A stretch of DNA of 54,979 bases from Opitutia bacterium (GTDB taxonomy: Bacteria; Verrucomicrobiota; Verrucomicrobiia; Opitutales; Coraliomargaritaceae), in contig JAQWIW010000024.1 in assembly GCA_029248665.1 (NCBI GenBank), positions 1 through 54,979 on the forward strand, read 5' to 3'. The position numbers and the translations under genes were made by a program. The notes under the pieces are model-generated. The model saw only the letters and a list, made by a program, of their open reading frames with translations. It did not search any database and had not been told where the DNA came from. Positions 1 through 54,979 of the stretch are shown piece after piece; within the stretch, counting starts at the first letter, position 1; the number at the start of each line of letters is the position of its first letter.

Positions 1-44
1 CCAGTAATGTGAATAGCATAATATATTTGAATTACTAGGCAACT

Positions 45-1097
45 ATCAAAACAACACCCGTCATAGATTACTTAATAATCGGAGCAGGCTTAGCCGGCTC
101 TTCGCTTGCTTGGCGATTAAATTCAAGTCGCTACAATTACAAAATCTTTGATGCTCCAAATTTAGCAAGTGCCTCTCAGGTTGCCGCTGGATTTATCAAC
201 CCCGTTACTGGAAAATGGATGACTCAATCTCGGGAAATTGATACTTTAATGCCAATAGCCAAAGCCTTTTATCAGGAAATAGAACAAGTACTGGGCATTA
301 GCGTCTATCAAGATTTACCGATACGTCGTTATTTTATTAATCACGATGATCCTATTCGTGCACGTCGCAGAATAAAAAACCCTCGCTACGCCAATTATTT
401 TGACCCTCTTTTAGAAAAAGGGTCTAAACCAAATGGAATAATTGATGACTATGGTAGTATTCCCATTCGACAAGGCAGTTGGGTCAATGTGCCTTACCTT
501 ATCCGAAATTTAAAGAGCTATTTTAAATCACACAATAGACTGATTGAAGACCCTTTTGACGTAAGCCAATTAGTGGCAAAAGGGAAGCATTGGAATTACC
601 GAGGCCTTGAGGCAAAAAATATTGTTTTTTGCCAGGGCATCCACACACAAAACAATCCGTTTTTTAAAGACCTTCCCATCATACCGATAAAAGGCGATGT
701 CATAGATTTAAGGCTCAAAAGCATTCAATTACCACCAGGACTTTATTATAAAAAACGATGGCTTCATTCTTTAAAATTAAAAGATCAAAGTTTTCTTTAC
801 CGGCTCGGGGCTAGTTATGATGTAGGTAATTTGGATGCTCAGCCTTCTCTTGAGGCCAAAAAAGAATTAATTGATATCTTTAAAGAAATGCTCGGGACTG
901 ATTGCCCATTTGAAATTGAAGCACACCGCAGTGGCATCCGCCCGACCACAGAAGATACTAAACCCATATTGATGAGACACCCTGTACACGATTCATTATT
1001 TGCCATCAATGGACTCGGCTCTAAAGGCTCAGCAACTGCACCTTATTTATCCGAACAATTCGTGAACCACATCGAAGGAATTCTTTCTATAAATTAA
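45..1097 (+). CDS. FAD-dependent oxidoreductase, DAO family (possible MnmC1-like amine oxidase)
   Basis: The frame opens after a TAG at 36 and shows a Rossmann FAD-binding start: a hydrophobic strand then GAGLAGSSLAWRL, with a following AAGFINPVTGK stretch typical of D-amino-acid-oxidase-fold proteins. The C-terminal part has the usual second FAD contact, with SGIRPTTEDTKPIL followed by INGLGSKGSATAP. No ATG, GTG or TTG lies between the stop and the dinucleotide-binding motif; the first ATG (219) would delete it. The start is therefore probably a rare codon, ATC at 45 or ATA at 63, or the left edge is damaged. About 344-350 residues. It is followed after 17 bases by an MnmM-type tRNA methyltransferase, so a role in oxidising a modified wobble uridine, as the FAD domain of MnmC does, is plausible. 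This is inference; glycine oxidase-like activity is the main alternative. Confidence 0.75.
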   Translation: MKTTPVIDYLIIGAGLAGSSLAWRLNSSRYNYKIFDAPNLASASQVAAGFINPVTGKWMTQSREIDTLMPIAKAFYQEIEQVLGISVYQDLPIRRYFINHDDPIRARRRIKNPRYANYFDPLLEKGSKPNGIIDDYGSIPIRQGSWVNVPYLIRNLKSYFKSHNRLIEDPFDVSQLVAKGKHWNYRGLEAKNIVFCQGIHTQNNPFFKDLPIIPIKGDVIDLRLKSIQLPPGLYYKKRWLHSLKLKDQSFLYRLGASYDVGNLDAQPSLEAKKELIDIFKEMLGTDCPFEIEAHRSGIRPTTEDTKPILMRHPVHDSLFAINGLGSKGSATAPYLSEQFVNHIEGILSIN

Positions 1098-1114
1098 ATG
1101 ATTTAAATTAGATT

Positions 1115-1708
1115 ATGCGACTGACCGAATATGTACATCTTTGCTTAGAAAAGCGATTGAGCAAAGGCGATTGCGTTCTTGATGCAACAGCAGGCAAGGG
1201 CTATGACACATTGAAGTCTGCTCAATTAGTTCAGCCGAATGGACAAGTGATTGCTCTCGATATTCAAGAGGAGGCAATTAAGGCGACAGAAGAAAAGCTT
1301 ACTCAAGCCGGGCTCAATACCCTATGTGAATTTCATCTGGGAAACCATGGTGAAGTCCTTAAAGAGATTACTCAGACATTTGATTGTATCTTATTCAATC
1401 TAGGCTATTTACCTGGAAGCGATAAGACAACCATCACAACTCCTAAAAATACGCTCTCTGCACTGAATCAATGCCAAAATCTTCTGAAAGCAAACGGCAT
1501 ACTTTTTGTCACTGCTTACCGTCAACATCAGGGGGGCTTAGAAGAGGCCTCTGTGGTTGAAAATTGGATGCATAGAAAGACTGCTAAAAAGTGGTTCATT
1601 CAAACAGTCAATCCGGCAAAGGCAGAAACGGATTTATATCCGATATTATGGATAGCCTCTAAATCTTTTTTAAATCTACCAATATATTCTTCGGACAAAC
1701 ACGAATAG
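1115..1708 (+). CDS. mnmM: tRNA methyltransferase of the MnmM/YtqB family (SAM-dependent)
   Basis: A 197-residue class I SAM methyltransferase. Motif I is DATAGKGYDT (residues 23-32) and the acidic ribose-binding position follows in VIALDIQ (45-51). NLGYLPGSDK (95-104) is the hallmark of the YtqB branch rather than of generic rRNA methylases. In Gram-positive bacteria this family methylates 5-aminomethyl-2-thiouridine at tRNA position 34 to give mnm5s2U. The gene follows the FAD oxidoreductase closely and is probably co-transcribed with it, which fits a joint role in wobble-uridine modification. Its 3' end overlaps the converging PEP-CTERM gene by 33 bases. The family call is firm; the exact substrate here is inferred. 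Confidence 0.8.
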   Translation: MRLTEYVHLCLEKRLSKGDCVLDATAGKGYDTLKSAQLVQPNGQVIALDIQEEAIKATEEKLTQAGLNTLCEFHLGNHGEVLKEITQTFDCILFNLGYLPGSDKTTITTPKNTLSALNQCQNLLKANGILFVTAYRQHQGGLEEASVVENWMHRKTAKKWFIQTVNPAKAETDLYPILWIASKSFLNLPIYSSDKHE

Positions 1709-2299
1709 AATCAATATTGCCCCGACTATTAGTGCATAGGTTTGTGCTTCAGGAATAATGGTAATGATTAACTCATCATCTGTTTCAAAAAAAGGAATTA
1801 CCAACTCATGCCCTATTTTAAAATCATAATCCTCTAAGCGAGCTTCTGGAATAAATAAAGATCCTTCAAAAAATGAATTAGAAATATATCCCGGATCAGT
1901 GTATATTCCATTATCTAGAAACCCAAATTGAAATCCTGTCTGAGCATACATCTGAAAAGGAATCTGTGTAACTAAGTGACGGTCATATAATATCATAGGA
2001 CTAGAGTTGAGAAATATTTGATGACCGACCGTTTGTCCTTCAGATAAAGGGAAAAAAGAGCTAGTCCCGATACTGAGATATGAGAAATCAGTTTTTCCAC
2101 TATAAGGTATAGCATTGCCACTATGTTGAAACGCCCCTGACCATCGTACTTCTACGCCCGATCGCCCTGGTTCATCAATATTTTCAAAATACATATGAAC
2201 GTTTCCTCTACAAATAGGCACGAGCAGACAAATGCTTAAAGCAAATTTAAATACGTTTAGAAATCGAAAAAAAATTCTATTCTTATGATTTATAACCAT
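1676..2299 (-). CDS. Exported hypothetical protein with PEP-CTERM-like sorting signal
   Basis: A 207-residue protein of unknown function with the architecture of exosortase substrates. The N-terminus has basic residues then a hydrophobic stretch (FKFALSICLLVPICRG), a likely signal peptide. The C-terminus has PEAQTYALIVGAILILF followed by VRR: a PEP-like motif, a single membrane helix and an arginine cluster. The motif reads PEA instead of the usual PEP. The middle has no motif I recognise. The family is expected to be exported by Sec, cleaved and anchored or released by an exosortase, often in exopolysaccharide-producing Gram-negatives such as Verrucomicrobiota. No exosortase lies in this window. 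A TATAAT-like box sits only 4 bases upstream of the ATG, so the start is slightly uncertain. Confidence 0.75.
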   Translation of the reverse strand: MVINHKNRIFFRFLNVFKFALSICLLVPICRGNVHMYFENIDEPGRSGVEVRWSGAFQHSGNAIPYSGKTDFSYLSIGTSSFFPLSEGQTVGHQIFLNSSPMILYDRHLVTQIPFQMYAQTGFQFGFLDNGIYTDPGYISNSFFEGSLFIPEARLEDYDFKIGHELVIPFFETDDELIITIIPEAQTYALIVGAILILFVFVRRIYW

Positions 2300-2377
2300 A
2301 GTAATTATATCTTATCTGAGGGTTAGGTACTATTGCCGCTTAAAAGCAGAGACATAAACCAATTAGAGCTTTGTGCT

Positions 2378-2406
2378 TTGGGAATATTCCTTCTAAAAAT
2401 TATAAT
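2378..2406 (+). promoter_or_regulatory. Sigma-70-type promoter for thrH with palindromic operator-like site
   Basis: TTGGGA (2378-2383), a 17-base spacer and a perfect TATAAT (2401-2406) form a good housekeeping promoter pointing at thrH. The perfect 10-base palindrome GGAATATTCC (2381-2390) overlaps the -35 box and the spacer, which is where a repressor site would sit. The transcript would carry a leader of about 145 bases, very AT-rich and without an obvious riboswitch fold. A related AAGGAATTATCC occurs near 2500-2511. Confidence 0.6.
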
Positions 2407-2564
2407 TCTTATAAAAATTATTACTTTTTATGCTTCGATATTCTTATAAATTATTATGTAAAAATCACATCACTTAGCTGACTTCGGTAAAGAAATTCTA
2501 AGGAATTATCCCAAAAATACCATTGCACTTAGCATCAATTTCTAAAACTATCTTCGATATGAGT

Positions 2565-3164
2565 ATGCCAATTGTATGTTTAGATTTAGAAGGGGTCTTA
2601 ATCCCAGAAATATGGATCGCATTTGCCGAAAAAACAGGCATTGAGGCTTTGAAGCGAACCACTCGAGATGAACCTGATTATGACACCTTAATGCAATATC
2701 GATTAGATATTTTAAAAGAAAATAATCTAAAACTTAAAGACATACAGGAAGTAATTGGAACACTGGATCCCTTGCCTGGAGCAAAAGAATTTGTCGATTG
2801 GGTGACCTCCCAAACCCGATTGGTGATTTTATCCGATACGTTCACAGAATTTGCTGGCCCTTTAATGGCAAAGTTAAAATACCCCACGCTTTTTTGCCAT
2901 AATCTTTCCATTGATGAAAATGGCATGATCGATGATTATTGCTTGCGATTAAAAGACCACAAAAGAAAAGCGGTTGAAGCATTTAAAGCTCTGAATTTTA
3001 AAACTTTTGCTGCAGGTGATTCATATAATGATCTAAGTATGATTGAAGTTGCCGAACATAAGGCTTTATTTTGCCCTCCTGAACGCCTGATTAAAGAGCG
3101 AGCTGATTTAGATGTAGCACTGACTCATGCAGACCTGAAATCACTCATTCAACAAATATTGTAA
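2565..3164 (+). CDS. thrH: ThrH: phosphoserine phosphatase / phosphoserine:homoserine phosphotransferase (HAD family)
   Basis: A HAD-superfamily protein of 199 residues from the chosen ATG, the usual ThrH length. Motif I is LDLEGVL near the N-terminus with PEIWIAFAEKTGI, a string specific to ThrH. Motif II is ILSDTF, motif III lies in KDHKRK, and motif IV is GDSYNDLSM. The family dephosphorylates phosphoserine and can transfer the phosphate to homoserine, linking serine and threonine synthesis in the cytoplasm. An upstream TTG (2523) and an ATG (2559) are in frame, but homologues begin right before the I/V-x-C-LDLEG strand, so 2565 (or 2559) is preferred. The next gene starts 26 bases downstream. 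Confidence 0.88.
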   Translation: MPIVCLDLEGVLIPEIWIAFAEKTGIEALKRTTRDEPDYDTLMQYRLDILKENNLKLKDIQEVIGTLDPLPGAKEFVDWVTSQTRLVILSDTFTEFAGPLMAKLKYPTLFCHNLSIDENGMIDDYCLRLKDHKRKAVEAFKALNFKTFAAGDSYNDLSMIEVAEHKALFCPPERLIKERADLDVALTHADLKSLIQQIL

Positions 3165-3190
3165 CGGTTCTTATAACGCTTTTTTAACTC

Positions 3191-3490
3191 ATGTTTATTC
3201 ATACTGTATTATTTCACCTAAAGAAGGATTTAACGCCCGATTCAATCGCCGACTTTGAAGACGCGCTCAATAGCCTGAAAGCGATTGAAGTGAGTCGAAC
3301 TACCTATATTGGAACTGTAGCAGACACCAAGGATCGCCCAGTAGTCCGCTCGGATTATAGCTATAATTTAACAATCCTCTTTGATAATCTTGAAGGGCAT
3401 AATCAATACCAAGTAGACCCATTGCATAAGGCATTTGTTGCACAATGTTCAAAATATTGGACGCATCTTGAAATTATTGATGCAGACTAA
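3191..3490 (+). CDS. Dabb-domain (stress-responsive A/B barrel) small protein
   Basis: A 99-residue dimeric alpha-beta barrel type protein. It begins IHTVLFHLKKDLT, the standard first strand of the Dabb fold, and ends with HKAFVAQCSKYWTHLEIID, close to the family consensus around a buried histidine. Members form small dimeric ferredoxin-like barrels; biochemical roles are mostly unknown, with some cyclases in plants and other bacteria. It lies between thrH and pnuC on the same strand, with gaps of 26 and 44 bases, so it is probably co-transcribed. Function here cannot be assigned. Confidence 0.8.
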   Translation: MFIHTVLFHLKKDLTPDSIADFEDALNSLKAIEVSRTTYIGTVADTKDRPVVRSDYSYNLTILFDNLEGHNQYQVDPLHKAFVAQCSKYWTHLEIIDAD

Positions 3491-3534
3491 TTTTTATGAA
3501 CCTAAATTTCACTAAATAGCCTCCTAGCCTTCTT

Positions 3535-4143
3535 ATGCTTGAATCTATAATTCTTTATTTCAAAGCGAACGGCTTAGAATATCTCGGGACAGTTGCGGGA
3601 ATTCTCGGCGTATGGTTTAGTATCAAAGAAAAGATTGCCACCTGGCCGACATTCATCATCTGCTATACGGTTTATGTCTATCTCGCTTTTGAAGCAGGGC
3701 TTTTAGCAAATATGTCCCTAAATATTCTCTTTATTGTTCTATCAGCCTATGGGTGGTGGCAATGGAAACAAGTTGAGGAAGGCAGTTCAGTTGAAGGGAC
3801 CAAAGCGATTCAGCACACAAGCCGAAAGCTGTGGATAATCAATGTGCTATTTTGGATAATTGGAACTGCTCTGATTGGCTATTTGCTCGAAAGTTATACC
3901 CAGTCATTCCAACCCTACTTGGATGCCTTTGCTACAAGTGTCGCTTTTTCTGCACAATGGATGCTGAGTAAAAAATATATAGGAACCTGGCTGTGTTGGC
4001 TGATTTCAGATACTATATTTATCAACCTATGGGCCTTGCAGGGGTATTGGGTTACCGTGTTCCTCTTTTTTACCTTTATGGTGTTAGCCATTTATGGTTG
4101 GAGACAATGGCATCAAACCTTAACAAAAGCAGAACAAATTTAA
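3535..4143 (+). CDS. pnuC: PnuC-family nicotinamide riboside transporter
   Basis: A 202-residue inner-membrane protein with about seven hydrophobic helices. The opening LEYLGTVAGILGVWFSIKE and the aromatic YGWWQWK and YGWRQWH motifs are typical of PnuC, the facilitator that takes up nicotinamide riboside. It is followed after 4 bases by an NadR-type kinase, the enzyme that traps the imported nucleoside by phosphorylation. That pairing strongly supports NAD salvage rather than thiamine transport by a PnuT relative. No NAD riboswitch fits in the short upstream gap. Confidence 0.88.
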   Translation: MLESIILYFKANGLEYLGTVAGILGVWFSIKEKIATWPTFIICYTVYVYLAFEAGLLANMSLNILFIVLSAYGWWQWKQVEEGSSVEGTKAIQHTSRKLWIINVLFWIIGTALIGYLLESYTQSFQPYLDAFATSVAFSAQWMLSKKYIGTWLCWLISDTIFINLWALQGYWVTVFLFFTFMVLAIYGWRQWHQTLTKAEQI

Positions 4144-4147
4144 TATT

Positions 4148-4675
4148 ATGTATCGAGTTGTAATTACAGGTGCCGAATCGACAGGCAAGACTACATTGGC
4201 AGAACAATTAAGAGCTCACTTTGAAGCACCTTGTTCTCCTGAATTTGTGCGCGACTTTGTCGAAGCCAATGATCGACCCATCCGCATAGAGGATTTAAAC
4301 TCTATCATGAAAGGCCAAATTGAATACGAAAATACAGCGTGCAACAAATCACCACGACTGGTTCTTCACGATACCAATCTTCTCTCAAATGCCATTTATG
4401 CTGAGTACTATTTTAAGCAAACGCCAAGAGAGCTTGCTTCCGCTATATCTGCGACACAATACAACCTCTACTTATTCTGCCAAAATGAAATCCCTTGGCA
4501 GGAAGATGGTGCACAGAGAGATGGTCCTGAAGTGAGAGACAAAATCCACCAAGCCTTTGAGCAGATGCTCGAAGAAAGCCCTGTACCAGTAGTACAAATC
4601 AAAGGCTCACCTGAGGATCGATTTCATCAAGCCATCATCGCTATCCGCGAATGCTTTAGTAGAGGAACGAATTAA
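4148..4675 (+). CDS. Nicotinamide riboside kinase-type ATPase (NadR kinase domain, AAA_28)
   Basis: A 175-residue P-loop protein that starts directly with the strand and Walker A motif VVITGAESTGKTTL, then SPEFVRDFVEA, the signature of the C-terminal kinase domain of NadR. It lacks both the N-terminal helix-turn-helix and the adenylyltransferase domain of full NadR, so it is a kinase-only version. It should phosphorylate nicotinamide riboside to NMN in the cytoplasm, acting on the substrate brought in by the adjacent pnuC. Its stop codon shares TTAA (4672-4675) with the converging pfp gene. Confidence 0.82.
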   Translation: MYRVVITGAESTGKTTLAEQLRAHFEAPCSPEFVRDFVEANDRPIRIEDLNSIMKGQIEYENTACNKSPRLVLHDTNLLSNAIYAEYYFKQTPRELASAISATQYNLYLFCQNEIPWQEDGAQRDGPEVRDKIHQAFEQMLEESPVPVVQIKGSPEDRFHQAIIAIRECFSRGTN

Positions 4676-5937
4676 CTGTTCAATGTATAGGCAGGTAATT
4701 GCTTATCTGCATAGATTTTCTTCAACTCGATGTATTGAGGCATACCGTTTTCAAATGGTACTTCAACTTCGCCTTGAATCAAAGGAAGTGCATATTTGAT
4801 GAAATTGTAATTCATTGATACACCATCTTCATTGATCCAGCTTTCTGGTAGAAGTTTTACTCCATTAGCAATTTCAGATAAAGGTGCTAGTGCTGTTTCA
4901 CAAGCATAAGTATCTCCTTCACCTCTCACTAAAATCACCATTTGATCGGTTTTTCCTTCAACTGCTGCTTTAACTGCTGCTTGTCCCGCCATGAAAGCTT
5001 CGTCGCTATCTGCTTTTGAAGCACAATTCACCGCTGCTCTTTGAGCCATACCCAATTTAATTGAGCGGGCTTTTACAGAAAGATTTTCTTCAGCCAATGA
5101 GCGAAGGTATTCCCCTGCTCCGCCTAATTGAGAATGTCCGAAAGCATCTGCACTTGTACTGTCTGTAGAAACATAATTTCCATCTGCATCAACTAGACCT
5201 TCTCCGACCACTACTAAACAGAACTTCTCTTTTTTGAGAACACGTGTGACGTCTTCGATATATTTCTCCTTAGAAAATGGAACTTCCGGAAGATAAATCA
5301 AATGAGGGGCACTATTAGGATCGTCTTTATATTTTGCGAGTGAGGCACCTGCGGCAATCCAACCAGCACTACGTCCCATAACTTCAACAACTTGAACTAA
5401 GTCGTGCTGGCCCATGCCACTATTATCGCAGGCTACTTCTCTAATGGTTGTAGAAATATGTTTGATAACACTTCCGTAACCTGGGGTGTGGTCTGTAGTC
5501 ACTAAATCGTTATCAATTGTTTTCGGAACTCCAATCACTCGTAAAGCGTAGCCTTTTTTCTGAGCCAGTTTTGAAATCTTATCCGCAGTATCCTGAGAAT
5601 CATTCCCTCCTGCATAGAAGAAAAAGCGAATGTTATGTGCTTCAAAAACTTGCAAGACGCGCTCAAAATCTGCTTCGCTTTTGAGCTTATAACGGCATGT
5701 CCCAAGAGCAGCTCCTGGAGTATAACGTAAACCACGGATATTTTGTTGAGTCTCCGATGCCAAATCAACTAATTGCTCCTGTAGAATTCCTTGAACTCCA
5801 TTTAAGCCTCCATAAATTTCTTCAATGCACTCGTGGTTGAGTGCTTCTGTGATAACACCAGCCAAGCTAGAGTTAATAACGGATGTAGGCCCTCCAGATT
5901 GGGCCACTAAACAATTACCATTCAGTATTTCAGTCAT
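4672..5937 (-). CDS. pfp: Pyrophosphate-dependent 6-phosphofructokinase
   Basis: A 421-residue phosphofructokinase. It begins VAQSGGPTSVINSSLAGV (phosphate-donor loop), has AGGNDSQDT with GGNDS at residues 110-114, and PKTIDNDL at 138-145. The GGND(S) and PKTIDNDL combination marks the pyrophosphate-using branch; ATP-dependent PfkA carries GGDGS and PGTIDND. The enzyme interconverts fructose 6-phosphate and fructose 1,6-bisphosphate reversibly, so it can serve both glycolysis and gluconeogenesis. It is transcribed away from purB's 3' end with a 66-base gap. The PPi preference rests on family motifs, not on measurement. Confidence 0.88.
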   Translation of the reverse strand: MTEILNGNCLVAQSGGPTSVINSSLAGVITEALNHECIEEIYGGLNGVQGILQEQLVDLASETQQNIRGLRYTPGAALGTCRYKLKSEADFERVLQVFEAHNIRFFFYAGGNDSQDTADKISKLAQKKGYALRVIGVPKTIDNDLVTTDHTPGYGSVIKHISTTIREVACDNSGMGQHDLVQVVEVMGRSAGWIAAGASLAKYKDDPNSAPHLIYLPEVPFSKEKYIEDVTRVLKKEKFCLVVVGEGLVDADGNYVSTDSTSADAFGHSQLGGAGEYLRSLAEENLSVKARSIKLGMAQRAAVNCASKADSDEAFMAGQAAVKAAVEGKTDQMVILVRGEGDTYACETALAPLSEIANGVKLLPESWINEDGVSMNYNFIKYALPLIQGEVEVPFENGMPQYIELKKIYADKQLPAYTLNS

Positions 5938-6003
5938 ATGTATAAGTACGTTAATTAAAAAAATATATCAGAACTAGTGGAAACTATAATAGCAATACTT
6001 AAC

Positions 6004-7431
6004 TTAAAGAATTGCTCCTGGGGTATAATTTTTTGCCTCAGAGAAGCCGGCTGCTTCGCTGTTAACTCGCTCACAGAATTGTTCCACCTGCTTTTGAGCC
6101 ATTCCCGTAAGCCCTTGAGCGCTTTTTACTAAATGATCAATTGTCGCTTCATCGAGCCCTAGTCGCTCATCGGCTCCCAGTCGTTTCACTAAATCATTTT
6201 GAGATATCTCTCCAGATCGCAAGTCCTTCACTGCAGCAACTGCATGGGACTTAATGGCATCATAAGCTCCTTCACGACCTGCGCCATTTTTTACTGCCTC
6301 CATAAGGATAGTTGTGGTTGCCAAGAAAGGACCATAGCGATTATTTTCCTGCTGAATCATCCCAGGAAAGACTTCCATTTGGTTAAGGATAGTGATGAAT
6401 GTATCCAACAAACCATCTATTGCGAAGAAGCTATCAGGCAAAAATACACGGCGGACTACCGAGCAAGATACATCGCCCTCATTCCATTGGTCACCCGCCA
6501 AGCCACTTGCCATTGTTAAATAACCGCTCAAAATTACCGCAAACCCATTCAATCGCTCACAACTTCGGCTATTCATCTTATGAGGCATTGCCGATGAACC
6601 AACTTGCCCTTTGGCAAATCCTTCACTCGCTAATTCATGACCTGCCATAATTCTAAGTGTTTTGGCAAAGCTAGAAGGCCCAGAAGCTAAGCGTACAAAA
6701 ACCGAGACCACTTCAAAATCTAAGCTCCGAGGGTAGACTTGCCCAACGGTTTCCAAAACAGATCCTACGCCTAAGTGCTTCAATATAGCCTCTTCCATTT
6801 GGGCCACTTTTTCTGCATCACCGCCAAATAAAGTCATCAGATCCATCTGTGTACCAATCGGACCTTTCAAACCTCGCACAGGATAATTATCAATAATACG
6901 GTCTAATTCACGGACCGCACACAATAAATCTTCCCCGAACATAGCTAAACGCTTACCAAAAGTCGTCAATTGTGCAGGTACATTGTGTGTACGAGCAGCA
7001 AGTACTAAATCGCTCCATTGCTCTGCTTTTTCCGCTAATTTAATCAATGCTGCCTTAGCTTTGATGCGAATCAGTTCCAAGCCTCTGAGAATTTGTAGCT
7101 GCTCCACATTTTCGGTAAGGTCCCGACTGGTTAGCCCTTTATGAATGTGCTCATATCCAGCAAGTGCACAAAATTCTTCAATTCTTGCCTTAACATCGTG
7201 TCGTGTCACTGCCTCCCTTTCTTGGATAGACGCAAGATTTACTTGCTCTTTCACCGATTCGTAAGCTTCGATTGCTTCTTCTGGTATATCAATGCCCAAA
7301 GATTTTTGTGCTTTGACTACCGCAATCCAATAATCTCGCTCCAGAAGAATACGACCTTCTGCTCCCCAGATTTGGTTCATTTGTGCTGAGGCATAGCGAT
7401 CTGCTAGTATGTTAACTGTATTTTTCGACAT
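6004..7431 (-). CDS. purB: Adenylosuccinate lyase
   Basis: A 475-residue member of the fumarase/aspartase superfamily. The signature loop SSAMPHKMNSRSCERLNGF lies near residue 280 and the upstream TSRDLTENVEQLQI and AARTHNVPAQLTTFGKR carry the expected catalytic histidine region. It cleaves SAICAR to AICAR and adenylosuccinate to AMP in purine synthesis. It stands apart from the other purine genes of the window (purM, purE, purK), as is common outside operon-forming lineages. Confidence 0.95.
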   Translation of the reverse strand: MSKNTVNILADRYASAQMNQIWGAEGRILLERDYWIAVVKAQKSLGIDIPEEAIEAYESVKEQVNLASIQEREAVTRHDVKARIEEFCALAGYEHIHKGLTSRDLTENVEQLQILRGLELIRIKAKAALIKLAEKAEQWSDLVLAARTHNVPAQLTTFGKRLAMFGEDLLCAVRELDRIIDNYPVRGLKGPIGTQMDLMTLFGGDAEKVAQMEEAILKHLGVGSVLETVGQVYPRSLDFEVVSVFVRLASGPSSFAKTLRIMAGHELASEGFAKGQVGSSAMPHKMNSRSCERLNGFAVILSGYLTMASGLAGDQWNEGDVSCSVVRRVFLPDSFFAIDGLLDTFITILNQMEVFPGMIQQENNRYGPFLATTTILMEAVKNGAGREGAYDAIKSHAVAAVKDLRSGEISQNDLVKRLGADERLGLDEATIDHLVKSAQGLTGMAQKQVEQFCERVNSEAAGFSEAKNYTPGAIL

Positions 7432-7536
7432 AATTAAAAGATATTAGTGAAAGGGTTTTTCAAAATGAGACCATAAAAAAGTGATTGAATGACTAAAATT
7501 CAGCCTATACTGGCTTATTCTTAGCCAATTCCTTGC

Positions 7537-8637
7537 TTAATCTCCTAAGCATCTAATCGCTAATTGGTTAAAAATCGTTACTTGATCTTTAGGGCTTTCC
7601 ACAATTGCTTCAAAGGTCTCGGCAAAAGCAATTTGAAAATCAATAAGGTTTTTCAAATTGAAATGGTTCACACCTTTGAGCAGTCGCCCCAAATAATAAG
7701 GATTTTGGGTGAATACATTAAGGTTAGATTTCGGCCCGCCTTCATCAAAATGCTCGTGAAATTTTCCAGCTATACGGACAAGGTCATTTTGGCTGATTCG
7801 TTGGAATCCAGATCCCAATTCGCCAGAGTCCTTTAAAATACGCAATTGAATCATCAAACGGTTTCTTGATTGCAAGCTTCCTAAAAGCGGTCGAGCTTCA
7901 CTCTGCGTAAAAAAATGGCGACTTAATGCCTCCAAGGTCCACTCCAATTGCCCAGAGAAAAAAGCGTCCGTAGCTTCAAAAAAATCCCCTTCTCCAAAAT
8001 TTGGCACCATTTCATTAACAAGCTCCTCGGTGATTGTTCCATCTTTCTCCGCATAAGTGGTTAACTTTTCTATTTCCATGGCAATTAATCGATTATTCCC
8101 ATTCACTTTATCATTTAAAAGCTGAATGGCTCCATGGCTCATTTTTATTCCGTACTCGGCACAGGTTTGCAGAATTCTTTGTTCGATTTTAGCAATGCCA
8201 TCTTTGCTACTATCAATAATTTCTGAATCACCTTCTTTAATGCACCATTTGTAAAAATTTTTTACTTTATAAACAGGTGATGCCGTAATTAAAACAGCTA
8301 CAGCGGAAGTATCAATCCCATCGAGGACAGATTTAAGGTGCTCTAATAATTCTAACGTTCCCTTGGCATTTCCTGTTTGCGTATTGGCTAAAAAATTCAC
8401 CGCTTTAAGCCAAACGATCTTCTTTTCTCCAAACATTGATTGAGTTTGTATTGCTTCAGTAAAACGATCAATAATTTGGGAAACTTCATCTAAATTGTTA
8501 CCACGACCATCGATCTCCTCTTTAGAGAGATCATCGGTTATTCCTTCTGTTTCTTTTTTAAACCAAGCCTTTCCTTTATCAGAAACAAGAAATTCATCAT
8601 CACCGCAAATAAATGTAAATTTAGCACGAGTAGCCAT
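7537..8637 (-). CDS. holA: DNA polymerase III delta subunit
   Basis: The protein, 366 residues from the chosen start, begins with FTFICGDDEFLV, the degenerate nucleotide-fold strand of the clamp-loader delta subunit. It continues with the delta pattern of an AAA-like domain (MFGEKKIVWLKAVNF), a lid and a helical collar containing DFFEATDAFFSGQLEWTLEAL. It opens the sliding clamp within the clamp-loader complex. An in-frame ATG 21 bases upstream (8658) would add seven residues; the ATG giving MATRAKFTF is preferred from its closeness to the first strand. The gap to the upstream cinA gene is short and the two may share a transcript. Confidence 0.85.
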   Translation of the reverse strand: MATRAKFTFICGDDEFLVSDKGKAWFKKETEGITDDLSKEEIDGRGNNLDEVSQIIDRFTEAIQTQSMFGEKKIVWLKAVNFLANTQTGNAKGTLELLEHLKSVLDGIDTSAVAVLITASPVYKVKNFYKWCIKEGDSEIIDSSKDGIAKIEQRILQTCAEYGIKMSHGAIQLLNDKVNGNNRLIAMEIEKLTTYAEKDGTITEELVNEMVPNFGEGDFFEATDAFFSGQLEWTLEALSRHFFTQSEARPLLGSLQSRNRLMIQLRILKDSGELGSGFQRISQNDLVRIAGKFHEHFDEGGPKSNLNVFTQNPYYLGRLLKGVNHFNLKNLIDFQIAFAETFEAIVESPKDQVTIFNQLAIRCLGD

Positions 8638-8699
8638 AGTGCTATTGTTGAATTTCAAATGACTCTAGCGAGAAAAAAATTTACCCTCTTTAGCTCTTT

Positions 8700-9977
8700 T
8701 TAGATATTCTGTTCCTCTATGTCTGTTTGCTCCTGACCAATCAAAAGCCTACGCATCCAATCCAAGGCAGCATTTACGGCCCTTGCTTTCACGTCCATGC
8801 GACCTCCTAAATATCGAACTCGTTTCCCCCAAATTCCAAAAGAGGAATGAAATCCAATATGGATTGTGCCGATTGGATTATCCTCATTTCCTCCTTCAGG
8901 TCCTGCAAAACCGGTAATACTCAATCCATAATCCGATGATAAATTTTCTGCCACCCCTGAGGCCATCGCAATCGCACACTCGCCACTTACCGCACCATGT
9001 TGATCAATGATTTCTTCTGGGACACCTACCTGCGATATCTTAACTTCATTAGCATAACAAATAACACCCCCTTGAAAAACTTTTGATGCACCGGGAATAT
9101 CGGTAAATGCATTCCCTAATAAGCCTCCAGTACATGATTCTGCTACCGCTAAAGTTTTTTGATGATGCCTAAGTTTATGATAAATAACTTGAGATAAAGT
9201 AATATCACCATAACCCACAAAATGATCTCCAAGAGCTAAACGGCACACTTCGGCTACTTGCTTTAATTGATCCGCATTCTTAGTCTTATCTGCTAAACTT
9301 ATGCGAACATCCACAATGCCCAAATGAACACAAAAAGCCAATTCAGCGAAGCCATATTGCTTAACGATAGGTGCAACCATCTCTTCAACGGAAGATTCGC
9401 CAATCCCACAGGTTCGCAACTGAATGTATGCGTTATCTTCTTGTGCGAAGGAATTGATTTTAAAATAAGGGATTACCTGTTTTTCAAACATGGGAATCAG
9501 TTCATGAGATGGTCCAGGCAGTAAAATAATCGTACATAACTCTTGTTTAACTAATAAGCCTGGAGCCGTGCCTCGATCATTTTTCAATATTTGGCTGCCT
9601 TCTATTTGGTAACATTGTTTTTTGTGTACCTCTGAAACATTGCGCCCTAATTTCAAAAACCTATCTTTGATAGTGTCAAAAATAGACTCGTTATAGATAA
9701 GCTTACGGCCTAAAAGTTTAGCTAAACTTTCTCGTGTAAGATCATCTTCCGTAGGGCCAAGCCCACCAGTAGCAATGACAACATCTGAGCGCTTAGCAGC
9801 GATTGCAAATGCAGCATTTATGGCTTCTGCTTTGTCAGGAACAACTTGGCAATGATCAATCTTCAAGCCTAATAATGACAGTTGCTTGCCTAAATAAGTT
9901 AAATGACTATTAGTACGAATACCTAATAATAACTCGTCTCCTATATTTAAAATTTCAACTGTGACTTGCTTGGACAT
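8700..9977 (-). CDS. cinA: CinA-family protein: competence/damage-inducible, nicotinamide-nucleotide amidohydrolase
   Basis: A 425-residue two-domain protein. The N-terminal MoCF-like half has GDELLLGIRTNSH and TGGLGPTEDDLTRE; the C-terminal PncC-like half has AVAESCTGGLLGNAFTDIPG and FQGGVICYANEVK. CinA proteins carry ADP-ribose/NMN pyrophosphatase and NMN deamidase activities, recycling NMN from DNA ligase and other reactions. Both halves are complete. With pnuC and the riboside kinase this gives three NAD-salvage functions in the first 10 kb, although cinA is not in the same operon. Confidence 0.92.
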   Translation of the reverse strand: MSKQVTVEILNIGDELLLGIRTNSHLTYLGKQLSLLGLKIDHCQVVPDKAEAINAAFAIAAKRSDVVIATGGLGPTEDDLTRESLAKLLGRKLIYNESIFDTIKDRFLKLGRNVSEVHKKQCYQIEGSQILKNDRGTAPGLLVKQELCTIILLPGPSHELIPMFEKQVIPYFKINSFAQEDNAYIQLRTCGIGESSVEEMVAPIVKQYGFAELAFCVHLGIVDVRISLADKTKNADQLKQVAEVCRLALGDHFVGYGDITLSQVIYHKLRHHQKTLAVAESCTGGLLGNAFTDIPGASKVFQGGVICYANEVKISQVGVPEEIIDQHGAVSGECAIAMASGVAENLSSDYGLSITGFAGPEGGNEDNPIGTIHIGFHSSFGIWGKRVRYLGGRMDVKARAVNAALDWMRRLLIGQEQTDIEEQNI

Positions 9978-10049
9978 CGTAATAAAGTTTTCAATTATAG
10001 ATTAAACGCAAGTATGAGACATGTTATTTATTAAAAAGAATTTAATCCA

Positions 10050-11522
10050 ATGACTCAAGAAACCATCAGCGCTTTAAAAGAAGCAATCAGAAAATTGCCC
10101 AATAAGCCAGGTGTCTACGTCATGCACAATCAATTCAAGCAACCATTGTATGTGGGTAAGGCAAAAAACTTAAAAAAGCGAGTCGCTTCCTATTTTCAAG
10201 CTTCCAAAAGATTTCAACTTGCTCAGCCGAAAATCAAAGCGATGGTTGAGCAAATAGAAAGCTTTGAATACCATTGCGTGAATTCAGAATCAGAGGCATT
10301 ACTTCTTGAAAGTCAATTAATCAAAAAATTTAAGCCTAAGTATAATACTAGCCTAAAAGACGATAAGCGATTCCTTCTTGTGCAATTAAATCCTAAGGAA
10401 ACTTTGCCTAGATTTCGCTTAACTCGGAATCGAATCTATAAACATTATCGTTACTATGGGCCTTTCCCGCATGCAGGGTCTTTACGAAAAACACTTGATA
10501 TAATGAAACGAAAATTTGGTGTTTTGTTAAATGATGCTAATCCGAAAAAAATTGATGCTCACACTTGGCATCTTTATGATGATGTGCGTGCTGAATTATC
10601 TGACCTGCCTAATGAAATCACTGAAGAAACCTATCGTGAACGAGTTGAAAAAGCCTGTAAATTTCTCGAAGGGCAAACGGAAAGCATTATTGATGCACTT
10701 AAGGAAAGAATGCAGGCTTATTCAAAAAAACAAAACTATGAAAGAGCAAGTGCACTGAGAGACCAAATCATTGCCATCCAGCAAACCTCCAAACGTACTA
10801 GGAAATTTGAGCGAAATTTAACTGGCTTTATTACAGAAAAAGAGAGCCTCACCACTTTAAAAGAAGAACTTTCACTCAGCAAGCTGCCTAAACATATAGA
10901 ATGCTTCGACATTTCTCACATTTCTGGAAGCTTTTGCGTCGCATCAATGGTTTGTTTTAGCAATGGGAAGCCTAATCGGAAGCAATATCGTCGATACAAA
11001 ATCAAATCTTTCATTGGAAATGATGATTTTCGGGCAATTGAAGAAGTTGTCAGTCGTCGCTACCAACGTTTACAAAAAGAAGGATTACCATTCCCTGATT
11101 TAATAGTCATTGATGGAGGGCTCGGTCAAGTACACGCTGCAATAAAGGCCTTTAAAACTCTAAAGAAAACTCCACCTTACTTAATAGGGTTAGCCAAAAA
11201 AAATGAAACGATCGTTTTTCCTGATGATCGCCCTAGTTTAAATTTACCATTTCGTAATCCTGCATTAAGGCTTTTGCAGTATTTAAGAGATGAGGCACAT
11301 TCTTTTGCGAATAATTTTAATGCCGAATTAAGAAGTAAAAAAATACAAGAATCTATACTCGATGACTTTAAAGGCGTGGGTGAAACTCGAAAAGCTGAAT
11401 TGCTAAAAAGTTTTGGCACGATCAAAAACTTAAGAAATGCAACTATCGATGAACTAGTTCAGGGAAAAGGTATTGGATTAAAAACTGCTGAAAAACTATC
11501 TCAATTCCTGGCACAAAACTAA
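10050..11522 (+). CDS. uvrC: UvrABC excinuclease subunit C, compact form without the Fe-S cysteines
   Basis: A UvrC of 490 residues, about 110 shorter than usual. The GIY-YIG nuclease is intact (GVY 21-23, YVG 34-36, Arg44, Glu87), as are the UVR motif that binds UvrB (about 221-245), the RNase H-like nuclease triad (Asp287 in ECFDIS, Asp355 in IDGGLGQ, His417 in RDEAH) and the C-terminal helix-hairpin-helix pair (about 440-490). The region at 155-205, where E. coli UvrC has four cysteines holding a 4Fe-4S cluster, keeps one cysteine only (Cys203, in the following helix). The linker between UVR and the second nuclease is about 40 residues instead of more than 100. All catalytic residues remain, so it should cut on both sides of lesions. 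Confidence 0.9.
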   Translation: MTQETISALKEAIRKLPNKPGVYVMHNQFKQPLYVGKAKNLKKRVASYFQASKRFQLAQPKIKAMVEQIESFEYHCVNSESEALLLESQLIKKFKPKYNTSLKDDKRFLLVQLNPKETLPRFRLTRNRIYKHYRYYGPFPHAGSLRKTLDIMKRKFGVLLNDANPKKIDAHTWHLYDDVRAELSDLPNEITEETYRERVEKACKFLEGQTESIIDALKERMQAYSKKQNYERASALRDQIIAIQQTSKRTRKFERNLTGFITEKESLTTLKEELSLSKLPKHIECFDISHISGSFCVASMVCFSNGKPNRKQYRRYKIKSFIGNDDFRAIEEVVSRRYQRLQKEGLPFPDLIVIDGGLGQVHAAIKAFKTLKKTPPYLIGLAKKNETIVFPDDRPSLNLPFRNPALRLLQYLRDEAHSFANNFNAELRSKKIQESILDDFKGVGETRKAELLKSFGTIKNLRNATIDELVQGKGIGLKTAEKLSQFLAQN

Positions 11523-11547
11523 ATATTCAGACTAGTTCTTATGGTTT

Positions 11548-11892
11548 TTAGCGCGCAATTATTGAGCCGTATTTTTCTGAATGCGCAGAAATCCCTTCAT
11601 CGCGATAAATTATTTCCGGATATACTTCGTCTTCTATAATTTCTAATTCGGAAATTACTTTTCTAGGTCCAATAAACTCATAAAGACTGACTGAATAAAA
11701 ATCATACTCTTCAAAATATTGATTGGCGGAAGAAAGAATCTGATTCAAGTTTGCTACGATCCTTTTTTTTTGGCTGCGCTCATTGTATTCTTGGAGAATT
11801 GGAAAAGTAATTATAAGCAATAAGAATAATGCGAAAATCGATAAAAAAAATTCGATTAAAGTGAAGCCGTACGTCTTTGCTTGAGACTGCAT
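11548..11892 (-). CDS. Type IV pilin-like / pseudopilin protein
   Basis: A 114-residue protein with a short basic leader, then GFTLIEFFLSIFALFLLL: a prepilin peptidase site (G before FTLIE, Glu at +5) followed by the hydrophobic assembly helix. The C-terminal domain of about 80 residues is not recognisable. Such proteins are processed by prepilin peptidase and built into pili or type II secretion pseudopili; Verrucomicrobiota carry many single copies of unknown use. It begins 26 bases after the stop of the 565-residue repeat/FGE-like gene and is probably co-transcribed with it. No secretion ATPase or platform gene is nearby. Confidence 0.78.
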   Translation of the reverse strand: MQSQAKTYGFTLIEFFLSIFALFLLLIITFPILQEYNERSQKKRIVANLNQILSSANQYFEEYDFYSVSLYEFIGPRKVISELEIIEDEVYPEIIYRDEGISAHSEKYGSIIAR

Positions 11893-11918
11893 AATTTATC
11901 TACTTATAGATTTAACGA

Positions 11919-13616
11919 TTATTCAACTACAAAGCGAAAGCCAATCAATCGACTTCTCTCATTGCGATTTGCCACCCTTAATGGCATCCCATAGATAGCC
12001 TCTAAACTATCACTAAAATGGCCTCCTATGTGTTTAACTGGCTCATTGTCAAAGACACCATCACTGTAAAGCCATTCGCTAACATTTCCCAATAAATCAT
12101 AAAACCCTTCCCCTAATGGATCCTTGCTTGCTATGTTTGTTAACTTTCCTCCGTCTACACTTGAAACAACAAAATTCTCTAGTTTAACAAAACGCAAGGA
12201 CCCTACTGCAGCACGAAATTCATATTCTTTTGGCAGGCGAATTTTTAAGCCCATGACCCAAGATAGACGCTTACAAAACATCTTCGCCTCTTCCCAATTA
12301 ACAGATTCAACAGGCTTCAGGTCTCCAATAAAGCGACTTGGATTATACCCTATAATTGTTGAATACAAAGCCTGTGAAACTTCTGTTTTCAACATTCTAA
12401 TGCCTGGTTCTCCAGGAACGGAGATTAAGTTTTCGTATATTCTATCCTGTACTAGCTCTAAGTTATTTCGAATAAAATTAAGGTATTTAATTTTTACGTT
12501 TGATACACTATCATTGTGAGAACTTTTAGGAAACTCTTCCTGCATTCTCAAAATAGCATCTGAAATTCTCAATATCTTACTTTTAGCTAATGATACTTTC
12601 CTTTGTCTTAAATCACGATCGATTTCAAAGTTTAAAGTATTAATTATCTCACCCAAATCATGACTTGCTGATGTTTGAGCTTTTCTCATTAGGTCATTCA
12701 TCCTATCAATAGAATTATAAGGACTATCTGCATACAATATGTTTAGTTTATCCTGTAATTGCCTTGCATCGTCATAGAAATTGGCAGCCTTAAGATTGTC
12801 ACCCTTTTCGACAAAAGATTCTGCTTTATTTTCTAAATCATCTATTTGTTGGTATAAAGGCGTGCTTAGATAAGTAATTTTTTTGAGCTCAAGCAAATTA
12901 AGTTTAGAGCCATCTGAAAGATCCGAGCTACGGTATTCAGAATTCAAATATAACTGCTTTTCAATGGCTTCTACTAATAGATCCGCCGCCTCGCTCCACT
13001 TTTCTTCATTATTCAGTGTCTCTATTTTCGCTTCCAAAAGGAGAATCTCATTATGAATTGGGTAGGCATTTAAAAAAGCCAACCTTCGTTTTAATTGAGC
13101 TATGCGATTGATATTATAAAAAGAACTTAAGGAGTAGGAATCATTTATCTTTGTTTGCAAGGCGATAGACTCTTTAATTGCCTCAATCGCATTTAGATAA
13201 TCGTCCTCATCAAATAATTCCTGACTCAACTCTTCTTTTACGATACTCAATTTATAAATATCTTCAGAGAGAACTTCGTCGTAACGTTGTTTAAGATAAT
13301 CTAAGCGCTGTTTAGCAGAATCACTATAGTAAGGCAGTTCTGCCACATAAGACTCTTGATACTCGATTGCTTCCAATAGCAATAGTGTATCGGCTTCAGT
13401 CATTTTTCTCAAAGAAATGATTTCTTCAAATTGCCCTTCGGATTCAAAACTTTTCAGTCGTAATGTTTCTACTGCTTCAGAAACTTCCGATGTTGCGGTG
13501 ATCGTTTTTTTTGAACTGTAATTAATTGTTTTAGGCCCTGAAATAAGTAAGAGCACAAATAGACCAATCAAAATGAAAGGTATTAAAATATAACAGATAA
13601 TTTTTACTAAAGACAT
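11919..13616 (-). CDS. Membrane-anchored protein with 67-residue helical repeats and a C-terminal FGE/SUMF1-like domain
   Basis: A 565-residue protein. Residues 5-26 form one membrane helix, so the rest should face the periplasm. Residues 73-400 hold four or five degenerate helical repeats, with a conserved Gln at 87, 154, 221 and 288 (spacing exactly 67) and a weaker copy at 359. Residues 405-565 resemble the formylglycine-generating-enzyme/C-type-lectin fold: PVESVNWEEAKMFCKRLS, RLPKEYEFRAA, GFYDLLGNVSEWLYSDG, GGHFSD and a closing GFRFV. The cysteines that catalyse formylglycine formation near the C-terminus are absent (NRNERSRLIGFRF), so a binding role is more likely than catalysis. It precedes a pseudopilin gene. 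The repeat is not one I can name. Confidence 0.75.
   Translation of the reverse strand: MSLVKIICYILIPFILIGLFVLLLISGPKTINYSSKKTITATSEVSEAVETLRLKSFESEGQFEEIISLRKMTEADTLLLLEAIEYQESYVAELPYYSDSAKQRLDYLKQRYDEVLSEDIYKLSIVKEELSQELFDEDDYLNAIEAIKESIALQTKINDSYSLSSFYNINRIAQLKRRLAFLNAYPIHNEILLLEAKIETLNNEEKWSEAADLLVEAIEKQLYLNSEYRSSDLSDGSKLNLLELKKITYLSTPLYQQIDDLENKAESFVEKGDNLKAANFYDDARQLQDKLNILYADSPYNSIDRMNDLMRKAQTSASHDLGEIINTLNFEIDRDLRQRKVSLAKSKILRISDAILRMQEEFPKSSHNDSVSNVKIKYLNFIRNNLELVQDRIYENLISVPGEPGIRMLKTEVSQALYSTIIGYNPSRFIGDLKPVESVNWEEAKMFCKRLSWVMGLKIRLPKEYEFRAAVGSLRFVKLENFVVSSVDGGKLTNIASKDPLGEGFYDLLGNVSEWLYSDGVFDNEPVKHIGGHFSDSLEAIYGMPLRVANRNERSRLIGFRFVVE
12417..13400 (-). repeat. Tandem 67-residue coding repeats (four regular copies plus one degenerate)
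   Basis: Within the FGE-like gene, units of about 201 bases encode the pattern (A/E)-x-Q-x-x-hydrophobic, then Y or aromatic, then S, then an N/D-x-(R/K)-hydrophobic turn and L-K/R. Anchors are Gln87, Gln154, Gln221 and Gln288, with serines near 98, 165, 231 and 298. Approximate units are residues 73-139, 140-206, 207-273 and 274-340, plus a shifted copy at 341-400 with Gln359. Nucleotide identity is not obvious, so the duplication is old. Confidence 0.6.
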
Positions 13617-13742
13617 AAACAGTATAACTTATTTTTATGTAAGGATCACAAACTAAATATATAATGATTTCATTCAAGTAAAAGAAATTAGAAAAAAATC
13701 ACTTATTGCGCTTCTTCAAAAGACCGTTTAACTATCTCAATT

Positions 13743-14600
13743 ATGTATAATTCATTAAGCATAATTGGGCCCGGGCTACTCGGTGCTTCTATCGCTATGT
13801 CCGTTTATGAAAAGAAATTGGCTAAAGAAATTCATCTCTGGGCACGCAGTGAACACAAACGGAACCTTTGCTTAAAAACTGATTGGTGCGATCATGTTCA
13901 TGAAACTCTTGAACATGTGGCTAAAAATAGTGATTTTATTATAATCTGTACCCCGGTTGACACCATTATCCCTATTCTTAAAACCATAGCCCCGCATTTA
14001 ACCCCTGGAACGATTGTCACTGATGTGGGAAGCGTTAAAGAAAGCATTTGTTCGCTCGCTAAAACTATCCCAAACAATAACCATTTCCATTTTATTGGAT
14101 CCCATCCAATGGCTGGTTCAGAAAAAAGTGGGATGGAACATGCAAGCTCCACTCTGCTCAAAGAAGCCACTTGCATTGTCACCCCTACAGAGCAAGCCGA
14201 GACATCCGCCTTAGAAAAAGTGACCCAATTTTGGGACAATCTCGAAATGCAACCAGTGCTTATGGAACCTCAAATTCATGATTCGCTAATAGCAAAGATT
14301 AGCCACTTACCCCATATAGTCGCTTCGATTCTTGCTGCTTCACTTTCCGATATCCCCACTGAACAATTTGCATATTCAGGCGGTGGACTCAAAGACACTA
14401 CTCGAGTTGCCGGAGGAAGTCCAAGCTTATGGCAGTCTATTATATCTCAGAATGCCGATCCCATTCTTAAATCTATTGATCAATTTGAGCATACGCTCAA
14501 AGCATTCAAAGAAAGCTTAGCCTCTCAAGACCTCGATAATTTGCATAAAATTCTAAATGAAGGTCAATTAACAAGAAAAGCCATTGAAAAATCTAACTAG
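13743..14600 (+). CDS. tyrA: Prephenate dehydrogenase
   Basis: A 285-residue enzyme starting IIGPGLLGASIAMSV, the NAD-binding loop of the TyrA family, followed by TDVGSVKESI, GSHPMAGSEKSGMEHA and ISHLPHIVAS, all family landmarks. It oxidatively decarboxylates prephenate to 4-hydroxyphenylpyruvate for tyrosine synthesis. There is no fused chorismate mutase or ACT domain, so feedback control is not visible in the protein. It heads a tightly packed run tyrA-aroA-cmk-plsC-purM; the 126-base upstream gap contains a TATAAT at 13660-13665 without a convincing -35 box. Confidence 0.92.
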   Translation: MYNSLSIIGPGLLGASIAMSVYEKKLAKEIHLWARSEHKRNLCLKTDWCDHVHETLEHVAKNSDFIIICTPVDTIIPILKTIAPHLTPGTIVTDVGSVKESICSLAKTIPNNNHFHFIGSHPMAGSEKSGMEHASSTLLKEATCIVTPTEQAETSALEKVTQFWDNLEMQPVLMEPQIHDSLIAKISHLPHIVASILAASLSDIPTEQFAYSGGGLKDTTRVAGGSPSLWQSIISQNADPILKSIDQFEHTLKAFKESLASQDLDNLHKILNEGQLTRKAIEKSN

Positions 14601-14630
14601 TGGCTCATCTATAATTTATTGAATTTAACA

Positions 14631-15995
14631 GTGAGATCACCTTTAGCCATAGTACCATTTAAGAATCCGATATCAGGAACCTTATGCCTCCCCGGCTCAA
14701 AAAGCATTACAAATCGTGCATTGATTATCGCGGCACTTTGCGATGGCCCGGTGACTCTTAATGGAGCATTATTTAGCCGAGATACACTTATAATGATCGA
14801 AGCTCTACAAAAGCTTGGTTTTGAAATCCTTGCAGACAAAGACAACTCTACAATCAATATAAAGGGCCTAGCTGGCATCATCCCCAATAAAACCGCATCT
14901 CTTCATGTCGGGAATGCGGGAACAGCTGCACGTTTCATCACCGCCTTCCTTGCTCTTCAAAAAGATGGTGAATATACTTTAGACGGTGACCCACAAATGC
15001 GAGATCGGCCAATGAAAGGGCTTATTGATGCCTTAAATGAACTTGGCTCTGCCACATTCACTTTTTTGGAGAAACCTTATCATTTTCCCTTTCACATGAA
15101 AACTCACGGGGTTCAAAAAAATCAGGCTAGCGTCGACGCCTCAGCCAGTAGCCAAATTCTTTCTGCATTACTACTAACACTTCCTGCTTCTAAACAATCT
15201 ATCCAACTTGACTGTCCTCATGTTCGCACTGCCTATGTTCAAGTTACAGAACAAATAAAATCTAACTTCGGAATTCTTAAATCTGCGATGACTGGCGGAG
15301 ATTCCTTCAAGATAAGCGATAATTCATACCAAACCTCTGAAGGCTCACATTTTTTAATCGAGCCTGATTTATCTGCCGCTAGCTATTTCTTTGCACTCAC
15401 CCTACTACATGGAGGTTCACTCTCTATAAAGAACATCCCCGCCCAGCCCATACAAGGTGATGCCGCATTTGCCGAACTCCTTAAGTCACACGCCCTAGAA
15501 ATAAGCCCTCAAGCGAATGGATGGGATATTCAACGCCCTCTAAATAGCTCCATAGAAAAAGCGGTTGCCGATTTTAATTTTAACTTATTCTCAGACACCT
15601 TTTTAACCTACGCGGCCATTTCTCCCTTGCTCAATAGTGAAACGAATATCACGGGGATTAAGCACACTCGATTTCAAGAAACGGATCGAGTATCTGCCAT
15701 GGCAACGGAACTCAAGAAGCTAGGACAAACTGTACATGAGAGTGAAGATTCATTAAAAATCCTAAGTGATAAAAATGCTTTGATTGAAAAAGCTAAAGCA
15801 GCCCGTGCTAAAGGAAAACTTTTAGAAATCGAAACCTATGAAGACCATCGATTTGCCATGAGTTTCGGAGTACTAGGCACCTATGATTTATTTGGAGATG
15901 GACAAGCTTGGTTAAGCATAAAAGATTCTGAATGTTGCGGAAAAACCTTCCCTGATTTTTTTCAGACACTCGAAACCTTTAGACATGACAGCTAG
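14631..15995 (+). CDS. aroA: 3-phosphoshikimate 1-carboxyvinyltransferase (EPSP synthase)
   Basis: About 454 residues with the full EPSP synthase set: PGSKSITNRAL, GNAGTAARF, RDRPM, DASASSQILSAL, the catalytic region FSDTFLTYAA, ETDRVSAMATELKKLG and EDHRFAMSF. It joins shikimate 3-phosphate and phosphoenolpyruvate. No ATG precedes the first conserved strand; GTG at 14631 (VRSPLAIVPF) or TTG at 14619 must be used. It ends inside the cmk start, overlapping by 11 bases, so the two are translationally linked. Confidence 0.94.
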   Translation: MRSPLAIVPFKNPISGTLCLPGSKSITNRALIIAALCDGPVTLNGALFSRDTLIMIEALQKLGFEILADKDNSTINIKGLAGIIPNKTASLHVGNAGTAARFITAFLALQKDGEYTLDGDPQMRDRPMKGLIDALNELGSATFTFLEKPYHFPFHMKTHGVQKNQASVDASASSQILSALLLTLPASKQSIQLDCPHVRTAYVQVTEQIKSNFGILKSAMTGGDSFKISDNSYQTSEGSHFLIEPDLSAASYFFALTLLHGGSLSIKNIPAQPIQGDAAFAELLKSHALEISPQANGWDIQRPLNSSIEKAVADFNFNLFSDTFLTYAAISPLLNSETNITGIKHTRFQETDRVSAMATELKKLGQTVHESEDSLKILSDKNALIEKAKAARAKGKLLEIETYEDHRFAMSFGVLGTYDLFGDGQAWLSIKDSECCGKTFPDFFQTLETFRHDS

Positions 15996-16653
15996 CCCTA
16001 AACAGACTTTCAACATCATCTCACTTGATGGGGCTGCAGCCACAGGCAAATCATCTACTGCTCACGCAGTTGCCAAGTCTCTCAACTATCTGCATGTCGA
16101 TACAGGCGCACATTATCGTATCATTTGTTACCACTTAAATCAAAAATCAATACAAGCATTAGAAAATTTAGAGCTCCTGACTGCGCTAGATTCATTTAAG
16201 ATCAAAACCCTTCTAAGCGAGAATTCTGTCCTTTTTGAAATTAATGAAACGCAAGTCGAGCCTGATGACTTACGCTCCTACACTGTTAATACTCTTGTTT
16301 CTCAATTTGCCTCACTCAAACCAGTTAGAGACTTTCTTCTACGCTACCAACGATCACTCGTCGACTTCGCCAAAATGCATAATTTCAAAGGGATGGTTGT
16401 CGAAGGGAGAGATATTGGAAGTATTGTTTTCCCAAATGCCACTTTAAAAGTCTTCCTAGAAGCCGATGCTAAGACACGGATAGCCCGCAGAGAAAAAGAA
16501 GGGCACATGGATGTTATCAATAAAAGAGATACTATAGATGCAACTCGGAAACTATCCCCACTTACATGCCCCAAAGATGCATTAAATATCAACACATCAC
16601 TACGCTCGCTTGACGAAGTAGTCTCTATAATCTTAAAAGAAATAGCACAATAA
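15985..16653 (+). CDS. cmk: Cytidylate kinase
   Basis: A 222-residue nucleoside monophosphate kinase. The P-loop is DGAAATGKSSTA, the substrate region VDTGAHYR and the VVEGRDIGSIVFP strand are the CMP-kinase landmarks, and RIARREKEG and a lid region with NKRDTIDATRKLSPL follow. It phosphorylates CMP and dCMP. The aroA-cmk pairing is a widely conserved gene order. The next gene, plsC, begins one base after its stop. Confidence 0.92.
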   Translation: MTASPKQTFNIISLDGAAATGKSSTAHAVAKSLNYLHVDTGAHYRIICYHLNQKSIQALENLELLTALDSFKIKTLLSENSVLFEINETQVEPDDLRSYTVNTLVSQFASLKPVRDFLLRYQRSLVDFAKMHNFKGMVVEGRDIGSIVFPNATLKVFLEADAKTRIARREKEGHMDVINKRDTIDATRKLSPLTCPKDALNINTSLRSLDEVVSIILKEIAQ

Positions 16654-16654
16654 G

Positions 16655-17311
16655 ATGAGTCCAAGTGAGCTTTTAAAAATGATCCCTGATCCTTATGAAA
16701 TAGTAAGACGTAGCCTAAACGCCTATTTCACAACATTCCATGATCACACTGCATCAGGAATAAACAACATTCCTAAAACCGGCCCCATTATATTTGCTTC
16801 TAATCATTCAAGCTTTTATGATCCTCCAGTGATAGGCATCAAAAGCCCTCGTCCCATTCATTACCTAGCTAGAGATACTTTATTCAAAGGATTTTTTGGA
16901 GAATGCCTACACGCGATAGAAACCATCCCCATAGCCAGAGGCACTGCAGATGTAACTTCAATTAAAGCAATCTTCAAGGCACTCAAAAAAGGAGGAGCCG
17001 CTGCTATTTTCCCAGAAGGAACACGCTCACTTGATGGACACTTAAAAGAACCTCAAGCAGGGACAGGTATGATTGCAATAAAATCAAAAGCTACTGTCGT
17101 TCCAACACGAATATTTGGAGCCTTTGAAGCCTTTGGCCGAAATGAGAAATTGCCTATCTTAGGTAAAAGAATACATATCGTATACGGAGTGCCACTATCC
17201 ACTGAAGCAATAGACCCCGGGAAAGAACATCCTGACAGATATCTTGAAGCATCAAAAAAAATCATGCACGCTATCAACCAAATTCAACCATCCGATATTC
17301 CTATAGTATAA
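16655..17311 (+). CDS. plsC: 1-acyl-sn-glycerol-3-phosphate acyltransferase
   Basis: A 218-residue acyltransferase with the catalytic HX4D box in NHSSFYDPP, the substrate motif [12 protein letters not shown], and FPEGTRS. It adds the second acyl chain in phosphatidic acid synthesis at the inner membrane. There is no strong membrane helix at the N-terminus, so attachment is probably peripheral. It lies between cmk (1 base) and purM (2 bases), in one transcription unit. Confidence 0.9.
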
Positions 17312-17313
17312 TT

Positions 17314-18498
17314 ATGAACCAAGATCGCTATTCCTTAAGAGGTGTGTCCTCCACAAAAGACGAGGTACATGCCGTTGTTGATAAAATGAGCAAAGGACTT
17401 TTCCCTGGAGCTTTTTGTAAAATTAATCCTGATTTTTTGACTGGCAACCCAGACAAATGTTGCGTCATTCATTCCGATGGATCCGGCACCAAAAGTACAC
17501 TGGCTTACCTCCACTTTAAAGAAACAGGCGACCCTTCAGCTTTTAGAAAAACCGCTCAAGATAGTATGGTAATGAATATCGATGATCTTATATGCATTGG
17601 CGTTACTGATAATATTCTTATCTCTAGTACTATTAATCGAAATGCTCGCAATATTCCAGGCCCTGTGTTGGCAGAACTAATTTCTGGCACAGAATCTTTT
17701 TTACAGTCTCTACGAGATAATGACATCTTGATTCATAGTGGTGGAGGTGAAACCGCTGATGTGGGAGATTTGACACCCACTGTCACTGTAGATTCTTGTG
17801 CCGTTGCTGTCATGGATCGAGAGCAAGTTATCGATAATGCAAATATAAAGCCTGGTCTTTCTATAGTTGGCTTAGCTTCATACGGACAGGCAAGCTACGA
17901 AAACTTTTACAATTCAGGGATTGGCAGTAATGGATTGACCAGTGCAAGACATGACTTACTGAAAAAAGATTACTACGAAAAATATCCAGAAACTACCGAT
18001 AGGCAAACAGACAGCGAATACCTCTACTGCGGCCCCTATAAAATGAACGACCCGCTTCCTGAATCCAATCTTACTGTCGGCGAAGCCCTACTCAGCCCTA
18101 CTCGAACCTACGCACCTGTAGTCAAAAAACTTTTATCCGAATATCGCTCGGATATCAAAGGCATGGTACATTGTTCAGGCGGCGGACAAACAAAATGCTT
18201 ACGCTTTGGAACTGAAGTACATTTCATAAAAGATTCTTTATTGCCTATTCCTCCCATCTTTAAAGCGATACAAAAAGCGAGCCAGACGAGCGATGAAGAA
18301 ATGTACCGAGTTTATAATATGGGTCATCGCTTAGAAATTTATTGTTTGCCTGAAATAGCAGATGCAATAATTCAAATGAGCCAATCTTTTGGCATTGAAG
18401 CAGCTGTCATAGGACGAACTGAGTCTATTCAAAGCAATGATAATACAAATACTCTTACTATACATCATCAGGATAAAAAACTAAACTATAAGATCTAA
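17314..18498 (+). CDS. purM: Phosphoribosylformylglycinamidine cyclo-ligase (AIR synthase)
   Basis: A 394-residue PurM of the longer form, with [14 protein letters not shown], the ATP-binding [24 protein letters not shown], the VGLASYGQ strand and [12 protein letters not shown]. It closes the imidazole ring to form AIR in purine synthesis. The layout with [15 protein letters not shown] at the N-terminus is the branch seen in Bacteroidota and Verrucomicrobiota rather than the roughly 345-residue proteobacterial type. It ends the tyrA-to-purM run; an exported binding protein follows after 22 bases. Confidence 0.9.
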
Positions 18499-18520
18499 AC
18501 GATATCCTAATGAAACAAAT

Positions 18521-19489
18521 ATGAATAAAGCTATTGTCTATATAATAAGCCTTCTCGTTCTTCTAAACTTTTCTTCAGCCCTTCAGGCACAAAATAATGA
18601 ACTCCTTGGATCCTACAAAATTGTTTTCATAGGAAAGGATAAAGAAAGCTCCAAATATAAAGCTGTTTTTTCAGGAGTAAAAGATGCTGCAAAATCTTTA
18701 GGGAAAGAATTTTCCATTGAAGTTGAAGCGATTGAATTTAGCCCTATTCACACCCAATCAGAAGCGCAGTCTAAAGCGATTATCCAATCCTTTCTTAAAA
18801 ACGTGGATGGAATAATATTAAGCCCATCAGAAAAAGAAAACCTTAGCTCCATTCTTGAATTAACCCAATTCTACCAAAAAGAAGTCGTCTTTCTTGAGCA
18901 GAATGTTGACTCCATAACTCCCTTGCTAACCATACAATCCGATGAATTTAAAGCGGGCCAACTCATCGGAAAAGCTATTTTGAAGAAGTTGCCGACGCAA
19001 GGACGAGTTGCTATCTTAACTTCTTCTGAACCTTCCCCTATTTTTGAAGATCGAATGAGGGGAGTAAAATCCATATTGGGCTATAAGCGAATCGAAACCA
19101 TAGTTCAAACTAAGCCCGATTATAAAAGTGCCCTAAAAAGCATCAAACAAGCGGAAGATGAAGATGTGAACCATCATATTAAAGGGTGGGTATTTCTTGA
19201 TGATTGGGCTTTACGAGGCATGCCAGATTTGCCCTGGCAGCCAAATTCAATTCCTTTAGTAACGATACAATCTTCTGTAACGACTAATTTATTTTACGAC
19301 CTTGGGTACTTACAATCCATGGCACTTCACCCATTTCATGACTGGGGCTATCAAGCTTCAAAAGCTCTCATTGAAAAGCTATTTAAAAAACAGACACCCG
19401 ACAGCACTATGATGATGCTCAACCCCATTTTGGTGAATTGGAAAAATATCGAAGCATCTGAAGCTGATTGGAAACAATGGCTTCGCTAA
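18521..19489 (+). CDS. Periplasmic sugar-binding-type protein (Peripla_BP_4/LacI-like fold), orphan
   Basis: A 322-residue protein with a clear signal peptide (YIISLLVLLNFSSALQAQ, cleavage near ALQA-QN). The rest follows the ribose-binding-protein plan: KIVFIGKD, VDGIILSPSEKENL, FLEQNVDS, SDEFKAGQLIGKAIL, GRVAILTSSEPSPIFEDRMRGVKS and a C-terminal lobe. The DEFKAG segment and the repeated ligand-contact aromatics suggest a carbohydrate or related small ligand. No ABC transporter ATPase or permease is nearby, so it may serve a sensor or a remote transporter. The stop codon lies in a triple CTAAG repeat (19486-19500). Confidence 0.75.
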   Translation: MNKAIVYIISLLVLLNFSSALQAQNNELLGSYKIVFIGKDKESSKYKAVFSGVKDAAKSLGKEFSIEVEAIEFSPIHTQSEAQSKAIIQSFLKNVDGIILSPSEKENLSSILELTQFYQKEVVFLEQNVDSITPLLTIQSDEFKAGQLIGKAILKKLPTQGRVAILTSSEPSPIFEDRMRGVKSILGYKRIETIVQTKPDYKSALKSIKQAEDEDVNHHIKGWVFLDDWALRGMPDLPWQPNSIPLVTIQSSVTTNLFYDLGYLQSMALHPFHDWGYQASKALIEKLFKKQTPDSTMMMLNPILVNWKNIEASEADWKQWLR

Positions 19490-19556
19490 GCTAAGCTAAG
19501 TTAGAATATTTAAAAAATAACTCACTTTTATAACGATAACGCATAACTTATATCAT

Positions 19557-21659
19557 ATGAAACACCCTTTTCTTCAACAAAAACAACTGCCGGAATGGTC
19601 GCACATGCTTCCTTCAAAAATTGAAGTTGATATAAATAAAGCTTTGCAAGAAGCAGAAAATGTAATCCACGATATTTCAAAATTATCTGAAACAAATACA
19701 GTATTAAATTATTCTAATACTTTTGCCGCTTTTGAAAAAGGTCTCGAACCTCTCAATACGGCATGGGGATTTGTGAATCATCTCGACAGCGTAAACAACT
19801 CAAAAGATTTAAGGGAAGCATTCAATGCTATGCTCCCTAAAGTCACTAAATTTTATACCGACATCCCTTTAAATTCAGATCTTTGGAAGGTATTAAAAAC
19901 ATCTGGAGATAGTGCAATCATCAAGCAATTATCACCAACTCAACAAAGACACATCCAAGAAACCTTAGAAGACTTTCGAGAAGAAGGAGCCGATTTACCG
20001 AATGAAAAAAAAGAGCAAATTCGGCACATCCAAAAAGACCTAGCTGAATTAACTCAAAAATATTCTGAAAATTGTCTAGATGCCACAAATGCTTGGGAAC
20101 ACATCGTCAATGATCCCAAAAAATTAGAAGGGCTCCCCGAATCAGCACTTCAAGCAGCAAAAGAAAGTGCACAAGCAAAAGGGCATGAAAATGCTTGGCG
20201 ATTCACATTAGAGGCCACGAGTTACATTCCCGTCATGAGCTATGCTAAGCATCACGATCTCAGAAAAACGGTTTGGAAAGCATACCAATCCATTGGACGA
20301 AACGCTCCTTACGACAATCAAGGCTTAGTTGCACAAATCCTTAAACTCCGCCACAGATATGCACAGATTATTGGCAAAAAAGATTTTGCCGAATACACAA
20401 CTAATCGAAGGATGGTCAAAAACGGTTGCTCCGCTTCTTCTTTTATTGAATCGATGCATTCTCAAATAAAAATTGCCTTCCATTCTGAATCTACCCTCCT
20501 TAAAGAGTATAAAGCATCGAAAAGCGCGCAAAATGACAAAACTCTAGAACCCTGGGACATAGGCTATTGGTCTGAACAACATCAGAAAGAACATTTTCAA
20601 TTCGATGAAGAAGTTCTTCGTCCATACTTTCCTATAAATAAGGTTATTGATGGCCTTTTTTCTATCTGTGAAAAACTCTTTGACTTAAAAATTGAAGCGG
20701 TTGAAACAATCTACATAGATCCCAAAGTGCCTAAGGAAGGAGACACATTTAATCCACAAAAACTTCCTGAAGTTTGGCACCCAGATGTGTCACTTTATAA
20801 TTTATATGACAAGCCGACCAACACCTTATTAGGAAGCTTTTACGCAGATTGGCATCCAAGAGAAAGCAAACGTAGTGGTGCCTGGATGAACTATTTGCGA
20901 ACTGGCTCAAGAAGCGAAACTCATACACCTCACCTAGGGCTTATTTGTGGTAACTTAACTCCACCATTAAAAGATATACCTTCACTTTTAACACACCATG
21001 AAGTTGAAACCATTTTCCATGAATTTGGGCATCTACTCCATCACTTATGTGGCACAGTTGAAGTGCCCTCATTAAATGGAGTCAATGTCGCTTGGGATTT
21101 TGTTGAGCTGCCTTCACAAATTATGGAGAATTGGTGCTGGGAACGAGAAAGCTTAGACTTATTTGCTCGGCATTACCAAACCAATAAACCTATCCCAGAA
21201 GAACTCTTTGAAAAGATGCAAGCCTGCAAAAATCACTTTAAGGCTATGGGCACAATGCGGCAATTAAGTTTAGCTAAACTCGACTTAGACCTGCACCGTG
21301 ATTGGGTCTTAAATCCCGATAAACCCATTGATGCCTACCTAAAAGAGCGACTCAAAGATTATCACTTTAATTTCAAGACACCCACATATCCGATGACTTG
21401 TAACTTTGGACATTTGTTCAGTAGTACTACGGGTTATGCTGCTGGCTATTATTCATATAAATGGGCTGAAGTTTTAGATGCCGATGCCTTCACCCGATTT
21501 CAAAAAGAAGGCTTGCTCAACCCAACAACAGGTTCGGCCTTCAGAAATACAATATTAGCAAAAGGAAATTCGGAAGATCCCTATAAGCTTTTTCAAGATT
21601 TTATGGGGCGAAACCCGCAGACCGACGCACTCTTAAAAAGAGACGGAATTACTGCTTAA
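19557..21659 (+). CDS. prlC: M3 family oligopeptidase (oligopeptidase A / PrlC-like)
   Basis: A 700-residue zinc metallopeptidase. The catalytic motif HEFGH lies in ETIFHEFGHLLHHL with the third ligand Glu in the downstream WDFVELPSQIMENW helix. The N-terminal helical half and the C-terminal GYAAGYYSYKWAEVLDADAF are typical of the PrlC/OpdA branch. It degrades peptides, including cleaved signal peptides, in the cytoplasm; no signal sequence is present. It shares TTAA (21656-21659) with the converging CPBP gene. Confidence 0.9.
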   Translation: MKHPFLQQKQLPEWSHMLPSKIEVDINKALQEAENVIHDISKLSETNTVLNYSNTFAAFEKGLEPLNTAWGFVNHLDSVNNSKDLREAFNAMLPKVTKFYTDIPLNSDLWKVLKTSGDSAIIKQLSPTQQRHIQETLEDFREEGADLPNEKKEQIRHIQKDLAELTQKYSENCLDATNAWEHIVNDPKKLEGLPESALQAAKESAQAKGHENAWRFTLEATSYIPVMSYAKHHDLRKTVWKAYQSIGRNAPYDNQGLVAQILKLRHRYAQIIGKKDFAEYTTNRRMVKNGCSASSFIESMHSQIKIAFHSESTLLKEYKASKSAQNDKTLEPWDIGYWSEQHQKEHFQFDEEVLRPYFPINKVIDGLFSICEKLFDLKIEAVETIYIDPKVPKEGDTFNPQKLPEVWHPDVSLYNLYDKPTNTLLGSFYADWHPRESKRSGAWMNYLRTGSRSETHTPHLGLICGNLTPPLKDIPSLLTHHEVETIFHEFGHLLHHLCGTVEVPSLNGVNVAWDFVELPSQIMENWCWERESLDLFARHYQTNKPIPEELFEKMQACKNHFKAMGTMRQLSLAKLDLDLHRDWVLNPDKPIDAYLKERLKDYHFNFKTPTYPMTCNFGHLFSSTTGYAAGYYSYKWAEVLDADAFTRFQKEGLLNPTTGSAFRNTILAKGNSEDPYKLFQDFMGRNPQTDALLKRDGITA

Positions 21660-22273
21660 AATACAATGTAGCCCTGCGCTAGCTTCACACCAAAGACACC
21701 TAGGTTAAGAACCATGTGCGCAATGATCGAAGGTAAAAGCGATTGATTTGCATTCCAAGGACCAAAACGTAAGGCATAAAAACACACTGAATTAAAAAAT
21801 AAAATCCAAGTGTTGAAAATTCCTTGCACGGTAAAGTTCCAAGCGAATCCCTCTTCCATTGACCATAAGTAGCCATGCACTAAAGCAAAAACAAGCGAGA
21901 AGCCTAAACAACTTAAGACCAAAGCATTACGCCCTCGATTCTGCACGACTAAATACCCGCGAAAGACGACCTCTTCGATCACACCCGCAGAAACTGAAGC
22001 AAAAACAAAAAACCATACCATTTCACTTTGTGCCTCCACTATACCTAAAGCATACTCTCCAATCACCGCATTGCCCAATAAAACAAAAGCCGCTAAGACC
22101 GAAGCAAAGATTAATAACCCAGTCGTTGGTTTTGCTCCTGGCAATGCCTTAACATTTGGACGACCCGCAACAAAGGATCGAATGTCTGCACGATATAAAT
22201 TAGCGATATAGAGGCCAATCGCACAGTAGATTAAAATAATTAAAGGATCTTCATTCATAACTACTCGAGACAA
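21656..22273 (-). CDS. CPBP family intramembrane glutamic endopeptidase
   Basis: A 205-residue membrane protein with about five or six helices. The active-site motif EEVVFRGYL (EExxxR) is followed by SLVFALVHG (FxxxH) and a C-terminal IIAHMVLNLG (HxxxN/D), all in membrane segments, as in Rce1/CAAX-like proteases. Substrates of bacterial members are mostly unknown; some process peptides or act in phage exclusion. It lies 9 bases downstream of the dUTPase gene and is probably translated from the same message. Confidence 0.85.
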   Translation of the reverse strand: MSRVVMNEDPLIILIYCAIGLYIANLYRADIRSFVAGRPNVKALPGAKPTTGLLIFASVLAAFVLLGNAVIGEYALGIVEAQSEMVWFFVFASVSAGVIEEVVFRGYLVVQNRGRNALVLSCLGFSLVFALVHGYLWSMEEGFAWNFTVQGIFNTWILFFNSVCFYALRFGPWNANQSLLPSIIAHMVLNLGVFGVKLAQGYIVF

Positions 22274-22282
22274 AAATCCCTC

Positions 22283-22654
22283 TTAAATATGACGAGAATC
22301 TGATTCATCTTTATCTTTATAGCCACTTTCTTGGCGATCATGATTTACCTGATTCTTTTTCACATAAGCATTATAAACATCTTCTGGGGTCATTCCCATA
22401 ACTTGTGCTAGCGAAATTAAGAAATGAAATAAATCGACGATTTCCACTTTTGCATTTTGCTCATCAAAATCTTGATACTTAGCCCACCACTTCCATGGCA
22501 CAGAATCAATTAATTCAGCTATTTCTTGTTGCATCGCACGCGTATAGTTTAAAACCCATTTTGTTTTTTCTTCTTCACTAAGATTTTCGGTCACGACTCC
22601 AATACGCTTATTAAGAGTGTCTTGCATTTCAAATATAGTATCTAATTTATCCAT
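22283..22654 (-). CDS. Dimeric all-alpha dUTP diphosphatase (dUTPase_2 family)
   Basis: A 123-residue MazG-fold protein. QQEIAELIDSVPWKWW carries the first metal-binding Glu pair and VEIVDLFHFLISLAQ the second (ExxD). The SVPWKWW segment is characteristic of the dimeric dUTPase group rather than of MazG itself. It hydrolyses dUTP to dUMP, keeping uracil out of DNA. It is smaller than phage and protozoan members. An AT-rich gap of 207 bases separates it from the divergent gene at 22862. Confidence 0.82.
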   Translation of the reverse strand: MDKLDTIFEMQDTLNKRIGVVTENLSEEEKTKWVLNYTRAMQQEIAELIDSVPWKWWAKYQDFDEQNAKVEIVDLFHFLISLAQVMGMTPEDVYNAYVKKNQVNHDRQESGYKDKDESDSRHI

Positions 22655-22861
22655 AATCGAAAAAATTAACGGCTTAGCATTTTACGGCAAGTTGATTTCT
22701 TTAAATTGGGTACAAAACAATTAAAAACTTGCACCTAAAAATGTTACAATATACCCATTAGTGATAATCCGATAATAAAGTGTATTATGATTTCAAAGCA
22801 TATCGGATGTCAGAAATAATCATAAAACGATACAATAAAATAACCATAACGGATAAACCAG

Positions 22862-23398
22862 ATGCCAGAATTCGAAGAAACTAATAATTCAAAAAAAGAA
22901 GAGGAAGCGTATTCCCCAAGAAACGACAGCCAGCCTCGCTCACGAAGAAGAAGCGGTGGATTTAAAAATGACTCTGCTCCCACACAAGATTTAAACATTG
23001 GAGAAATTGATCCAAGTAGCATACGAGCTGAAGCAAGCGCCGAAGAAGCCCAAGTAGTGAAAGAAACTCCTGCAGAAACTGTAAAAGAAGCAAAGAAGCC
23101 AGAACCGAAAAAAAAGAATGTGCCACTCAATCAAAATACATTGAGAGCGATTCAAGAGCTTGAAGAGAAGATTGCGGATAAGAAACAAGCACGAGAAGCA
23201 CGCTATGCTGAAAAACGCTCTCGCGGGAACAATAGAAAACCGAAGAAAAAGGCAGGACTCTTTGGAGGTATCGCTAATTTCATCGCTTCACTTTTTGGCA
23301 AAAAACCAAAGCACAAAAAAGGCTCCCAAAGGAATAGACGCTATTCAAATTCAAGAGGGAAGCAAAGACGCCCGTATTCAAAAAACAAACACCGTTAA
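22862..23398 (+). CDS. Small highly basic hypothetical protein with an internal amphipathic segment
   Basis: A 178-residue protein of unknown function. The N-terminal third is acidic and Ser/Asn-rich, the middle is a KKPEPKKKN-type linker and a short charged helix (RAIQELEEKIADKKQAREAR), and the last third is very basic. Between two basic blocks lies LFGGIANFIASLFGKK, an amphipathic or weakly membrane-binding helix. Such a charge gradient suggests RNA, DNA or membrane-surface binding. It is 19 bases upstream of murA and probably in its operon. The 206-base upstream region has several AT-rich hexamers but no promoter I would assign. Confidence 0.65.
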   Translation: MPEFEETNNSKKEEEAYSPRNDSQPRSRRRSGGFKNDSAPTQDLNIGEIDPSSIRAEASAEEAQVVKETPAETVKEAKKPEPKKKNVPLNQNTLRAIQELEEKIADKKQAREARYAEKRSRGNNRKPKKKAGLFGGIANFIASLFGKKPKHKKGSQRNRRYSNSRGKQRRPYSKNKHR

Positions 23399-23417
23399 TT
23401 TTTAGAACTAAGTAAAT

Positions 23418-24713
23418 ATGGATGTTTTCCGAGTTGAAGGCAATGGGCCACTAGAAGGAGAAATTAAAATAAGCGGTTCGAAAAATTCCGCTTTACCTAT
23501 ATTTGCAGCCTGCCTTTTAACGAGTGAACCTGTTCATTTAAAAAATATTCCCAACCTTAGCGATATTCGCTACATGGTTGAGATACTAGAATACCTAGGT
23601 GCCAAAATTGAGAATCCAGAAATAGGTGAATGGATCATCCATGCCGAAACAATATCGCACATTGCTCCCTATGAACTGGTTCGGAAAATGCGCGCTTCTG
23701 TATGCCTTTTAGGCCCTCTCGTTGCTCGATTAAAAAAGGCGGAAGTCTCAATTCCAGGCGGATGTGTAATCGGACCTCGCCCAATTGATCTTCACCTCAA
23801 AGGCTTGAGAAAGTTAAACTGCGATGTCCGTATTTCTAATGGCTATGTCCATATTGATGCCTCAGATATTCGTGGCTCAGATTTATTTCTAGGAGGACGT
23901 AACGGAAGCACTGTCACAGGGACAGCCAACCTCATAATGGCAGCCGTACTCACCCCAGGAACAACCCGAATTGAGAGTGCCGCATGTGAACCTGAAATCA
24001 TCGACCTATGCCAGTTATTGATGAAAATGGGTGCACAAATTGAACAAATCGGTGGACCCGAATTAATAATCACTGGAGTGGACAAACTGCATGGTTGTGA
24101 ACATAGCATCATTCCCGATAGAATCGAAGCAGGTACCTTTATTTGTGCCGCCGCTATAACAAAAGGTCATGTTACCTTAAAAGGTATTTCCTTTAAATAC
24201 CTAGGTGCGTTTTTAGATAAGATTCAAGAAGCAGAACTCCCCATGGAAATTTCTGATGATTCGATCACCATCTTGCCTTACAAAGGTAGCTTAAAGCCCG
24301 TAGACATTATTACTTTACCCTACCCGGGATTTCCCACCGACTTACAAGCACAAATGTGCGCCTTGATGTCTATCACCGAAGGCATATCCATCATTACTGA
24401 AAAAATTTACCCTAATCGTTTCATGCATATTCCAGAGCTTCAACGAATGGGTGCTAATATTGCCATTGAAGGAGCAAGTGCAATCATCAAGGGATCTAGT
24501 CCATTTTCTGGAGCACCTGTCATGGCTTCTGACTTAAGGGCGTCTGCTGCTCTTATCTTGGCAGGACTTGCAAGCAATAATACAACTTGGGTACAGCGTA
24601 TTTACCACCTAGATCGAGGCTATGAATCTTTTGAACAAAAACTGTCGGCACTCGGTGCAAAAATCGAACGTTTATCCGAAAAAGAAATTCCTAGCGACCT
24701 ATTAGAGGCTTAA
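23418..24713 (+). CDS. murA: UDP-N-acetylglucosamine 1-carboxyvinyltransferase
   Basis: A 431-residue MurA. Key residues are visible: Lys22 in GSKNSALP, Arg92 in KMRASV, Cys116 in SIPGGCVIGPRPIDLH (the residue attacked by fosfomycin), GFPTDLQAQMCAL and the C-terminal RIYHLDRGYE. It transfers enolpyruvate to UDP-GlcNAc, the first committed step of peptidoglycan synthesis in the cytoplasm. Presence of Cys rather than Asp predicts fosfomycin sensitivity of the enzyme. It is followed by ruvB after 43 bases. Confidence 0.95.
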   Translation: MDVFRVEGNGPLEGEIKISGSKNSALPIFAACLLTSEPVHLKNIPNLSDIRYMVEILEYLGAKIENPEIGEWIIHAETISHIAPYELVRKMRASVCLLGPLVARLKKAEVSIPGGCVIGPRPIDLHLKGLRKLNCDVRISNGYVHIDASDIRGSDLFLGGRNGSTVTGTANLIMAAVLTPGTTRIESAACEPEIIDLCQLLMKMGAQIEQIGGPELIITGVDKLHGCEHSIIPDRIEAGTFICAAAITKGHVTLKGISFKYLGAFLDKIQEAELPMEISDDSITILPYKGSLKPVDIITLPYPGFPTDLQAQMCALMSITEGISIITEKIYPNRFMHIPELQRMGANIAIEGASAIIKGSSPFSGAPVMASDLRASAALILAGLASNNTTWVQRIYHLDRGYESFEQKLSALGAKIERLSEKEIPSDLLEA

Positions 24714-24756
24714 ATTGTCTGTTGAAGTTCCCACATTATCTGTCTAACTTTTTTTC

Positions 24757-25794
24757 ATGGCTGAATCGGACACAAAAATTCCTAACGACGAAACTTCAAA
24801 AATTGAAACTGCCTTAGAGGCATCCACCGAATGCCCTGATTCAATCATTCGTCCAAGTGCCTTCGGGGACTTTGCTGGCCAGAAAAAAACCGTTGAGCGT
24901 CTATCGATCATGGTAGGTGCTGCACTATCTCGAAACGAACCCCTTAATCATATTTTACTCAGCGGACCTCCTGGGTTAGGGAAAACTACTCTATCATTTA
25001 TTATTGGCCATGAAATGGGAGCACAAGTTGTCATTACCTCAGGCCCTGTCATTGATAAGCCCGCCGATCTTGCAGGATTACTGACTAATCTTAATGAAGG
25101 GGACATCCTCTTTATTGATGAAATTCATCGCATGCCAAAAACGGTTGAAGAATATCTTTATTCCGCAATGGAAGATTTTCGGATTGATATTATGATCGAC
25201 CAAGGCCCCAACGCTCGAAGCGTACGTCTTAATCTTCCAAAATTCACTTTAATCGGAGCCACCACACGTATCGGATTGCTCACCGCACCTCTACGAAGTC
25301 GTTTTACGCTACAGTCTCGCCTAGATTATTATAATCTGCAGACCTTAGAAGGGATCATTCAGCGTACCTGCCAAATTCTCAATGTGCCTTTCACTGAAGA
25401 CGGAGCTAGCGAAATAGCAAAACGTGCCCGAGGAACTCCTAGAATTGCCAACAATTTAATCAACTTCTGCCGAGATTACGCCATGCAAAAAAGCGACGGA
25501 GTGGTCACTCAAGAACAAGCGAATAAGGCTCTTGAATTATTGGAAATTGATCACCGAGGATTGGATGAACTTGATAAAAAATTGCTCCGAATCATCGCCG
25601 ATAACTACAAAGGTGGGCCCGTAGGCCTACGAACACTTGCGGTAGCCGTGGGCGAAGAAGCCCACACCTTGGAAGAAGTTCACGAACCTTTTTTAATACA
25701 AGAAGGCTATATTGCCCGCACCGCCCAAGGTAGAATTCTTTCTGATAAAGGTTGGCAGGTTGTAGGGATTGCTCCTCCTACTCCACAAGAATAA
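24757..25794 (+). CDS. ruvB: Holliday junction branch-migration helicase RuvB
   Basis: A 345-residue AAA+ protein. The opening RPSAFGDFAGQKKTVERL, Walker A GPPGLGKTTL, Walker B LFIDEIHR, the RuvB hairpin region EDFRIDIMIDQGPNARS, sensor 1 IGATTRIGLLTAPLRSRF and the winged-helix end GYIARTAQGRILS are all present. It drives branch migration with RuvA. ruvC is also in this window (minus strand, about 33 kb) but ruvA is not. The N-terminal tail of about 30 residues is slightly long and polar. Confidence 0.96.
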   Translation: MAESDTKIPNDETSKIETALEASTECPDSIIRPSAFGDFAGQKKTVERLSIMVGAALSRNEPLNHILLSGPPGLGKTTLSFIIGHEMGAQVVITSGPVIDKPADLAGLLTNLNEGDILFIDEIHRMPKTVEEYLYSAMEDFRIDIMIDQGPNARSVRLNLPKFTLIGATTRIGLLTAPLRSRFTLQSRLDYYNLQTLEGIIQRTCQILNVPFTEDGASEIAKRARGTPRIANNLINFCRDYAMQKSDGVVTQEQANKALELLEIDHRGLDELDKKLLRIIADNYKGGPVGLRTLAVAVGEEAHTLEEVHEPFLIQEGYIARTAQGRILSDKGWQVVGIAPPTPQE

Positions 25795-25821
25795 AACTCA
25801 CACTAAAACACCAATAGTTCT

Positions 25822-26388
25822 ATGGGAAGAAATTCAATTCATAAAATAAAACGTACTCCACGATACTCTCAGCCATCGTCCCCAATTCTTTTGGAAAATG
25901 AAGATGATTTGATGGATCTTATTGAAGGCACAGAAAAGCCTCTATTACTTATTCTAGAGGGTGTACAAGATCCGCATAATTTAGGTGCTTGTTTACGAAC
26001 TGCATCTGGGGCTGGTGTGCACGCTGTTATTGCCCCTATCAAGGGAGCTTGTGGGTTAACGGATACGGTTAAAGATATTGCCTGCGGCGGAGCTGACGAA
26101 GTGCCCTTCTTAAAAGTAAAAAATATGCTTAGCTTCATTCGCAAACTGAAGGATAAAGGCATACAAATTGTCGGTACATCTGATCGAGGCACAGGCAGCC
26201 TTTATGATGTCGACCTTAACCAAGCTACCGCATTAATCTTGGGCAGCGAAGGATGGGGACTGCGCAAAATTACCGGGGAACTCTGTGATCACTTAATCTC
26301 TATTCCGATGGCAGGTAGAGTAGACTGTTTAAATGTTTCCGTTTCCGCCGGTGTTTGCCTCTATGAAACCGTTCGCCAAAGACGATAA
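25822..26388 (+). CDS. rlmB: SpoU-family RNA 2'-O-methyltransferase (RlmB-like, N-domain reduced)
   Basis: A 188-residue SPOUT methyltransferase. The knotted domain is clear: LEGVQDPHNLGACLRTA (motif 1), LILGSEGWGLR (motif 2) and IPMAGRVDCLNVSVSAGVCLYE (motif 3). RlmB, which methylates G2251 of 23S rRNA, is normally about 245 residues with an N-terminal L30e-like RNA-binding domain; here only about 40 residues precede the knot, a basic stretch without that domain. The substrate could therefore be a tRNA or another rRNA site. It follows ruvB after 27 bases. Confidence 0.78.
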   Translation: MGRNSIHKIKRTPRYSQPSSPILLENEDDLMDLIEGTEKPLLLILEGVQDPHNLGACLRTASGAGVHAVIAPIKGACGLTDTVKDIACGGADEVPFLKVKNMLSFIRKLKDKGIQIVGTSDRGTGSLYDVDLNQATALILGSEGWGLRKITGELCDHLISIPMAGRVDCLNVSVSAGVCLYETVRQRR

Positions 26389-26445
26389 ATCAATCACCAA
26401 CTCAACTAACATTGCCTTATTAATTAAGAATTTATTTATATCCAA

Positions 26446-27624
26446 ATGATTCAAACGATCCTAAACAACACAGATACATTAATTGGACAAGAGTCCCTCG
26501 AAGAAAAATTGCAGTCGGGACAACCCTTAAAGATTAAATTAGGCGTTGATCCAACCCGCCCAGATTTAACCTTTGGACATTTAGTTGTATTCAATAAACT
26601 CAGGCAATTCCAAGAACTTGGACATGAAGCAAATTTAATCATTGGCGATTTCACTACCTTGATTGGCGATCCATCAGGACGTTCTTCCACTCGCCCTGTC
26701 CTCACAAAAGAAGAAATTAAAGAGAATGCCAAAACCTACTTAGACCAAGCCTTTAAAATACTCGACGAAAGCAAAACTAAAGTACACTACAACAGCGAAT
26801 GGTTTGGCAAAATGGGCTTTGAAGATTGTTTGCAACTTGCACGTAAAATGACGGTTGCTCGTATGTTAGAACGAGATGATTTTTCTAAACGCTTTGCTTC
26901 AAATGCACCAATTTCAATTATTGAATTTCTTTATCCTCTAATTCAAGGCTACGACTCTTTAATTTTAGATGCCGATGTAGAAATAGGTGGCACGGATCAA
27001 TTATTCAACATGCTTGTTGGCCGAGCTTTACAAAAAGATGCCGGTAAATCAGAACAAGCAGTAATTACCATGCCTTTGCTAGTCGGGCTCGATGGCACCA
27101 AAAAAATGTCCAAAAGTGCAGACAACTATATCGCCTTCACGGACTCCCCTAAAGATATGTTTGGGAAGATTATGTCAATTGATGACAATACCATGTGGAC
27201 ATACCATCAATTACTTCTTGAAACCCCAGAAGGTTCAATAGATGCGATGAAGCAAGAACACCCTATGCAAATAAAAAAGGATTTAGCCAAATCACTTGTC
27301 GGCCGTTTCTATTCAGAAGATATAGGTGCAAATGAACTAGCCCAATTCGAACAGGTATTTTCCAAAAATAAAATTCCCGACGATATGCCTACATTTAAAT
27401 GGTCCCAACTAAGCGACAACTCTAATGAAGATTTAATCATTAATATCATGCACCAGACTAAGCTTTTTGAGAGCAAAGGTGCGATCCGTCGATTAATTGG
27501 CCAAGGCGGCGTAAAAATTAATGGGGAAAAGCTCACCGATCCACAAAAAACCATTTCCCATAGTGAAGAAGCTCTGGTGATTCAGGCAGGAAAAAGAATA
27601 TTTTTTAAATTACTCGAAAAGTAA
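26446..27624 (+). CDS. tyrS: Tyrosyl-tRNA synthetase
   Basis: A 392-residue class I synthetase. The HIGH-like motif is in PTRPDLTFGHLVVF, the tyrosine-binding helix in YDSLILDADVEIGGTDQLFN, KMSKS is in GTKKMSKSADN, and a C-terminal S4 RNA-binding domain contains IRRLIGQGGVKINGEKL. It belongs to the TyrRS-type with the LTFGH variant common outside the Bacillus/E. coli branch. It charges tRNA-Tyr in the cytoplasm. No T-box leader is present upstream. Confidence 0.95.
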   Translation: MIQTILNNTDTLIGQESLEEKLQSGQPLKIKLGVDPTRPDLTFGHLVVFNKLRQFQELGHEANLIIGDFTTLIGDPSGRSSTRPVLTKEEIKENAKTYLDQAFKILDESKTKVHYNSEWFGKMGFEDCLQLARKMTVARMLERDDFSKRFASNAPISIIEFLYPLIQGYDSLILDADVEIGGTDQLFNMLVGRALQKDAGKSEQAVITMPLLVGLDGTKKMSKSADNYIAFTDSPKDMFGKIMSIDDNTMWTYHQLLLETPEGSIDAMKQEHPMQIKKDLAKSLVGRFYSEDIGANELAQFEQVFSKNKIPDDMPTFKWSQLSDNSNEDLIINIMHQTKLFESKGAIRRLIGQGGVKINGEKLTDPQKTISHSEEALVIQAGKRIFFKLLEK

Positions 27625-27715
27625 TAAAACTATTGATTGTTAACGCATAATTCATTGACTTTCAGTAACGATAGGCAAAAACATATAGTACACTATTTTT
27701 TAATCTCCAACACAA

Positions 27716-28738
27716 GTGATAGGACTCCTCTCCAACGACATCGGCATTGACCTCGGAACAGCAAACACACTGGTTTTTGCTAAAGATAAAGGTATTGTGC
27801 TTCGTGAACCTAGTGTAGTCGCAATTTATACCAGCAGTAAAAAAGTTTGCGCGGTAGGATCTGAAGCAAAACGGATGCTAGGACGAACTCCAGGAAATAT
27901 CACCGCCATTCGACCGATGCGAGATGGAGTGATTGCAGATTTTGAAATCACTGAAGCGATGTTACGTTACTTTATAGGGAAAGTAAATCGCAAGAAAACT
28001 TTCATCGCTCCACGTATTGTTGTAGCCGTACCTTCCGGAATCACCGAAGTCGAACGCCGTGCGGTTAAAGATTCAGCGATACGTGCGGGAGCTAGAGACG
28101 TTGTTTTAATTGAAGAACCTATGGCAGCAGCGATTGGCGTAGGGTTACCGATCGATGAACCATCTGCAAATATGATTGTGGATATTGGCGGTGGGACTAC
28201 TGAAGTTGCTATCATCTCTTTAGCAGGAGTTGTATATACGAAAAGTATTCGTGTCGGTGGTGATGAAATTGATACGGCAATCATCAACTACATGAAACGC
28301 TCTTATAATTTGATGATTGGTGAGCGTACTGCCGAAGCGATCAAAATGACCGTAGGTTCAGCATTTAAATTAGAAGAAGAAGCATCCATGGAAGTGCGTG
28401 GACGAGATTCCGTTGCAGGCTTACCTAAAACCATCACCATTACTTCAGAAGAAATTCGAGAAGCTTTATCGGATACTATTGCCGCAATTACTGACTTGGT
28501 AAGAAATGCACTTGAAAGATGTCCGCCCGAACTATCCGCTGATTTAGTCGATAGAGGATTTGTGCTCGCCGGTGGTGGTGCCCTAATTAGTGGACTTGAT
28601 CAATATTTAAGCGATGCAACCGGACTTCCCGTCATTATTGCGGAAGACCCACTCAGTGCGGTTGCCAATGGAACAGGTATGGTACTTCAAGATTTAGCAC
28701 TTCTGCTAAAAGATGTTGCTGAAACAGGGAGAGGATAA
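27716..28738 (+). CDS. mreB: Rod shape-determining protein MreB
   Basis: A 340-residue actin homologue starting at GTG. Phosphate 1 is [13 protein letters not shown], the connect and phosphate 2 regions are [17 protein letters not shown], the adenosine motif is [13 protein letters not shown]. It polymerises at the inner membrane and directs the elongation machinery. It heads mreB-mreC-mreD-mrdA with gaps of 5, -11 and 6 bases. The 91-base upstream region has a TTGACT at 27656-27661 but no -10 box at a normal spacing. Confidence 0.96.
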
Positions 28739-28743
28739 AGACA

Positions 28744-29595
28744 GTGGCGCGAATTCGCCTCGATAGACTCACCCCCATTGTAACGCTAATAGTGTTTCTG
28801 ATAATTTGGTGGCTCACTCCAAGTTTTATAAAACTCTTCACTCAATCTGTTTTTGAGGAAATACAAGCCCCTATTTGGATTGCTTCTGATAGCTTAGAAA
28901 CACTTGCCAACAACACTGTAAATAAGACCAAAAGCAAGCAAGTGCTTATTGATACCATAGTCGAACTCAAACGGCAAAATGCTTATTACAAGCAAATCAA
29001 AAATATCAATGAAAATTATAAAACTGAAATTGATCGCTTACAGTCAATTTTAGACCTCCCAAGTCGAGATCGCTTTCGCTATGAATTAGCTCATGTCATA
29101 CAGAGAAATATGGGCAGTTGGTGGCAAACTATTCGCATCAATAAAGGCTCTAAACACGGCATTAAAGAAGGTGATGCTGTCATTTTCGTTGGAGGAGTTG
29201 TTGGACGTATTGCCAAAACAAATTATTACACCAGCCAAATAGATTTACTCTCAAATCATTCATTTAGAATATCCGCATCTTTTATTAATGAGAATAGACC
29301 TTTATTCTACCAAGGCAAAGGCCCTGATTTATGGGGTCAACCTAAAGGCAGAATCAAAAATGCCCCACAAGATTTAATAAGCAATTCCGTCAAGCCACTT
29401 CAGCTTGTAACAACTGGTCTTGGAGGCACTTTCCCCAAAGGGATCGCCATAGGTCTTGTTCCGTGGCTCGAGCCAGATAATACAGGAATGTTTCAGGCAG
29501 GAGAAGTTTTATTAGATAAACGACTCCTTGGGATCCAGGAGGTTGCTGTACTTATCCCATTTAATCGCATTGAAGCCATTAATCATGATTTTTGA
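28744..29595 (+). CDS. mreC: Rod shape-determining protein MreC
   Basis: A 283-residue bitopic protein: one N-terminal membrane helix (LTPIVTLIVFLIIWWL), a coiled coil (about 65-100) and the beta domain with GSWWQTIRINKGSKHGIKEGDAVI and GGVVGRIAKTNYYTSQIDLL. It couples cytoplasmic MreB to periplasmic PBP2. Start is GTG; a GGGAGAGGA run upstream is one of the few purine-rich sequences near a start in this window, though it belongs to the end of mreB. The 3' end overlaps mreD by 11 bases. Confidence 0.92.
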   Translation: MARIRLDRLTPIVTLIVFLIIWWLTPSFIKLFTQSVFEEIQAPIWIASDSLETLANNTVNKTKSKQVLIDTIVELKRQNAYYKQIKNINENYKTEIDRLQSILDLPSRDRFRYELAHVIQRNMGSWWQTIRINKGSKHGIKEGDAVIFVGGVVGRIAKTNYYTSQIDLLSNHSFRISASFINENRPLFYQGKGPDLWGQPKGRIKNAPQDLISNSVKPLQLVTTGLGGTFPKGIAIGLVPWLEPDNTGMFQAGEVLLDKRLLGIQEVAVLIPFNRIEAINHDF

Positions 29596-30118
29596 TAAAC
29601 GAATTCTCCTGCTTTTTGCTTCAAATGTGCTTTTGCTTCACCTCATGCTTTTGGTCAATAGCAGTATCGCTTTCGCTGGATTCAACCTCTTGATACTCGG
29701 ACCTTTATTTATTATAGCTCCACTTTATTTACGTGCGGATCAATTTTTTATTACTTCGTTATTAACTGGCTTTTGGGTGGATGCGGCACTTCCCACACCT
29801 TTTGGATTAGTTACTCTATTGATGCTTAGCATAGGGTCTTTTATTTTATTAATACGCCTTAGATTTCGGGCTGAAAAAAATTTCCATCCGGCCCTTCTTG
29901 CTCAAATCGCAAACTTTATTACTGGACTAACTTTCTTTTATTTAAGCATAAGCTCGAATTTCATAGATTTTTTTAGCCTTCTCTCTACTGGCTGTATTGA
30001 GCTTATTATTTCCCACCTCGTCCTTCTTGGTGTCGCACCGTGGTTTTTTAATTTTCAACGCTCACTCTTTTCAATCTTTGAAACTAAAACAGAACCTGAA
30101 TCTCTACCTTTTGTTTAA
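29585..30118 (+). CDS. mreD: Rod shape-determining protein MreD
   Basis: A 177-residue polytopic membrane protein with about five helices, in the position expected for mreD. Sequence conservation of MreD is low; the clearest local support is FLLIGFWVDAALPTPFG-like content (TGFWVDAALPTPFGLV), where the D-x-x-x-P-x-P-F-G motif is the family's landmark. The ATG at 29585 overlaps the mreC end by 11 bases; the longer frame from 29528 would begin deep in mreC and is not preferred. Confidence 0.85.
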   Translation: MIFDKRILLLFASNVLLLHLMLLVNSSIAFAGFNLLILGPLFIIAPLYLRADQFFITSLLTGFWVDAALPTPFGLVTLLMLSIGSFILLIRLRFRAEKNFHPALLAQIANFITGLTFFYLSISSNFIDFFSLLSTGCIELIISHLVLLGVAPWFFNFQRSLFSIFETKTEPESLPFV

Positions 30119-30124
30119 AGTATA

Positions 30125-32041
30125 ATGGAACACTATGATATTAAACGAAGATACAATCCGAGAATACTATTATTCTTTTGGATCAACCTGATTCTTACTT
30201 CTGTTTTACTATTCGGATTAGCTAGGCAACAGTTTTTCAAAAAAGACACCTATGAGGACATGGAACGCCGGCAAACCGAACGCCGTATTTTTCTTCCTGG
30301 ACCACGAGGTGATATCTATGACCGTAACGGAAATTTGCTTGTCGGCAATCGTCCGCATTATTCAGCTACGGTTATTCTTGATGATTTAAGGCCCGACTTC
30401 CGCAAAGAGTATTCAAAACTCATTCGAAAAGCTCGTGCTCAAATTGAAACAGAAAGTGTGAATGAAAAAGGGTCTACCCGACTACCCGATTATTATCAGC
30501 TAAAGTGGGAAGCCCGTACCAATGTTATTCAAAAATACCTCGATATCATTGAGTCCGTCATCCAACGAAAATCCACGCTTAAACAAAGCAAAATCATACG
30601 CCATTTTAACGAGCAGCTATTACTACCCTTACCTCTCACACAAGATCTCAGCGCTTCAGAATATGCCCAGTTAATCGAACGTCTCCCTGTACGTTCACCT
30701 ATCAATATTCACACAAGTTCTGCAAGATACTACCCTTACAACGAACTTGCAGTTCATACACTGGGCTATGTTCAAAATGTAAACCCTGATTTGAGTCAGC
30801 TGCCCAAAGACGGTATTAAAAATTTCACCTATAAAACAAAAATTGGGAAAACAGGAATAGAAAATTCCTTTAACCAACAACTCATGGGGCAAAATGGTAA
30901 TGAAATTTGGCAGGTTGACCCGCTTGGCTATCAAAATAAGCAACTAGAGTTAAAGTCACCCAAACAAGGAAATGACCTTATCACGAGTATTGATATTGAA
31001 CTTCAAAAAGTTGCCGAGGTCTCTTTAGGGAATCGAACTGGTGCCGCCATTGCACTCGATATTGAAACAGGGGAAGTTCTCACCTTAGCCAGTCATCCAA
31101 ACTATGACTTAAATGACCTAAGCCCATTCATTCCACAAAATACTTTTAATGAAATCAATGAAGCAGGTGCTTGGTTAAACCGTGCCGTTCAACTTTCCTA
31201 TCCTCCTGGATCGACCTTTAAATTAATCACCGCCATTGCAGGATTAAAAGCCGGACTTATTGATAGTTCAACCAGTATCAATTGCCCAGGAGTTTATCGA
31301 GTAGGCAATCGTATCTATCATTGCCATGCAAAAAATGGACATGGGTCTGTTAATCTTGAAAAAGCAATCGCTGCCAGTTGTAATGTTTTTTTCTACGATA
31401 TTGGACTAAAACTAGGTATCGACAAAATTAATGCCGAAGCTAAGCATTTTAACCTAGATCAACGGACAGGCATTGAACTGCCCTACGAAACCAAACGCAT
31501 TGTTATTCCTAGCAAATCGTGGAAGCGTAAAACGATAGGTGATGGATGGACACCCGGTGACACAGCAAATACCGCTATTGGGCAAGGTTTTCTCCTCGTC
31601 ACTCCTCTTCAAATGGCTTGTACAATAGCTTCTATAGCCCGTGATGAAACGCATACTCAACCCACACTTATGGCAGTTCCAAGAAATGATCTTAGTAATC
31701 ATTTACAAAATAGTCTTCCAACAGGACTTTCTCCCGAGCAACGCAATCTTTTACTCAAAGGCATGCAAGGGGTCACAGGCTCAATGGGGACTGGTCGCTT
31801 AATCCACATCAAAGACTTACCCATTGCTGGGAAAACAGGGACTGCAGATTTCCGAGCCCATGGCAAAGAAGTCAACCTAGCTTGGTTCGTTGGATTCGCA
31901 CCGATCAACAATCCCAAAATTGCAGTAGCCGTAATGGTTGAAGGGACTAAGGAATCAGATAACTATCATGGAGGTTCCACCGCTGGCCCAATTGCCAAAG
32001 ATCTATTTCTCGCTTACCAAAAAAAATACCTAAACCGCTAA
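30125..32041 (+). CDS. mrdA: Penicillin-binding protein 2 (peptidoglycan D,D-transpeptidase)
   Basis: A 638-residue class B PBP. An N-terminal anchor ([19 protein letters not shown]) is followed by the dimerisation/pedestal part with [15 protein letters not shown], then the transpeptidase motifs: SxxK in [12 protein letters not shown], SxN in [10 protein letters not shown] and KTG in AGKTGTADF. It crosslinks peptidoglycan during elongation, working with MreBCD encoded just upstream. rodA, its usual partner, is not downstream; the converging SDR gene shares CTAA (32038-32041) with the stop. Confidence 0.94.
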
Positions 32042-32751
32042 AGCTTGCGAATGTCCGCATATTCCCCGCTTGCATTTTCTAATAAACGAGGAAATGCATT
32101 AATTAACTTTTTAGCACAGTCATACCCTGAGGGCATTGCCGCGGTCCCCTTGGCAGCTTTCAAAATTTTGATGGGGGCATAACGAGGATCTTCGGACAGG
32201 GCTGTCATATAATCCTGCATCGCCGTATCGACTAAGCCTGGCGCTAATGCAGTAAAATGTGTATTAGAACACTCCCCTGCATATAATTTAATCAACATAT
32301 TGAGTGCCGCCTTGGACAGACTATATCCATTCCAGCCACGATTCCCAGACAAAGACGTACCCGACGAAATTCCGACAACCTGACTAATTTTGCGACCTTC
32401 AGCGAAACAAGCATCTAAAATCCATTTGTTTGCCCACACATTCACTTCCATTGTTTTCTTTAACTCTTCTGTAGAGCATTTCTGCATATCTTTAACTTTT
32501 CCAAGTACACCCGCATTGAGAATCACCAAATCAAAAGACTCAACGCCGTGGATCCATCCTCGAAACTTCGGCCCACTTACAATTTCTTGAGAAACGTCTA
32601 GGTCACAAAAGTTTAATCCTTGCTCGATTAAATCTTCAGGGCTTCGGCGACTACAGCCATAAACCTCTGCACCCATTTCTAAATAAACTTTGGCTAAGCC
32701 ATGTCCCAATCCAGAACTCACTCCCGTTATTAATATTCGTTCTCTATTCAT
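32038..32751 (-). CDS. Short-chain dehydrogenase/reductase (SDR), NAD(P)-dependent
   Basis: A 237-residue classical SDR with [15 protein letters not shown] (cofactor loop TGxxxGxG), LNAG in VILNAGVLG, Ser in [10 protein letters not shown] and the YxxxK pair in GYSLSKAAL. The substrate cannot be predicted. It is transcribed 10 bases after ruvC and is probably in its operon, which gives no functional clue. Confidence 0.85.
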
Positions 32752-32761
32752 TTATTTTCTA

Positions 32762-33358
32762 TTAAGTTTTCGCCTCAGCTCTCCAAGTAAACGCATGACA
32801 CATCGCTACGGCCGATGCATCTGATTCATCATAAGCTGCTTCAAAATCAACATTCAAAAATCGCCCAACCATTTTTGCAACCTGCTCTTTACTAGCTCGT
32901 CCATTACCCACAACCGCTTGTTTGATTCTTAAAGGAGCATATTCAAAAACGGGCAAGCCTCGCATCGCCGCAGGGGCGATAGCTGCTCCTTTCGCCGCTC
33001 CCATAATTTGTGCAACTTGGAAATTTTGAACATATATGGTCTGCTCAACAGCCACATGATCAATCGTATAACCTTCGACCAAGTCTTCTACCTGTTTTGC
33101 AATTTTTCCCAAGCATTCAACCATGGTGAATTTCTGCCCTAATTTCAAAGTCGCTTTGTCTAATAATTCAGCCTTCGCTTTTTCATAGCGGATGACCGCA
33201 AAGCCTGCCCCACGTAAACTTGGATCAATCCCCAAAACTACACCGCTAAAGGAAGCACCTAAAGATTGTGTATTTGAAACATTAGAAATAGCCTCTGGAT
33301 TCTTTTCTTTTTTCTCCAGATAATCTGCCCACAGTTTGCGATTCGTTTTATTTGCCAT
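32762..33358 (-). CDS. ruvC: Holliday junction resolvase RuvC
   Basis: A 198-residue RNase H-fold resolvase. The acidic residues are in [10 protein letters not shown] (Asp), [12 protein letters not shown] (Glu), and [11 protein letters not shown] (last two Asp). It cuts four-way junctions made accessible by RuvAB. About 40 extra residues precede the first strand (rich in Lys, Asn and Ser); no internal ATG would remove them, so the extension seems real, though a TTG right before GIDPS cannot be excluded. It is divergent from truA across 92 bases. Confidence 0.9.
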
Positions 33359-33450
33359 AGACCACTCAAACCATGCATATAATTAAAACAAAAACAATTT
33401 TTATATGACCTCGGCTTGCATCTATTTAAATAAATCACAAAGATAGTTTA

Positions 33451-34191
33451 ATGCGATGGAAATGCATATGCTCATACAAAGGAACTGCATTCGGTGGTTG
33501 GCAATTTCAGCCTTCGGGTAGCGGAGTCCAAAACCATTTTGAATCCGCACTTGGCACTATTTTAGATCAACCCACTCGTATTCATGGTTGTAGCCGAACT
33601 GATGCAGGCGTACATGCCTATGGACAATGTTTTCATTTTGATGGCGATTGGCCTCATTCCAAAGACAAGCTGAAACGCGCCCTTCACTCTCTGCTCAATA
33701 AAGATATTCGCATCGAAAAACTCACGCCCGTTTCACAAAACTTCCACGCACGTTTCTCTGCTGTTAAAAAAAGCTATGTTTACACACTGTATTTAAACAG
33801 AGCACCACCAGCTGAAGCAGACTTCGTTTGGGCCTGCCGAGATACGCCCATCGATTTTCCGGCCATGCTCACCGCAAGCCAAATATTTATTGGGCAACAT
33901 GACTTCACCGCCTTCAGTGCAGTTCATGCAAAAGATAACGACCCCAATCCTATTAAAGAAATTCATTCCTTAGAGCTTAAGCAAAAAGGAGCGAAAATAA
34001 CCATCACGATTACTGGTAGTGGATTTCTCTATAAGATGGTGCGTAGTATTGTCGGCACACTTTACGCTGTCGGTAGAAATCGGATCCGCCCAGATGAAGT
34101 ACTCAACATTCTCCACTCAAAGAAACGCACAAATAAAGTTGTAACAGCTCCTGCCAGTGGATTATCCCTCAAAAAAATCTTTTACAAGTAA
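33451..34191 (+). CDS. truA: tRNA pseudouridine(38-40) synthase
   Basis: A 246-residue TruA. The catalytic Asp is in CSRTDAGVHAYGQ, with FHARFSAVKKSYVYTL and GSGFLYKMVRSIVGTLYAVGR as further landmarks. It isomerises uridines 38, 39 and 40 in tRNA anticodon arms. The end overlaps the comF start by 35 bases, the longest same-strand overlap in the window. Confidence 0.93.
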   Translation: MRWKCICSYKGTAFGGWQFQPSGSGVQNHFESALGTILDQPTRIHGCSRTDAGVHAYGQCFHFDGDWPHSKDKLKRALHSLLNKDIRIEKLTPVSQNFHARFSAVKKSYVYTLYLNRAPPAEADFVWACRDTPIDFPAMLTASQIFIGQHDFTAFSAVHAKDNDPNPIKEIHSLELKQKGAKITITITGSGFLYKMVRSIVGTLYAVGRNRIRPDEVLNILHSKKRTNKVVTAPASGLSLKKIFYK

Positions 34192-34924
34192 GCACCCTCA
34201 ACGGAACTTACTACTAAACTCAATTCAAGATATTTTCTTTCCTAGAAGTTGTATCGATTGCTCTGAGCCCGTTGAAGACTCTCCTTACCAGTATATTTGT
34301 AAAAGCTGTGCACAATTACTTATTCTCGCTCATCCACCCAATTGTATAACATGCGGCTACCCATTTCTTGTGGATAAGATCATGGCAAAAAATTGCCCAC
34401 ATTGCCTAGACCTTAAACCTAATTACTCACGAGGTTATACGTTATGCCTCGCAAAAAAAGTCGGACGACAGTTGATTCACAATTTGAAATATAATAACGG
34501 GCTGTACTTAATCAACGACTTGAAATCCATCATTAGGCAACTACCCCACTTGAGGAGAATCTGCCAAGATGCAATTCTTGTACCTGTACCGCTTCATCCA
34601 ACAAAACAGCGCGCGCGCGGATTTAATCAAAGTGAAACTTTCGCTCAAGTATTGCAAAAAACCTTAAATACAAACATTCAAATACAAAATTTATTAATCC
34701 GCACTCGCTTTACACAATCTCAAACCACCCTCTCTAAAGAGCAACGTAGAGAAAATATTCATGATGCTTTTGCCTTGTCCTCCGAGTGTAAATTCGATTT
34801 GGATAAAAAACATATTTTAATCGATGATGTTTTCACTACAGGCTCTACGGCAAATGCTTGTGCGAAAATCTTAAAAAAAGCAGGCATACAAAAAATTGAA
34901 CTTCTTACACTAGGGCACGGATAA
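34157..34924 (+). CDS. comF: ComF family phosphoribosyltransferase-like protein
   Basis: A 255-residue protein with an N-terminal zinc ribbon, CIDC, CKSC, CITC and CPHC pairs (about 31-82), and a PRTase domain ending in ILIDDVFTTGSTANAC, the PRPP-binding loop. In transformable bacteria ComF helps load incoming single-stranded DNA with ComFA and DprA. No ATG, GTG or TTG follows before the zinc ribbon, so the GTG at 34157 inside truA is needed. accD begins 38 bases downstream. Confidence 0.85.
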   Translation: MDYPSKKSFTSKHPQRNLLLNSIQDIFFPRSCIDCSEPVEDSPYQYICKSCAQLLILAHPPNCITCGYPFLVDKIMAKNCPHCLDLKPNYSRGYTLCLAKKVGRQLIHNLKYNNGLYLINDLKSIIRQLPHLRRICQDAILVPVPLHPTKQRARGFNQSETFAQVLQKTLNTNIQIQNLLIRTRFTQSQTTLSKEQRRENIHDAFALSSECKFDLDKKHILIDDVFTTGSTANACAKILKKAGIQKIELLTLGHG

Positions 34925-34962
34925 ATGTTGCTAAAATCCAAACTCTTATAAAAATTTAAACC

Positions 34963-35814
34963 ATGGCTATTTTTGGAAAACCACAGTACTCGACGGTAAC
35001 CGTCAAAAAGAAAGACATACCTAAAGATGTTTGGACGAAATGTCCGAAAACAAATGAGATTATTTATAATCGTGTACTCAAAGAAAATTTAATGGTCGTA
35101 CCTAATAGCGATTACCATTTCCCGCTAGACGCACGATCTCGCATTAGCTCTTTATTGGATGAAGGTTCATTTAAAGAGCAAGATACCAATATTCGTTCAC
35201 TTGACCCTCTTAACTTTACTGCCACGGCCAACTATAAAGATAAAGTTAAGCAAAATCAAAAGAAGACAAATGAAACGGACACCGTAATTAGCGGAGAAGG
35301 AACCATTCAGAATATGCCTGTGAATATTGCGGTTATGGATTTTCGATTTATGGGAGCTAGTTTAGGTTCTGCTGCTGGTGAAAAAATTACACGGGCTATT
35401 GAAAACGGCTGCAAAAACAAAAATCCCGTCATTATAATCTCTGCATCTGGAGGTGCTCGCATGCAAGAAGGCATATTGAGTCTGATGCAATTAGCCAAAA
35501 CGAGTGCTGCTCTTGCAAAATTATCCGAACTTAAGGTGCCTTTTATTTCAATTTTAACGAATCCAACAATGGCAGGAGTCATGGCTAGCTATGCCTCACT
35601 CGGCGATGTCATTCTCGCAGAACCTGAAGCCTTAATCGGATTTGCTGGCCCTCGTGTGATCAAAGAAACCACACAACAAGACCTCCCTAAAGGATTCCAA
35701 ACCTCTGAATTTTTACTTGAACACGGCCTCGTCGACAAAATTGTACATCGCCACAAAATGCGTGATACAGTCGGCCGATTGCTCACTGCTTTTGGTTCAG
35801 GCAAAGCCTCTTAA
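34963..35814 (+). CDS. accD: Acetyl-CoA carboxylase carboxyltransferase subunit beta, zinc-finger cysteines lost
   Basis: A 283-residue AccD. The carboxyltransferase core is complete: [50 protein letters not shown] and [13 protein letters not shown]. The N-terminal zinc ribbon keeps its layout ([18 protein letters not shown] then VPNSDYHF) but of the four cysteines only Cys27 remains; the other positions are Thr30, Val46 and Ser49. It forms malonyl-CoA together with AccA, not in this window. The loss of zinc ligands should affect DNA or mRNA binding proposed for this ribbon, not catalysis. Confidence 0.92.
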
Positions 35815-35831
35815 CTTTTCTAGTGCCTGAC

Positions 35832-37103
35832 ATGCACGATTTAAACAGCGTCACCAAATTTCTTTATTCACTAAGGAATAAAGGCTCTAAATATGGCTTA
35901 GAGCGGATGCAACGCTTTGCAAAAGCTCTCCATAATCCAGAAAAAACATTTACCTCCATTCATGTCGCTGGCACCAACGGAAAAGGCTCTGTTTGTGCCA
36001 TGCTTGAAGCCATCTATCGTTCTAACGGCTACAAAACTGGGCTATTCACTTCGCCTCATTTAATACGACTGAATGAACGTATCCAAATCAACCGTGTCTC
36101 AATCAGCGACCAAGACCTTGCAGAATCGGCTAATGCATTAATCACTGAATGCGATAAGCAATTTGACCCAAATGACTACCCCTCTTTTTTTGAATTCATT
36201 GCCGCCATTGCCTTTACTCATTTTTCAAAAAAAGCTGTAGACATTGCCATAATCGAAACAGGGCTTGGAGGAAGACTGGATGCCACAAACATTATACACC
36301 CCGAATTGAGTATTATCACAAGCATTGGCAAAGATCATACTGATATCCTTGGCGACACCCTAGAAGCCATCACTCAAGAAAAAGCAGGCATTATAAAACC
36401 AAGCACCCCCGTACTCATTGGTCAATTACCCGATGTCTCCAAAACCATTATAAAAGAAAAAGCAGAAGCTTTGAACTCGGACTACTACACCTTAGAAAAC
36501 TATACTAAGAAGCACCCACTCCCGACTACAAATCTCACAGGGACTTATCAAAAACAAAACGCCGCTCTAGCTAGCTATGCGACAAAAATTCTATCTCATC
36601 GTTTCCCGGTTAAGCAAACCGATGCTCTAAATCAAGTACAGTGGGAAGGACGTTGGCAAAAATTTAAATTAAAAAAGCAAACACTCATTCTTGATTCCAC
36701 TCACAATGCCGAAGCCTGCTTGCAACTTGAAGAAAACCTTCAGAATCATATTATTGAAACAGGGAAAAAGCCAATTATAATTACAGGTATACTTGGCCGT
36801 GAACGTGCTCGAGATATCATGCCCCTACTCAGCCGATTCGCTGAATCACTTTACCTAGTTGAACCTAATCAACCAAGAAGCTGCTCTGCTGAAACACTCA
36901 CTTCATTGATTCCAGATTCCCAAAAAATTCAGCTAATACCAATTGCCCGTCACATAGAACAACTCTTTTCAAGAAAATCCTGCCATATTGGCAATGAAAC
37001 TGATACCATTCTTGTTACTGGCTCAATTTACCTAATTGCAGAAGTTTTAACTCTTCTTGAAGGGCATAGTAAAGACCCCATCGGACAAGATTTAATCCAT
37101 TAG
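35832..37103 (+). CDS. folC: Folylpolyglutamate synthase / dihydrofolate synthase
   Basis: About 423 residues with the Mur-ligase-like plan: HVAGTNGKGSVCAMLEA (P-loop), TSPHLIRLNERIQINR, ETGLGGRLDATN and a C-terminal domain with LILDSTHNAEA. It adds glutamates to folates and usually also makes dihydrofolate. A GTG at 35823 is possible, but the ATG matches the usual beginning. It follows accD, as in many genomes, and converges on carA with a putative terminator between. Confidence 0.92.
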   Translation: MHDLNSVTKFLYSLRNKGSKYGLERMQRFAKALHNPEKTFTSIHVAGTNGKGSVCAMLEAIYRSNGYKTGLFTSPHLIRLNERIQINRVSISDQDLAESANALITECDKQFDPNDYPSFFEFIAAIAFTHFSKKAVDIAIIETGLGGRLDATNIIHPELSIITSIGKDHTDILGDTLEAITQEKAGIIKPSTPVLIGQLPDVSKTIIKEKAEALNSDYYTLENYTKKHPLPTTNLTGTYQKQNAALASYATKILSHRFPVKQTDALNQVQWEGRWQKFKLKKQTLILDSTHNAEACLQLEENLQNHIIETGKKPIIITGILGRERARDIMPLLSRFAESLYLVEPNQPRSCSAETLTSLIPDSQKIQLIPIARHIEQLFSRKSCHIGNETDTILVTGSIYLIAEVLTLLEGHSKDPIGQDLIH

Positions 37104-37134
37104 AAGCAACAAGTCCCAAGCAAGATGGTTGCTT
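37104..37134. terminator. Hairpin between folC and carA (possible shared terminator)
   Basis: The 38-base gap between these converging genes begins with AAGCAAC (37104-37110), right after the folC stop, and its exact inverse GTTGCTT (37128-37134). The 7-base-pair stem has a 17-base loop and is followed by AAGTATTTTAAG, T-rich on the plus strand. It is not a textbook strong terminator because the stem is short and AT-rich and the loop long. Confidence 0.35.
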
Positions 37135-37141
37135 AAGTATT

Positions 37142-38302
37142 TTAAGTATTGTTAGCGACTAAATTATAAAATTCAGTAAACAACGGATCTGCATCATTTG
37201 GACCTGGTGCCGCTTCTGGATGATATTGCACCGAGAATACTGGACGATCTTTTAAACGTAAGCCCTCAACAGTTTCATCATTCAAATTAATTTCGGTAAC
37301 GATTGCTCCGCGATTTTCTAGCTGCTCCTTTGTTGAAGCGAAGCCATGATTCTGAGATGTGATCGATACCCGTTCTGTTTCCAAATTTTTCACCGGTTGA
37401 TTGCCTCCACGATGACCAAACTTCAATTTAAATGTTTCTGCACCAAGTGCATGTGTAATGATCTGATGCCCTAAGCAAATACCAAATGTAGGATATTTTT
37501 CAATCAAAGTACTTACTGTCTTATGTGCATAATCTACTGCGGATGGGTCGCCTGGGCCATTAGATAAAAAGACCCCACCTGGGCTGTACTCCTCAATTTC
37601 TTCTGCGGAAGTATTCGCAGGAAACACTCGCACATCAAAACCATGTCTTTGTAATTTACGATAAATTGAATATTTTGCGCCAAAATCAAGTGCCGCCACA
37701 GTGTAGCGCTTATCTCTTGATAAATGATTCATAACCAAATCTGTCCCTGTTACAGTGAAAGATTTTGATTCCTTACGCTCTGGATCCCAGTCATATACTG
37801 ATTTTGCGGTCACTTCTTTGACAAAATCAACCCCAAGCAAACCTCCAAAATTTTTCGCCATTTCAACTGCTTGCTTGTCGCTTATATCTTCTGTTGAAAT
37901 ACATGCATTCAGTGCACCGCTCACTCTAAGCTTCTTAGCAATCGCCCGAGTATCAATTCCTTCAACTCCAGGAATAGATGCATTTGCCAAATAAGCCTCT
38001 AACGAAGTACTAGCCCTCCAATTACTGACAACTGGGCTTAATTCTCGAACCACAAAACCTTTAACCTTTGGGCCGTCTGATTCTACATCCTCTTCATTGA
38101 TTCCGTAATTGCCCACCTGAACCGCAGTCATTGTAACAATTTGGGAAAAATAAGAAGGGTCCGTGATGATTTCCTGATAGCCAGTTAAGCTAGTATTAAA
38201 ACAACATTCACCGACTGAAGTCGCAATCGCTCCAAAGCCTTTACCTCGGAATATTGTTCCGTCCTCAAAAGCAATTACACCTGAAATTTTGTTATTATCC
38301 AT
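37142..38302 (-). CDS. carA: Carbamoyl-phosphate synthase small (glutaminase) subunit
   Basis: About 386 residues. The N-terminal domain shows [14 protein letters not shown] and [21 protein letters not shown]; the class I amidotransferase domain has the nucleophile Cys in FGICLGHQ and the His/Glu pair in [11 protein letters not shown]. It supplies ammonia to CarB for arginine and pyrimidine synthesis. An upstream in-frame ATG (38344) exists, but homologues begin near [10 protein letters not shown], and a palindrome abuts the ATG at 38302. carB is not adjacent. Confidence 0.93.
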
Positions 38303-38303
38303 T

Positions 38304-38317
38304 GTACGACATCGTAC
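38304..38317 (-). promoter_or_regulatory. Perfect palindrome directly upstream of the carA start codon
   Basis: GTACGACATCGTAC is a 6+2+6 inverted repeat ending 2 bases from the carA ATG, where a ribosome binding site would be. In RNA it can form a 5-base-pair stem with a four-base loop; in DNA it has the symmetry of a repressor site. It could control carA by pyrimidines or arginine, but this is inference. Confidence 0.4.
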
Positions 38318-38432
38318 TGAAAATAAAAATATTAATTCATGCAATTGAAATTATCGTTCTTTTGAATTTATTCTACTTTTCTCAATTGAATATCTCTCAT
38401 AATTTAATAACTTGAGTCAAATTTTATAAATT

Positions 38433-39608
38433 ATGCACAATTCTGAGTTTTTCGAACAATCCCCCATGCAAGATCCTTGGTCAAATGTCGGAGCTGAGGA
38501 TTGGAACAATTGGAAATGGCAGCTAAAAAACCGCATCACCTCTCTAGAGCAATTAGAAACACTGCTTGAATTAAGCCCAGAAGAAAGAGAGGGCTGCCTC
38601 TTTGCTAATAAAAAACTATCTCTTGCGATCACTCCCTATTTTTTCAATCTGATCAACCGATCCGATCCTCAAGATCCAATCCGACTTCAAGTCATTCCCA
38701 ATGTTCAAGAAACAATCACCAATAAAGGAGAGCTATTAGATCCAGTCGGTGAAGAAAGCAGTTCTCCTGTAGAAGGCATTGTTCATCGCTACCCAGATAG
38801 AGTCTTATTTTTGGTTACTGATCGCTGTGCTGCTTATTGTCGCTACTGCACCCGCAGTCGCCTTGTTTCAAATGCTCAAGATTATAATTTCCACCCAAAG
38901 TACGATGCAGGTCTTGAATATATTCGAAATAATCCGCAGATCCGAGACGTACTCCTCAGCGGCGGCGACCCCTTGTTGCTATCAAATAACAAACTGGATA
39001 AACTCCTCGGAGAATTAAGAAAAATAAAGCATGTGGAATTTATTCGAATCGGCTCAAGAATTCCTGTCTTTCTGCCACAAAGAATTGACCCAGAACTTTG
39101 TGAGATTTTCAAAAAGCACGGCCCAATCTGGCTCAGCATTCATGTCAATCACCCAAACGAATGCACTACTGAGCTCAAAAAAGCCTGTGAAGACTTAGCT
39201 TTTGCCGGAGTCCCGATTGGCAACCAGTCTGTATTACTCAAAGGAATTAATAATCATGCCGATACCATGCGAAAGCTCATTCATAAACTGCTTATGATGC
39301 GAGTTCGTCCCTATTACCTTTATCAATGTGATTTAATTAATGGAAGTGCACACCTTAGAACCGATCCAAGAGAAGGCATTGAATTAATCCAATCACTTCG
39401 AGGTCATACAACTGGCTATGCCATTCCTCAATTTGTCATCGACGCCCCAAATGGTGGAGGAAAGATTCCGATTAATCCAAACTATATTGAGTCGATAACG
39501 GAGGAGGCTATTATCATGAGAAATTACGAAGGAAAAATATACCAGTATCCTTTAACTCAAACAGCTTCAGGCAGTAGTGCTCACCTAGATAATTTTATAA
39601 TCACCTAG
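38433..39608 (+). CDS. kamA: Lysine 2,3-aminomutase (KamA-family radical SAM enzyme), zinc-site cysteines lost
   Basis: A 391-residue PLP-dependent radical SAM enzyme. The cluster cysteines are Cys132, Cys136 and Cys139 in CAAYCRYC. Asp300 and Asp337 match Asp293 and Asp330 of the clostridial enzyme, which bind the lysine amino group, with exactly the same spacing of 37; this favours lysine as substrate. The four structural zinc cysteines of that enzyme (268, 375, 377, 380) are absent: position 275 is His, and the tail after NYEGKIYQYP has none. It would make beta-lysine, perhaps for an osmolyte; no acetyltransferase partner is adjacent. EpmB, acting on elongation factor P, is a less likely alternative. 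Confidence 0.82.
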   Translation: MHNSEFFEQSPMQDPWSNVGAEDWNNWKWQLKNRITSLEQLETLLELSPEEREGCLFANKKLSLAITPYFFNLINRSDPQDPIRLQVIPNVQETITNKGELLDPVGEESSSPVEGIVHRYPDRVLFLVTDRCAAYCRYCTRSRLVSNAQDYNFHPKYDAGLEYIRNNPQIRDVLLSGGDPLLLSNNKLDKLLGELRKIKHVEFIRIGSRIPVFLPQRIDPELCEIFKKHGPIWLSIHVNHPNECTTELKKACEDLAFAGVPIGNQSVLLKGINNHADTMRKLIHKLLMMRVRPYYLYQCDLINGSAHLRTDPREGIELIQSLRGHTTGYAIPQFVIDAPNGGGKIPINPNYIESITEEAIIMRNYEGKIYQYPLTQTASGSSAHLDNFIIT

Positions 39609-42456
39609 ACGGCTGATTTAAGACTAAACGAACCGAATCCATTCGCAACTGAGCTTGTTCAATAAACTTCAATACCTCACCCTGTTCCTTTTCGGCAACT
39701 TCTAGCTCACGCTCCGATACATTTGCATTCACTTTCTTTAATTCAAAAAGACGATCGTACTCTTTACTCAAGGCATCCTTAGCTATGCCTGATGCCATTT
39801 TGATTTCTTTTTGTCGTCCTTTTTCAGCAACAGATTGAGCGGATTCCAATAATTTTGGAAATAAAGACCGAAGTAATTCTGGACTCTCTCTCATATGAAA
39901 GGCGGCTTCATTCATCACTTTAGATTGAAGTACTTTCATGGATAACAGCTCAGAAATATTTTTTCCTGAGATATCTACAAGTACCCTTACTGGCAAAGGT
40001 GGAAGAAAGCGATCCACATGCAATTTCACCGGAGCCACGCTTTCTAAAATAAAAATACACTCAATAAATAAAACGGGAATCTTAGCATCATGCTCCTTAA
40101 ATCGTACAATGCCCGCATTTCCAAAATCACCTCCAACCATTAAGTCGATAGCACCACGTACCATCGGATGATCCCAAGTTAAAAAAGCCAAATCTTCTCG
40201 GCTCAGTGCTGCCTTACGATTAAAGCTCAATGTCATCCCCTCTTCAGGCAAGTTTGGAAATGATTCCGTATATAAATGCTCTGGCTTAATAAAATATTTC
40301 TGTGCGTCTAATCGCTCTACAGTAACACCGAAAAAATCACACAGCTGATGCATCAAAGATTCCAAAATTGAGTCCTTGTCAGTCACTCCAATTAAATCCA
40401 CTAACTCTTTCGCTTTATTCGGGCGATTTGAATTAATCGCTACTAAACGGTCCTGCCCTTCGCCTAGAGATTGCTCCATCGCCTTAGAATACTTCGCTGA
40501 CTCACTTAAAAAATCTCCGAATTCTTTCTTAGAAAATGCAGTCCCTTTCATCAATTGCTCACCAAATGCTAACAATCGTTCCTTATTCGCTTCATAATAT
40601 AAATGCCCACCTTTCAAAGAATTTTCCATCCCATTTAAAGATTCGTGGTGCCATTTAAATAAAATCTCGGTCCAACTTTCTTTAAAGTAAGGAACATGTA
40701 TTTGAATCGTATTGGTCTGTCCAATACGATCTAGTCGACCTATCCGTTGCTCCAACAACTCTGGGTTTAATGGCAAATCAAATAAGACTAAGTGATGTGC
40801 AAATTGAAAATTTCGCCCCTCACTTCCAATCTCAGAACATAGCAAAATCTGTGCCCCCTCATTGTCAGCAAAATAAGCCGCGTTGCGATCCCGCTGAATC
40901 AAACTCAAATCTTCATGAAATACTGCTGAATCTACTTTTAAGACTTCCAGAAGACTCGACTGCAAAGCCTCCACTTTCTCTTTTGAACGGCATATCAAGA
41001 GCATCTTCTCTCCCTTTAAGCCTTTAAGAAATTCAGCAAGCCACTGTATCCGCCTATCATGTTTAAACAAATATTTATAATCCTGAGAGGGGCTTTCTTC
41101 GCTCTCTTGAACAAGGCACTCTTTATGAAATTCTTCACGCAAACGAGTATCATGTTCTGCTTCCGACAAATGCTCACTAGCTTCAAGTACATGTGAAATA
41201 ACTTTTCGTTTAGGAAACCCCTTCAATGCCTTTCGAGTGTTACGAAAAATCACCCGCCCCGTACCATGTCTGTCGACTAAGGCTTCTAATAGTTTATCTC
41301 GATCCTCCAATAATTCTTCAAAAGCAGACGAATCCACTTCAATCAATAAATCCTTTAATACAGTCTTTGCTTTTTTCGTTAGCGCCTTTTTCTGAAATAC
41401 CAAATCTGCAACTTTCGCCACCTCATTGTAATGTGAGTGCTCTTCAATGAAGTCCTCTAATTTGGGATAGCGATTTGCATCGAGCAAACGCAAGCGAGCA
41501 AAATGCCCCTCAATCCCCATCTGCTCTGGCGTTGCAGTTAATAATATTAAGCCTGCACAGTGCTTTGATAACTTTTCGATAATTGCGTATTCCTCGCTCA
41601 CTTTTTCAGGAGACCATTCATAATGATGGGCTTCATCGACTACCAATAAATCCCACTCCACCGAGGTAATCGCCTCAGCCCAACGCTCATGCTTGATTAA
41701 TGTTTCAATGCTACATAACACCAACTGCTCTTCTAAAAAAGGATTCCGTGATTCATTTTGCATTGCCGCTGCTGCACAGCGATCCGCATCCATAATAGCA
41801 AACCAATGATTAAAACGTCGATAGAGCTCAACAAACCATTGATGCACTAGCGATTCTGGCACAATAATTAAAATCCGTGATGCACGTCCCGTTAAGTGTA
41901 AACGATGCAAAACTAAACACGCTTCAATTGTCTTACCCAAACCCACTTCATCCGCGAGCAACACTCTTGGGCAAAAGCGAGCCGAAACTTCGTTTGCAAT
42001 AAACAATTGATGTGGAATTAAATCAATACGTCCTCCGAGGAATCCTGCAACTGGCGAACGGCGTGCCTCACTGTAAGCTTCAATCGTTTGATATCTCAAA
42101 GCAAAAGCTTCCATACTATCCACTTGCCCTTGAAGAATTCGCTCCTCTGGATTACTAAAATTAGAACTCTCCGCTAAATCAGACTCCGCAATCATTTGCT
42201 CACAATTGCGATATACTAAAAGCCCATCCTCTTCCTCAACATGCTCTACTTGAAAGCTAATCCCCTCACTTGAACTTATCACATCTCCCACTTTATAGAG
42301 GACTCTTTTTAAGGGTGGGGTTTCTGTAGAAAATATTCGGGTCTCTTCTGCGACTGGAAAAACCAAATGCACTTGAAACTTGTTCACTTCTTGCACCAAG
42401 CCTAATCCTAATTCGGGTTCATTTTCGCTCACCCAGCGTTGACCTACTTTAAACAT
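39601..42456 (-). CDS. rapA: RNA polymerase-associated SNF2 ATPase RapA (HepA)
   Basis: A 951-residue Swi2/Snf2 protein very like the enterobacterial RapA in order and length. The N-terminal Tudor-like part begins VGQRWVSENEPELGLGLVQ, then Walker A DEVGLGKTIEACL, the DEAH box VVDEAHH, motif III LLTATPEQMGIEGHFARL, and the second lobe with IGRLDRIGQTNTIQIHVPY. RapA binds core polymerase and helps it recycle from post-termination complexes. The C-terminal RapA-specific part ends in a charged coiled coil. Its stop region overlaps the end of kamA by 8 bases. Confidence 0.92.
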   Translation of the reverse strand: MFKVGQRWVSENEPELGLGLVQEVNKFQVHLVFPVAEETRIFSTETPPLKRVLYKVGDVISSSEGISFQVEHVEEEDGLLVYRNCEQMIAESDLAESSNFSNPEERILQGQVDSMEAFALRYQTIEAYSEARRSPVAGFLGGRIDLIPHQLFIANEVSARFCPRVLLADEVGLGKTIEACLVLHRLHLTGRASRILIIVPESLVHQWFVELYRRFNHWFAIMDADRCAAAAMQNESRNPFLEEQLVLCSIETLIKHERWAEAITSVEWDLLVVDEAHHYEWSPEKVSEEYAIIEKLSKHCAGLILLTATPEQMGIEGHFARLRLLDANRYPKLEDFIEEHSHYNEVAKVADLVFQKKALTKKAKTVLKDLLIEVDSSAFEELLEDRDKLLEALVDRHGTGRVIFRNTRKALKGFPKRKVISHVLEASEHLSEAEHDTRLREEFHKECLVQESEESPSQDYKYLFKHDRRIQWLAEFLKGLKGEKMLLICRSKEKVEALQSSLLEVLKVDSAVFHEDLSLIQRDRNAAYFADNEGAQILLCSEIGSEGRNFQFAHHLVLFDLPLNPELLEQRIGRLDRIGQTNTIQIHVPYFKESWTEILFKWHHESLNGMENSLKGGHLYYEANKERLLAFGEQLMKGTAFSKKEFGDFLSESAKYSKAMEQSLGEGQDRLVAINSNRPNKAKELVDLIGVTDKDSILESLMHQLCDFFGVTVERLDAQKYFIKPEHLYTESFPNLPEEGMTLSFNRKAALSREDLAFLTWDHPMVRGAIDLMVGGDFGNAGIVRFKEHDAKIPVLFIECIFILESVAPVKLHVDRFLPPLPVRVLVDISGKNISELLSMKVLQSKVMNEAAFHMRESPELLRSLFPKLLESAQSVAEKGRQKEIKMASGIAKDALSKEYDRLFELKKVNANVSERELEVAEKEQGEVLKFIEQAQLRMDSVRLVLNQPSR

Positions 42457-42596
42457 AAAACAGAGTATCTTATAGCCTCTCGTAAATTAAGTCAAAACCT
42501 GAGTTGGTCAAAACAGACGAAATTTCCTCGAAACTATTCAAAAGATAAGTCGAATAGACTATTGAATTATAATAAAGAATACTTTTTTATACACGC

Positions 42597-43103
42597 ATGG
42601 ACAATAAATCTGATCAACCACTTGTTGGAATCATCATGGGAAGCCAGTCTGATTGGTCTACTATGAAAGAATCTGCCGAGCTTCTTAAATTATTTGAAAT
42701 CCCATTTGAGACTGAAATTGTCAGTGCACACCGCACGCCCAAAAAACTTTATTCCTATGCTGAATCTGCGCAATCGAGAGGACTCCAAGTTATCATCGCA
42801 GGTGCAGGAGGCGCCGCACACCTTCCAGGCATGACTGCTGCGATCACTCCACTTCCTGTTCTCGGCGTTCCCGTACAATCTAAAGCCCTCGACGGTCAAG
42901 ATTCTCTACTCTCTATTGTGCAAATGCCTGCAGGAATTCCTGTCATGACTTTAGCCATTGGTATTGCGGGTGCAAAAAATGCCGCCATCTCCGCTGCATC
43001 CATCATTGCACTCAATAATACAGCTGTCCGAGAAAAGCTAGAAGCCTTCCGCAGTCAGCAGACCCAAACTGTAATCGAGACCCAACTTCCTAAAGAATCA
43101 TGA
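42597..43103 (+). CDS. purE: N5-carboxyaminoimidazole ribonucleotide mutase
   Basis: A 168-residue class I Pur[23 protein letters not shown] with the catalytic His, and [26 protein letters not shown]. It converts N5-CAIR to CAIR in purine synthesis; the presence of purK next to it confirms the two-step bacterial route. The 140-base leader has TATAAT at 42568-42573 (no clear -35) overlapped upstream by an inverted repeat CTATTC/GAATAG (42534-42557). The last four bases, ATGA, are shared with the purK start. Confidence 0.95.
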
Positions 43104-44239
43104 TATTGCCCGGAGGAACCATTGGCATCCTCGGAGGAGGACAACTCGGACGAATGCTCATACAAGCGGGAAGACCTATGGGATACCGCTTCCATATTTT
43201 CTGCCCAGAAGCCGAATCCACAGCAGGACGGATTGCCGATACCTTCACTCAAGCAGATTATAATGACTTTGAAGCACTGGAACGCTTCGCTCGCTCCGTA
43301 GATTGTATCACCTTCGAATTCGAAAACATTCCTTCCGATTCTCTCAACAAGCTCAGTCAGATCACCCCAATTCACCCCAAGACGAATGTCCTTCATATTT
43401 GTCAGCATAGACAAAGAGAAAAAGACTTTCTTAAATCCAAACAATTTCCCTGCGTCCAATTTGAATACGCCACCTGCCTAGAAAGTTTAAAGAAAGCGGT
43501 AGAGACAATCGGCTTCCCCTCTGTTATCAAAACAGCTGCTTTTGGCTATGACGGGAAAGGACAAATCAAATTAGATTCCGAAAAATCTATCAGCGACCCA
43601 CTTGCCCTTTGGGAAACGCTCAACCACCCAGATCGGGTTGTTGTTGAAGAATGGATCGAGCACAAAGGCGAGTACTCCGTAGTGTGTGCCAGAAACGAAA
43701 ATGGGGATAAAGCCAGCTTCCCTGTTTCTGAAAATGTGCATATCCACCACATCCTACATAGCTCAACTGCTCCCGCACCCATTAGCGATGGCATTACACA
43801 AAAAGCCCATACCTTAGCGGAACAACTTGCAGACACCCTAGAGGTTGTTGGGCTTCTCGCTGTTGAATTTTTCTTAACAGAAGACGACCAACTGATCGTT
43901 AATGAAATGGCACCACGCCCCCATAATTCAGGGCATTATACCATCGACGCCTGCCATACTTCACAATTCCAACAACATATTCGAGCTATTACAGGCCTTC
44001 CACTTGGGAAAACCGATACTCATACGCCCGCAGTCATGGTCAATATCCTCGGCGACCTCTGGTCAAAAACACCTCCCTCTTGGAATCATTTATTTAAAAA
44101 CCCAAGCACCCAACTCCACCTCTATGACAAGGGTGAGGCCAGAAAAGGGCGAAAAATGGGACACTTCACGGTATTGGATAAAAATTTAAGCCACGCACAA
44201 AAAGAAGCCGAAGCACTTTTTCTTGAATTAAAAGCCTGA
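43100..44239 (+). CDS. purK: N5-carboxyaminoimidazole ribonucleotide synthase
   Basis: A 379-residue ATP-grasp enzyme. [16 protein letters not shown] is the start signature, [24 protein letters not shown] (ATP loop), [15 protein letters not shown] and [17 protein letters not shown] are further landmarks. It carboxylates AIR using bicarbonate and ATP. Its ATG overlaps the purE stop by four bases, giving translational coupling. trpE follows after 26 bases and could be in the same message. Confidence 0.94.
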
Positions 44240-44265
44240 TCCAATAAAACTCCCACCATACAACC

Positions 44266-45756
44266 ATGGAGATACAACCCAACCTAGACGAGTTTAAAGC
44301 CAATGCAAAAAAGGGATACCGTATCCCTGTATTCATGGATTTAACCGCCGATTGCGAAACTCCTCTTTCCGCTTATTCAAAGCTCGCCCAAGAAAAACCC
44401 GCCTTTTTATTTGAATCGATTGTTGGTGGTGAAAATATTAGCCGATTTTCCTTTCTCGGAGCCGCTCCAAAGAAGATTTTCCGTATTTATCGAGATACCA
44501 GCACCATCACCAACAAAGACGGTACTCAAGAAAGCTTCAAAACCCCAAAAGATCCCCTCAGTTTAATTGAAAAAGAGCTAGCACGCTTCAAAACCCTAGA
44601 AAATGAAGCAATGCCCCCCTTCGATGGAGGTGCGGTTGGCTTTGTTGGCCACGAGTTTATTCACACTGTTGAACCGAGTATCTCGATTTCTGAAAAAGAC
44701 CCTCTAAAACTGCCCATTTTATACTATATTATCACCGATTCTGTTTTAATTTTTGATCACGTAAAACAAATATTAAAAATCTGTGTGTATGCTGAAATTA
44801 GCGATTCCTCCGAAGAGGCCTACCATCAAGCAGTTGCAGAAATAAATCGCATCCATTCTCTGCTTCAAAAACCCGCCGACATTGGCTATCAGCAAATCGC
44901 TCAACCCAGCGAAATTCCAGTACCAAAAGGCAATTTTGAACAAGCCGAATTCGAGACAGCTGTCAGCAAAGTTAAAGAGTATATCGAAGCTGGAGATGTG
45001 ATACAAACTGTTCTATCTCAACGCTTTGAAAAAGAATTTACCGTGCCTCCTATAGGACTTTATCGTGCCTTACGTACAGTAAATCCCTCGCCTTATATGT
45101 TTCTTTTTGAGGACTCTGAATTCTCTGTAGTAGGAGCCTCTCCAGAGATCCATGTTCGCCTCACGGGAAGCGAAATTGACATACGTCCTATCGCAGGAAC
45201 ACGACGCCGTGGCCGCAATGAAAAAGAAGATCTAGAGCTCGAAGCCGACTTGCTCTCAGATAAGAAAGAATGTGCCGAACATCTAATGCTTGTCGACCTC
45301 GCCCGTAATGACATCGGTCGTGTCTCTGAATATGGTTCTATTAAGGTCTCTGATTACATGACAATTGAACGTTATTCACATGTTATGCACATTGTTTCCC
45401 AAGTCCAAGGCACCCTCGCCAAAGACAAAACGGCCTATGATTTGATGAAAGCCACTTTTCCCGCAGGAACACTGAGTGGAGCACCCAAAGTTCGTGCCCT
45501 ACAAATCATTTCTGAGCTAGAAAATAGCCAAAGGGGCCTATACGGCGGTGCATTAGGTTATTTTAGCTATAATGGAAACCATGATTCCTGCATTGGCATT
45601 CGTACCGCGGTCATCAAAAATCAAACTATTTATATCCAGTCTGGTGCTGGTGTGGTAGCCGATTCAATTCCCCAAGAAGAATATATTGAAACGATCAATA
45701 AAGCCAAAGCCATGTTCAAAGCAGTTTCCATCGCTGAGAAGATGTTTTCAAAGTAA
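44266..45756 (+). CDS. trpE: Anthranilate synthase component I
   Basis: A 496-residue chorismate-utilising enzyme. PIAGTRRRG (rather than the PabB form PIKGT), VDLARNDIGRVSEYGSIKV, MTIERYSHVMHIVS and GTLSGAPKVRALQII identify TrpE. The N-terminal part carries tryptophan-feedback residues around VGGENISRFSFLG. It forms anthranilate from chorismate with TrpG, which is not in the window. No trp leader peptide is visible in the 26-base gap after purK. Confidence 0.92.
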   Translation: MEIQPNLDEFKANAKKGYRIPVFMDLTADCETPLSAYSKLAQEKPAFLFESIVGGENISRFSFLGAAPKKIFRIYRDTSTITNKDGTQESFKTPKDPLSLIEKELARFKTLENEAMPPFDGGAVGFVGHEFIHTVEPSISISEKDPLKLPILYYIITDSVLIFDHVKQILKICVYAEISDSSEEAYHQAVAEINRIHSLLQKPADIGYQQIAQPSEIPVPKGNFEQAEFETAVSKVKEYIEAGDVIQTVLSQRFEKEFTVPPIGLYRALRTVNPSPYMFLFEDSEFSVVGASPEIHVRLTGSEIDIRPIAGTRRRGRNEKEDLELEADLLSDKKECAEHLMLVDLARNDIGRVSEYGSIKVSDYMTIERYSHVMHIVSQVQGTLAKDKTAYDLMKATFPAGTLSGAPKVRALQIISELENSQRGLYGGALGYFSYNGNHDSCIGIRTAVIKNQTIYIQSGAGVVADSIPQEEYIETINKAKAMFKAVSIAEKMFSK

Positions 45757-45831
45757 GCCCTTTATTCTTCGATTTGATTAGTAAGTAAATCGATTATTCT
45801 GCGATTAGTTTAAATAAACAATCGTGAATAA

Positions 45832-46833
45832 ATGAATAATAATCGCTTAAAATCCAATTTAGAATCGACAAAAGCCATCCCTAGAAACGGAGTTGATTCC
45901 GTAGATGAGAACCCACGTGCACTTATGCACCCCAATGAACGGGATGCCATGTTCACCTACATGCAGTCTATTTCTAAAACGCCCTTACTGACCATCGAAG
46001 AGGAAGTCGAACTCGCTAATAAGATTAAAGAAGGTGACCAAAAAGCACGTGAAAAAATGATCGCATCTAATCTACGTTTAGTGGTTAAGATAGCCCGTGA
46101 CTATATGAATTTCGGATTGCCTTTAATGGACCTTGTCAGTGAAGGAAACATCGGACTCGTCAAGGCAGTCGAACGATTTGATCCCTACAAAGGAGGGAAA
46201 TTAAGTACATACGCCTCTTGGTGGATCAAGCAGTCAATCAAACGCGCACTCGCCAATCACAGTAAAACCATACGGGTTCCAGTACACCTAGTTGATCGCA
46301 TTTCTAAAATGCGAAGAACAATAAAAGAACTCACTGAAAGACTTGGTCGAGAACCTTGCGATGAAGAAATTGGCTATGCAATGGAGATCCCTACCAATAA
46401 AATTGCGCACCTTAAATCAATCAGTGTGCAACCAAGGTCTTTAGATGCTCCTGTAAATGATGAGTCGGATACCAGCTTTGGCGACTTAGTGGGCGATGAA
46501 AAGCAAGCCTCTCCCTTTGAAGACCTAGATACCAAAATGCAAAACATGGATATTCAAAGTGTGGTTAATCAACTCGACCCTAGAGAAGCTGAGATCATCA
46601 AACTTCGCTTTGGCTTAGATGGTTCAAAAGCTATGACCCTTGAAGAAGTTGGAGAAAAATTTCAAGTGACTCGAGAAAGGATTCGTCAGTTACAAAATGA
46701 TTCCATTCGTAAAATGCGAAATTTGCTCACGGAAATCAACAAGCAGAAAAGCAAAGAGGAACTGCATAAAGAATTAATCCAAAAGAAAAAAATGGAAGTA
46801 TTTCAGGAATTCTTTCATGCACATTCAAGCTAG
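45832..46833 (+). CDS. Sigma-70 family RNA polymerase sigma factor (RpoD/RpoS group)
   Basis: A 333-residue sigma factor with regions 1.2 (RDAMFTYMQSISKTPLLTIEEE), 2 (SNLRLVVKIARDY, SEGNIGLVKAVERFDP, STYASWWIKQSIKRAL), 3 and 4 (MTLEEVGEKFQVTRERIRQLQ). It lacks the long region 1.1 and the non-conserved insert of a primary RpoD, so it may be a group 2 (RpoS-like) factor, or the short primary factor of this lineage. Region 2.4 is typical of factors that read TATAAT boxes. Its stop shares CTAG (46830-46833) with lnt. Confidence 0.88.
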   Translation: MNNNRLKSNLESTKAIPRNGVDSVDENPRALMHPNERDAMFTYMQSISKTPLLTIEEEVELANKIKEGDQKAREKMIASNLRLVVKIARDYMNFGLPLMDLVSEGNIGLVKAVERFDPYKGGKLSTYASWWIKQSIKRALANHSKTIRVPVHLVDRISKMRRTIKELTERLGREPCDEEIGYAMEIPTNKIAHLKSISVQPRSLDAPVNDESDTSFGDLVGDEKQASPFEDLDTKMQNMDIQSVVNQLDPREAEIIKLRFGLDGSKAMTLEEVGEKFQVTRERIRQLQNDSIRKMRNLLTEINKQKSKEELHKELIQKKKMEVFQEFFHAHSS

Positions 46834-48410
46834 AGAAGGCTATTTGGCTTCTTGCGGATCAAACAAGCGAAAGCAGCGAATATCGCTGAAGCACCAACAA
46901 ACCAATCACCATATCGAGTGTAGATACTTGTGTATGATTGCCATTGGTTATCTAGAGCCAGCGTAAAGTTTCCACTTCCCTTAAAATAAATAGAGTTTGA
47001 TTCGTCGGTAAGTACCGAACGAATCGAGCCGTAAGCATCAATCCATCCACTCCACCCTGCATTGCCACAGCGGATGACTGGCCTACGGTTTTCCACTGCT
47101 CGTAAAACAGAATGAGCCGCATGAAAATAAGCCCCGCCCTCTTCGCCATACCAAGCATTGTTGGTCGCTACATAAATAACATCTGCACCCGCACGGACTG
47201 TTTCACGTGCTAATGCTGGAAAGATATCTTCATAACAGATCAGAGCCCCGAAGGCATACTCTTTCCCCTTCAAATGAATAGGGATGATTCCATCGGTAGT
47301 CCCTGGATAGAAAGAACCTTGAGTCCCACCAAAGGATTTAATTATACTGCTAAAAGGTTCCGGCGTATACTCGCCAAAAGGGACTAAACGCTTCTTGGCG
47401 TAATAGATTGGATTGAGCCCCGTTTCTGGCTCTATTAAAAAAATTCCATTATACCATCGATTGCTCTCTCTGTAGTAAGCCAAATTGCCGGTCAAGATAG
47501 GTCGGTCCTGACTTTCAACTAATGATTCAAAAAATAATAACGTCTCTGGATCACCCTTAATTGCATTTGGCGTAACTGCCTCAGGTAACATAAGAATATC
47601 AAATTCCAATAATTGTGCTCTCAAAACTTCTTGTTTCAATTGAGCCACTCTTGAGACATTCTTTGCTTCATCCCACTCCAGTAATGGTGATAAATTTGGT
47701 TGAACTAATGCAAAAGAAAATCTGTCTTTATTCTCTGACCATGATTTCGGCAAACAGTTCAGATGGAGAAAAATAAGACTGATCAATGCCGCAATCGCTA
47801 AATAAAAATCGGCTTTAAACCAGCGAAGAAATACGAACTGCTTTTTGTCTGAAACCGCTAGGTAATAAAAAGTTTGAGCCATGCAGCAATTAAAGAAGAT
47901 CAGGAAAAAGGACACGCCATAAGCTCCTGTCCAAGCCGCTATTTGTAACATCACTGGCTTCTCCCATTGGCTTAATGCCAACGGACCCATCGGCATCCCA
48001 TAAAGTAAAATCGATCGCAACCATTCACAAACGACCCAAGTCCCCGCAATTCCTAAAAATCCAAGCACTCGAAGTGGAAATGATTGATGAAGTAAACGAG
48101 GCAAGGTCCAACGCACATAACTCAACCATAGAATAAAATAAAGAGACAAACAACCAGCCAACAAAACCGTCCCGATAATCGTAACGTGCCTCAACCAAAT
48201 TAAAATACCGACCCAAGCTAAAATAGAAGCTAGCCCGGCTACCCAAAAAACAGCACGCCAAGTCGGCTTAGTGCACACCCACAACAAGAGTGGAACAAAA
48301 AGCACATACCCAAGCTCCCCAAAATTAAAAGGAGGCATTGAAGCGATCCAAAACCCCGCAGTTAATAAAACTAAAAATGCTTGAAATAAAATTTTACCAA
48401 ACATGGACAT
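46830..48410 (-). CDS. lnt: Apolipoprotein N-acyltransferase
   Basis: A 526-residue membrane enzyme. About seven N-terminal helices are followed by a nitrilase-like periplasmic domain with the triad Glu in LMLPEAVTPN, Lys in AKKRLVPFGEYTP and Cys in LICYEDIFP. A last helix lies at the C-terminus. It adds the third acyl chain to lipoproteins, a step typical of Gram-negative envelopes, consistent with the proposed phylum. It begins 24 bases after secA, so the two are likely co-transcribed. Confidence 0.93.
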   Translation of the reverse strand: MSMFGKILFQAFLVLLTAGFWIASMPPFNFGELGYVLFVPLLLWVCTKPTWRAVFWVAGLASILAWVGILIWLRHVTIIGTVLLAGCLSLYFILWLSYVRWTLPRLLHQSFPLRVLGFLGIAGTWVVCEWLRSILLYGMPMGPLALSQWEKPVMLQIAAWTGAYGVSFFLIFFNCCMAQTFYYLAVSDKKQFVFLRWFKADFYLAIAALISLIFLHLNCLPKSWSENKDRFSFALVQPNLSPLLEWDEAKNVSRVAQLKQEVLRAQLLEFDILMLPEAVTPNAIKGDPETLLFFESLVESQDRPILTGNLAYYRESNRWYNGIFLIEPETGLNPIYYAKKRLVPFGEYTPEPFSSIIKSFGGTQGSFYPGTTDGIIPIHLKGKEYAFGALICYEDIFPALARETVRAGADVIYVATNNAWYGEEGGAYFHAAHSVLRAVENRRPVIRCGNAGWSGWIDAYGSIRSVLTDESNSIYFKGSGNFTLALDNQWQSYTSIYTRYGDWFVGASAIFAAFACLIRKKPNSLL

Positions 48411-48434
48411 GGGGACTCGCGATTTTAAAAATGT

Positions 48435-51400
48435 CTATTGATTTGAATCTAAGACCCAGCCCTCATTTTCAATCAACTGTTCCGCACGCTTGTATTTCAA
48501 TTGTTTACTTTCACCATTCTTGCGAATTGTAACCATATCATTGCGTCCAATTTTGGCTGCTTCACGACGAATTGGCTCTATCTTTGGAAGTTGTACTTCT
48601 TTTTGCGATCTGGGAGCTTGTCCGCCTCCAGAGCTTGCCGCTTCCATAGCAACTGCACCAGCCAAAGCTCCAGCTTTCGCCTGTCCTTGATTGGATCCAG
48701 TCAGTTCCACATTCGCTGACATCTTAGAAAACATTTTTTCAAATGCTCCTTGATTCGTTGCGGTACGGAATACAGAAGTACAAATTTCTGAACGTAAGTT
48801 TGTCATCAACTCTTCAAAGAAGACGAAGGCTTCGCTCTTATACTCGCTCAAAGGGTCTTTTTGTCCATAGCTTCTCAAGCTCACGCTACGTCGTAATTCT
48901 TCCATCTCAGTTAAGTGATCTTGCCAACGACGATCCACTGCTCGAATAACGATATAACGCTCTAAGCCCTTCAAGGACTCTACATCCTCGAATGTTTCAC
49001 GCTCATCATAGGCTTTTTTAATGCTTTCTAAAATGAACTCCATCGCCGCATCGCCTTCTTTGGCAGTCAACTCTTCCAGGCTTAAACTAATTGGGAAGTA
49101 AGCATTAATCCAAGTAACAAAGGATTCCATATCCTCCGCACCTTGATTAGCTTCTGCTGAATGGTAACGCTCCTCGATTTCCTCTGTGACCATTTCCATC
49201 ACAATGCTTCGTGGTGTGTCTGAAGTAATCGCATCATTTCGAATACTATAAATCACTTCTCTTTGTGTATTTAACACATCGTCAAATTGTAATAGGCGCT
49301 TACGAATTGAAAAGTTTTGCTGCTCCACTTTCTTTTGTGCATTCTCAATCGACCAATTCAACATCGGGTGTTCCAACTCTTCGTCTTCACTGAAATTCTT
49401 TTCTAGAATATTTGAAATCGGCCCCGCATTAGCAAAGAGACGCATCAAGTCATCTTCTAAAGAGACAAAGAATTTAGATACTCCAGGGTCACCTTGACGG
49501 GCGCAACGTCCCCGCAACTGCCTATCCACACGACGTGATTCATGTCGCTCGGTTCCCAAAACATAGAGACCGCCTAAACCTGCAATGCCTTCGCCCAATT
49601 TAATATCCGTACCACGGCCTGCCATATTCGTAGCAATCGTCACCGCACCTTTTTGTCCAGCACGTGCTACAATCTCCGCTTCTTGTGCGTGGTATTTGGC
49701 ATTCAAAACACTGTGAATGATATTAGATCGCTTCAGCATACGGCTCAACAATTCGGAGGATTCCACTGATGCTGTACCGACTAAGACTGGCTGTCCCATT
49801 TTATTCACTTCTGCGATTGTCTTAACCACCGCATTAAATTTTTCCCTACGTGTTTTATAAATAACGTCGTTGTTATCCTTACGAATATTTGGACGATGCG
49901 TCGGAATAATCATCACGGCCAGTCCATAAATTTCGTTGAACTCAGACGCTTCTGTTTCCGCCGTTCCGGTCATCCCCGCAATTTTGTCGTACATACGGAA
50001 ATAATTTTGAATGGTGACCGAAGCGTAGGTCTTTGTTTCCTTTTCGATTGCACAATTTTCTTTGGATTCAATTGCTTGGTGCAAGCCATCCGACCAACGA
50101 CGACCTGGCATCACTCGACCTGTATTTTGATCGACTATATTTACCTTTCCGCTCTGCACTACATATTCTTTATCCTTTTCATAAAGACTGTAGGCTCTCA
50201 GCAACTGGCTGATACAATGAATACGCTCACTTGTATTTTGAAAATGATGTTCTGCGTCTTGTTTTGCTTTTTGCTTTTCTTCGTCGCTCAGCTCCGCCTG
50301 CTTATCAATCTCCATAAACATTGTTGGCAAATCAGGAAGCATGAAGGCGTCTGGATCATCAGGGCTCACTAAGCTACGTCCTCTTTCCGTAAGGTCAGCC
50401 TGACCTTGTTTTTCATCCAAGATAAAAAATAAAGATTCCTTTAGGGCATAACGCTCATTCTTTTTAAAATCACTATTCAGCTCTAGGTCTACCTCGTCCA
50501 AGGATTTGCGAACTTTAGGATCTTCCATCAAGCGAAGGAGTTGCTTGTGCTTCGGCATCCCCAATTTCACTCGATACAAATCTGTCATTAATCCTAAATG
50601 CTGCTCCTCAGAAAAACCTTCTTTTTCTAATTTTTCCAAACCAGTTTTCACATTGGCGATCACCTCATTGCACAAACCTTGTTGCTGTCTGACTAAATTT
50701 TGCACCACTGGCTTTACTGATTTAAATGGCAGTGGGTTGTCGTCTTGCATCGGCCCCGAGATAATCAAAGGAGTTCTCGCTTCATCAATCAAAATGGAGT
50801 CCACCTCATCAATGATACAAAAATAATGGTCACGTTGTACTTGGTCATCCTGACGTGTCGCCATCCCATTATCTCTTAAATAATCAAAACCAAACTCGGC
50901 AGCCGTTCCGTAAGTAATATCACATCCATACATTGCCTTACGGTCTGCAGGCGACATTCCATTTTGGATACAGCCCACTGAAAGCCCTAAGTAACGAAAG
51001 AGATGTCCCATCCATTCCGAATCTCGACGGGCCAAATAATCATTCACCGTCACCAATTGGCAATTTCTTTCGGAAAGTGCATTTAAATATAAAGGGCAGG
51101 TCGAAACTAAAGTCTTACCTTCGCCGGTTGCCATTTCCGCTATTCGCTTTTCGTGCAAAGCAATGCCCCCTAAAAGTTGCACATCATAATGGACCATTTC
51201 CCAAGGTAATTGATATCCGCACACTTCTAAAGAACTTCCACACATTCGGCGTGATGCATTTTTTACCACAGCAAATGCTTCTGGCAATAAATCATCTAAG
51301 GTCTCACCCGCTTTAAATCGCTCTTTGAATTCCTCGGTCTTTGCCTTCAATGCTTCTTCGCTTAAAGATTGCATCTCCACTTCAAAAGCATTGATACGCT

Positions 51401-51476
51401 CAATAATTGGAGCACATTTTTTTTGGTACTTCCGGTAATGGCTTCCAGAAAATCGTTTAAAAAACTGTTTTAACAT
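48435..51476 (-). CDS. secA: Preprotein translocase ATPase SecA, without the zinc-binding tail
   Basis: A 1013-residue SecA. Landmarks: [26 protein letters not shown] spread over residues about 95-120 (Walker A in GEGKTLVS), [50 protein letters not shown] and [18 protein letters not shown]. An insertion of charged residues lies around 270-400, as in Bacteroidota-type SecA. The extreme C-terminus has [16 protein letters not shown] then [14 protein letters not shown], replacing the usual CPCGSG zinc motif that binds SecB. It powers protein export through SecYEG. Confidence 0.96.
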
Positions 51477-51564
51477 ATTAAAAAATTCTATAACTTTATG
51501 ATTCTACTTTTAATCTACGCCTTAAGGGTATAAACAAGTGACTGACGCTTCATTAATAAACCTA

Positions 51565-51594
51565 TTGTTCACTTAAATAGTTTTTAAATACAAT
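51565..51594 (+). promoter_or_regulatory. Sigma-70-type promoter for rmuC
   Basis: TTGTTC (51565-51570), an 18-base spacer and TACAAT (51589-51594) face rmuC in the 185-base region divergent from secA. The predicted start is about 60 bases before the rmuC ATG. The secA side has TTGTTT on the minus strand nearby but no -10 box at standard spacing. Confidence 0.45.
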
Positions 51595-51661
51595 CCAAAA
51601 ATCTTCCTCTTTGTCCACACTCTTTCTTAATTTCACCGACAATCCCCCCATCACTTAATTT

Positions 51662-52693
51662 ATGGAAAATCCTTTCTCTATCTCTTATCTTATCTTTTTC
51701 CTAATACTCCTGGTCGCCACGCTTTTCTTAATAAAGATTATTATCCAAAATCTTGCCCTAAAAGCCTTAAGGGAAAATCAAAAAAGCTTTCTTGAGCTGG
51801 CCGAGCAATCTTTCCAAAAACTTCGAGCTAGTTCCAATGAAGATTTAGACTCCAAAAAGACCGCGATAGAGAAACAGCTCTCTCAACTCAATGCCGAACT
51901 GGATAAACTCAAAACCAATACCACCGAGCTCAAGACCAATATTCAGCTCTCTAAAGAACAACTCACTAGCTTAACCGAAACCACCAACCAGCTAAATTCC
52001 GTTCTCTCAAATAATCAAAAAAGAGGGCAATGGGGAGAGCGACAAGCCGAAGACCTCTTGCAGCACTTTGATTTTCAAGAAGGCATCAATTACAACAAGC
52101 AAACTTCCGAAGGCGGTGATCGTCCTGACTTCACTTTCTACCTCCCCAAAGGCAAACGCCTAAACATGGATGTTAAATTTCCGATTAGTGCCTTCCAGTC
52201 CTATCTCGATGCCGAATCCAAGTCTGAGCAAGAATCGCACCTCAAGCAATTCAACACCGATATCAAGACCCATCTCAAAGCCATTGCCAAACGGAAATAC
52301 ATCAACCCAGCCGACGATACCCTCGATTACTGCATCATGTTTATTTCCAACGAAGGGATCTTTCAAATCGTCAACCAGCAACAAGACCTCCTCGATCTGG
52401 CTAAGGATTTAAGCATCGTCATCTGTGGCCCCACTTCACTTTTCGCCATACTCTCCTTAATCCGACAATCCGTCAGCAGTTTTCACATCGAAGAACGCGC
52501 AAAAATCATTCAAAAAGATCTGCTCAAATTTCAAGACGAATGGGAAAAATACAAAGATAAAATGGCCTCGGTGCAGACTAAAATGGATCAAGCAGGCAAA
52601 GCCCTAGAAGAAGCACAAGGGACTCGTACTCGAGCCCTAGAGCGACCTTTACAAAATATCATCAGCCACGAAATTGATTCGCATAAAGAGTGA
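51662..52693 (+). CDS. rmuC: RmuC-family DNA recombination protein
   Basis: A 343-residue protein with an N-terminal membrane helix (ISYLIFFLILLVATLFLI), a coiled coil to about residue 115, and a restriction-endonuclease-like core: GQWGERQAEDLLQ, PDFTFYLPKGKRLNMDVKFP and ISAFQSYLDA. RmuC limits inversions at short repeats in E. coli and is thought to be a nuclease. Its stop codon TGA lies in the first of four 11-base repeats. Confidence 0.9.
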   Translation: MENPFSISYLIFFLILLVATLFLIKIIIQNLALKALRENQKSFLELAEQSFQKLRASSNEDLDSKKTAIEKQLSQLNAELDKLKTNTTELKTNIQLSKEQLTSLTETTNQLNSVLSNNQKRGQWGERQAEDLLQHFDFQEGINYNKQTSEGGDRPDFTFYLPKGKRLNMDVKFPISAFQSYLDAESKSEQESHLKQFNTDIKTHLKAIAKRKYINPADDTLDYCIMFISNEGIFQIVNQQQDLLDLAKDLSIVICGPTSLFAILSLIRQSVSSFHIEERAKIIQKDLLKFQDEWEKYKDKMASVQTKMDQAGKALEEAQGTRTRALERPLQNIISHEIDSHKE

Positions 52694-52744
52694 CTTTAGA
52701 GCGACTTTAGAGTGACCTGTGAGTGACTCAAAAGAGATTCACTC
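52688..52744. repeat. Four 11-base tandem repeats ending in a hairpin between converging genes
   Basis: Copies are GAGTGACTTTA (52688), GAGCGACTTTA (52699), GAGTGACCTGT (52710) and GAGTGACTCAA (52721). The last is followed by AAGAGATTCACTC, so GAGTGA (52721-52726) pairs with TCACTC (52739-52744). The first copy holds the rmuC stop codon and the hairpin's right arm reaches the stop codon of the opposite gene. It may act as a weak bidirectional terminator; there is no clear T-run. Confidence 0.7.
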
Positions 52745-53480
52745 ATTCTTCAATCCGCTCGACTTCCACTCCAATGACTTCCCCTGACCTTTTTGCCATC
52801 CTGTCATTGGGATGATTTTGGGCGATATATAAGAAAGTCGCTTCATCTTCTTCGCTCAATGACACATTTTTTGCCGCTTCAATAATGTTTCCCATTAACC
52901 AACCATTTTTAAATTCCCCGTCTTTGGTTAATTCTTTGAGGTTATTCATTAAAGGCTCTTTCATATCTTGAGTCACATTATCTTTGATCACGCCTAAGGC
53001 ATAAGCCTTCATGCGACCATTTTCTCCATTTAAATAAACATCGGCTATGCTATCATAAGCAGCTTCATCCATTCGATTGAAACGATCTAAAATCTCTGCC
53101 GAGCGTACTTTTGCCCAACCACTTTCCTCCTCGTCAGTTACCGTATCATAGGAATCGCTTATCCAATTTTCTGTATCCTGTAATATCCCATTAGGGTCTA
53201 TTTTTCGGAGTAAATCCGATTGATCCGTCACCAGGTCATCCAGTTCGGAAATCTTGTTTTTCATTTGCACCAACTGCTCCTCCACCGGCAACGGTAAACT
53301 CGACTTTAATTCAGCATACGCTTCAGATAGATTTTTTAAGTCCTCATTCAGTGCTTTGATTTTTGCCTCCATTTCAGAGACATCCAATTCAGCATCTGCA
53401 TTACTAGCATTGCTGTATAGAGCAAACGCTACTCCGCAAAAAACCAGAATCAATAAACCTGTTAAAAACTTTTTATTCAT
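52743..53480 (-). CDS. Membrane-anchored coiled-coil hypothetical protein
   Basis: A 245-residue protein of unknown function. It begins MNKKFLTGLLILVFCGVAFALYSNAS, a membrane anchor or signal peptide, followed by a coiled coil (about 35-90, with EMEAKIKALNEDLKNLSEA and QMKNKISELDDLVTDQ). The rest is alpha-helical, with HEAT-like elements such as AYDSIADVYLNGENGRMKAYALGVIKD and NNLKELTKDGEF spread over residues 140-210. An upstream in-frame start (53546) would run through the tRNA gene and is rejected. It lies 38 bases downstream of tRNA-Trp. Confidence 0.7.
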   Translation of the reverse strand: MNKKFLTGLLILVFCGVAFALYSNASNADAELDVSEMEAKIKALNEDLKNLSEAYAELKSSLPLPVEEQLVQMKNKISELDDLVTDQSDLLRKIDPNGILQDTENWISDSYDTVTDEEESGWAKVRSAEILDRFNRMDEAAYDSIADVYLNGENGRMKAYALGVIKDNVTQDMKEPLMNNLKELTKDGEFKNGWLMGNIIEAAKNVSLSEEDEATFLYIAQNHPNDRMAKRSGEVIGVEVERIEE

Positions 53481-53515
53481 AAAATAATAACCCTTTAATA
53501 AAAATAAAATAAAAT

Positions 53516-53594
<79 letters not shown>

Positions 53595-53646
53595 ATTACT
53601 TAAAATAATAGGTATTTTTAAATAAATGACTAGAAAATAATCAGGA

Positions 53647-54117
53647 CTAGCAGCAATCCCCTTTGGGTGCATGCTCACAACAAGAAAGCTTTCTGCACAA
53701 GTAGAAATTTCGCGAATGAGCCAAAATCAAAAAGATACCTCCAAAGGTATTGATCCAAGCTATGTTCCCCAAGCCAGAATGTACCTCTAGGCCGGCACAG
53801 GAGGCACAGTGAGCGACACCCTGTTGCTCCATGAAATAAGCCCCGACTAAAAAAGCTAAGCCAATAAAACAAGAAGCTAAAACAAATTTATCCCTGTGTT
53901 TTTTGCAGCCCAATAAAATAGAAGCCAAAGTTGTCGGAAATACGGCAACCAACATCCATAAATGAAAATTCTCGTGCACAAAAAAAGTAGTGCTAATTAA
54001 AGGCACCGCGAGGATAAGTACAGGGACAATCAAACAATGCACCGCACACAAGACTGCCATACTAATGGCTAATTTATCCAGCCAGCCTTCATGCTTTTTT
54101 TCGGTTAGTTCATCCAT
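53647..54117 (-). CDS. MerC-domain membrane protein with cysteine-rich tail
   Basis: A 156-residue protein with four membrane helices. AVLCAVHCLIVPVL in the first helix is the MerC-type metal-binding cysteine motif. The C-terminus CCEHAPKGDCC is a further metal-binding element, and HCASC lies in a loop. MerC proteins import mercury, but chromosomal copies without mer genes, as here, are often linked with other metals. No merA, merR or Fur-like gene is adjacent. A second in-frame start at 54135 would add six residues. It lies 53 bases upstream of tRNA-Trp. Confidence 0.78.
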   Translation of the reverse strand: MDELTEKKHEGWLDKLAISMAVLCAVHCLIVPVLILAVPLISTTFFVHENFHLWMLVAVFPTTLASILLGCKKHRDKFVLASCFIGLAFLVGAYFMEQQGVAHCASCAGLEVHSGLGNIAWINTFGGIFLILAHSRNFYLCRKLSCCEHAPKGDCC

Positions 54118-54200
54118 ACGTAAATTTGTTTTCATTAATATTGATTAGTCAAACTTCTTATGCAACTAGTAGAGACAATAATTTTGCTGAATTTATTACT

Positions 54201-54722
54201 ATGAATAATGTTATCGATGGACCTAGAGGAAAGATTTGTTTCGATCTTCCTTCTCCTTATGAAGCGCATCCCTGTGGATTGCTCTATCTACCGAGATTTA
54301 TTGCAAAAATAAGAAAGCACCTAAAAGAAGGCTTGCCCGATTCTTATCAGAAAAACTTCAAACGAGGCTTCGATCAATTTTTCTGTATGCATCTCGGCAT
54401 CGAACCCGATCAAGTCATTGAAGCTGTTCAAGAAGCCGGTGATGACGACATCGCTCTCGATGGCTTACTCGGTGAAATTTTCCCTGAGGATTTACAAGTT
54501 CGTAAATGGAATCACGAAATCACCCATAAAGGACAAACTCAAGCTGGTCGTGAATTCATGAAGGAATCCCTTGAGCAAATGGGAGTCCCTCACCTTCAAG
54601 ATAAGATTGTCTGCATCATGGACATGATGGATTTAGACGAAGGTCGCCTCCCTGGCTTTTGCGATGATAAACGCAAAGCATGGGAAGCTAGCCTAGAAAA
54701 GACTGAATCAACTGAAGCTTAA
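54201..54722 (+). CDS. DUF5069 domain protein
   Basis: A 173-residue cytoplasmic protein. SPYEAHPCGLLYLPRFIAKIRKH near the N-terminus and FMKESLEQMGV near residue 135 resemble DUF5069 proteins, common in Verrucomicrobiota and Planctomycetota and without known function. A longer frame from 54126 would add a hydrophobic stretch but overlaps the divergent MerC start, so the ATG at 54201 is preferred. It ends with TTAA shared with the converging gene. Confidence 0.75.
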   Translation: MNNVIDGPRGKICFDLPSPYEAHPCGLLYLPRFIAKIRKHLKEGLPDSYQKNFKRGFDQFFCMHLGIEPDQVIEAVQEAGDDDIALDGLLGEIFPEDLQVRKWNHEITHKGQTQAGREFMKESLEQMGVPHLQDKIVCIMDMMDLDEGRLPGFCDDKRKAWEASLEKTESTEA

Positions 54723-54979
54723 TCCTTCTGAATCCAAATATAATAGGTCATTGGAGCGGTTAGCCCTGGATTGGACCAACCTGTAGGAATCGGATTAGCC
54801 GCTGGCCATGCAATCAAGCCTCCACTAGGAACGACTACACTATCCACATAGGCTTTATTGGCGGCTTCATTAGGCTGATCCGGTGTCGGCACTAGTACCT
54901 CTTCCGCATTCTCAAAGTTCGCTCGATAGCCGTTCATCTCTAAGTCACCATACAGACTTAGCAAGCCACTCACCGTAGT
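54719..54979 (-). CDS. C-terminal part of a phage-tail-collar/fibre-like protein (cut by window edge)
   Basis: The minus-strand frame is open to the window end, so only the last 87 or so residues are seen. DLEMNGYRANFENAEEVL followed by PNEAANKAYVDSVV is the layout of tail-fibre and collar proteins (a MNG-x-I-x-N turn then A-x-KAYVD), and PSGGLIAWPAANPIPTGW resembles a collar domain start (P-x-G-x-I-x-W). No other phage gene is in the window. It may be a surface adhesin-like protein or part of a contractile-tail cluster beyond the edge. Confidence 0.6.
   Translation of the reverse strand, partial: TTVSGLLSLYGDLEMNGYRANFENAEEVLVPTPDQPNEAANKAYVDSVVVPSGGLIAWPAANPIPTGWSNPGLTAPMTYYIWIQKD

Follow-up and report, generated by a model that had tools for sequence, protein, structure and literature searches.

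A predicted TPR-derived repeat of constant length between a putative membrane anchor and an FGE-fold head in a protein of Opitutales

The analysed window, a stretch of 54,979 nucleotides from an Opitutia bacterium (contig JAQWIW010000024.1, assembly GCA_029248665.1), encodes a 565-residue protein that raises the question of what kind of repeat lies between its N-terminal membrane helix and its C-terminal domain, and what such an arrangement may serve. Only the C-terminal FGE-sulfatase domain was recognised by Pfam, no family was named in the NCBIfam search of the protein, and a description of this Opitutales stalk protein was not found in the literature search. The features of the gene and their positions in the window are as follows:

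11919–13616, minus strand: whole gene, 565 aa, with membrane anchor, five-unit repeat domain and FGE-fold head
13542–13610, minus strand: predicted N-terminal membrane helix, residues 3–25 (AlphaFold2 and charge balance)
13197–13397, minus strand: repeat unit 1, residues 74–140 (family profile self-comparison, alignment and AlphaFold2)
12996–13196, minus strand: repeat unit 2, residues 141–207 (same evidence as unit 1)
12795–12995, minus strand: repeat unit 3, residues 208–274 (same evidence as unit 1)
12594–12794, minus strand: repeat unit 4, residues 275–341 (same evidence as unit 1)
12429–12593, minus strand: repeat unit 5, residues 342–396, in register, diverged, ending at the head domain (same evidence as unit 1)
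11922–12407, minus strand: FGE-fold head domain, residues 404–565, without the FGE catalytic cysteine pair (Pfam, fold match and cysteine columns of the alignment)

A 67-residue repeat had been claimed in the original prediction from Gln87, Gln154, Gln221 and Gln288, which are spaced by exactly 67 residues, and self-comparison bears this claim out. For the window sequence alone, z scores of 5.7 and 5.8 were obtained at offsets 67 and 134 (maximum of 500 shuffles, 4.6), and the best ungapped self-matches scored 91 and 95, with shuffles reaching at most 51. In the comparison of the 54-member family profile with itself, the scores were 14.9 and 11.1 at the same offsets against a best shuffle of 4.2, and a single gap-free diagonal paired residues 74–300 with 141–367, so significant repeats are present in the self-alignment. 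Five units stand in register, starting at residues 74, 141, 208, 275 and 342. The fifth, formerly described as slightly shifted (Gln359), is in exact register instead: Ser365 corresponds to Ser298, Ile355 to Gln288, and Gln359 takes the position of Asn292. An aromatic residue is found at about +7 from the repeat Gln and a Ser at +10 (residues 164, 231, 298 and 365), or at +11 in unit 1. The period is 67 residues, and no 34-residue period appeared in the self-comparison of either the single sequence or the family profile. No tandem repeat was found in the gene at the DNA level, which points to an old protein repeat and not to a recent duplication.

Recurrent indels within units 2–5 are absent from the 54-member alignment, gaps in units 2–4 average 0.1–0.3% over 167 unique repeat regions, and the repeat region is free of any insertion in 115 of 169 orthologue sequences. 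A constant number and length of units throughout an order is unusual among repeat arrays. Judged from these alignments, the unchanging count and length would fit a part whose length matters.

The AlphaFold2 model built from the 54-member alignment has a mean pLDDT of 93.3, and the repeat domain alone reaches a pLDDT of 94.9 and a pTM of 0.75. Each unit is predicted to have two helices, of 21 and 35 residues in this order, connected by a loop of 8 residues and followed by a tight short turn; the long helix of unit 4 has a one-residue break. Every 67 residues are thus predicted to hold a short and a long helix, and ordinary in-register tetratricopeptide repeats (TPRs) were not seen. When a single-unit profile was compared with the PDB, the TPRs of OGT (E 4e-12) and DNAJC3 (E 1e-8) were matched, as were designed TPRs, and the match was confined to positions 8–42 of 71. 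A synthetic triple consensus of the unit gave three matches to TPR_2, one per unit, at 49.7 bits (cut-off 27), a score in which the consensus overstates the TPR signal. Among natural members, 16 of 30 matched TPR_12 (best E 3.7e-6) and 16 of 42 matched TPR_2; the window protein itself had no match to the Pfam TPR profiles.

These profile matches indicate one TPR hairpin per unit together with about 33 extra residues, the additions falling at the beginning of helix A and the end of helix B, and a unit containing such a hairpin makes the 67-residue repeat, at the level of sequence, a lengthened, TPR-derived variant. The original prediction could not place the repeat in any named family; this no longer holds, since each unit carries a TPR hairpin, but the canonical TPR is still excluded, given the 67-residue period without a 34-residue one and the helices of 21 and 35 residues. 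What is shared with the TPRs of TPR_2, TPR_12, OGT, DNAJC3 and the consensus designs is one helix-turn-helix per unit, equivalent to TPR positions 2–32, and small residues (A, G, A, A) at the helix crossings. In contrast, the unit of Opitutales has 67 residues instead of 34, an 8-residue loop and no Pro32, its helix A is about 20 residues longer and its helix B about 6 residues longer, and its successive units are probably staggered along the axis. A polar set of Gln, Asn and Ser at unit positions 14, 18 and 24 (window 12594–13397) recurs in nearly every unit near the loop between helices B and C, where it could cap the structure or form a ladder between units.

The explanation that we favour, with somewhat more confidence than doubt, is an inner-membrane-anchored periplasmic strut, in which a five-unit, TPR-derived staggered rod presents a non-catalytic FGE-fold docking head. 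The N-terminal helix would be held in the inner membrane and the rest of the protein would lie in the periplasm. Each unit would contribute a TPR hairpin (helix A, then B), the 8-residue loop and a helix C that continues without interruption into the following unit, where it serves as helix A; the chained three-helix bundles would build a staggered rod of constant length instead of a TPR superhelix. With about 20 residues or 30 Å per unit, the rod may be about 150 Å long in total, and the head that it carries would offer, at a defined spacing from the inner membrane, a docking surface for a protein or ligand.

The anchor of this proposed strut was already expected from the first reading, and an N-terminal membrane helix is now predicted by AlphaFold2 at residues 3–25; 160 of 167 members have a membrane-like stretch ahead of the repeats. 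The mean charge in the family is +3.4 before the helix and −0.5 after it; few positive charges precede the helix in the window protein taken alone. Because the charge balance across the family is positive on the N-terminal flank, an N-in orientation with a periplasmic remainder is suggested. The order of membrane helix, repeats and FGE-fold domain described earlier stands, and the stalk-like arrangement ascribed to it is plausible.

How the units pack against each other was approached by fold comparison and by covariation. With Foldseek, the repeat domain had no match at E < 1e-3 in the PDB or among viral proteins, and all VIA Z values for this domain were at most 10.5, within the noise for helical repeats. 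Single units, on the other side, align rigidly on three consecutive helices of 14-3-3 (64–66 residues at 2.3–2.4 Å), and the alignment runs contiguously from helix A through B and stops midway along the long helix. The top match of this second-look fold comparison was calpain-7, with its two MIT domains in tandem. The covariation analysis was a mean-field calculation on 167 sequences (118 effective) in which equivalent pairs were pooled; it recovered the A–B hairpin at z 6.0, with controls from non-neighbouring units at or below 2.0. Helix B covaried with the N-terminal half of the helix after it (sums of 42–50), and a parallel offset of 20–24 between successive long helices emerged in the pooled data, although two of the four junctions do not show it. 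The contact sums and this offset agree with each other and support a staggered rod. Because single-unit fold matches and pooled covariation lean in the same direction, three-helix bundles joined by continuous helices, forming a staggered rod, would be favoured over a TPR superhelix.

That the unusually long helices of the repeats instead wind into a TPR-like superhelix, with a peptide or partner bound in the concave groove and the FGE-fold head secondary, is rather unlikely in our estimation, and it is the strongest of the other explanations. It would account for the one TPR motif in each unit, for two entries of the TPR protein BamD that align over 114–116 residues at 4.5–4.6 Å, and for a weaker covariation signal at an offset of about −4, as expected of a lateral register with helices at equal height. 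However, TPR superhelices align only at an rmsd of about 17–23 Å over 116–185 residues, the contiguous superposition of single units on 14-3-3 follows the order A–B–C, and the staggered B–C contacts outscore the TPR-like contacts between B and the next A in all five units.

Spectrin-type repeats are three-helix units of about 106 residues that are joined by a continuous helix. If the units of Opitutales are likewise joined by a continuous helix, they would follow the same rod logic at 67 residues per unit instead of about 106, without a claim to membership; no spectrin family was among the significant matches or, more broadly, among the matches listed in the fold search, which does not by itself exclude spectrin.

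At the other end of the proposed rod, the FGE fold claimed for the C-terminus is upheld by the Pfam match of the window protein to FGE-sulfatase (PF03781; 37.6 bits, cut-off 23.3) and by the fold matches of residues 386–565 to TvpA (Z 23.1), CarF (22.5), PvdO (20.7), PorK (19.5) and FGE (17.9), with EgtB and OvoA also among the matches. The head is strongly conserved in the family, most of all at residues shared by FGE-fold proteins in general. Its sole conserved cysteine is C448, present in 52 of 54 members; no second conserved cysteine column exists, and 25 of the 54 proteins contain a single cysteine in all. FGE binds Cu(I) through two active-site cysteines that are needed for copper (PMC12123546). 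Going by the conserved residues, the head is without the FGE catalytic cysteine pair and not of the catalytic FGE type. In the type IX secretion system, PorK has an FGE fold without both catalytic cysteines and serves as a docking hub (PMC12421860), and by analogy the head is most likely a non-catalytic docking surface for a protein or ligand. The likeness to PorK/GldK, a periplasmic assembly protein with the FGE fold but without the two cysteines, is a works-like argument only: PorK is located at the outer membrane, has large insertions and lacks a repeat stalk, and the NCBIfam GldK equivalog scored 11.2 bits on the window protein, far below its cut-off of 350.

An enzymatic role, in which the head would carry out oxidation or C–S chemistry independent of the FGE cysteine pair, as PvdO-like proteins perhaps do, and would simply be positioned by the stalk, appears improbable. 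The strong conservation of the head and its strong fold match to FGE, PvdO, EgtB and OvoA speak for such chemistry; its top-conserved residues, however, are those of the FGE fold at large, only one cysteine is conserved, and Pfam detected nothing like the iron-binding domain of EgtB or OvoA as a partner domain. The head thus resembles FGE, PvdO, EgtB and TvpA in fold (Z 17–23) and differs from them in its lack of the FGE cysteine pair and of a second catalytic domain, and in its short length of about 160 residues. A derivation of the repeats not from TPRs but from tandem MIT-type domains, which would make them bacterial kin of an MIT family known from eukaryotes and archaea, is highly improbable: the unit is near MIT length and would share with calpain-7 and the 14-3-3 segment a three-helix A–B–C bundle of about 65–70 residues, the tandem-MIT calpain-7 is the top second-look match (Z 10.5), and one member has a weak Pfam MIT match (PF04212, E 0.022), but that Z lies within the helical noise, TPR profiles match far better, the consensus match (E 0.0078) is partial, below the cut-off and limited to the TPR-like profile positions 14–33, there is no significant sequence match, and helix C here is predicted to run unbroken into the next A along the array.

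With the strut as the preferred reading, a wider interpretation may tentatively be put forward, at a confidence well short of even: the array could be a distinct class of TPR-derived repeat with a continuous C/A helix, a spectrin-like periplasmic rod, and the protein an Opitutales-specific strut of fixed length that holds a repurposed FGE-fold docking head across the periplasm in an undescribed envelope assembly. If this were true, an axial rod would have arisen from the lateral superhelix of the TPR by the lengthening of one helix, an uncharacterised conserved envelope protein of Opitutales would gain a testable architecture, and the repurposed FGE fold would have a second setting beside PorK of the type IX secretion system.

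The protein is conserved within Opitutales and kept even at a genome size of 1.4 Mb. In the GTDB family of the window, 41 of 43 genomes encode it, with all nine genera represented; there is almost always a single full-length copy, and the copies are mostly 33–69% identical. The proposed profile search for the repeat in other proteins found it across the order, in 166 of 273 genomes; because the first search stage scored few candidates per genome, absence from any single genome is not firm. When the repeat-region profile was run against 387 genomes of the phylum, 44 genomes matched, all of the same order; no full-length repeat match lay outside Opitutales in this sample, only one weak partial match (E 7.5e-6). 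Weak class-level matches elsewhere in the phylum were mostly confined to the TPR part, and of three such loci examined, two matched over short TPR-like stretches alone and one not at all. In the genome contigs, the single protein as query found no relative, but the family alignment retrieved about 55 more distant ones, full or partial, from Coraliomargarita, Opitutus, Geminisphaera, Rariglobus and uncultured Opitutia. Within the order, no match was obtained in several complete genomes of family f2 (G051, G099, G119, G138 and others), which may reflect either true loss or limited search sensitivity. Some copies of the gene appear to be disrupted: that of Candidatus Synoicihabitans palmerolidicus falls into two reading frames, and in-frame stops interrupt it in two other genomes (G378 and G316), which could be decay or sequence error.

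The gene neighbourhood offers a conserved neighbour and no conserved operon partner. Across most of the order, the divergently transcribed tyrA (prephenate dehydrogenase), followed by aroA, is kept beside the gene, and the downstream genes vary; window positions 13617–13742 form the divergent promoter region common to the gene and tyrA. The tyrA–aroA neighbourhood looks like old synteny and yields no functional partner, and the docking role thus gains no support from the gene context. Directly downstream in the window, in the same direction, lies a small pilin-like gene with a GFTLIE motif (11548–11892, minus strand), and related pilin-like genes occupy this place in the genus of the window and in some relatives of the same family. 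A pilin operon partner was dropped as a candidate, since distant members have other downstream genes, namely, with names assigned by eye, a small ORF and a PIN/TRAM-like gene, or an EVE-like gene.
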